A stretch of DNA of 25,026 nucleotides from a virus. Below are positions 1 to 25,026 of this stretch, in pieces. The stretch covers positions 852 through 25,877 of IMG/VR virus record IMGVR_UViG_3300037847_005585. One strand, written 5' to 3'. Both the position numbers and the translations under genes were made by a program. The first letter of the stretch is position 1; every line of letters begins with the position of its first letter. The notes under the pieces were generated by a model. That model was not told the DNA's origin. It did not search any database and was given only the letters and a program-made list of their open reading frames with translations.

Positions 1-551
1 AAGTAATGAGAATGGACACAGCTTCAAGAATGCTTGTTGGAAAAACATCAAGTGGTTTAGGTGTTGAAGGTGTAGAATTTAATACAACAAGTCACTTCAC
101 TAACTTCACGAGAGAAAGAAATTCATCAGGTGGAACAATAGCGCAATTCAACAGAACTGGCTCAGAAGATGGGTCAGTCATCACTTTTTATAGAAATGGT
201 GGAAGTGAGGTTGGAAGCATATCTGTTACAAGTTCAGCAACGGCATTTAACACATCCTCTGATCATAGACTAAAAGAAAATATTAAGCCATTATCATCTG
301 CGCTTGATACAATATCTAAAATAAAACCAAGCACATTTAATTTTATAGATACACCAGATGAGAGTGTTGATGGTTTTATTGCACATGAACTTGCAGAAGT
401 TGTATCTTATGCCGTAAGTGGAGAAAAAGATGGGATTGATGAAAATGGCGAACCAATATATCAAGGTGTGGATCATAGCAAATTAGTACCTTTACTGGTA
501 GGAGCAATACAAGAACTTAAAGCTGAAATTGAACAACTAAAAAACAAATAA
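1..551 (+). CDS. Tail fibre, C-terminal end with S74 chaperone domain (5' partial)
   Basis: C-terminal part of a tail fibre or tail spike that carries the intramolecular chaperone domain (peptidase S74). That domain trimerises the fibre and usually cleaves itself off. The reading frame is open to the left edge, and the first ATG (position 6) lies inside a typical fibre repeat (MRMDTASRMLVGKTSSG), so the true start is outside the window. The S74 domain begins near position 265 with SDHRLKENI, where the Ser is the expected cleavage residue. It continues through FNFID, GFIAHEL and VDHSKLVPLL and ends in a coiled coil (IQELKAEIEQL). The domain assignment is well supported. The rest of the fibre and its receptor cannot be seen here. 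Confidence 0.9.
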   Translation, partial: VMRMDTASRMLVGKTSSGLGVEGVEFNTTSHFTNFTRERNSSGGTIAQFNRTGSEDGSVITFYRNGGSEVGSISVTSSATAFNTSSDHRLKENIKPLSSALDTISKIKPSTFNFIDTPDESVDGFIAHELAEVVSYAVSGEKDGIDENGEPIYQGVDHSKLVPLLVGAIQELKAEIEQLKNK

Positions 552-555
552 AATT

Positions 556-849
556 ATGAATTGGAAAATAAACACATTAGAATATACCAACGATGATGAC
601 AAAGGTGTTGTTGTAGCCCATTGGGACTGTGGCAAAACTGATGGTGACTTCTCAGGAAGGTGCTATGGCGCTGAAGGGTTCACGCCAGACCCATCATCTA
701 AAGATTATGTAGCATATGAAGACTTGACTGAGGAAATTGTTCTTGGTTGGCTTTATGAGATAATCGACAAAGATGCTATAGAAGCAAGTGTTCAGGCACA
801 GATTGACCAGCAAAAAAATCCAGCTATCCTGAAAGGATTGGCTTGGTAA
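556..849 (+). CDS. Small conserved phage protein, DUF7936-like, next to tail fibre
   Basis: 97 aa protein starting 4 bases after the tail fibre stop. It matches from memory a family common in cyanophages and other marine phages (I believe DUF7936). Recognisable features are an N-terminal MNWKINTLEY strand, an AHWDC segment, a G-D-F-S-G-R-C-YG segment, then LTEE-VLGWLYE and a C-terminal helix ending QIDQQKNP...GLAW. No catalytic motif is visible and the function is unknown. Its usual place beside tail fibre genes suggests a virion or fibre-assembly role, but that is inference. The gene is tightly packed with its neighbours and probably shares their mRNA. Confidence 0.75.
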   Translation: MNWKINTLEYTNDDDKGVVVAHWDCGKTDGDFSGRCYGAEGFTPDPSSKDYVAYEDLTEEIVLGWLYEIIDKDAIEASVQAQIDQQKNPAILKGLAW

Positions 850-875
850 CAACAATAATTTAAGCGAGTAAAATT

Positions 876-1034
876 ATGACAGCAGAAGAAAGACTACAAG
901 AGTTGCAAAACTTTGAATCACAACTTGTGATGCAACTACACGAAACACAGTATATGATTAAAGGTTATCAAAACGCACTAGAAAATGATAATGAAACAAA
1001 AACTGACGAAGAGTCAGCAGACAAAGCTGAGTAG
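876..1034 (+). CDS. Small coiled-coil phage protein (52 aa)
   Basis: A 52 aa protein, MTAEERLQELQNFESQL to ...EESADKAE, predicted to be almost entirely one helix with heptad-like Leu/Gln spacing and an acidic tail. Short proteins starting MTAEERL-ELQ are common next to tail fibre genes in marine phages. The function is unknown. The start has a GCGAG stretch about 9 bases upstream. Its last 44 bases overlap the next gene in another frame, so the two are probably translated from one mRNA. The real gene status rests on the family resemblance and on the tight packing. Confidence 0.65.
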   Translation: MTAEERLQELQNFESQLVMQLHETQYMIKGYQNALENDNETKTDEESADKAE

Positions 1035-1146
1035 ACACTCAGTTCATCACACAAAAGCACACATGGACTTTATGCGCAGAAGGATGCTCATGGGAGACTC
1101 TTTTGCTGAAGCCCATAGAAAAGCACAACAAAAAATAGGTAAATAA
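991..1146 (+). CDS. Small basic His-rich phage protein, overlapping gene
   Basis: A 51 aa basic protein whose ATG lies inside the previous gene (44-base overlap, different frame). The pattern is recognisable: KLTKSQQTKLSRHSVHHTK, then an HMxxMRRRM stretch, then GDSFAEAHRKAQQKIGK. I recall equivalent proteins of the same length (KLSKAQ..LKxHxxHHTxKHM..MRKLM..G.SF..AH..A...VGK) in marine phages, which argues that this overlapping frame is real. The repeated His and Arg/Lys residues suggest nucleic acid or metal binding, but the role is unknown. An internal ATG at 1063 could give a shorter product, but the conserved N-terminal half favours the upstream start. Confidence 0.7.
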   Translation: MKQKLTKSQQTKLSRHSVHHTKAHMDFMRRRMLMGDSFAEAHRKAQQKIGK

Positions 1147-1148
1147 TT

Positions 1149-1274
1149 ATGTATCACGGATCACACGGCAAAAAAGACAAGAAAGGTAAAAAGAAGAAAG
1201 ATATGATGGGCGCAAAAAATGGAAGAGTGATCGCTAGAAACATGAAGAAAACTGGCCGAAGCAAAAAAGGCTAA
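1149..1274 (+). CDS. Very small Lys-rich protein (41 aa)
   Basis: A 41 aa protein that is very rich in lysine (MYHGSHGKKDKKGKKKKD) and ends RNMKKTGRSKKG. It starts 2 bases after the stop of the previous gene. Tiny basic proteins of this kind (MxYGxxGKK... type) are common in marine phages near structural genes, and their function is unknown. It could bind DNA or be a minor virion component. The stop overlaps by three bases the stop codon of the convergent minus-strand gene, and no clear terminator is visible at this junction. Confidence 0.6.
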   Translation: MYHGSHGKKDKKGKKKKDMMGAKNGRVIARNMKKTGRSKKG

Positions 1275-1426
1275 TTTTTTTCACGATCTTGAGATCCTGT
1301 TAGGTATCCCTTTTCGAAAACATCTTTTATATAATCTTCTGATACCTGTATACGTACACAGATACCAGCAAGAAATCCTATAAAGGCCATTGTTAGCGAA
1401 AACATCAAAATAATTATACCCTCCAA
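1271..1426 (-). CDS. Small membrane protein (51 aa), TTG start proposed
   Basis: A short protein with one strong N-terminal membrane segment (EGIIILMFSLTMAFIGFLAG, about residues 2-21) followed by a charged tail (VSEDYIKDVFEKGYLTGSQDREKN). Two starts are possible. TTG at 1426 has GAGGGG 8 bases upstream; ATG at 1405 has GGAGGG 13 bases upstream. I prefer TTG because it gives the better Shine-Dalgarno spacing and completes the membrane segment. The gene lies last in the minus-strand cluster, behind the endolysin and the DnaA-like gene, so a lysis role (holin or inner spanin type) is conceivable but not shown. The family is not recognised. Confidence 0.5.
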   Translation of the reverse strand: MEGIIILMFSLTMAFIGFLAGICVRIQVSEDYIKDVFEKGYLTGSQDREKN

Positions 1427-1462
1427 AAAAAACACCCCTCAAATTTTAGTTGTAACAAGCGA

Positions 1463-1753
1463 TCATGCACTGTATGATGCTTTACTATTAATAAGCAGTA
1501 AATTCGCTCTATTAAGCATTATGGCGCTATTGGAGCGCTTGCCGCTTAAATGGTAATTTACAGTGGTATGATCCTTGTAATTTAACAATTTTCCTATTTT
1601 TTGCTGATTAAATCCTAATCTGTACATTAAAATACAGCAAATTTGTCTGGCATCAACCAGATTTTTTTTTCTTCGTTTGCTTAATAAATCATCAACAGAT
1701 ATGTTACATGATTTGCAAACCATTTCTATTATTTGATTACTGTCTTGTGTCAT
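1463..1753 (-). CDS. DnaA domain IV-like DNA-binding protein
   Basis: A 96 aa protein that is essentially the C-terminal DnaA-box-binding domain of the bacterial initiator DnaA, without the AAA+ ATPase. It has the basic lead (KRRKKNLVDARQICCILMYR, residues 26-45), a helix-turn-helix (QQKIGKLL), and the DnaA signature DHTTVNYH (residues 61-68, GRDHTTVLHA in bacteria). The start at 1753 is chosen because GAGGAG lies about 11 bases upstream. A longer upstream frame would run into the peptidase gene. Only 1 base separates it from the peptidase stop at 1755. It could bind DnaA boxes to recruit or block host DnaA, or act as a transcription regulator. Two perfect boxes occur in this window (6772, 11287). 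Confidence 0.8.
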   Translation of the reverse strand: MTQDSNQIIEMVCKSCNISVDDLLSKRRKKNLVDARQICCILMYRLGFNQQKIGKLLNYKDHTTVNYHLSGKRSNSAIMLNRANLLLINSKASYSA

Positions 1754-1754
1754 A

Positions 1755-2171
1755 TTATCTTCTTTCTCCTCTATATTGCCATGTTCCATTTTCGTCTGCT
1801 TCAAATTCATGGTATCGATCACCTTTGTGATCACAATGTATAAATCCTTTGTCAGGGTAGTAACATATACGTTTATATTCAGATGATCTTAGTTCCTCAA
1901 GGAGGAGTTCCATGTTTTCACACGTGTAATCAACTGCCCCAAGGCCACTAAATGTATGCTCACTATCACCGCTCCTACCATGTGAGAGTTCCCAATCTTT
2001 AGATCTATAACCACTATTTTCTGAGACTGATATAGGTTGTTGTATTTTGTGTCTTATTTGATTGATTATAGGTTTATGATATTTCTCTATCTTATCTACT
2101 ACATGTATTGGTACGCTTGACATAACTCTGTCAACAAGAAATTCTTTAATGCTAAAATAATCGAAGTACAT
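1755..2171 (-). CDS. M15-family peptidase, probable endolysin
   Basis: 138 aa zinc peptidase of the D-Ala-D-Ala carboxypeptidase/endopeptidase M15 type, expected to cut peptidoglycan cross-links at lysis. Zinc-site motifs are visible: SEHTFSGLGAVDY (His72, Asp81) and GFIHCDHKG (His112, Asp114), in the order and spacing expected for M15. The His-to-Asp gap in the first motif is two residues longer than the standard S-x-H-x2-G-x-A-x-D. No signal peptide is seen. The N-terminus YFSIKEFL fits a start at 2171. A longer frame up to 2231 would run through the hairpin and promoter region and is less likely. It lies just downstream of the candidate promoter at 2197-2225. Confidence 0.8.
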   Translation of the reverse strand: MYFDYFSIKEFLVDRVMSSVPIHVVDKIEKYHKPIINQIRHKIQQPISVSENSGYRSKDWELSHGRSGDSEHTFSGLGAVDYTCENMELLLEELRSSEYKRICYYPDKGFIHCDHKGDRYHEFEADENGTWQYRGERR

Positions 2172-2196
2172 AATATTATTATTGGTTAAAAAATAT

Positions 2197-2225
2197 AATC
2201 TATGTATTGTTATTTGTTTTTTCAA
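2197..2225 (-). promoter_or_regulatory. Candidate sigma70-like promoter for the lysis cluster
   Basis: On the minus strand TTGAAA (2220-2225) is followed by exactly 17 bases and TAGATT (2197-2202). A start near 2190 would give a leader of about 20 bases before the peptidase ATG at 2171. It sits directly downstream of a terminator, where a new promoter would be needed. The same arrangement (TTGAAG, 17 bases, TAGATT) occurs on the plus strand at 6315-6343. In AT-rich DNA such matches can arise by chance. Confidence 0.4.
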
Positions 2226-2230
2226 TACCA

Positions 2231-2261
2231 AAAGAGGGGAGGCTCGCCAGTTCCCCCCTTT
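2231..2261 (-). other. GC-rich hairpin in the leader region of the lysis cluster
   Basis: AAAGAGGGGA (2231-2240) can pair with TCCCCCCTTT (2252-2261), with one mismatch and an 11-base loop. On the minus strand the stem is followed by TTTTGG, so it may be a weak terminator or attenuator. Between it and the strong terminator at 2287-2318 lies a perfect palindrome, TCAGGA-TAT-TCCTGA (2273-2287). The cluster stands out in an otherwise AT-rich stretch. Confidence 0.5.
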
Positions 2262-2286
2262 CAGTTTGTGAGTCAGGATATTCCTG

Positions 2287-2318
2287 AAAAAGGATGGAGG
2301 CTTTCACACCTACCATCC
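2287..2318 (-). terminator. Intrinsic terminator on the minus strand
   Basis: Read on the minus strand, GGATGG, a bulged T and AGG pair with CCT-CCATCC around an 8-base loop, followed directly by a run of five T. This is a standard rho-independent terminator. It lies downstream of the replication and recombination genes (2391-6295) and upstream of the peptidase gene, so it would end or attenuate early transcription and separate it from the lysis genes. Confidence 0.7.
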
Positions 2319-2390
2319 ATACAATAACATGATACATTAGATTAACTAAATTTCTCGTATATGTATTGTGCCATTTTATCTCCACCAAAA

Positions 2391-2699
2391 TCAAAAGAGA
2401 GCCGCCTCAGTTGGCATGTCCTCCCTTCTCGGTCTGTTTACAGGAGTTCCTTCTTGTAACTCTTTCTGAGTAAAAACCCCTCCATCTTTCCAGTAGCACT
2501 TTCCATTAGCCACCCAAAATCTATCTTTTTTTGCAGCTTTTTGCTCATCAGTCTGCTTGACCCAAGCGCTTAAATTATTTCCATATGGATCTAATTCATC
2601 TTTTACCTGTATCGTCAAGGATATACCCTTAACTTTGGGATCGGCCTGTTGCTTAGCTTTTACGCCTGCAACAAGTTGTTCTAATGTTTCTAACTTCAT
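2391..2699 (-). CDS. Conserved hypothetical protein in replication cluster
   Basis: 102 aa protein, start taken at MKLETLEQLVAGVKAKQQ. The frame extends 7 codons further upstream, but this start gives a natural N-terminal helix. A basic and aromatic central part follows (NNLSAWVKQTDEQKAAKKD, RFWVANGKCYWKDGG), and the C-terminus is acidic and hydrophobic (PTEAALF). I recall similar proteins in marine phages but no function. The beta-rich middle with the aromatic residues and an acidic-hydrophobic tail loosely recalls small single-strand DNA-binding proteins, a guess suggested by its place next to the helicase. No catalytic motif is seen. Transcription probably ends at the terminator at 2287-2318. 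Confidence 0.6.
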   Translation of the reverse strand: MKLETLEQLVAGVKAKQQADPKVKGISLTIQVKDELDPYGNNLSAWVKQTDEQKAAKKDRFWVANGKCYWKDGGVFTQKELQEGTPVNRPRREDMPTEAALF

Positions 2700-2789
2700 A
2701 TATGCTTCACAGTATATCATAAGAATGTATTTTTAGTTTATGTTTGAATGATATATATATAATATACGCTCAAAGAGCATCTTGCGCAA

Positions 2790-4025
2790 CTAAAACGGTT
2801 TTTTAGCTACTTCAAGTCCTTTATCTGTAATGTGTTCCAAGTGAATCCTTTGATGGCTTATAATCCCTCTTCTAGATTTTACAATTTTTGCAAATACGCT
2901 ATTATAAGTATACGTATCCATATCACGCCATCCCTTGACCTTTTTAGACACCCCATCAAAAGAGACAAGACTGGGGATCATGCTTGGTCTAAATATTGAG
3001 GTCATACAATGCGCTACATTTTTTATTACTTGCGCCCATTGCGCATCTTTATATCTTGGCTCTAATTGCCACCCATGGCGCACATGGTCGTTAATCGTGA
3101 CTTGGCTAGGAACCAAAAGTAAAACGTTCAATTCTTTTGCGATCTGTTTAAGTATTTTTGTTACATAATTTAGTTCCAAGGTTCTAGAATTGAATCGACC
3201 TTTTGCGTAAACCTCTTGTATGTAATCAATGACAACAAAATCCAAGCCATTTTCTTGCTTTATTTTTCTACAACATCTTTTTATTTCATCTATGTCATCA
3301 ACGCTATCTACGATTAGCATATTATCACAATACTCTAATGTATTAGCCGCTAATTGAGATGCCGTATTCACATCATAATCTTCCATCTGAAACCATAAAC
3401 CCTTATATCCAGCCTCCAACAATTTTACGGATATAAAATTACAAAATTGAGTTTTACCATGTCCAGAGTCTGCTAAAACCACATTTATGTCGCCTTTGTG
3501 CATTCCAACATTTTCATACAAAATATTATCAATTGTATTTATGTTAGTAAGCAGTTTTTCTTTTATTGGGTTCTCTTTTTCCCTGACAAATATTTCTGTT
3601 GGAGTCAGGGCGACAACATCGCTTGCATCGTCAGTCTGTTGTGATAACTTGTCGATCATCAATATTAGATCATCTGCAGTCACATCTTCAGACATAGACT
3701 TTTGGAACACCTCAGACACGGACCTTCTTAGCACCTTTTTATCTCGATCTTCTTTCAGTATATGAAGATAATCTTTGATCTGTGATTCGCTAACCAGAGC
3801 ATTCATCTGTAACTCTAGTAGTCTATCTTGAGTGTATAGATCTAACTTTGATGTTATTGTTGCTTCGTTAAAATTTACACCCTCTGAATGTTGCCTGCAA
3901 CACTCTAAATATAATGTTCTGTTATAATTAAAATAATCTGCATCACTTAGATCGAATATCAGGTTTCTATATTCTCTAGAAAACAGAAGTGTTCCCATTA
4001 AGGAATCTTCAAGTTCTATACTCAT
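2790..4025 (-). CDS. DnaB-type replicative helicase
   Basis: 411 aa RecA-fold helicase expected to unwind the fork as a hexamer. The N-terminal helical domain (residues 1-125) resembles DnaB-N (LEDSLMGTLLFSREY, DYFNYNRTLYLEC). The Walker A loop is ADSGHGKT (185-192), where the first Gly of the standard motif is Ala. The Walker B strand is FVVIDYIQ (263-270), and SQVT (about residues 307-310) may be the sensor region. The typical C-terminal motif before the end is weak, and at 411 aa the protein is slightly shorter than bacterial DnaB. Its start codon overlaps the stop of the winged-helix gene by 4 bases (ATGA), so translation is coupled. The gene sits with the exonuclease and annealing genes in one operon. 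Confidence 0.88.
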   Translation of the reverse strand: MSIELEDSLMGTLLFSREYRNLIFDLSDADYFNYNRTLYLECCRQHSEGVNFNEATITSKLDLYTQDRLLELQMNALVSESQIKDYLHILKEDRDKKVLRRSVSEVFQKSMSEDVTADDLILMIDKLSQQTDDASDVVALTPTEIFVREKENPIKEKLLTNINTIDNILYENVGMHKGDINVVLADSGHGKTQFCNFISVKLLEAGYKGLWFQMEDYDVNTASQLAANTLEYCDNMLIVDSVDDIDEIKRCCRKIKQENGLDFVVIDYIQEVYAKGRFNSRTLELNYVTKILKQIAKELNVLLLVPSQVTINDHVRHGWQLEPRYKDAQWAQVIKNVAHCMTSIFRPSMIPSLVSFDGVSKKVKGWRDMDTYTYNSVFAKIVKSRRGIISHQRIHLEHITDKGLEVAKKPF

Positions 4026-4264
4026 GTTATTTCTTTGTGTTTTGACCTGCCATATTCAGTTAATGTATAAATACTTGGCGAGGATGTAGTTGTTATTATA
4101 TTTGATTCAATAAGTGAACAAATGGTTGAAAATATGGACCAAAACTTATCTTTGCCATTATCAACGTTGACAACCTTTTCTATATCTTTAAAATATACCT
4201 TGTTAGGTGAGTTGTAGATTAATTTGATAATTTTTGCTTCGTTTGGTGTCATTGTTCTTCTCAT
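4022..4264 (-). CDS. Small winged-helix-like protein
   Basis: 80 aa protein that looks like a single winged helix: TPNEAKIIKLIYNSPNKVYF (helix 1 and turn), a recognition segment around FWSIFSTICSLIESNIITTT, and a wing ending in IYTLTEYGRSKHK. This resembles MarR-like or PadR-like mini-domains. The ATG follows directly on the stop of the nuclease gene, and a second ATG four codons later is also possible. Its end overlaps the helicase start by 4 bases. It may be a helicase loader or adaptor, or a regulator of the operon. No family is recognised with certainty. Confidence 0.6.
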   Translation of the reverse strand: MRRTMTPNEAKIIKLIYNSPNKVYFKDIEKVVNVDNGKDKFWSIFSTICSLIESNIITTTSSPSIYTLTEYGRSKHKEIT

Positions 4265-4666
4265 TTATTTTTTTCTTAGATCTGTTTTTGTTACTGTTCC
4301 AGACTTATTAAATCTATGAAATACCCAACCTCTACGATCATACCAAGTCATAGATAAAACACGAATATATCGACTTGCAAACTTCTTAGCAAAACGAATG
4401 TAATTTTTTCGTGTTGGCGGAGTGTTAGTCTTAACTTGTATCAAAAACAATTGTTTAGGACCAAGAGATATTAGATCAAAACCCTCAAATCGATATTGAT
4501 CTTTATGGTCGCAATCTTTTGTCCAGCATTTAGTGCAATATCCAGCAAAAAGATCTTTGTATTGTGTATATCTACCAGACATCTCTACTTCATCTACGAT
4601 CATACCTTGATCTTGAAGATAAGATATTGCCTTGTACACAGTTCTTTTTCCCTTTGCCTTACTCAT
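4265..4666 (-). CDS. PD-(D/E)XK-like nuclease with possible zinc knuckle
   Basis: 133 aa protein with the core of a restriction-endonuclease or resolvase-like fold: an N-terminal helix (KGKRTVYKAISYLQDQGM), then FEGFDLISLGPKQLFLIQVK, with Asp64 and Q77-V-K79 in the places of D and (D/E)-x-K. The usual acid is replaced by Gln, a variant known in some members of the superfamily, but activity is uncertain. Between the two parts lies CTKCWTKDCDH (C44, C47, C52, H54), which could bind zinc. The start at MSKAKG is preferred because GGGG lies about 10 bases upstream. That site is inside a terminator-like hairpin (4669-4703). A role in recombination or junction cutting fits the neighbouring ERF and exonuclease genes. 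Confidence 0.6.
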   Translation of the reverse strand: MSKAKGKRTVYKAISYLQDQGMIVDEVEMSGRYTQYKDLFAGYCTKCWTKDCDHKDQYRFEGFDLISLGPKQLFLIQVKTNTPPTRKNYIRFAKKFASRYIRVLSMTWYDRRGWVFHRFNKSGTVTKTDLRKK

Positions 4667-4668
4667 AT

Positions 4669-4703
4669 AAAAAACCCCTACCACCATTTAGATGGCAAGG
4701 GTT
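4669..4703 (-). terminator. Terminator-like hairpin that covers a ribosome binding site
   Basis: On the minus strand a 12-base-pair stem with three G-T pairs (4692-4703 with 4673-4684, 7-base loop) ends in a run of six T (4669-4674). It lies between the ERF gene and the nuclease gene. Its 3' arm holds the GGGG that would serve as ribosome binding site of the nuclease gene. It could therefore attenuate transcription, translation or both. Confidence 0.6.
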
Positions 4704-4720
4704 ACTTAACGGATGGATAT

Positions 4721-5188
4721 CTAAAATGGGGCGCTATCGTATGCTAAGCTATTGTTTTTTGCAGACGATCTTGGATGATTTACATGTCTGTGATCAACAC
4801 TATCAGCATCTTTCGAGTCGTCAAGTAAAAGCAATCCTGCGAGAGCATATTTTCTAGCGTAGCTTGAACATGTTCCAGTTAGTTGCATTAGGTCCATGCC
4901 TTTTTTTGACTCAGGCTCTCTTGCTAAAGCAGAACCTGTGATGACTTGGCCATTCTTTTCGAAAGTAACAATTGATCTGATATAAACCCTGTCACCATGG
5001 GACACGATTTCATCATCTAGTTTTAGAGTTACATCATATTTAGCAAGTAATGGTTTTACTGCCTCAAGAATATCATCTAAGTTTCTATACTCATAATTAG
5101 AAAACTTATTGACTCTATTCTTTGGAACATTCAGTTCATTCTGAATCTTTGTAAGTATTTGTTGTATTGTTTTTGTCGTTTTGCTCAT
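4721..5188 (-). CDS. erf: ERF-family single-strand annealing protein
   Basis: 155 aa recombinase of the ERF family, which anneals complementary single strands during phage recombination and genome end repair. The family hallmarks are visible: an N-terminal helix (TIQQILTKIQNELNVPKNR), then FSNYEYRNLDDILEAVKPLL, the beta-rich middle with VTFEKNGQVITGSALA, and LTGTCSSYARKYALAGLLLL followed by acidic DDSKDAD. It is shorter than P22 Erf (about 200 aa), with a reduced C-terminal domain but the terminal SAPF that is common in SSB-interacting tails. Its start overlaps the exonuclease stop by 4 bases, so both proteins are translated together as an exonuclease-annealase pair. Confidence 0.88.
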   Translation of the reverse strand: MSKTTKTIQQILTKIQNELNVPKNRVNKFSNYEYRNLDDILEAVKPLLAKYDVTLKLDDEIVSHGDRVYIRSIVTFEKNGQVITGSALAREPESKKGMDLMQLTGTCSSYARKYALAGLLLLDDSKDADSVDHRHVNHPRSSAKNNSLAYDSAPF

Positions 5189-6036
5189 AATTCTGTTATT
5201 GTGTTCATGTTTGTAATCCCAGTATTTGCAGTCCTAGGATCTTTTACCCAATCCATGATCTGGATCAGAGTGTTTGTCATGTCATTGCACGCCTTTGAAT
5301 ATGTTTCTTCACTAAGCGTGTATACGGCACTATTATATGGATACTCTTTCTCAATTGCAACAAAATAAAAATCTGTAAAATCAAGACCTAGTACCATGCA
5401 ATAAAATGCTGCTTGTATATCATATCTATATCGAAAAAAATCTGAACGAAAAGATGCTGCACTCGCATCCTTACATGATTTCCAATCAATGATGGCCAAG
5501 GGGTTTTCTTCCTTGACAAACATCTTGTCAGGCCTAACACGAAATTTCAATGGATAAAACTTTCCATATTCAGATCCTTTGAAGAATGAATATTCATCCC
5601 ATATCGCATCATAATCATACATCTTTGGTATAGACTGTACTGCTGGGTTCTTAATGACACTATTATACATGTTTTGGATTTTTTCAACATCATCAAGTGA
5701 CAATATGGTTTGATCAGCCTCAACCGCCTTCTCAAATTCTTTTCTATATGTTTTGTAATCCTTAGTCATGGTTGGTGCGATCAAATCTGGTCTAGCCTCC
5801 ATAATGTCTGCTATAATTTTCGTGTCATCAAAGGTTACAAACCTACTATGGAACTCGGTTCGATCCTCAAAATATGTATGCATAGCATCACCAAAGATTA
5901 AGGCTTGACTTGGCTCTGTTGGCAACAAGGCCCTCGCAATAGAGTGCTTTTGAACATTTTTTACGAAACTAGATGATATATAATCAGTCCCATGTTCGTG
6001 ATATTTTTTATTCGACAAGTTGCTGAATGTTTGCAT
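5185..6036 (-). CDS. RecE-like PD-(D/E)XK exonuclease
   Basis: 283 aa nuclease that resembles the RecE/exonuclease VIII catalytic domain and Cas4-like phage exonucleases. It would resect double-stranded ends to feed the ERF protein. Motifs in order: YISSSFVKNVQKHSIARALL (residues 19-38, S-x-S-L-K like), FGDAMH (48-53), FRVRPDKM (Asp170), AIIDWKS (Asp184-x-Lys186) and YDIQAAFY (Gln208, Tyr212). The start at 6036 has AAGGAG 8 bases upstream. The gene overlaps the preceding gene by 29 bases and its stop overlaps ERF by 4. No ATPase domain is present. The family is clear; the exact specificity (dsDNA 5'-3') is by analogy. Confidence 0.85.
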   Translation of the reverse strand: MQTFSNLSNKKYHEHGTDYISSSFVKNVQKHSIARALLPTEPSQALIFGDAMHTYFEDRTEFHSRFVTFDDTKIIADIMEARPDLIAPTMTKDYKTYRKEFEKAVEADQTILSLDDVEKIQNMYNSVIKNPAVQSIPKMYDYDAIWDEYSFFKGSEYGKFYPLKFRVRPDKMFVKEENPLAIIDWKSCKDASAASFRSDFFRYRYDIQAAFYCMVLGLDFTDFYFVAIEKEYPYNSAVYTLSEETYSKACNDMTNTLIQIMDWVKDPRTANTGITNMNTITEL

Positions 6037-6295
6037 TTGGATACTCCTTTGGAAAGTTTTTTTTGCAAAGTATTGGTTGTTGAAATGATCCTATCATTTT
6101 TTCTATAATAAATATAAGTTCTTCCATATCATCTGACACCATTACCACAGGTGCTTTGTTGTAATCAATTGGTATATCTTGACTGTCATCATAAAAGGTT
6201 TCGTGTACGGAAAAAACTGGCCCTCCATCAATATTTTTTTCTGCGAATAGTCTGAAGTTCCAATGTCCATCATATCTTGGATCGTTTTCTATCAT
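6008..6295 (-). CDS. Small phage protein with WNFR...SVHETFYDD motif
   Basis: 95 aa protein of a small family often seen in phage early regions: HWNFRLFAEK, VFSVHETFYDDSQD, and a C-terminal helix (DDMEELIFIIEKMIG) followed by a basic region. In homologues the core reads YAIHEVYYD. The function is unknown; it may be a small regulator or inhibitor. It is the first gene of the minus-strand cluster. The upstream DNA (6296-6373) faces the divergent gene at 6374 and must hold promoters for both. Its 3' end overlaps the exonuclease start by 29 bases. Confidence 0.6.
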   Translation of the reverse strand: MIENDPRYDGHWNFRLFAEKNIDGGPVFSVHETFYDDSQDIPIDYNKAPVVMVSDDMEELIFIIEKMIGSFQQPILCKKNFPKEYPNANIQQLVE

Positions 6296-6314
6296 ATATA
6301 AATTTTTATGTGTG

Positions 6315-6343
6315 TTGAAGAATTTGTATTAAATTATTAGATT
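6315..6343 (+). promoter_or_regulatory. Candidate promoter of the plus-strand early genes, with overlapping DnaA-like box
   Basis: TTGAAG (6315-6320), 17 bases, TAGATT (6338-6343) in the divergent gap 6296-6373. A start near 6350 would leave a leader of about 24 bases before the ATG at 6374. ATTTCCACA (6341-6349) differs by one base from the DnaA-box consensus TTWTNCACA and overlaps the -10 element and start point, so a DnaA-type protein bound here could repress this promoter. No equally clear promoter is visible for the minus direction. Confidence 0.42.
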
Positions 6344-6373
6344 TCCACAATACATACAAATAAAATAGATAAC

Positions 6374-6751
6374 ATGATTAAAAAAGGATTTGTACGAGTT
6401 CCGAATACGATTTTCGATGAACACATGAAATTTTTATCTGGCAATGAATTTTTATGTTACATGGCCATCATTCGGAAAACATGGGGTTGGAATAAAAATA
6501 GTGACAAGATAAGTCATAGCCAATTAATTTCCATGACGGGCCTTTCCAATAAAACGATAGTCAAATGTTTACAATCTTTAGTAGACAAGGAATTAATATC
6601 CATGACAAAGCGATTCAAAAGGACGAACCTTATCAAGGTGTTGGAAAAATCTACACAAGAATCTTATGTAAAAACTACACACACAACACTACAATATAAT
6701 AAACAAAAAGACACATCTATTGTGATTGGTGAAGTAGTATATGATGAGTAG
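6374..6751 (+). CDS. Replication protein O-like winged-helix protein
   Basis: 125 aa protein matching the N-terminal origin-binding domain of phage replication protein O (Phage_rep_O): FVRVPNTIFDEHM, FLSGNEFLCYMAIIRKTWGW, then HSQLISMTGLSNKTIVKCLQ (recognition helix) and LVDKELIS. The C-terminal part that in lambda O contacts the helicase loader is missing, and only a low-complexity tail follows (residues 85-125). It probably binds the origin or acts as an early regulator. The DnaA box and hairpin at 6752-6829 lie immediately downstream. It is the first gene of the plus-strand early cluster, divergent from the replication operon. No helicase loader is otherwise seen. Confidence 0.75.
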   Translation: MIKKGFVRVPNTIFDEHMKFLSGNEFLCYMAIIRKTWGWNKNSDKISHSQLISMTGLSNKTIVKCLQSLVDKELISMTKRFKRTNLIKVLEKSTQESYVKTTHTTLQYNKQKDTSIVIGEVVYDE

Positions 6752-6829
6752 AAACTTTTTTTTTGTTTCTTTGTGGATAACTCGTATATTTCCTGTGTAC
6801 AAATAACAATAACAAAACATAGGTACAAC
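6752..6829. other. Candidate replication origin with perfect DnaA box
   Basis: A 78-base gap between the O-like gene and the next gene. It contains an exact DnaA box (TGTGGATAA, 6772-6780, the reverse of TTATCCACA) and a second site with one mismatch (TGTGTACAA, 6794-6802). It also has an inverted repeat AGAAAC/GTTTCT flanking a T tract just after the O-like gene stop, and AT-rich DNA. The phage encodes a DnaA domain IV-like protein and an O-like protein, both expected to bind origins. An in-frame GTG at 6773 could extend the downstream gene into this gap, but the ATG at 6830 is preferred. Confidence 0.4.
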
Positions 6830-7105
6830 ATGATAATCAACAAACAACAAGCTTTTAAGCTAATCAACAAACAAAACAATTCAATATTCAATGTTCGGTT
6901 CATAAAAAAAGATGGGACCGAAAGAAGCATGAATGCTAGAATGAATGTGAAGAAATATTTGAAAGGTGGTTCCATGACTTATGACCCCAAAAAAAATGGA
7001 TCTATAATTGCATTTGACATGAATGCTATGGGGTATAGAACAATCAATACCCATACATTGACAAATTTGAATGTAAACGGTAACAAATACATTGTGAGAG
7101 GTTAA
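6830..7105 (+). CDS. SH3 beta-barrel-like small phage protein
   Basis: 91 aa protein. The segment FNVRFIKKDGTERSMNARMN followed by a Lys/Gly-rich loop and IIAFDMNAMGYRTINTHTL and a closing strand (NLNVNGNKYIVRG) fits the family annotated in phages as SH3 beta-barrel fold-containing protein (V-x-F-x-K-x-D-G-T-x-R at the start, VYD...G-x-R near the end). The function is unknown; nucleic acid binding is plausible for this fold. The start at ATG 6830 gives MIINKQQAFKL. The frame extends further up to a GTG at 6773 through the DnaA box, which is less likely. Confidence 0.65.
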   Translation: MIINKQQAFKLINKQNNSIFNVRFIKKDGTERSMNARMNVKKYLKGGSMTYDPKKNGSIIAFDMNAMGYRTINTHTLTNLNVNGNKYIVRG

Positions 7106-7109
7106 TAAC

Positions 7110-7376
7110 ATGAATATAACACAATCGATCCAAGGGCATATTGAGGCCCAACTAGAAAAAAATTGGAACATAGAAGCTAGGGTTCAAAAATATGCACAAG
7201 CAATAGATCATTGTATAAAATGGTTTGAATCGAATGACATCAAGGCGTTTGAAAACGATGAGTCTGTATTCATAGAATGTATGAGTCAGTCAGGATATAA
7301 TTTTGAAGTACAAATATCATCTGCTGAAGTATTTTATAGAGCAGATTTATATAAATCAAAAATGGAGGAATCGTAA
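7110..7376 (+). CDS. Hypothetical early protein (88 aa)
   Basis: 88 aa, mostly helical, starting 4 bases after the previous stop. The N-terminal half is amphipathic (IEAQLEKNWNIEARVQKYAQ), followed by an aromatic, acidic part and a C-terminal strand-rich segment. No family or motif is recognised. It is the first of a chain of small genes (7110-8384) joined by TAATG-type overlaps, so the products are made together. Such chains in phage early regions often hold host-takeover or anti-defence proteins, but nothing in this sequence shows that here. Confidence 0.55.
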   Translation: MNITQSIQGHIEAQLEKNWNIEARVQKYAQAIDHCIKWFESNDIKAFENDESVFIECMSQSGYNFEVQISSAEVFYRADLYKSKMEES

Positions 7377-7582
7377 TGCCGAAACCAGATGTAATAACAA
7401 AATTGTTTTTTGTGGATTACATTCTTAGTGAAGAAAGTAATTCTGATGACGAGGTGATGTTCTTAATATCCCTTATTGAAGATGAAACCAAGAATCATGA
7501 AGAAAAAGTAAAAACACTTCATGATTATATAAATTCTACATTTGAAAAACATTATTATTTACCCATGAAGGAGGAATCATAA
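7376..7582 (+). CDS. Hypothetical acidic protein (68 aa)
   Basis: 68 aa acidic protein (LSEESNSDDEVMFLISLIED, then a helix EEKVKTLHDYINSTFEKHYY). The start codon shares its A with the stop of the previous gene (TAATG), and GGAGGA lies about 6 bases upstream, so start and coupling are well supported. There is no recognised domain. An acidic, DNA-mimic-like composition is visible but is not evidence of function. Confidence 0.55.
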   Translation: MPKPDVITKLFFVDYILSEESNSDDEVMFLISLIEDETKNHEEKVKTLHDYINSTFEKHYYLPMKEES

Positions 7583-7935
7583 TGAAACAATTAATCGGTA
7601 TACTGAACCTCAAATATAGGGGTTCAGATTTTTCATCATCTGCTTACCTTAGACTCAAAGTATTTGAAAAGGAATGCGGTAGTGTATCGTACACTCTTAT
7701 CAATGGAAGGAATATGAGGTGTTGTATTGGTAACCTACAATGCGATGATGAATTACCTATTCATGTTTATAAGCATGAATATCCTATATATTTATTGAAT
7801 GATATAGAGGTATGTCTTGAAAGAAGCGTTGTTGAAGTTGATAAATTAGAATTATTGATGGATACGTTCAGATTTAAACATCAAACAAAAACATCTTTTA
7901 TCAATGCTCAAAAATTAATTGAAGAGGAGGTATAA
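7582..7935 (+). CDS. Hypothetical early protein (117 aa)
   Basis: 117 aa protein that begins MKQLIGILNLKYRGSDFSSS and contains a Cys-rich middle (MRCCIGNLQC) and a C-terminal helix (KTSFINAQKLIEEEV). The start overlaps the previous stop by one base (TAATG) and is preceded by AAGGAGG. The central beta-rich part with three Cys residues is not a recognisable zinc finger. No family is recognised. Confidence 0.55.
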   Translation: MKQLIGILNLKYRGSDFSSSAYLRLKVFEKECGSVSYTLINGRNMRCCIGNLQCDDELPIHVYKHEYPIYLLNDIEVCLERSVVEVDKLELLMDTFRFKHQTKTSFINAQKLIEEEV

Positions 7936-8154
7936 ATGTATTTACATCACTTTAAATTTACACATATGTTTTTAAAACATATCGGTTATCAAAAGCATGA
8001 AGATACTAGTTATGAACACATATATAATGTAGTTAAATTTCATATGGAAAAGTTTTTTACATCTGATTATAATAGAGATGATGAAACACTTGAAAAAAGC
8101 ATACAGACATTTCTGGATGAAAAAATAACAGTATCAAAAAAGGGGGATCAATAA
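7936..8154 (+). CDS. Hypothetical early protein (72 aa)
   Basis: 72 aa, aromatic- and His-rich start (MYLHHFKFTHMFLKHIGYQ), then an acidic helix (YNRDDETLEKSIQTFLDEK). A strong GAGGAGG Shine-Dalgarno lies 5 bases before the start, which directly follows the previous stop. No domain is recognised. Tight coupling with both neighbours supports a real gene. Confidence 0.55.
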   Translation: MYLHHFKFTHMFLKHIGYQKHEDTSYEHIYNVVKFHMEKFFTSDYNRDDETLEKSIQTFLDEKITVSKKGDQ

Positions 8155-8384
8155 TGACTGTTGAGAAACTAATAAATAGATTGAAGCTATGTAATCCAAA
8201 AGATGATGTGGTCATACAGACTGTTGATCTCGATACAGGGGATGAAATTGACGTATATCCTTTCTATATAGATGAGGTAGGTGTTACCCCTAGTCATAGT
8301 GAGATAAGGCTTGTACAACGAAATAACGACACGCCTGAGGCATTTCTTGATGAATCTAAACAACTCAGAAACATCATAACATAA
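8154..8384 (+). CDS. Small phage protein, MTVEKLINRL type
   Basis: 76 aa protein that starts MTVEKLINRLKLCNPKDDVV, a pattern shared with many small phage proteins (MTVKELIEKL...P-D-A-E-V...). It has an alpha-beta fold with an IRLVQRN strand near residue 50 and a charged C-terminus. The function is unknown. The start shares its A with the preceding stop (TAATG) and has AAGGGGGA upstream. The strong terminator at 8407-8442 lies 23 bases after the stop, ending this operon. Confidence 0.6.
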   Translation: MTVEKLINRLKLCNPKDDVVIQTVDLDTGDEIDVYPFYIDEVGVTPSHSEIRLVQRNNDTPEAFLDESKQLRNIIT

Positions 8385-8501
8385 ATTTCTGCCAACCCCT
8401 AGCAAGAAGAGGAATTTCCGCCAAGGTATTCCTCTTTTTTTTGTGATTAATTCCCATGCCCCCCCCTGTATCTAAATTTCTACCCAGTCAATTTCCGCCA
8501 A
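8384..8501 (+). repeat. Three copies of a 12-base motif AATTTC(C/T)GCCAA
   Basis: AATTTCTGCCAA at 8384-8395, AATTTCCGCCAA at 8413-8424 and the same at 8490-8501. The second copy lies partly in the loop of the terminator at 8407-8442. A weaker relative (AAAATGCGCCAA) is near 8515. Such repeats could be protein-binding sites near a promoter or origin. Confidence 0.55.
8407..8442 (+). terminator. Strong intrinsic terminator of the early operon
   Basis: AAGAGGAAT (8407-8415) pairs perfectly with ATTCCTCTT (8428-8436) around a 12-base loop, followed by T8437-T8442. It closes the plus-strand early gene chain 6374-8384. Confidence 0.85.
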
Positions 8502-8547
8502 TAGATACCTGTAAAAATGCGCCAATAATATTTAGATCTAACTTTTG

Positions 8548-8614
8548 TTTTTTGGTCGAATTACTGGGCCTATATTATGCCGCTTTTTTGGTCCTGTATT
8601 TTTCCCTATATAAT
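8548..8614 (+). promoter_or_regulatory. Two tandem promoter-like elements TTTTTTGGTC-N13-TATAT
   Basis: TTTTTTGGTC at 8548-8557 is followed after exactly 13 bases by TATATT (8571-8576). A second TTTTTTGGTC at 8584-8593 is followed after 13 bases by TATATAAT (8607-8614). The same 10-mer and the same spacing occur twice 36 bases apart, both pointing toward the gene at 8784. They look like tandem promoters, perhaps read with a phage-specific or phage-modified polymerase. Confidence 0.5.
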
Positions 8615-8687
8615 AGCATATTTTAATTCTAACGTTCTAAATTTGGAATATAGAATATTTATGGCTATATTATAGTAGGCCCCATAC

Positions 8688-8724
8688 GTCCAAAATTTGG
8701 ACCGCGCGCGGCCTGCCGAATTCG
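8688..8724. repeat. Cluster of three palindromes in a local GC peak
   Basis: GTCCAAAATTTGGAC (8688-8702), CCGCGCGCGG (8702-8711) and CGAATTCG (8717-8724) follow one another. The CG run contrasts sharply with the AT-rich surroundings. These could be operators for dimeric proteins or part of a replication or packaging site. Confidence 0.5.
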
Positions 8725-8783
8725 TTTGGCCCTGTACTTTGATTTATTGAAAATTAAAATATACATTTAAAATATACAATATT

Positions 8784-8888
8784 ATGAAAAAATTAGATAA
8801 ACTTTATCATGTATCATTTATTGCATTAACAGTATTTTTTTGGATATACTTTGGAATGCATATTATCATTCACGTTATATGGGGTTAA
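8784..8888 (+). CDS. Small membrane protein (34 aa)
   Basis: 34 aa protein, MKKLDKLYHVSFIALTVFFW followed by IYFGMHIIIHVIWG, with one or two hydrophobic segments after a basic N-terminus, as expected for a small inner-membrane protein. The stop is 4 bases before the next ATG, so both are likely on one mRNA. No Shine-Dalgarno is obvious, but many genes here lack one. The function is unknown; holin-like or toxin-like roles are possible guesses only. Confidence 0.45.
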   Translation: MKKLDKLYHVSFIALTVFFWIYFGMHIIIHVIWG

Positions 8889-8892
8889 TATC

Positions 8893-9120
8893 ATGTATAC
8901 TGAAGATGATAATACTTGTATAAATTGCTTTGATAATAAAGCTATACAAATCTCTAAATATGATATTATATGGAGAGATGATAAAAAAGTTCCATGCTGT
9001 CCTAGATGTTGGAATGAATTATATCCTAGATATTTAGCTGTAACTTGGTTTGATATCAAAGATGAAAATATTATCGATTCTGATAATGAAAAATACGATG
9101 AATTAATAAATGAGGAATAA
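8893..9120 (+). CDS. Zinc-ribbon-like small protein (75 aa)
   Basis: 75 aa protein with two Cys pairs: CINC near the N-terminus and CCPRC in the middle (C-x2-C ... C-C-x2-C), which would form a zinc ribbon of about 30 residues. An acidic C-terminus follows. The ATG at 8893 is chosen because the frame upstream overlaps the small membrane gene; the longer frame from 8851 is less likely. The role is unknown; nucleic acid binding is typical for such ribbons. It belongs to a block of genes of unusually low GC content. Confidence 0.6.
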   Translation: MYTEDDNTCINCFDNKAIQISKYDIIWRDDKKVPCCPRCWNELYPRYLAVTWFDIKDENIIDSDNEKYDELINEE

Positions 9121-9121
9121 C

Positions 9122-9889
9122 ATGATGAAACATTATAAAAACTTACAATATTGTGATGAAAAAGACATTGAATCTAATCTTAGATTTGTATGTAGCTACT
9201 TAAATGATGATTATATTAGACGTGGAATTGATTGGTATCCTGATGCCAAAAAACAATTATTAGAATATAAATTAGAACACGATTCTAAATTAGATTATAT
9301 AATGATTGCTCAAATGACTTCTGTATTTTCATCACGTTCAAAATGGAATGTAAATTTACATGAAATTGAAAATGTATTATCACATGTAAAACATCATGGT
9401 TCTAATCTTGAAACTAATAATATGCTTAATAATAGAGTTTATTCTACTAAGGATTTCTATAAAAAAGCATGGAAAAGTTTTAATAATGAACTTGTTTTTT
9501 TCTTTGATAAACAAACTAGAAAAACATGTAAAAAAACAGGTAGTTTTTTCTACAATCTTTTATTAGATAATTCTTTTGTAACTTTAGATGTACATATGAG
9601 TAAATGTATAGCTAGAAATCATAATGAATGGTTTGCTTTATTATTAGATGAAGGTATTGCTTCAAAAAATATTTATACTAGTATTGAAAATCTAGTACTA
9701 AAAATAGCTGAAGAATATAATTTAAAAGGTTATGAATTACAGGCTTCATTATGGCTTGTAATTCAGGATTTATATGATGTTATAAAACCTAATATAAAAC
9801 CAATTAAAGTTAATCACTATTATTCACCACAAAAAAAGATGAATAAATCACAAATTTCTAACTCTAAAAATAACTACAATTATGTATAG
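9122..9889 (+). CDS. Helix-rich protein resembling phage HhH-GPD-like (DUF7178-type) proteins
   Basis: 255 aa. Recognisable elements are a GIDWYPDAKKQLLEYK segment, MIAQMTSVFSSRSKWNVNLHEI, KKTGSFFYNLLLDNSFVTLDVHMSK, and a C-terminal YELQASLWLVIQDLYDVIK. This order (WYP...A; alpha-rich with SxxxxW; TxDVH; LQAxxWL) matches a phage family that I associate with DUF7178 and with endonuclease III/glycosylase-like helical folds. That suggests action on DNA bases, which is unproven. The start at 9122 has AGGA about 6 bases upstream, and a frame from 9110 is longer but overlaps the previous gene. The third codon positions are almost all A or T, unlike the head genes. Confidence 0.5.
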   Translation: MMKHYKNLQYCDEKDIESNLRFVCSYLNDDYIRRGIDWYPDAKKQLLEYKLEHDSKLDYIMIAQMTSVFSSRSKWNVNLHEIENVLSHVKHHGSNLETNNMLNNRVYSTKDFYKKAWKSFNNELVFFFDKQTRKTCKKTGSFFYNLLLDNSFVTLDVHMSKCIARNHNEWFALLLDEGIASKNIYTSIENLVLKIAEEYNLKGYELQASLWLVIQDLYDVIKPNIKPIKVNHYYSPQKKMNKSQISNSKNNYNYV

Positions 9890-10238
9890 AAATAAAGATA
9901 GAAACTATGCTTATGATTATCCTATATTAAAACCTGATAATTTTATTGCAGATTTTTATAAACGTAGACATGAATTTGAGACTGTACTTACGTTTGAAAA
10001 TATGCATGAAAAAACAGTTGAATTAGATGTTAGAAATGAAGGTATATCTAAAACTAAAATTCATTCTTTATCTAAAGCTTGGGATTTTCATTTACATTCA
10101 GATATAAATATACATGATGGCGTTTTACTAAAAATGTCTATATCTGAGATTATAAAAGTGGACTATAGAAATATTATACTTCCACTTGAAATTTATAAAC
10201 ATGTAAACATAGACAAACTTTCACACAATAAACTATAA
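9882..10238 (+). CDS. Hypothetical protein in the AT-rich block (118 aa)
   Basis: 118 aa basic, aromatic-rich protein starting MYRNKDRNYAYDYPILKPDN. It overlaps the previous gene by 8 bases. It contains a helix with HEFETVLTFENMHEKTVELD and a C-terminal strand-rich part. No motif or family is recognised. Composition, with AT-rich third positions, is the same as in its neighbours, so it belongs to the same imported block. Confidence 0.5.
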   Translation: MYRNKDRNYAYDYPILKPDNFIADFYKRRHEFETVLTFENMHEKTVELDVRNEGISKTKIHSLSKAWDFHLHSDINIHDGVLLKMSISEIIKVDYRNIILPLEIYKHVNIDKLSHNKL

Positions 10239-10257
10239 TTTCTTAATATACAATAAC

Positions 10258-10539
10258 ATGAAAAACAATAAAATAAATACTAAAAGTAAAAATGAATTAT
10301 CTAAATATGATATATTCGAATTTATGATTAGACCTTATAATGATTCAATTACTAGAATTGGTAATGAATTTTTTATTGAAGCTAGAGATGATGGTAGCAG
10401 TATAACTGGCCATCTAAAAATTTCTGAATGTGAGATTGAACATAAAAATGTAGCTTTTTATAAAGATTACTTTCAACATGAAGGTAGAATTTATAATAGA
10501 TTAAATTATGTAGAGTTCACACCAAAGAAAAATGAATAA
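10258..10539 (+). CDS. Hypothetical protein, last gene of the AT-rich block (93 aa)
   Basis: 93 aa protein, Lys/Asn-rich start (MKNNKINTKSKNELSKYD), then a beta-rich segment (IRPYNDSITRIGNEFFIEAR, DDGSSITGHLKIS) and a charged C-terminus. No family is recognised. It ends 22 bases before the terminator at 10562-10592, which closes the block. Confidence 0.5.
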   Translation: MKNNKINTKSKNELSKYDIFEFMIRPYNDSITRIGNEFFIEARDDGSSITGHLKISECEIEHKNVAFYKDYFQHEGRIYNRLNYVEFTPKKNE

Positions 10540-10561
10540 TTAAAATATACTTTAAACCTAT

Positions 10562-10592
10562 AGCCCTGTATTATATGCAGGGCTTTTTTTTT
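10562..10592 (+). terminator. Strong intrinsic terminator after the AT-rich block
   Basis: AGCCCTG (10562-10568) pairs perfectly with CAGGGCT (10578-10584), 9-base loop, followed by a run of T to 10592. It ends transcription of the block 8784-10539. Confidence 0.88.
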
Positions 10593-10865
10593 GCCTAATA
10601 TATATTTATATATTATTTATATATATAACTTTATTATATGATAGAATCATTAATAAATATATATTATATATATTAATAATTATAATATATAATTATTTTT
10701 AATTTTTATATATACAGGGCCTATATATTAAAATGATTTTTGGGCAGATCTTCTACCAACCCTTTCGCAAAAATACTATTTTTCAGAAATAGTGTCTTGT
10801 TTTTAATTATATATAATTTTTTATATTTTTTGTCAAAAATGTAAACTTTTCGAAAAAGGTGTAAA
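10593..10865. other. Extremely AT-rich non-coding gap
   Basis: No gene is visible. About 10600-10715 is nearly pure A and T with alternating TATA runs, a candidate easily melted or bent region. It is followed by ACAGGGCCTATATATTA (10712-10728), similar to words in the other gap, and by TTCTACCAACCC (near 10751), similar to TTCTGCCAACCC near 8387. ACTATTT/AAATAGT (10775-10793) is a 7-base-pair hairpin. The gap lies just before the packaging genes, where a cos site or origin could be. Confidence 0.5.
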
Positions 10866-11057
10866 ATGTCTTGGCATGAAAAGGAAGATATAAAGTCGGC
10901 AGAGCAAATGTTCTCTGAAATGAAGGTTGTGATAGAGTGTTTACACAGGATACCAAGTATGTCTAGTAAGCTTCCAAATTACATTAACAATAGAATACAG
11001 TCCATTATGGAGTTCACATCTAAAAATGGTTGGGATGAAAAAAAAGAGAGCAAGTGA
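10866..11057 (+). CDS. Small protein upstream of small terminase (63 aa)
   Basis: 63 aa protein, MSWHEKEDIKSAEQMFSEMK, then a helix (VIECLHRIPSMSSKLPNYIN) and a basic tail. The reading frame overlaps the following gene by 23 bases in another frame. No domain is recognised. The ATG at 10866 has an AAGGTG stretch about 6 bases upstream. It may be the first gene of the packaging operon. Confidence 0.5.
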   Translation: MSWHEKEDIKSAEQMFSEMKVVIECLHRIPSMSSKLPNYINNRIQSIMEFTSKNGWDEKKESK

Positions 11058-11604
11058 TTATTCTGATAAAGAGAAACTAGATGTTTTAAGGGATCTAGAT
11101 AAATATGGAAACTTGTCAAAAGTGTCAACAAAATATGGCCTTTCTAGACAGACAATATACAACTGGAAAGATTCTGCAAAACAGTTACAAGAACAGGTTA
11201 TTGAGTTAGATAAAGTAACAAAAAAGAAAAGACATGATCTATTAGATAAAGAAGTTTTAAAAAACATTGGAACATATAAGAACCTTTTATCCACAATAGG
11301 GGATTTAGAAAAGAGAAAAGAGAATCTGTCTGCTAAGGTTGAGTTACTGTTAATGAATGTAGTTGATGCTATAGAAAAACACGAAGATCTAAAAGAGATA
11401 CATCCAAAGGACTTGAGTAAGATGATGAAGGACCTTCATGATGTTCGCAAAGAACTAAGCAATGAGCCAACCATTATTATTGAATATAAAAACAAAATGA
11501 GGGAACAGACCTTACAGGTTCTTCAGGACTTTTTAAATATAGAGCAGCTAAAAGAGTTCGCTCAAAAAATGGAGGCAATAGAAGCTGAGTATGAGTTACT
11601 ATAG
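11035..11604 (+). CDS. terS: Probable small terminase subunit
   Basis: 189 aa protein, ATG at 11035 preferred over 11026. It has an N-terminal helix-turn-helix (YSDKEKLDVLRDLDKYGNLS, then KYGLSRQTIYNWK, residues about 6-44). This is followed by long predicted coiled-coil helices (LQEQVIELDKVTKKK, LSTIGDLEKRKENLSAKVEL) and a C-terminal acidic region. DNA-binding N-terminus plus oligomerising helical middle, placed just before the large terminase, is the layout of TerS, which recognises the packaging site. A perfect DnaA box (TTATCCACA, 11287-11295) lies inside the gene. A transposase-like regulator is the alternative reading. It overlaps the next gene by 14 bases. Confidence 0.65.
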   Translation: MKKKRASDYSDKEKLDVLRDLDKYGNLSKVSTKYGLSRQTIYNWKDSAKQLQEQVIELDKVTKKKRHDLLDKEVLKNIGTYKNLLSTIGDLEKRKENLSAKVELLLMNVVDAIEKHEDLKEIHPKDLSKMMKDLHDVRKELSNEPTIIIEYKNKMREQTLQVLQDFLNIEQLKEFAQKMEAIEAEYELL

Positions 11605-12091
11605 GGAACAACAAAAACAAAATTTAAAGAAGGGTAAAGAATCTGAAAAATTATTTTGCAAGTTGTCTGGCGCTAAGCCTGGCACTCAACATGATGACTA
11701 CAATCATATTGATGCATATTTAGACGATATAACAATTGACGTTAAGGGCTTGAAAAAATGCCACATTGATGGTTATGTTGTTGTTGAAATAACAAACGTG
11801 CAGGGCAAGTTGGGATGGTGCAGTAGAAAGGGGGCAGATAAAATAGCTTTTCAGTTTCATGGAGAGTTTATTTTAGTTGATAACAAAAAGCTGCATTCTT
11901 TAGTAGTAAAAAAGGTGATCGAAAACAAAAGAATGAATATGCCTATTATGAGGGTTGATGGAGCAGCCAAAAAATATGGTTACAATGGAATCTTATATAA
12001 GCCTGTAGGCAGAAAAGGTAGAAGAGATGTTTTTGTATACATCACTAAAGATGACTTGATGACATTAAAAGAAAAGGTATATGTCTATTAA
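11591..12091 (+). CDS. PD-(D/E)XK-like nuclease next to terminase
   Basis: 166 aa protein with a restriction-endonuclease-like core: KKGKESEKLFCKLSG (Glu19 at the place of the first acid), HIDAYLDDITIDVKG (Asp41, D50-V-K52), then VVVEITNVQGKLGWCSRKGA and DKIAFQF. The D ... D-x-K arrangement and the following glycine-rich W motif match a phage family of single-domain nucleases that I know near packaging or replication genes. In some phages an HNH protein in this position stimulates terminase, so a packaging-related cut is plausible here, by analogy only. It overlaps TerS by 14 bases and the next mini-gene by 11. Confidence 0.7.
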   Translation: MSYYREQQKQNLKKGKESEKLFCKLSGAKPGTQHDDYNHIDAYLDDITIDVKGLKKCHIDGYVVVEITNVQGKLGWCSRKGADKIAFQFHGEFILVDNKKLHSLVVKKVIENKRMNMPIMRVDGAAKKYGYNGILYKPVGRKGRRDVFVYITKDDLMTLKEKVYVY

Positions 12092-12257
12092 ATTTAAATT
12101 ATTTAAGTTCCCTGTATTTAAGACAAACTTTTTCATAAAACATTTAAAGTTCTGGAATAAAGCAAGATTATTTAAATGTGTTAATGTTGTTGCTGGTGGT
12201 CCACAATGCAAGAAACAATGCAAGTTATGTAAAAAGACGTATGGCCCAGAAAGCTAA
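12081..12257 (+). CDS. Cys-rich mini-protein between nuclease and terminase
   Basis: 58 aa protein, basic and aromatic N-terminal half (MSIKFKLFKFPVFKTNFFIK) and a C-terminal Cys cluster (C-x9-C-x3-C-x2-C, in CVNVVAGGPQCKKQCKLC), which could bind one zinc ion. It overlaps the nuclease gene by 11 bases and the terminase ATPase gene by 17. No family is recognised. Open reading over the full 177 bases, the Cys pattern and the packed overlaps support a real gene. The position suggests it could work with the terminase. Confidence 0.5.
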   Translation: MSIKFKLFKFPVFKTNFFIKHLKFWNKARLFKCVNVVAGGPQCKKQCKLCKKTYGPES

Positions 12258-13044
12258 TTGGTCTGACTTACTAGTTAATGTCGTGGGGTATGAGCCTCCA
12301 GCAGACTCAATTGATTTGCGAAACTCTTTTATTGAGAATTGTTTGGCAGATCAAGATGGCAAGAAGCTTACTCAGGCAGACATACATCTGGTTATGCAGC
12401 AAGGTATTTACGATTGGGAGCAGCAGGCATTATCCAAAAGCGCTCGTCTTAATGGCTTGATTCGTGCGCCCTATAATACTGGCAAGTCTCAACAAGTAGC
12501 CATTGGTTTATCGGCATATATGACTACAAGAAAACATGAACTTGAGACATTGATTGTTTCTGCTGATGGTGGTATTTCAGCTAAAAGAATATTGTCTTTG
12601 AGGGCCTTGTTTATGAGTGATATGTATAAGTATTGGTGCAAAGAGCATAACTTCAATCCTGTTGAGTTTGATAGAACTGATACTGGGTCAACCCAGCGAA
12701 TCATTGTTAAAAGTCGCAACAGGACAGGTAACCCCACTTATGAGGCGTATGCAGTATTGACTCAAACCACAGGTCAACGTGCTGGTGTGCTGATTCTTGA
12801 TGATGTGTGCAATGATGAAGATCGTATATCTACTGCTCGTAGAGATACAGTATGGAATAAGGTATCTAACACATGGATCAAGCGTGTTCATGATAAAGGT
12901 ATTGTTTTAAGTGTGTGTACTCCCTATCATCCAAATGATGCTAACAGTAGACTCATGAAGTCTGGCATTTTTAATGTATTGCAAATATCAGTAAAAGAAG
13001 ATAAAACAGGTTATCAAGTAGAAGAATGGAACAATCTAAAGTAA
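12241..13044 (+). CDS. terL: Large terminase, ATPase domain (separate gene)
   Basis: 267 aa protein that is the N-terminal half of a large terminase, the motor that pumps DNA into the head. Walker A is RAPYNTGKS (75-83), Walker B is VLILDD (183-188) and the coupling motif is SVCTPYHPND (224-233), all in the right order and spacing. The gene stops at 13042-13044, exactly in the linker that joins ATPase and nuclease in ordinary terminases. The ATG at 12241 is preferred over a GTG at 12178 because the region between overlaps the Cys-rich gene in another frame. The nuclease half follows as a separate gene at 13367, and the two halves together (528 aa) have the usual length. Confidence 0.85.
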   Translation: MAQKANWSDLLVNVVGYEPPADSIDLRNSFIENCLADQDGKKLTQADIHLVMQQGIYDWEQQALSKSARLNGLIRAPYNTGKSQQVAIGLSAYMTTRKHELETLIVSADGGISAKRILSLRALFMSDMYKYWCKEHNFNPVEFDRTDTGSTQRIIVKSRNRTGNPTYEAYAVLTQTTGQRAGVLILDDVCNDEDRISTARRDTVWNKVSNTWIKRVHDKGIVLSVCTPYHPNDANSRLMKSGIFNVLQISVKEDKTGYQVEEWNNLK

Positions 13045-13370
13045 TCATATATGTAAGATTTAATACAGATTTAGATCAAGAATATGTTGATAACACAAAA
13101 AAAGAGCTGAATAGATTTGTAGATATGATTGGTGCTAAGGTAGTAAATGAATACTGGGAGGTGTTAGATAAAAACACAGAATCTGGTGTAATTGATTATA
13201 TAATAGACGAATGCATGAGAAAGGGCTGCTCAATCCTTACTTATGATTTGGATACTCTTCATGGATATGTTTCTGGAGCCTTTTCAATATTAGATGAGGC
13301 ATTTAAAGATCAAGTTGCTATATTCTTTGTAGATCCAACTAGTTCACTAAAAAGCATATTTCATTTATGA
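13026..13370 (+). CDS. Resolvase-like domain gene inserted between terminase halves
   Basis: 114 aa protein whose pattern fits the N-terminal catalytic fold of serine recombinases: VIIYVRFNTDLDQE (residues 6-19; family A-x-Y-x-R-V-S-T-D), a helical middle, NEYWEVLDKNTESG (41-54; family y-x-d-x-x-S-G), then SILTYDLDTLHGYVSG (family D-R-L-x-R) and VAIFFVDP. The catalytic Ser is replaced by Asn13 and the D-R-L-S-R arginine is absent, so it should not recombine DNA. The C-terminal DNA-binding part is missing. The gene overlaps the ATPase gene by 19 bases and the nuclease gene by 4 (ATGA), so translation is coupled through all three. Family assignment is my inference from motifs. Confidence 0.6.
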   Translation: MEQSKVIIYVRFNTDLDQEYVDNTKKELNRFVDMIGAKVVNEYWEVLDKNTESGVIDYIIDECMRKGCSILTYDLDTLHGYVSGAFSILDEAFKDQVAIFFVDPTSSLKSIFHL

Positions 13371-14152
13371 GAGAGGCTGATAGGGTATGGGAGATACCAT
13401 TATGGGAGACTAACCACAGTAAACAACGACTGCTCCAAGAGGAAGCGATGGACTTTCTATCGTATAAGCTTGGATATGAAATGAGTGAGGAAACAGATGA
13501 TCCTACGAAGAAGGCATACAAACATTTTGATGGATATAATCACTACCCTGACGGCAATCTTACATCTATTGATTACGATAATGGCAGTTCTGTTTGGCTT
13601 TGCGCTGATTTCAACAGGTCTCCTCATTGTTGGGCTTTGCTCCAAGTTAAAAAGGCTCGTAATGGGCTTAGGCAGTACATTGTTTTTGACGAAATCTTCT
13701 CCAAAGAAGCCCTCACCACCGAACAAGCCCTCAAAGCTGTTGAATTACTGAAAAAATGGGATATTTCAAAAGTTTTATTGGCTGGAGACAACACTTCTAA
13801 CCAAAAAAGTGGTAATTATGGTCGTGTAGGCAAAAATGACTGGGATTATGTTAGGGAAGTGCTTAGTCAACACGACATTTCATATAAAAATGAGTTAGAT
13901 ATACAAAATCCTAAAAGAAAAGTGCGTGTAGACAGGGTTAATAACGCAATTTATGCTGGAAAAAATGGAGAAAGACGACTTTTAGTAAATACTAGATGCG
14001 ACCATGTTATAAAAGACTATATGTACTCCATTGTTAATGATAAAGGTGTAAAAATAGACAATGGTGATCGTGGACACATGTCTGATGCAATAGATTATGC
14101 TATTTGGAGGAATGAAAAGGGGTCATCAAGTCCAATGTACGTGCTACGCTAG
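13367..14152 (+). CDS. terL: Large terminase, nuclease domain (separate gene)
   Basis: 261 aa protein that is the C-terminal RNase H-like nuclease half of the large terminase, which cuts the concatemer. It begins within the usual linker after ATPase motifs (IPLWETNHSKQRLL, typical of terminases). Predicted catalytic acids are Asp81 (WLCADFNRSP), Asp141 (LLAGDNTSN) and Asp240/243 (GHMSDAIDYAIW). It starts with ATGA overlap on the resolvase-like gene. Its stop overlaps that of the convergent gene on the other strand by a few bases. Since the ATPase is a separate chain, the motor and nuclease would have to meet as separate subunits. Confidence 0.82.
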   Translation: MREADRVWEIPLWETNHSKQRLLQEEAMDFLSYKLGYEMSEETDDPTKKAYKHFDGYNHYPDGNLTSIDYDNGSSVWLCADFNRSPHCWALLQVKKARNGLRQYIVFDEIFSKEALTTEQALKAVELLKKWDISKVLLAGDNTSNQKSGNYGRVGKNDWDYVREVLSQHDISYKNELDIQNPKRKVRVDRVNNAIYAGKNGERRLLVNTRCDHVIKDYMYSIVNDKGVKIDNGDRGHMSDAIDYAIWRNEKGSSSPMYVLR

Positions 14153-14535
14153 TCTCTTCTGATAGGTTTAGTGCGTTTACCCATTCCTACACGTTTTTTC
14201 TCTCTAATAGCCTCAGATGCTTTGCCTTTTGCTTTTAGTTCCTTCCACGTAACAGGTGTTTCCTTGCTTATTCGAACAGTAGGACGACATTTTTTAATTC
14301 CTTTAAACTTCTTTGACCCACAAGGTGAGCCATCTTGAGTAGTCCATTTTTCTCGCATCCATCGAGCAACACCTCTTTTGGTCGACTTTCTTCCTGTATA
14401 TGTTCCCCCTCTTTTTTTATATTCCTTTACGATCCAAGCTGATGCGTATGCACTAGGGAATATTTTAAACTTGCGCTTAGCCTCTGATTTTACTCGGCTA
14501 TATAAAGATGGATTAGCTGGTTCGTTTTTTGACAT
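14149..14535 (-). CDS. DUF5872-like basic protein
   Basis: 128 aa, very basic. It matches the DUF5872 pattern: NPSLYSRVKSEAKRKFKIFP, SAYASAWIVKEYKKRGGTY, ARWMREKWTTQDGSPCGSKK, CRPTVRISKETPVTWKELK. Homologues that I recall come from algal (Phycodnaviridae-type) viruses and marine phages; the function is unknown, and a DNA-binding or virion role would fit the charge. It is the only minus-strand gene in the packaging and head region. Its start faces the gene at 14622, and the palindrome at 14567-14589 lies between them. Confidence 0.75.
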   Translation of the reverse strand: MSKNEPANPSLYSRVKSEAKRKFKIFPSAYASAWIVKEYKKRGGTYTGRKSTKRGVARWMREKWTTQDGSPCGSKKFKGIKKCRPTVRISKETPVTWKELKAKGKASEAIREKKRVGMGKRTKPIRRD

Positions 14536-14566
14536 AAGTAAAAGAAAAAGAAAATATTATTACAAA

Positions 14567-14589
14567 TCAATACTTGAATTTAGTATTGA
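14567..14589. promoter_or_regulatory. Operator-like palindrome in a divergent gap
   Basis: TCAATACT (14567-14574), 7 bases (TGAATTT), AGTATTGA (14582-14589), an exact 8-base inverted repeat. It lies between the divergent genes at 14535 and 14622, where promoters of both would be. This makes it a good candidate for a repressor or activator site. No clear -10 and -35 pair could be assigned. Confidence 0.45.
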
Positions 14590-14621
14590 ATCAAAACATA
14601 AATAGTAACTATTTTGTCGCC

Positions 14622-14897
14622 ATGAAAGATGTTAAAAGACTTAGCGGTGGTCGGATCGAGTACAGAGGTCATACTTATGCTGGATTCAACAAACCCCGCA
14701 GGAGTTGGAGGGACACCAAAAAATTTGTAGTTTTAGCAAAGAAAGGTAATCAAATTAGGGTTATCCATTATGGTGATCCCAATATGCCCATTCGTAAGAA
14801 TGAGCCAGCTCGTAGAAAGTCTTTTAGGGCTAGACATCGTTGTTCAACAGCAAAAGATAAATTTACGGCAAGATATTGGTCGTGCAAAAAATGGTAA
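14622..14897 (+). CDS. Small basic marine-phage protein with YWSCKKW end
   Basis: 91 aa, basic. It begins MKDVKRLSGGRIEYRGHTY, followed by AGFNKPRRSW and FVVLAKKGNQIRVIHYG, and closes RRKSFRARHRCSTAKDKF and TARYWSCKKW. I know this pattern (SGGRIEYRGHTFxGFNKP, SFKARH, YWxxxVKW) from marine phages and related sequences in algal viruses, but no function is assigned. The start at 14622 gives the conserved N-terminus; an upstream frame from 14574 crosses the palindrome. The C-terminal Cys and Arg residues suggest nucleic acid binding. Confidence 0.7.
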   Translation: MKDVKRLSGGRIEYRGHTYAGFNKPRRSWRDTKKFVVLAKKGNQIRVIHYGDPNMPIRKNEPARRKSFRARHRCSTAKDKFTARYWSCKKW

Positions 14898-14904
14898 CTA
14901 AATA

Positions 14905-15180
14905 ATGGCTATATCGCAAGAGCAGCTTAATAAAGATTTAAAATTTGAAGTAAAACAGTTACATTCTATCATAGAATTAATAACCAAAGACATTCAAGAT
15001 ATGAAAGAAGCATTGTTAGGAAACGAGTTCAACAAAGAGGGTCTCGTATATAAAGTAGAAAACAACGAGAAACAAATTGAAGAACTTGTAAAATTCAAGC
15101 AAAAGATAGTTGCTTGGGCTACTGGGGCAGGATTAGGTTCTGGAACCCTTGTAAATTTACTTATGGACTTAATAAAATAA
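14905..15180 (+). CDS. Coiled-coil protein with C-terminal hydrophobic segment (XhlA-like)
   Basis: 91 aa. Residues 1-65 are a coiled coil (LHSIIELITKDIQDMKEALL, KVENNEKQIEELVKFKQK), and residues 69-90 (IVAWATGAGLGSGTLVNLLM) form a Gly-rich membrane segment. This layout resembles XhlA-type holin-associated proteins and other phage tail- or lysis-associated proteins. Together with the next gene it may form a lysis pair in which the coiled coil partners the holin. No SD-based alternative start is seen. The assignment is by layout only. Confidence 0.5.
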   Translation: MAISQEQLNKDLKFEVKQLHSIIELITKDIQDMKEALLGNEFNKEGLVYKVENNEKQIEELVKFKQKIVAWATGAGLGSGTLVNLLMDLIK

Positions 15181-15182
15181 AT

Positions 15183-15677
15183 ATGAGCAAGAAAAAACTA
15201 GCCAATATGGGCTTTATTGATTTACTAACGAAGAAAGCGCCAAAGCTAGGTGCAAAAGCAGCCACTGTCGTTGCTAGTATAGCAACTGGTGGCAGAAGTG
15301 ATCAAATAATAGAATTATTTAAAAAAGAAGTAGGATTGTCTACAGAGTTATCAAATGATGATAAAGAGATAATACTTACTCAAATGAAGCATGATCTCAA
15401 TGAATTTGAGATGGAGATACAAGACGTTCAGAATGCTCGTAACAGTGAACTCGCTAGAATGAAGGCTTCTAAAAATGCTTTTACTAGAAACATGAATACG
15501 ATACTTGCAGCATCTATTATATTAGGTGCATTTGCCTTAGTAGGCGTATTAATATTTACTGACGACATAGGTGGCAACTCTCAGACTCTTGTAAATGTAG
15601 CGTTTGGTGCAATATTTACTGCTTTCACTACTGTAACTGGTTATTACTTTGGTAAATCATCTAGAGACGAAGATTAG
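15183..15677 (+). CDS. Holin candidate, resembling GTA-type 3-TM holins
   Basis: 164 aa. After a basic start, residues 105-126 (NTILAASIILGAFALVGVLI) and 136-156 (LVNVAFGAIFTAFTTVTGYY) form two membrane spans, with a possible amphipathic helix before them. The middle EIQDVQNARNSELARMK is typical of the gene-transfer-agent holin family (holin of 3TMs), and FGKSSRDED at the end fits too. It would permit lysis by releasing the endolysin or by membrane damage. The start at ATG 15183 is preferred over a frame from 15114. It lies 2 bases after the coiled-coil gene stop. Confidence 0.55.
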   Translation: MSKKKLANMGFIDLLTKKAPKLGAKAATVVASIATGGRSDQIIELFKKEVGLSTELSNDDKEIILTQMKHDLNEFEMEIQDVQNARNSELARMKASKNAFTRNMNTILAASIILGAFALVGVLIFTDDIGGNSQTLVNVAFGAIFTAFTTVTGYYFGKSSRDED

Positions 15678-15682
15678 GAGCC

Positions 15683-15802
15683 ATGCCACTCAAAAAGGGT
15701 AAATCTCAAAAGACGATTTCTCAAAACATAAGACAACTTATTAACGAGGGATATAGCAGACAACAAGCTGTAGCCATAGCCCTACAATTCTCTAAAAGAT
15801 GA
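15683..15802 (+). CDS. Very small basic phage protein (39 aa)
   Basis: 39 aa: MPLKKGKSQKTISQNIRQLI followed by a G-Y-S-R-Q-Q-A-V-A-I-A-L-like helix. I recall this type (MPLKKGKSxKVISxNIxxLxxxGxxxxQAVAIAL) from many phages, usually near portal genes. AGGAG precedes the start and the stop overlaps the portal start by 4 bases (ATGA), strong evidence for coupling. Function unknown, perhaps a virion or DNA-binding peptide. Confidence 0.75.
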   Translation: MPLKKGKSQKTISQNIRQLINEGYSRQQAVAIALQFSKR

Positions 15803-17358
15803 TTGATCTATCTAAAATTTATTCTGTACCAAAGGATGTTGCTGAAGATATCGTAATGAAAGAAACTAGACATCCCTATTACAGCGTGGTGTTAGATAGA
15901 GCGAAAATAATGAACAGTTGGTTTCAGTCTGAGTATGACGAATACACAGCTATATCATCTACCGTATTTTCTGACAAGTCTTATATCATTGAGCAGTCTA
16001 CTATTGAATCTGATGATGAGTACAAGGAAAGATTAAATAGGATGAAGCTATTTCCTCTAGAGCAAAAGTTTTTTGCTGCTCAACAGAGGATATATGATGA
16101 GAATAATGTCAACAGGATGTTTCCTGAAAACAAAGATTTTTGGAAATATAAGTCAGGCAACTTTGATGATGCAGGGTGTTCCATTACTGAGTTCTATCGT
16201 GACAAGGTGATGTTTGTAAAAGAGGTCTTAGGATTTGGTGCAGTAGTAACTGACTTGATGATGGATGAAGACGGCAACCCTGTTACCGATAATAATGGTA
16301 ACGTGATTCCTTACAACTTTGTTTTGCGACCTCATGAGATATTTAACTTCCAAGTAAAACAAGGCATTCTTACTCTTCTTGTTACTCGTCAAATGTATTA
16401 TGACATACAAAATATCAAGAAGTTTAGATGGACTGCCTACACTCCTGAGTATATCTGTGTTTATACTCAACAGAACAACTCAAAGAAAAAGATATTAGAA
16501 ATAGAGAATCCATTCGGTGAGGTTCCAGCTACGCTTCTGAAAGGACAAACAGATGCAAACAGTTCTTTTGTGGTTGGCAAGCCTAGAAGATATTCTCTGA
16601 AAGGAATGTACCTTGCAGCATCAGAACTGTTCTATGACCTCAAAAAAGGATCAGAATTGTTTGGTCATCCGATACCTGTACTAACAGACTCTATTGTGCG
16701 TAGCTTAGCAGGTGTAGCTGATGATGACCAATACGATTCACGCACAATCAAAGAGGGTGTGGGTATGGCAATCATCATACCTGACGAGCAGACAATACCC
16801 AACAATATGTTGTACCAGGCTGATATGCAGGGCTTGCAACATTTGAGGGATGTCATATTTGGTGACCTCATGTCTTTGATATTCTCTATGGCCATGGTTC
16901 GTGATAAGTCTTTAGTAAAGAGCAATGTATCTGGTGCAGCCAAGCGTTTTGATAATGTAGATGAACAAGGCTTATTAGCATCTACGGCTATGGATATGGA
17001 AATGATTGAAAATCAAGTACTTAGAAGAATGGCGAAGGTTCGTGATGAGGACTTTGAAAATTACATTGTTACTTATAGTAAACACTATGACTTGTCTAGT
17101 GCAGACGAAATATTCTCAGATATTACAGAGGGTATGCAGTATAAAGCAATGCCTCTCCCATTACTTGTCAAGCTTACAGCAGAATACATGAGAAAACGAT
17201 CCATGCCTCAAGAAGATATTGATGATGTAATGAATTACTTTGAGGAATTTGGCATGCCAAAAAGTTCTGGAGATTTACGTAATTTATTGGATATATTACC
17301 AACAGAAGAACTTGCAAGACAAGTTCAAATTGGTATTGAATCAAACAGCGAGCAATAA
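15799..17358 (+). CDS. Portal protein
   Basis: 519 aa, the size and place expected of a portal, the dodecameric ring at the head vertex through which DNA enters and leaves. Visible features: an N-terminal helical part, DAGCSITEFYRDKVMFVKEV, an ATDLMMDEDGNPV-like loop, a beta-rich wing domain (PYNFVLRPHEIFNFQVKQGI), a helical stem with LKGMYLAASELFYDLKKGSE, and a C-terminal crown region (VSGAAKRFDNVDEQGLLAST). The sequence is like the SPP1 gp6 or DUF4055 portals by layout rather than by close identity. It starts 4 bases inside the mini-gene and is followed 16 bases later by the scaffold gene. Confidence 0.8.
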   Translation: MIDLSKIYSVPKDVAEDIVMKETRHPYYSVVLDRAKIMNSWFQSEYDEYTAISSTVFSDKSYIIEQSTIESDDEYKERLNRMKLFPLEQKFFAAQQRIYDENNVNRMFPENKDFWKYKSGNFDDAGCSITEFYRDKVMFVKEVLGFGAVVTDLMMDEDGNPVTDNNGNVIPYNFVLRPHEIFNFQVKQGILTLLVTRQMYYDIQNIKKFRWTAYTPEYICVYTQQNNSKKKILEIENPFGEVPATLLKGQTDANSSFVVGKPRRYSLKGMYLAASELFYDLKKGSELFGHPIPVLTDSIVRSLAGVADDDQYDSRTIKEGVGMAIIIPDEQTIPNNMLYQADMQGLQHLRDVIFGDLMSLIFSMAMVRDKSLVKSNVSGAAKRFDNVDEQGLLASTAMDMEMIENQVLRRMAKVRDEDFENYIVTYSKHYDLSSADEIFSDITEGMQYKAMPLPLLVKLTAEYMRKRSMPQEDIDDVMNYFEEFGMPKSSGDLRNLLDILPTEELARQVQIGIESNSEQ

Positions 17359-17374
17359 TTAACTTGTAACCACT

Positions 17375-18115
17375 ATGAGTGAAGAAAAAACAGAGTCAGT
17401 TGACACTCCTGAGTCAACAACAGAAGAGACAACTTCTCAAAACGTACAACAGCAACCTGAGTTCGACAAAGACAAGTTCTTTAGGGGCGCTTACAATGAA
17501 GGTAAGGGCAAAGTCGAGCGTGATGTAATAAGTAAACTCTCTGAAATATTAGGTGATGATGTCAATACTCTCGATGATGCGTTCTCTCTATTGTCAAATA
17601 AAATGCATCCTGTGCAATCTGATGCAGGTGAAGAAAACAAGTTGCGAGAGTTGCTGCAAAAAGCCCAGTTAGAAGCAGAGACTGCTAAAGAGCAGTTAGC
17701 GCTTAGTCAAATGGAAACTAGGATAGGATCTGAGTTTCAGGGCGCTTTCAATGCTTTAGAGCAAGATAACGAGTTGACACTCAAAAAAAATTACATAGAA
17801 CAACTGTTCTATAACGAGTATGAGATTGAGGAGAGTAACGGTCAGTTTTATGCCACAAAAAATGGTGTTCCTGACTTAGATGCTCAAGGCAATAAAAAAT
17901 CGGTAGGAAACTCTCTCGTAGAGTTTGCTAAGCAATTTGCAAAGCCCAAGAAAGTGGGTGCAGGAGGAGCAACTGGTGGTACTCCTTCTACTGATAGACC
18001 TAGCAGAGCAGAGTTTCAAAAACTTGTGCGCTCTTCTAGTCCAGTAGACCGAAAGAAAGCAGAACAGCTATATGGGGCTATGAAACTAGCTGGCGGCTGG
18101 GCTGAACAAGCATAA
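17375..18115 (+). CDS. Probable scaffolding protein
   Basis: 246 aa, strongly acidic and low-complexity N-terminus (TESVDTPESTTEETTSQNVQ), a coiled-coil middle (ENKLRELLQKAQLEAETAKE), and a small basic C-terminus with AGGATGGTPSTDRPSRAEF, a region that in scaffold proteins often binds the coat. The gene lies between portal and coat protein, the standard position. No protease motif is seen, so capsid maturation cleavage would need another gene. An alternative is a DUF4355-like scaffold, which amounts to the same role. Confidence 0.7.
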   Translation: MSEEKTESVDTPESTTEETTSQNVQQQPEFDKDKFFRGAYNEGKGKVERDVISKLSEILGDDVNTLDDAFSLLSNKMHPVQSDAGEENKLRELLQKAQLEAETAKEQLALSQMETRIGSEFQGAFNALEQDNELTLKKNYIEQLFYNEYEIEESNGQFYATKNGVPDLDAQGNKKSVGNSLVEFAKQFAKPKKVGAGGATGGTPSTDRPSRAEFQKLVRSSSPVDRKKAEQLYGAMKLAGGWAEQA

Positions 18116-18152
18116 ATCCATCTATTGGTTAGGCAAAACCTTAATTGTCATG

Positions 18153-18186
18153 TTTTGGTCATAGCGACCCAAAAGCTAAATATAAT
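18153..18186 (+). promoter_or_regulatory. Candidate promoter and operator of the coat protein gene
   Basis: A perfect -10 box TATAAT (18181-18186) lies 29 bases before the coat ATG. No good -35 is visible; instead the inverted repeat TTTTGGTC (18153-18160) / GACCcAAAA (18166-18174) lies just upstream. That layout suggests an activator-dependent late promoter. TTTTGGTC also occurs in the tandem elements at 8548 and 8584. Confidence 0.4.
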
Positions 18187-18215
18187 CTAACATTTAATTT
18201 AACTTTTATAAAGAC

Positions 18216-19409
18216 ATGGCAATTAATACCAACTTTAATATTTATGAGCCAGAGGCATTTGTTGAGGTAGCATTAGCTAACCAATATCCAAATCGACCAA
18301 TGGTATCTACTGCCGTTACTAACGTAGCTGGCGCATCAATCGAAGGTCTAGTTGCAGCTCGTAACAAGACTGTAAGCATAACTCGTGCAGTAAAGCCTAC
18401 TGGCTCTGCTTCTGCATATTCAGGATCTTACTCTCTAGGCACTCCTAATGCTAGCGAAGAGCAATTAGTAATTAACAAGCATTATTATGCTGGATTCAGC
18501 ATCGACAAGGCTGACCAAAAGTTTGCACTTCCTGACTTAGTACAACAACACTTTGTACCAAGACTACATCAACTAATTGACCAAATCAATGCTGATGTAA
18601 AAACTGAGGCTCGTAAAGGATTTGAAGCGGCATTTGCTGACAACAACACAGATTCTACTGTTATGGACACAAACGACCTTGCAGAAGCACGAAGAATCAT
18701 GGCTGCTCGTAAGTTTGTATCTGACAACATGAATATGATCATTGATCCATTTGCAGAAAAAGATTTGACTACACTAAATCTTTTCCAAAATGCTAACACT
18801 CGTGGAAACAACGAGATTCAGCTATCTGGTGCAATGGCTCAGGCTTATGGTTTCAACTTCTTCGTTGATAACAACGGAAGCGACCATACTCCTGCTACTG
18901 TAACTGATGCTACTATCGCAGCCACTGAGGCTATTGGACAAACAGAACTAACCATTGATAATGGTAGTGGTGGAGCAGCAACTGTATCTTTAGCTGAGGG
19001 TGACGTTGTTACTTTCGGTTCTGCTAAAGGAACAGATGACTTCTACGTAGTTCAGTCTCAGACAGGAACAGTTCTTACCTTAAAAGAGCCATTACGAAAA
19101 GCATTAGCTAACAATGACACTATCAATCCAGTTGATATTGCTTCTGGCGACACTGGTCGTGAGCAGTTCTTCTACGATCCATCTGCACTAGCCTTAGTTA
19201 CTGCAGTAATGCCTTCAGTAGATAGCGGTTCAGGATCAGGTGTTCGTAGAGCAGCAGGCTTCGAGCCAATGAACAATGTGAACTACACATTGACTATCGA
19301 AGAAACCAAGTCAGGCGCTGATGTACTTATTGAAGTTCTTTATGGAACTAAAGTATTCAGAGGAGACTTAGGTGGTCGATACATTCGTGGTAACGTAGCC
19401 AAAGCCTAA
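18216..19409 (+). CDS. Major capsid protein, P22-coat-like
   Basis: 397 aa protein with the layout of HK97-fold coats of the P22 gp5 type: an N-arm (INTNFNIYEPEAFVEVALAN), a SVSITRAVKPTG-like beta segment (NKTVSITRAVKPTGSASAYS), a spine helix (PRLHQLIDQINADVKTEARK), and a C-terminal A-domain (FEPMNNVNYTLTIEETKSGA). Residues about 215-290 (TLTIDNGSGGAATVSLAEGD, TVLTLKEPL) form a beta-rich insertion like P22's I-domain. The gene has its own promoter-like upstream DNA and its own terminator, as expected for the most abundant product. Confidence 0.85.
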   Translation: MAINTNFNIYEPEAFVEVALANQYPNRPMVSTAVTNVAGASIEGLVAARNKTVSITRAVKPTGSASAYSGSYSLGTPNASEEQLVINKHYYAGFSIDKADQKFALPDLVQQHFVPRLHQLIDQINADVKTEARKGFEAAFADNNTDSTVMDTNDLAEARRIMAARKFVSDNMNMIIDPFAEKDLTTLNLFQNANTRGNNEIQLSGAMAQAYGFNFFVDNNGSDHTPATVTDATIAATEAIGQTELTIDNGSGGAATVSLAEGDVVTFGSAKGTDDFYVVQSQTGTVLTLKEPLRKALANNDTINPVDIASGDTGREQFFYDPSALALVTAVMPSVDSGSGSGVRRAAGFEPMNNVNYTLTIEETKSGADVLIEVLYGTKVFRGDLGGRYIRGNVAKA

Positions 19410-19418
19410 TTTTATAAG

Positions 19419-19446
19419 GAGCCGCCTTAGTGCGGCTCTCTTTTTA
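19419..19446 (+). terminator. Intrinsic terminator after the coat gene
   Basis: GAGCCGC (19419-19425) pairs with GCGGCTC (19432-19438) around a 6-base loop, followed by TCTTTTTATT. It lies 10 bases after the coat stop and overlaps the leader of the holin-like gene. The tail genes downstream would need read-through or another promoter. Confidence 0.85.
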
Positions 19447-19448
19447 TT

Positions 19449-19628
19449 ATGGTTCAACCTGAAGATATAATAGACTCAAGGGCTATGATAGGTATGTTCG
19501 GTCTACTATCGAGCATAACCCTGCAACAAGTATCTACAGTTATATCTATACTTGTCGGTATTGTAACGTTTGGTTACATGACCATGAAATGGTATTATGA
19601 ATGGAAAAAGATTAAAAGCGAGAAATAA
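19449..19628 (+). CDS. Small holin-like membrane protein (59 aa)
   Basis: 59 aa: an N-terminal region MVQPEDIIDSRAMIGMFGLL, a hydrophobic segment (VSTVISILVGIVTFGYMTM, residues 28-46) and a basic, aromatic end (KWYYEWKKIKSEK). The one or two spans plus a charged tail are typical of class II holins found near phage structural genes. Its stop overlaps the next start (TAATG). The gene lies at the coat-terminator boundary. It competes with the holin candidate at 15183, and which one acts is unclear. Confidence 0.55.
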   Translation: MVQPEDIIDSRAMIGMFGLLSSITLQQVSTVISILVGIVTFGYMTMKWYYEWKKIKSEK

Positions 19629-20083
19629 TGGCGTTTAGCAGCCTCACCCTTACTAGAAACAATATAGATGCCTTGGAAGAACTTACTTTCAAGGGTGTAA
19701 ACGTTACTAGTGGAACTACGACTTTAAACTTATCAGAGAAAGACAACTTAATATTGGGTAAGGCTATTAAGATGTTAAAAACAGATATTTTAGAAAATTT
19801 AAGAGAATATATAAATGATTCAACATACGCTACAGAAACAGCTTTATTAGATGCGATATATGCTGCTGATTCAGAAGAGTTGTTGATTGATCTGCTATCA
19901 TATAAGTTTTTAGAATTATGGTTTGCACAAGATGCAACTCATCAAGACAGTTATTCTTTTGCTAAGGCAAGCAAGTATTATCAGTTTTATAATCAATATT
20001 TAACAGCCAATTTAAGAAGATTGAGTGGACTTCTGTCAAAACCAAAAACAACTCCTAGAGTTAGATTTATGAGTGTATATTAA
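19628..20083 (+). CDS. Head-tail connector (gp6/gp15-like adaptor)
   Basis: 151 aa, mostly helical, with a beta start (MAFSSLTLTRNNIDALEELT), a strand VNVTSGTTTLNLSEKDN, and helices (LILGKAIKMLKTDILENLRE, LLIDLLSYKFLELWFAQDAT). Length and place after the coat protein fit a head completion or adaptor ring protein such as HK97 gp6 or SPP1 gp15. It shares TAATG with the gene before and ATTAATG with the gene after. The family is inferred from position and fold pattern. Confidence 0.6.
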   Translation: MAFSSLTLTRNNIDALEELTFKGVNVTSGTTTLNLSEKDNLILGKAIKMLKTDILENLREYINDSTYATETALLDAIYAADSEELLIDLLSYKFLELWFAQDATHQDSYSFAKASKYYQFYNQYLTANLRRLSGLLSKPKTTPRVRFMSVY

Positions 20084-20610
20084 TGAAAATTACAGAAGCC
20101 ATAAAAAAGGATTTAGAAACACTTCTCAAATCTCAAAAGTTTGAACAAGAGGTGACAGATCCATCTGCTGATGAGTTAAAGAAGAAGATAAAAAGTCAAT
20201 CTTTGAAAGGCTTTGATGCGTTTGGGGATAGGTTTCAAAGATTACAAAGCGATGATTACAAGAAGTCTAGAAGAAAATATAGTCTTCCTGCAAAATCAGA
20301 TCTTCATTATAAAAGTAGAGGTGGTGGAGGAAAAAGCAAGGGCGCTTTTAGTGAAGGTGTTTTTGATTATGATGTCTTTGGTAACGAGGCTCATTTTAAT
20401 TTTTCTGCAGAAACCAAGATGAAAAGATATATGGATGCTCATCAAAAGGGTCGTGCCATAGATGGAAGACAGATGCCTGTTAGGGAATGGTTTCCAGATA
20501 GCAAAATACAAGAAGATGGCGGAACCACAGCTAAAAAAATAAAACGAGAAGTTCAAAGTAGATTAACAAGAGTATTAAACAGCGATAGATTAATTGTAGT
20601 AAATGGATAG
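20083..20610 (+). CDS. Neck or minor head-tail protein (HK97 gp10-like)
   Basis: 175 aa, basic. The pattern KGFDAFGDRFQRLQSDDY, KSDLHYKSRGGGG, HFNFSAETKMKRYMDAHQKG and VREWFP resembles neck or tail-completion proteins of the HK97 gp10 or phage virion morphogenesis type, with the HQ-G and PxR-x-W-FP motifs near the end. A Gly-rich linker lies around residue 76. It overlaps the next gene by 8 bases. Function by position and motif. Confidence 0.65.
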   Translation: MKITEAIKKDLETLLKSQKFEQEVTDPSADELKKKIKSQSLKGFDAFGDRFQRLQSDDYKKSRRKYSLPAKSDLHYKSRGGGGKSKGAFSEGVFDYDVFGNEAHFNFSAETKMKRYMDAHQKGRAIDGRQMPVREWFPDSKIQEDGGTTAKKIKREVQSRLTRVLNSDRLIVVNG

Positions 20611-21061
20611 AAATGCTATACTCACTTCATTGACGACTTCATACTCTAGCTATTCTAGTTCTGATTCTAGATCGACTATAGAAAAGGTATTGAAATTTAG
20701 TGGGGGAAATATAGATATTAGAAAAAGAGCCGATATTAAAAGAGAAGTTGTCATATTTAGACTTCTTAGTGGTTCGGCTGTTGATAGAGTAGAGGATGAA
20801 AAACCTTTAGATTTAGTGCAGCTCTTTGAAACTAATGTGTATGTTGAGCAGGCTGATACTCACAGTGGAAGTGAGGTGGCCTATGATAGAATGCTTGAAC
20901 TTACAGATCAATTAATTGACTGGGCTAATGCTACGTCAGGAAACTCAATAAATTCAGATGTAGAAACCCTATCAACAACTGGCGTAGATACCATAGATGA
21001 AGAAGATGGGTATCTGTCAACGAATGTAAACTTTGAATGTATAATTAAAATAAGACAATAA
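20603..21061 (+). CDS. Tail terminator or completion protein
   Basis: 152 aa, Ser-rich N-terminus (MDRNAILTSLTTSYSSYSSS), an alpha-beta middle (DIRKRADIKREVVIFRLLSG), and an acidic C-terminus with VNFECIIKIRQ, the final strand typical of tail terminator proteins. The position between neck and tail-tube genes and the size fit the tail terminator that stops tube growth and joins the head. The overlap with the previous gene is 8 bases. No direct motif proof. Confidence 0.55.
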   Translation: MDRNAILTSLTTSYSSYSSSDSRSTIEKVLKFSGGNIDIRKRADIKREVVIFRLLSGSAVDRVEDEKPLDLVQLFETNVYVEQADTHSGSEVAYDRMLELTDQLIDWANATSGNSINSDVETLSTTGVDTIDEEDGYLSTNVNFECIIKIRQ

Positions 21062-21065
21062 AATA

Positions 21066-21506
21066 ATGGCAAAACTAATATTTACTCATGCTGAAATACT
21101 TGACTCTGCAGGTAGCGCTGTGGGCGGAGGTACTTTCATAAGAAATATAACAGTAGAGGGTGTTGAGATAACTCATACTCCAGCTACGGTAGCAGTAGAA
21201 AATAACAGAGAAATAAACGAATCTTTTACAGGTCGTATTGTTATTAGAACTACAGATACAAACTTTAAACAGGTTGCAGGATCTGGCGTTGAAACAGCTA
21301 TACTGGATAGTGATCATGTATCCCCAGATGGAGTGCTTCCAACAGAAGCTAAATTAAAACTTCATGGAGCGACAGGTTCGCATAGCATAACAACACCTGT
21401 TGTATATATTATGGGTCACGAAGATTTTGCGAATGGCAGAAGAGAAACTGTGTTGTATGCTCAAGCTGCTGAAATTTCTAACTTGAATTCTTTGGTTGTA
21501 TCTTAA
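21066..21506 (+). CDS. Tail-tube-like protein, first paralogue
   Basis: 146 aa, all-beta: KLIFTHAEILDSAGSAVGGG, TFIRNITVEGVEITHTPATV, ENNREINESFTGRIVIRTTD and a closing FANGRRETVLYAQAAE. It is related to the next gene (shared NITVEG, T-P-x-T-V, NREx-x-ESFTGR-V-I-R-T, F-x-NGR-x-ETV-x-x-AQ), so both are from one duplication. A tail tube protein or tube-associated protein is the likely role from position. One or both paralogues could form the tube. Confidence 0.6.
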   Translation: MAKLIFTHAEILDSAGSAVGGGTFIRNITVEGVEITHTPATVAVENNREINESFTGRIVIRTTDTNFKQVAGSGVETAILDSDHVSPDGVLPTEAKLKLHGATGSHSITTPVVYIMGHEDFANGRRETVLYAQAAEISNLNSLVVS

Positions 21507-21525
21507 TATATAAGGAGTATACATT

Positions 21526-22011
21526 ATGTCTAGATTACTATTTAAAAAAGCTAAAATATTTGATAGAACAGGGAATACTGAAACAGAGAAAGGAACGATT
21601 GACAATATAACTGTAGAGGGCATAGAAGTGGGAATGACTCCAGATACAGTTATGATTGAGAATGATCGTGAATTGTTTGAGTCTTTTACTGGTCGAGTAG
21701 TTATTAGGACCCTTGAAACCAATTTTGATGGAACAAGCGATCCAATATTGGCCGCAGGTACTTCCAACAATACTGGTGCTGATTATATTGGTATAGGTGG
21801 AGAACAGCCAAAAGAAGGGTTCATAAAACTTTTCGGAAAGGGCGTAGACGTTACACTAGGAGGTAACGATCTAACATCTGGGTTACCTCTTTTGACATTT
21901 ATACAAGGATTTAGATCATTTGAAAACGGAAGACTTGAAACTGTAATAGTAGCACAACTTCAAGATGTAGACAGTAGAAAGGTATTGTTCTCTGAAGCTG
22001 GAACTGCTTAA
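21526..22011 (+). CDS. Tail-tube-like protein, second paralogue
   Basis: 161 aa, all-beta, clearly homologous to the gene before: KGTIDNITVEGIEVGMTPDT, ENDRELFESFTGRVVIRTLE, and FENGRLETVIVAQLQDVD. It has an extra loop (SNNTGADYIGIGGEQPKEGF) that the first copy lacks. AAGGAG precedes the start by 9 bases. It probably is a second tube or tube-like subunit, and whether both are in the virion is not visible from sequence. Confidence 0.6.
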   Translation: MSRLLFKKAKIFDRTGNTETEKGTIDNITVEGIEVGMTPDTVMIENDRELFESFTGRVVIRTLETNFDGTSDPILAAGTSNNTGADYIGIGGEQPKEGFIKLFGKGVDVTLGGNDLTSGLPLLTFIQGFRSFENGRLETVIVAQLQDVDSRKVLFSEAGTA

Positions 22012-22030
22012 TAAATAGGAGTAAATACTA

Positions 22031-22987
22031 ATGTCCACACAACTAACTAAGTTAGCCTTAATAAACAACTCTGTTGATGGAGGTGGGGCGTTTAACGCTT
22101 TAACTGAAACAAAAACATTTTCTGTTGTTCAAGAGGGTGCGGCTGAGGCTTCAAGACAGGTTTTAAGCATAGAGCCAAATGTTCAGGTAATAGAAAACAA
22201 CAGAGAAATAATCACAAGCAAAGTTTACAACATTACAGCTACAGGATTATACAGCACAGCAGCCAGAAGTCAATTGAATACTTGGGCTACAAATCAAACA
22301 AGCCTTGTCTTTTCTGGTATGGGCCTAGATGGCAGCATACTTCAAGCAGAAGGAACCCTACAGATTGTAAGTCAATTTGAGGATAATGCTTCATTTAGAT
22401 TTACTAGTCCTAGAGAGGCTGTGGGTGGATATAGTTCTGCTACAGGCAAGCATACTTCAGATATGGCATATTCTCAAAATGGATTGTGTCTATTCAAATG
22501 GGGTACAGGCAACACTAATGATGCTGCTGGATATGAATTTGGAGGATCTTCAAGCAATATAGATGCTTTAACGTTATTTGACACTAGCAATGATTCGCAA
22601 AGAATAAAAACTACTGGAGCCATAACATTCGAGAGATTAATTCACTTTCCATTTCCGCTAACAAAGCTAACTGCCTTTGTTAATGTTTTTGAAGATGCTT
22701 CAGCATCAAACACACATTTAAGCATAAAAGCATATAACAGTAGTAATGCCGAGTTAGCTGGTTCAGCCGATGATTCAGGTTTTGACACACGAGTCGGAAC
22801 TGCGACAGGACTAGATTCTACTGGAATCAAGCTTTACTCAAGAGTATTACCAGCAAATACTGAATACATAGAAATAGTTTATACTGTGGGCGGTGCAGAT
22901 GACTTTAAAATAAAACAACCAACTCTTCAAATAATACAAGGAACAGCGACAACTGCTGATTACAATTTTGTAGAGTTCAACACATAA
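22031..22987 (+). CDS. Tail protein, third paralogue with C-terminal extension
   Basis: 318 aa. Residues about 1-140 carry a remote version of the same pattern (SIEPNVQVIENNREIITSKV, YNITATGLYS, EDNASFRFTSP), followed by about 170 residues of a beta-sandwich-like extension (LTKLTAFVNVFEDASASNTH, VLPANTEYIEIVYTVGGADD) rich in Ser and Thr. The extension resembles adhesion or decoration domains. It would be a tail tube variant or a tail protein exposing a surface domain. The N-terminal relation to the two preceding genes is suggested but weak. Confidence 0.5.
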   Translation: MSTQLTKLALINNSVDGGGAFNALTETKTFSVVQEGAAEASRQVLSIEPNVQVIENNREIITSKVYNITATGLYSTAARSQLNTWATNQTSLVFSGMGLDGSILQAEGTLQIVSQFEDNASFRFTSPREAVGGYSSATGKHTSDMAYSQNGLCLFKWGTGNTNDAAGYEFGGSSSNIDALTLFDTSNDSQRIKTTGAITFERLIHFPFPLTKLTAFVNVFEDASASNTHLSIKAYNSSNAELAGSADDSGFDTRVGTATGLDSTGIKLYSRVLPANTEYIEIVYTVGGADDFKIKQPTLQIIQGTATTADYNFVEFNT

Positions 22988-23010
22988 CCCTAAAATAAAG
23001 CGAGCAATTT

Positions 23011-23412
23011 ATGGGAAGAATAACAAAAGTAACTGGAGAATTCATGGGGGTTCGGTTTGAGGTCAAGCCGACCCCTATTCGTTTTGACAAGGTAATGGAT
23101 GAAAGGAGGGATCTGTTACTTGGATGGTATAAAAAAAATCATCCTACTCTACACGAAAAAATAGAGTCTGATGATTATGATGTACAAGATTATACCTTAG
23201 AGGAATTAAATGCTATAAACGCATGGAGATTAGACAAAAAGTTTCGTGCAAAGTATTGTAAGTATACTGCAGAAAAATGCATTAAACTAGACAAAGAGTT
23301 GGAGGACAGCACTTGGGAATCTGATGACTTAGAATTAGGCACGCTTGAGGAAGCGTGGGATTTTTTTACAAACAGGCGACAAGTACCTTCCAATGGAGTC
23401 GGTCTACTTTAG
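23011..23412 (+). CDS. Tail assembly chaperone, G-like
   Basis: 133 aa. Acidic helical protein (LGWYKKNHPTLHEKIESDDY, LEELNAINAWRLDKKFRAKY) placed just before the tape measure, as for lambda gpG. It ends 45 bases after a T-TTT-TTT slippery site (23361-23367). It binds the tape measure during tail assembly and is absent from finished tails in homologous systems. The short form is this 133 aa; a -1 shift gives a longer one (see 23367-23603). Confidence 0.75.
   Translation: MGRITKVTGEFMGVRFEVKPTPIRFDKVMDERRDLLLGWYKKNHPTLHEKIESDDYDVQDYTLEELNAINAWRLDKKFRAKYCKYTAEKCIKLDKELEDSTWESDDLELGTLEEAWDFFTNRRQVPSNGVGLL
23361..23367 (+). other. Slippery heptamer T TTT TTT for -1 frameshift
   Basis: Within the chaperone gene the frame reads GAT TTT TTT ACA, so the heptamer fits X-XXY-YYZ with the two TTT codons in the reading frame. 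The -1 frame downstream is open to 23603. Both tRNAs would re-pair perfectly on TTT. The location near the end of the G-like gene is where lambda-like phages carry this signal. Confidence 0.75.
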
Positions 23413-23603
23413 AGTCATTAGACTTGCTCGCACCTAATGACTTAGTGGTCGAGGTTGGCGGATCGTACAGTTATTACTGTTACGTTCTCGCTGACTTTGA
23501 TCCATTGCGAGCAAAGGAATTTGAAGCCAAGTGTTCGATTGAAGAGGTTACTAAAGCCATAATGGCTAGAGCAGCCTATCATATGCCAAAAGATAAACAT
23601 TAA
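23367..23603 (+). CDS. Frameshift extension (T-like part) of tail assembly chaperone
   Basis: The -1 frame after the slippery site continues 78 codons (YKQATSTFQWSRSTLESLDL to ...AAYHMPKDKH), giving a fusion of about 197 aa. The frame is open well past the G-like stop (58-base overlap from the ATG at 23355). The frame position, the tape-measure gene right after it, and an aromatic and acidic middle (GGSYSYYCYVLADFD) match the GT fusions of siphoviruses. It could also start at the ATG at 23355, but the frameshift is the better explanation. Confidence 0.7.
   Translation, partial: YKQATSTFQWSRSTLESLDLLAPNDLVVEVGGSYSYYCYVLADFDPLRAKEFEAKCSIEEVTKAIMARAAYHMPKDKH
23413..23442 (+). other. Perfect 9-base-pair hairpin downstream of the frameshift site
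   Basis: AGTCATTAG (23413-23421) pairs exactly with CTAATGACT (23434-23442), 12-base loop, directly after the G-like stop. It lies 45 bases past the slippery heptamer, farther than usual for a frameshift stimulator (5-9 bases), and it is inside the T-like frame. It may slow ribosomes or act on mRNA stability. Confidence 0.55.
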
Positions 23604-23608
23604 TAACT

Positions 23609-25026
23609 ATGCCTACTTTAGTATACAAACTAAAATTTGAAATAGATAAATCCAGCATAAAGGGTTTAGATAAAATAGTATCTAAAGATTTAGCGGCAAA
23701 TCTCAAGCAAAGCACATCTCAAGTTAAAAAACTAGGTGAAGCAACCACCAGAACCTCGTCTACTTCTAAAAAATTCAGACAAGAAGTACAAGATGTTACT
23801 AGAGCGCAAGATGAACTTATTGCGAAAACTGGCAACACAATACAGAAACTGAAGGCAGCATCTGATCAGTTTGGTTTATCTAGTAGACAGGCATCTAAGC
23901 AAAGAAGAGAATTACAATCTTTAGCTGACCAGACAAAACAAGTTAATGATAGATTTACTCATCAAATAAGCAGATATAAATTAACTTCTGATGAGTTGAT
24001 TCATCTAAACAAAAGACAAGAAGCTAATTCTAAATTATCTGAAAGGCAACAAACAGCAATCAAGCAAAATGCTCAGGCTTTAGCTTTAGAAAAACAAAAG
24101 CTAAAAGAGTTAAATCAAGCAAGAAAAGAAGCGGCCACTTTATTAGATAAACAAAACAGAGAGACTCTTGAACAATCTCAGGCTTTAAATCAAGCTGTAA
24201 GATCTGCAAATAAATTTGCTGAATCGCAAGACAAATTAAACAGAGAGTTTAAAGAAAGCATAAACAATCTGGGTGCTAATAACAGGGTTACTGCACAAAA
24301 AAATATTGAGTCCAAGAAGAGTATAGCAACTATAAATCAAGAGATAAACTCTGTTAGACAATTAATAAATACTGGCAATCTCAATGACTCTCAAAAAGAA
24401 AAGGCTCAGATTACCCTTAACAGGCTTACTGCCACAAGAGAAAGGGCCATAGATAATGTAAGGAGATATAGACAAGCCCTAAAAACTAGTGCTTCGGCAA
24501 CGGCAACAGCAACCATGGCCGATCAAAGAAGGGCATCACAAATGGGCAGGACAAACAAAGCCATGTCTATTGGAAACCAATTAGCGTTTTCTTTTGGTGA
24601 TCTTATAAATGATGCTGCTCAGTTTAATTTTGGTTTTGCTACTGGTATGAGGGCGATAGGAAACAACATTGGGTTTACTGCTGAAATGTTCATGTTGCTC
24701 AATATGCAAGCCAAGCTAAATGGCACAACTTTAGGAACGCTTGTAAAATCAGCGCTAACACCATTGACAATCGGATTGCTTGGTTTAAATACTGCGATAA
24801 GTTTAGTTACTGTTATCTCTCAGAGATTAGAGGCTGCTGCTAAGAAAACATCAATAGGACTTGATGAGTTTTTAACGGCTGTAAAAAATTTAAAACAAGA
24901 GGCTGAGGGTTTTTCATTTTTAGATGAAAATGAACTTAGAGCCAATATAGAAATACTGCAGGCTTTTGAGCCTTTATTCGATGAAATAATTCAAAAAGAA
25001 AAGGAATTAATTGAATCAGCAGATCC
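23609..25026 (+). CDS. Tape-measure protein, N-terminal part (3' partial)
   Basis: At least 472 aa, open to the right edge. Begins MPTLVYKLKFEIDKSSIKGL, then about 300 residues of helical, Lys/Gln/Glu-rich coiled coil (KQRRELQSLADQTKQVNDRF, LEKQKLKELNQARKEAATLL). Hydrophobic segments follow (FGFATGMRAIGNNIGFTAEM, then ALTPLTIGLLGLNTAISLV). This is the layout of tail tape-measure proteins, which set tail length and may form a membrane channel at DNA delivery. The position after the chaperone frameshift pair makes the call secure. Confidence 0.88.
   Translation, partial: MPTLVYKLKFEIDKSSIKGLDKIVSKDLAANLKQSTSQVKKLGEATTRTSSTSKKFRQEVQDVTRAQDELIAKTGNTIQKLKAASDQFGLSSRQASKQRRELQSLADQTKQVNDRFTHQISRYKLTSDELIHLNKRQEANSKLSERQQTAIKQNAQALALEKQKLKELNQARKEAATLLDKQNRETLEQSQALNQAVRSANKFAESQDKLNREFKESINNLGANNRVTAQKNIESKKSIATINQEINSVRQLINTGNLNDSQKEKAQITLNRLTATRERAIDNVRRYRQALKTSASATATATMADQRRASQMGRTNKAMSIGNQLAFSFGDLINDAAQFNFGFATGMRAIGNNIGFTAEMFMLLNMQAKLNGTTLGTLVKSALTPLTIGLLGLNTAISLVTVISQRLEAAAKKTSIGLDEFLTAVKNLKQEAEGFSFLDENELRANIEILQAFEPLFDEIIQKEKELIESAD

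Follow-up and report, generated by a model that had tools for sequence, protein, structure and literature searches.

The window, by which we mean the whole stretch of viral DNA analysed here, covers 25026 of the 25877 bases of its record. A leftward operon on its minus strand begins with a small gene (6008-6295) and continues through genes for an exonuclease VIII-like DUF3799 protein (5185-6036) and an ERF annealing protein (4721-5188), two small genes, a DnaB-like replicative helicase (2790..4025), a 109-aa gene and a peptidase M15-type endolysin (1755..2231). Immediately behind the endolysin gene, as the last gene of the operon, lies the subject of this study, a stand-alone DnaA domain IV gene (Bac_DnaA_C; 1463..1753, minus strand) whose 96-aa product is here called P0001. 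On the plus strand are genes for an O-like replication initiation protein, represented by its N-terminal domain only (6374..6751), and for a 91-aa protein with a WYL_2 domain (6830..7105). Between the 109-aa gene and the endolysin gene, positions 2225-2290 of the minus strand form a strong hairpin with a T-run (-27.3 kcal/mol, z -4.15), which resembles the terminators that precede the domain-IV gene in relatives and is possibly a displaced terminator element. Elsewhere in the window, unassigned genes match DUF7936 (556-849), DUF7178 (9110-9889) and DUF5872 (14149-14535), the last of them on the minus strand among plus-strand structural genes.

P0001 is a member of the DnaA domain IV family and not a DnaA. 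Residues 6-68 match Pfam Bac_DnaA_C (PF08299; E 1.4e-18, 67.1 bits against a cut-off of 31.5), the whole frame comprises 97 codons directly after the endolysin gene with no AAA+ domain, and the NCBIfam models of full-length DnaA reach 52.5 bits against a cut-off of 343.9; among PHROGs only an unnamed family was matched. An AlphaFold2 model (pLDDT 92.2, alignment of 32) found as its best PDB match by Foldseek 1j1v, domain IV of E. coli DnaA in complex with a DnaA box (TM 0.78, rmsd 2.5, E 1.7e-3); the top ten matches were all DnaA, none of them at E 1e-3 or lower. Residues are numbered below as in E. coli DnaA, and the base-contact positions are taken to be those of the 1J1V structure. Among 44 distinct relatives, R399 and H434 are kept in 44, T436 and Q408 in 43, D433 in 40 and T435 in 39. 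P0001 itself has R399, H434 and T435, carrying KDHTT together with the minor-groove arginine; relatives outside the window's own group share only about 24-42% identity with it and yet keep the contact residues. The R399A and T435M changes are reported, in passages of PMC5742627, to leave E. coli DnaA defective in box binding. K415 is replaced by Y in P0001, and L422/P423 are not conserved in the family; the corresponding Leu423/Pro424 make contact with Hda, according to a passage of the same source. Most relatives also have a conserved C-terminal tail (about NMEEFLEMVQ), absent from P0001 and the window's group, which could be a partner-binding part. The preliminary description, which had read the gene as a DnaA domain IV without its ATPase and with a DHTTV signature, is thus borne out by domain, size and model, as are the contact residues on which it had proposed that its reading be judged.

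The window holds two perfect copies of the box TTATCCACA, at 6772-6780 (minus strand) and 11287-11295 (plus strand), and a one-mismatch copy, ATTTCCACA, at 6341-6349, all three just where the preliminary description had put them. Taken within the window alone, box counts are at chance and were not used as evidence: TTATNCACA occurs twice where 2.10 copies are expected, and TTWTNCACA, one mismatch being allowed, 71 times where 88 are. The ATTTCCACA copy overlies the -10/start of the promoter-like site of the O-like gene (6315..6349, plus strand; TTGAAG at 6315-6320, a 17-base spacer and TAGATT at 6338-6343), the promoter overlap that had been proposed for it, and the site is conserved: the four members of the window's group all have ATTTCCACA there, and L010-L014 have TTTTCCACA in that position. 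In E. coli, TTTTCCACA is the mioC/R5 box, as given in a passage of PMC5835720. The perfect box at 6772-6780, which reads TGTGGATAA on the plus strand, sits in the spacer of a promoter-like site ahead of the WYL_2 gene (6763..6790, plus strand; TTGTTT at 6763-6768, a 16-base spacer and TATATT at 6785-6790). That promoter scores 4.9, below the random mean of 5.6, so the case for the site rests on conservation: L007-L014 retain the box, the T-tract ahead of it and the stretch after it. The perfect copy at 11287..11295 lies inside the small terminase gene and was rejected as part of the system; an exact TTATCCACA occurs within that gene in only the window (WIN), L008 and L009 of 67 loci, and it looks like chance.

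These 67 loci, which belong to a single clade of uncultured phages, comprise the window and 66 loci from 65 records found by searching IMG/VR with the helicase. A Bac_DnaA_C gene is present in 51/65 of the records (39/50 and 12/15). At the level of loci the gene is found in 51/67, in every case after the endolysin gene in the replication operon. Among the 16/67 loci lacking it, several stop within about 1.5 kb past the endolysin gene, and the records of two (L034 and L070) carry the gene outside the locus; L065 has none over 3.9 kb beyond the endolysin gene. The loci are largely near-copies of one another (51 of them form 18 clusters at 75% core identity), and counts within the clade are therefore not independent events. 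No relatives of the helicase were found in genome_contigs, and named phages yielded only distant helicases, at under 60% identity, so that the named-phage collection seems to include no sequenced isolate of the clade; a search with the portal protein gave no match. Phage_integrase, whose presence would fit an immunity repressor of a temperate phage, was found in 0/24 records, which may be fragments. Two gut contigs deposited as phage, unannotated, have Bac_DnaA_C frames of whole-DnaA size (L005, MT835860.1, 463 aa; L006, MT835965.1, 414 aa); they are probably bacterial sequence and were dropped from clade counts.

Boxes are abundant in these relatives, the absence of which the preliminary description would have counted against itself. 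With expected counts from first-order Markov models, one for every locus or region, the 67 loci contained 82 copies of TTATCCACA against 8.8 expected, 104 of TTATNCACA against 45.4 and 131 of TTWTNCACA against 99.2. Thirteen long records had 21 matches, against 5 for a backward control, and exactly two in 9/13. The boxes occupy two fixed places, one in the O-like/early divergent region and the other between the endolysin and domain-IV genes. At the first, a box is present in 31/40 loci with at least 1 kb of the region (2.16 expected in total). Four of the misses have short coverage of 1.0-1.4 kb (L022, L026, L035 and L041); in L042, L057, L064 and L070 the box is absent, and L061 has only TTATTCACA. 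At the second, a TTATNCACA box lies upstream of the domain-IV gene in 43/47 loci, the exceptions being L044, L048, L057 and L072. In the four loci of the window's group, no intergenic region separates the two genes. In the window no box lies upstream of the gene, which follows the endolysin gene directly, and none occurs within one mismatch in the gap before the endolysin gene; the window's lineage thus lacks the autoregulatory site proposed below, with only the early-region boxes left.

Within both regions most of the boxes fall on predicted core promoters. Promoters were taken as consensus matches to an approximate matrix for E. coli sigma70. Upstream of the domain-IV gene, the best promoter, picked blind to boxes, overlapped a TTATNCACA box in 33/47 loci (chance about 0.09 per box); in nine further loci the box lies on a lower-scoring promoter, TTGACT-17-TAGATT, and in L032 it lies more than 900 bases upstream of the gene. 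Promoter scores at 57/81 boxes exceeded the 95th percentile of 3000 random positions. At most sites the box lies just past the -10, in either orientation, or between the -35 and the -10: counted from where the -10 begins, 40 of the 81 start at +5, with TGTGGATAA in 24 of these and TTATCCACA in the other 16, and 13 start at -12, that is, in the spacer. Turnover of these sites could be followed on one promoter: the box lies in the spacer in L010 and L012 and at the start site in L011, L013 and L014, L058 has TTATGCACA, L064 has TTATTCACA, and L057 and L072 have degenerate sequences.

The combination of promoter and box is largely peculiar to the clade. Across IMG/VR, TTGACW-N17-TAGATTGTGGATAA was found in 30 stretches (28 from the clade), TTGACW-N17-TAGATTTATCCACA in 20 (16 from the clade) and TTGACW-N5-TGTGGATAA-N3-TAKANT in 19 (18 from the clade), so that 62/69 stretches belong to the clade as judged by contig name or gene content; the composite pattern with permuted box letters gave 0 matches. 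The seven unrelated stretches (L179, L184, L188, L192, L195, L199 and L208) have no Bac_DnaA_C gene in their records, and such operators can therefore exist without a phage-encoded reader. Four of them, with GC of about 0.40 and none of the clade's genes, repeat the clade's layout, in which a promoter has TTATCCACA at its start site and a terminator follows at once (L188, 7069-7105; L192, 12896-12932; L195, 10280-10316; L199, 2454-2490). L179 (at 9155) and L184 (at 5228) are unrelated viral contigs with GC of about 0.54 and the composite on core promoters; if these boxes are read by anything, the reader would be host DnaA.

In many relatives, L015 (5780-5875) and L025 (7860-7960) among them, the domain-IV gene is preceded by a strong terminator hairpin, which comes within about 60 bases after the boxed promoter. 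Such a unit should yield a very short RNA, or else the hairpin should act as an attenuator. A small-RNA reading was considered, and Rfam gave no match to the promoter-terminator units of L010, L015 and L025. With a terminator between gene and boxed promoter, the gene may be transcribed mainly from elsewhere.

Variation in the protein runs partly parallel to variation in the boxes. Where D433 is changed to N or S the early-region box is lost in 3/3 loci, compared with 1/25 where D is kept (Fisher p 0.0012, uncorrected for kinship), and the joint change is seen in two lineages of the helicase tree, L061/L064 and L057. A further D433 variant, L048, has no coverage of the early region; the box upstream of its gene departs by one mismatch. 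Two loci fit this pattern poorly: L061, itself a D433 variant, keeps a perfect box upstream of its own gene, and L020 retains perfect boxes, having lost both T435 and T436 (DHAI). L065, which combines a missing gene with a one-mismatch box, had been taken as a case of joint loss; this was dropped and not counted, because L044 and L048 carry the gene and show the mismatch at the same position.

The domain, its contact residues, the enrichment of boxes, their fixed placement on predicted promoters and the lack of boxes near the terminase start are computed features of these sequences. From them we infer DNA binding, repression and an effect on timing by P0001. We read the protein as a DnaA domain IV turned small transcription repressor, acting on operators that are most likely readable by the host as well, and hold this reading with somewhat more belief than doubt. 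P0001 would bind single TTATCCACA boxes on the sigma70-type core promoters of early genes. Its predicted targets lie in the O-like/early divergent region, to which most relatives add the domain-IV gene's own promoter. Bound at the -10/start or between the -35 and the -10, it would exclude RNA polymerase; as it accumulated, its own transcription and that of other early genes would be shut off, providing an early-to-late brake with negative autoregulation. Binding is predicted to be strongest at TTATCCACA and weaker at TTTTCCACA, ATTTCCACA and TTATCTACA.

Geometry speaks for this. Activators usually bind upstream of the -35. Sites at the start or in the spacer, one to a promoter and tolerant of orientation, fit steric repression, and since they lie on early promoters and on the gene's own, transcriptional repression, including autorepression, is indicated as the primary role. 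Judged from sequence, the arrangement would be that of repressor operators with negative autoregulation and neither that of an origin nor that of activator sites. The phage protein is favoured as the reader because the region of its own promoter is boxed, its contact residues are kept and the change at D433 tracks the loss of the early-region box. Our confidence goes no higher because L061, L020, the identity of the box with that of the host and the seven unrelated stretches all count against it.

That identity bears on who else may read the boxes. Host DnaA recognises the same word, and the operators are therefore probably shared, read by both the phage protein and host DnaA. It is conceivable, as a tentative extension, that viral domain IV and host DnaA compete for the boxes, so that early timing would be tied to the level of host DnaA and the replication state of the host, with the phage-made reader resetting the coupling. 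A different division of labour would make the boxes operators for host DnaA by which the phage senses the state of replication, the domain-IV protein being an antagonist that competes there or acts elsewhere. Passages of PMC5835720 and PMC8203912 describe TTATCCACA as a high-affinity DnaA box and as the one present in the dnaA promoter of E. coli, which is autorepressed, a passage of the latter source reports that host DnaA acts at ori-lambda, and the seven unrelated composites have no Bac_DnaA_C gene in their records. However, the domain-IV gene is itself boxed in 43/47 loci, box loss accompanies the change at D433, and a competitor occupying the same core-promoter site would block the promoter as well. 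We regard this second arrangement as unlikely.

Less probable still, as a main role, is the blocking or redirecting of host DnaA that the preliminary description had suggested, with P0001 occupying oriC and other chromosomal boxes and turning host replication off. A box-binding domain lacking the ATPase and with conserved contact residues should compete with DnaA, and the gene sits in a replication operon. However, this would leave unexplained why single boxes have a fixed place on core promoters of the phage itself, and the failure to keep L422/P423 says nothing for a role in targeting DnaA. As a side effect of repression, or as a second role, redirecting or blocking host DnaA is possible.

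We give little credence to the boxes as marks of a phage replication origin, where host DnaA or the phage protein would help opening together with the O-like protein. One class of box does adjoin the O-like gene, and lambda-type origins are influenced by DnaA-dependent transcription according to a passage of PMC8203912; but the boxes are single and unclustered, the second class lies kilobases off beside the endolysin gene, and their placement is fixed relative to the -35 and -10 with inversion tolerated, which makes the origin reading weaker than repression. In L028, the one relative examined for them, three iteron-like repeats of 19 bases (5931-5994, 24 and 21 apart) make a candidate origin; they lie within the O-like gene and at a distance from the box, which is at 5587.

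NF004686 (PRK06030), which we take to be the model of the GafY/HdaB family, did not match P0001, and among four domain-IV proteins only that of L071 was matched, weakly (E 0.062, 13.2 bits against 148). No sigma-like neighbour that might serve as a GafZ-type partner appeared among the Pfam and PHROG matches of the window's leftward genes. Precedent for a GafY-like late activator, recruiting RNA polymerase to structural genes as in gene transfer agents, comes from passages of PMC9632790, PMC11150451, PMC9638019 and PMC6363796, in which GafY and GafA, the latter through its N-terminal part, are activators with a DnaA domain IV-like fold acting on late clusters of phage-like type. Such a role seems very improbable here, given that the 600 bases upstream of the small terminase gene contain a box in 0/27 loci (sites other than DnaA boxes being possible), that GafA is described as having E and S in place of R399 and T435 where most members of the phage family keep both residues, and that P0001 is missed by the family model.

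Repression by P0001 would have its closest counterpart in E. coli DnaA at dnaA, which passages of PMC8203912 and PMC5835720 describe as using the same DNA-binding domain on a TTATCCACA box in repression of its own promoter; the phage protein differs in having no AAA+ part, nucleotide switch or oligomerisation part, in being phage-encoded, and in having one box on each of several phage promoters. Caulobacter GafY/HdaB and the N-terminal domain of Rhodobacter GafA are alike in being stand-alone (or fused) domain IV-like regulators of phage-type clusters; according to a passage of PMC9632790, GafY/HdaB was initially put forward as a replication protein and later recognised as acting in transcription. 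They differ as activators upstream of a late cluster, with contacts to IHF, sigma or omega and a GafZ partner, GafY binding upstream of the -35 as described in passages of PMC9632790, PMC11150451, PMC9638019 and PMC6363796. GafA, as described there, is also without the minor-groove arginine, whereas the phage clade has canonical DnaA boxes on early core promoters. C-terminal Bac_DnaA_C-like domains have likewise been reused outside replication in the Y1/TnpA-REP superfamily of transposases, where, according to a passage of PMC6006769, the domain is fused to a HuH nuclease and the repeats are unlike DnaA boxes.

Other phages also encode domain IV with no complete DnaA. Such proteins (L150-L164, frames of 120-239 aa) come from diverse viral contigs with GC from 0.29 to 0.71, a widespread kind. 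Of 15 such records searched, which include one further Bac_DnaA_C carrier, L149, outside that series, 13 have no TTATCCACA, and no promoter-box arrangement was seen; for this reason the link between protein and operator is, as far as seen, special to the clade. In the open-access literature no earlier account was found that pairs a DnaA domain IV from a phage with operators made of DnaA boxes, subscription papers being mostly outside that search.

Proteins consisting of DnaA domain IV alone turn up in scattered phages and have no assigned role. In this clade operators accompany the protein, so that two reporter promoters together with a single purified protein would be enough to test its role. 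If the reading as a repressor is right, the D433 variants, box variants and inverted boxes would offer natural pairs of protein and operator for studying DnaA-box recognition. It would also mean that a virus has adopted, for an operator of its own, the DNA word read by the replication initiator of bacteria, and would provide, beside GafY, a second case in which DnaA domain IV has moved from replication to phage-type gene control.

Follow-up and report, generated by a model that had tools for sequence, protein, structure and literature searches.

Viral packaging motors are regarded as requiring their ATPase and their nuclease on one chain, by which translocation and cutting are coordinated (T4, P22, SPP1). 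The stretch of DNA analysed here (the window, 25,026 nucleotides of the IMG/VR virus record IMGVR_UViG_3300037847_005585, positions 852 to 25,877) raises the question of how a large terminase can be carried in two genes with a third gene, here called M, lodged between them, and of what that third gene does. Three plus-strand ORFs, each in a different frame, make up the terminase locus, and its features are as follows.

11026..11604, plus strand: probable terminase small subunit, an HTH protein, two genes upstream of TerL-N
12241..13044, plus strand: TerL-N, ATPase (motor) half of the large terminase, 267 aa (phrog_38, E=1e-21)
12466..12489, plus strand: Walker A, APYNTGKS; P77, K82 and S83 are conserved alignment columns
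12787..12804, plus strand: Walker B, VLILDD; D187 and D188 are invariant in the relatives and in intact Zobellviridae TerL
12910..12933, plus strand: coupling motif, SVCTPYHP; T227, Y229, H230 and P231 are invariant
13026..13370, plus strand: M, 114 aa, modelled as a serine-recombinase catalytic-domain fold
13026..13044, plus strand: 19-nt overlap between the end of TerL-N (EEWNNLK, then the stop) and the start of M (MEQ..)
13367..14152, plus strand: TerL-C, nuclease half of the large terminase, 261 aa (hhalign to intact TerL)
13367..13370, plus strand: 4-nt overlap ATGA between the stop of M and the start of TerL-C, read from the sequence
13607..13609, plus strand: nuclease acid D81, in ADFNRSP (compare MDFNVSP in LP.2), by alignment
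13787..13789, plus strand: nuclease acid D141, in AGDN (compare YPDP in LP.2), by alignment
14084..14086, plus strand: nuclease acid D240, in HMSDA (compare HMTDA in LP.2), by alignment

A GTG at 12178 would lengthen the first ORF, and the relatives favour the ATG at 12241. The small-subunit gene is assigned from weak matches (HTH Pfam, E ~1e-4; PHROG terminase small subunit, E=0.015). The original prediction, that a large terminase is split into two genes around an insert which overlaps them by 19 and 4 bases, has been borne out by family, profile and comparative evidence as far as the split is concerned, and both overlaps are confirmed at 13026-13044 and 13367-13370. Directly after TerL-C, within the packaging module and on the opposite strand, lies a DUF5872 gene (14149-14535, minus strand; Pfam E=1.5e-26), and this is followed by a DUF5754/phrog_7595-like gene (14622-14897).

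Beyond its match to the PHROG terminase large subunit, TerL-N gave a profile that aligns with the ATPase region of Zobellviridae TerL (hhalign 91-96%), and the Walker A, Walker B and coupling motifs of the TerL ATPase align with those of intact TerL; these motifs had been predicted to lie in the first gene, where APYNTGKS, LILDD and TPYHP are indeed found. TerL-C gave no direct Pfam or PHROG match above the cut-off, and its profile matches both the Terminase_6C part of the intact TerL of Vibrio phage LP.2 and the TerL of phage hairong (hhalign 94% in each case). The LP.2 protein (intact, 407 aa) scores for both Pfam Terminase_6N and Terminase_6C, and alignment to it places the three acids of an RNase-H-like nuclease in the third gene, as had been foreseen, at D81, D141 and D240. 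The AF2 model of TerL-C was poor (pLDDT 44) and was left out of the evidence. In all loci the terminase occupies two stop-closed frames rather than encoding the one polypeptide that defines TerL. Because purifying selection on both halves is strong, with a median dN/dS of ~0.025 for TerL-N and of 0.04-0.06 for TerL-C, the separate chains are both taken to be functional. In one relative, L149, the Walker A of TerL-N reads APYNTDKS instead of APYNTGKS, a change of the P-loop glycine to aspartate in an otherwise conserved ATPase.

New here is the possibility that the two halves descend from two different terminase lineages and together form a chimera, as their profile matches suggest. Profiles of TerL-N match the terminases of Zobellviridae, Page and Lactococcus 50902 and gave no match to those of LP.2, SSU5, hairong or Vibrio 1.240.O; profiles of TerL-C match these latter four and gave no match to the set matched by TerL-N, and none among the eleven intact terminases tested matches both halves. 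The chimera is offered as a hypothesis because identity is low (~25%), and it would be the expected outcome if a split gene permits the independent replacement of its halves.

When IMG/VR was scanned with TerL-N, M and TerL-C and with diverged versions of them, ~80 related sequence groups were found, apparently members of a single genus-like clade whose genomes measure ~36 kb, the largest records being 34-36 kb long. M is present in 73 of the 73 groups that reach the junction, the remaining groups stopping at a contig edge, and in none of these 73 is the terminase unsplit. A search for a contiguous-terL pattern across the whole of IMG/VR gave no match, while the same pattern with split spacing, used as a positive control, recovered 166 of the 278 loci that were fetched; likewise, no close relative with an empty, uninterrupted site was found in IMG/VR. 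The order TerL-N, M, TerL-C recurs in 57 full-length loci from many metagenomes, and the earlier view that the insert is stably kept agrees both with its presence in every junction-reaching group and with the purifying selection acting on it. The frame of M is open in the relatives, and the other two forward frames average 11.5 stops over M. A tblastn search with M gave no match in annotated or named phages, and a scan of genome contigs with TerL-C gave none either. One record, IMGVR_UViG_3300046169_000084 (35269 bases), carries TerL-N at one contig end and M with TerL-C at the other (L064/L102), and is a circularly permuted, near-complete genome that is broken within the terminase locus.

In relatives, this junction also houses a gene of a kind typical of homing genes. 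In 26 related groups a GIY-YIG gene (MUG113/T5orf172) lies between TerL-N and M, at the place that corresponds to the 19-nt overlap of 13026..13044, and the spacing from TerL-N to M in these loci is ~380-500 nt; the window itself has no GIY-YIG gene at the junction. All five of the junction genes tested exceed the Pfam cut-offs, and most of those read have a zinc-finger-like N-terminus. Loci L020 and L141, in which M is 97-100% identical, differ cleanly by the presence or absence of the GIY-YIG gene, and in this pair imperfect copies of the 19-nt overlap sequence stand on either side of the gene. Loci that lack the GIY-YIG gene retain M just as consistently. T5orf172 genes have terminase genes as their most frequent neighbours, in 35% of neighbourhoods (PMC10448857), and the starts of the free-standing homing genes of T4 usually overlap the upstream gene (PMC2988022). 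In one respect the locus has the make-up of a gene-in-pieces, in that an essential gene is interrupted and both of its parts are open and constrained. In one relative (L071, ~3005-3150) the 3' end of TerL-N is apparently tandem-duplicated (VKEDKTGYLVEEWN.. twice) immediately upstream of the GIY-YIG gene, which alters the TerL-N tail, and in Pseudomonas phage PA11 (Zobellviridae; L274, 3570-4055) an annotated endonuclease gene lies between terL and the portal gene.

M itself is best described as a protein of predicted serine-recombinase fold that has lost the active site. The window copy matches Pfam PF00239 (Resolvase) with E=3.5e-4, under the gathering score, and a Resolvase match was obtained for 22 of 30 M relatives; a PDB profile match to the serine recombinase 3g13 was also found (E=0.003). 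A Foldseek check on 13026-13370, for which the AF2 model has a pLDDT of 86.4, retrieved 3g13, 3bvp and 6dgc (probability 1.00, TM 0.6-0.7), and the fold matches in BFVD include serine recombinases of viruses as well as poxvirus OPG061. The serine-recombinase catalytic-domain fold is thus supported by the modelled structure, and the Pfam, profile and Foldseek results agree with the original prediction of a serine-recombinase-like insert without the catalytic set. At the position of the catalytic serine, the 52 unique M sequences carry glycine (23), threonine (13), serine (13) or asparagine (3), so that the asparagine noted earlier is right for this copy but is a lineage variant, the relatives having glycine, threonine or serine. 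The arginines of the D-R-L-S-R motif are replaced in 52 of 52 sequences, by T and by E, Q, G and others, and M ends after the catalytic core, at 114-119 aa, without a DNA-binding domain.

While the recombinase residues are gone, others are fixed: Y9, Q18, W44, E45, S53, C63, Y73, H79, G84 and F101 are invariant in the 52 sequences and R11 is present in 50, a pattern that looks like a remodelled, non-recombinase site. The dN/dS of M is ~0.08-0.30, as opposed to 0.02-0.06 in the terminase halves, and M is therefore constrained as a protein, several times less than either half. Since this value is well below 1 and internal residues are invariant, the protein sequence of M matters, and not just its open frame. 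No second copy of M was found in 20 records, and none of the fetched loci has M without TerL; a candidate for M elsewhere, in L088, is a 28% match that looks like chance. A link of M to defence was rejected, since PADLOC gave a single match, a weak one (E=0.004), for one of three. Across complete loci the overlap between the stop of M and the start of TerL-C is mostly 4 nt (14-17 nt in a few), and the ATGA overlap is likely to couple the translation of TerL-C to that of M.

Alleles of M have also been exchanged among these phages. L014 and L142 are near-identical phages whose M alleles are only ~60% alike in DNA, and L142 and L106 have near-identical M genes in diverged backgrounds; more broadly, many phages with terminase halves ~85-97% identical share 37-55% identity in M. 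Trees of TerL-N, M and TerL-C mutually reject one another, with conflict between supported splits of 9/17 to 14/24 across the borders of M. In the controls, such conflict was 9/25 and 9/19 for the portal gene, which is uninterrupted, when its two halves were compared, and 11/17 and 12/19 between the two parts of TerL-N. Recombination is pervasive across the whole phage group, and because the controls show it everywhere, the exchange of M is no proof of self-driven homing. The idea of M as a freely moving gene was rejected accordingly: the swapping is real, but the control shows recombination to be pervasive in these genomes.

Several readings would make the split more apparent than real. An assembly or sequencing error that hides one continuous frame has a next to negligible probability, as 57 full loci, drawn from many metagenomes, have a whole extra gene between the halves and all three genes are constrained; the order is shared across independent contigs, by which an assembly error is ruled out. 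That the interval between TerL-N and TerL-C is a removed intron or intein, yielding one continuous terminase, would have precedents, since a spliced terL with a neighbouring T5orf172 gene is known in phage ICP1 (PMC10448857) and the terL of Campylobacter phage IBB_35 is interrupted by one intein and one intron (PMC3322345). This reading is very improbable and was rejected: neither the window nor ten relatives gave an Rfam intron, the interval has no excess of RNA structure (z=0.11), the coding sequence runs into the flank on either side, and synonymous divergence is no lower over M than over the flanks, while an intein is ruled out because the three different frames are closed by stops. A fusion by frameshifting was also set aside, in that inspection by eye, as distinct from a systematic scan, revealed no slippery heptamer at the overlaps of the window, and TerL-N and M lie ~380-500 nt apart where the GIY-YIG gene is present.

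The reading that is preferred, with a probability of roughly 65%, is that the terminase is a gene-in-pieces at a homing-endonuclease site and that M is a domesticated pseudo-recombinase. The terL of the clade would be permanently in pieces, with the break in the inter-domain linker, at a site that also serves homing-type endonuclease genes, and the ATPase and nuclease chains, produced from one cistron, would act in trans as a motor/nuclease of two chains. M, having lost catalysis and its DNA-binding part, would be a locus-specific, domesticated remnant of mobile DNA, with a present-day function at the protein level, while the reading of M would also deliver ribosomes to the start of TerL-C; it would act beside the terminase, in assembly or regulation, and not as a recombinase. 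That the split goes back to mobile DNA invading the gene, that translation is coupled, that the halves reassemble in trans and that M acts beside the terminase are inferences. Against this reading, IMG/VR gave no unsplit relative in which the invasion step would be visible, and the pervasive recombination makes the exchange of M nothing special. A function of M is favoured by the constraint on it, by its patch of invariant residues and by its confinement to this locus. Of the two origins proposed for the insert, a domesticated mobile gene or a third terminase subunit, the former is thus favoured, and the GIY-YIG gene at the junction in 26 related groups adds support to it.

Two other readings accept the split and differ in what M is for. 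M may be the remnant of a hostage-taking element, such that translation of TerL-C needs ribosomes finishing M, with a selfish or accessory role linked to homing in addition. Such a remnant would account for the ATGA overlap in nearly all loci, for the fact that no ribosome-binding site is evident before TerL-C in the sequences inspected, and for the homing-type gene at the junction, the relaxed rate of M and the local exchange tracts around it; it is nonetheless a tentative and rather unlikely explanation, as a dN/dS well under 1 and invariant internal residues speak against it, as does the equal retention of M where the GIY-YIG gene is absent. It is likewise unlikely, if worth serious thought, that M is an integral third subunit which holds or gates the ATPase and nuclease chains in place of the covalent linker. 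The gene lies exactly at the inter-domain linker, is universal and confined to the terminase locus, and has a fixed order, overlaps and purifying selection, and its invariant patch could be an interface. However, diverged M alleles (~50% alike) swap behind almost identical halves, which is mildly against a tight fit, and a tight three-chain interface is usually intolerant of alleles as divergent as these (37-55%; ~60% in DNA for L014 and L142). The stronger form, in which a three-chain terminase combines the ATPase and nuclease of two lineages and needs M to couple translocation to cutting, is doubtful.

On the preferred reading of a gene-in-pieces with a domesticated M, a clade-wide natural split of terL would permit a direct test of the one-chain requirement and would offer a domain-swappable terminase, and a dead recombinase kept by a virus at a homing site would be a concrete case of mobile DNA becoming a resident gene. 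Elsewhere in the window, the tail region has two overlapping ORFs (23011-23603) that resemble a tail assembly chaperone pair expressed via -1 frameshifting, a T TTT TTT A stretch being located near 23360, and a small minus-strand protein (1463-1834) is, by eye, a candidate DNA-binding protein of the DnaA domain IV type that lacks the remaining parts of DnaA.

In the open-access literature searched, no description of this split-terminase arrangement was found, while its parts have precedents. The intact terminases compared are single proteins of 407-536 aa, those of Zobellviridae (GP100, CVT22, PA11) matching the ATPase half and those of LP.2, hairong and SSU5 matching the nuclease half. The terL of IBB_35 (PMC3322345) and that of Vibrio phage ICP1 (PMC10448857) are likewise targeted by homing-type elements, with T5orf172 genes near terL in ICP1 (PMC10448857); in these phages, however, introns or inteins give one terminase, whereas none is detectable here and two proteins are expected. 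The predicted fold of M is like that of the serine recombinases 3g13, the TP901-1 integrase 3bvp and the IS607-type TnpA 6dgc, from which M differs in lacking the conserved serine, the D-R-L-S-R arginines and the DNA-binding domain. An inactivated serine recombinase has also been described in poxviruses, F16/OPG061 (PMC4304020), which resembles M as a dead recombinase retained by a virus and is among its fold matches, but is unlinked to a packaging enzyme and about twice as long. In Aeromonas phage Aeh1, as cited in PMC3322345, nrdA exists as genes-in-pieces via insertion of mobE (Friedrich et al., 2007), and on that account a homing-type gene likewise cuts an essential enzyme into two frames with both parts in use, the difference being that the enzyme here is the terminase, the constant gene is a pseudo-recombinase, and the endonuclease gene is of the GIY-YIG type and optional.
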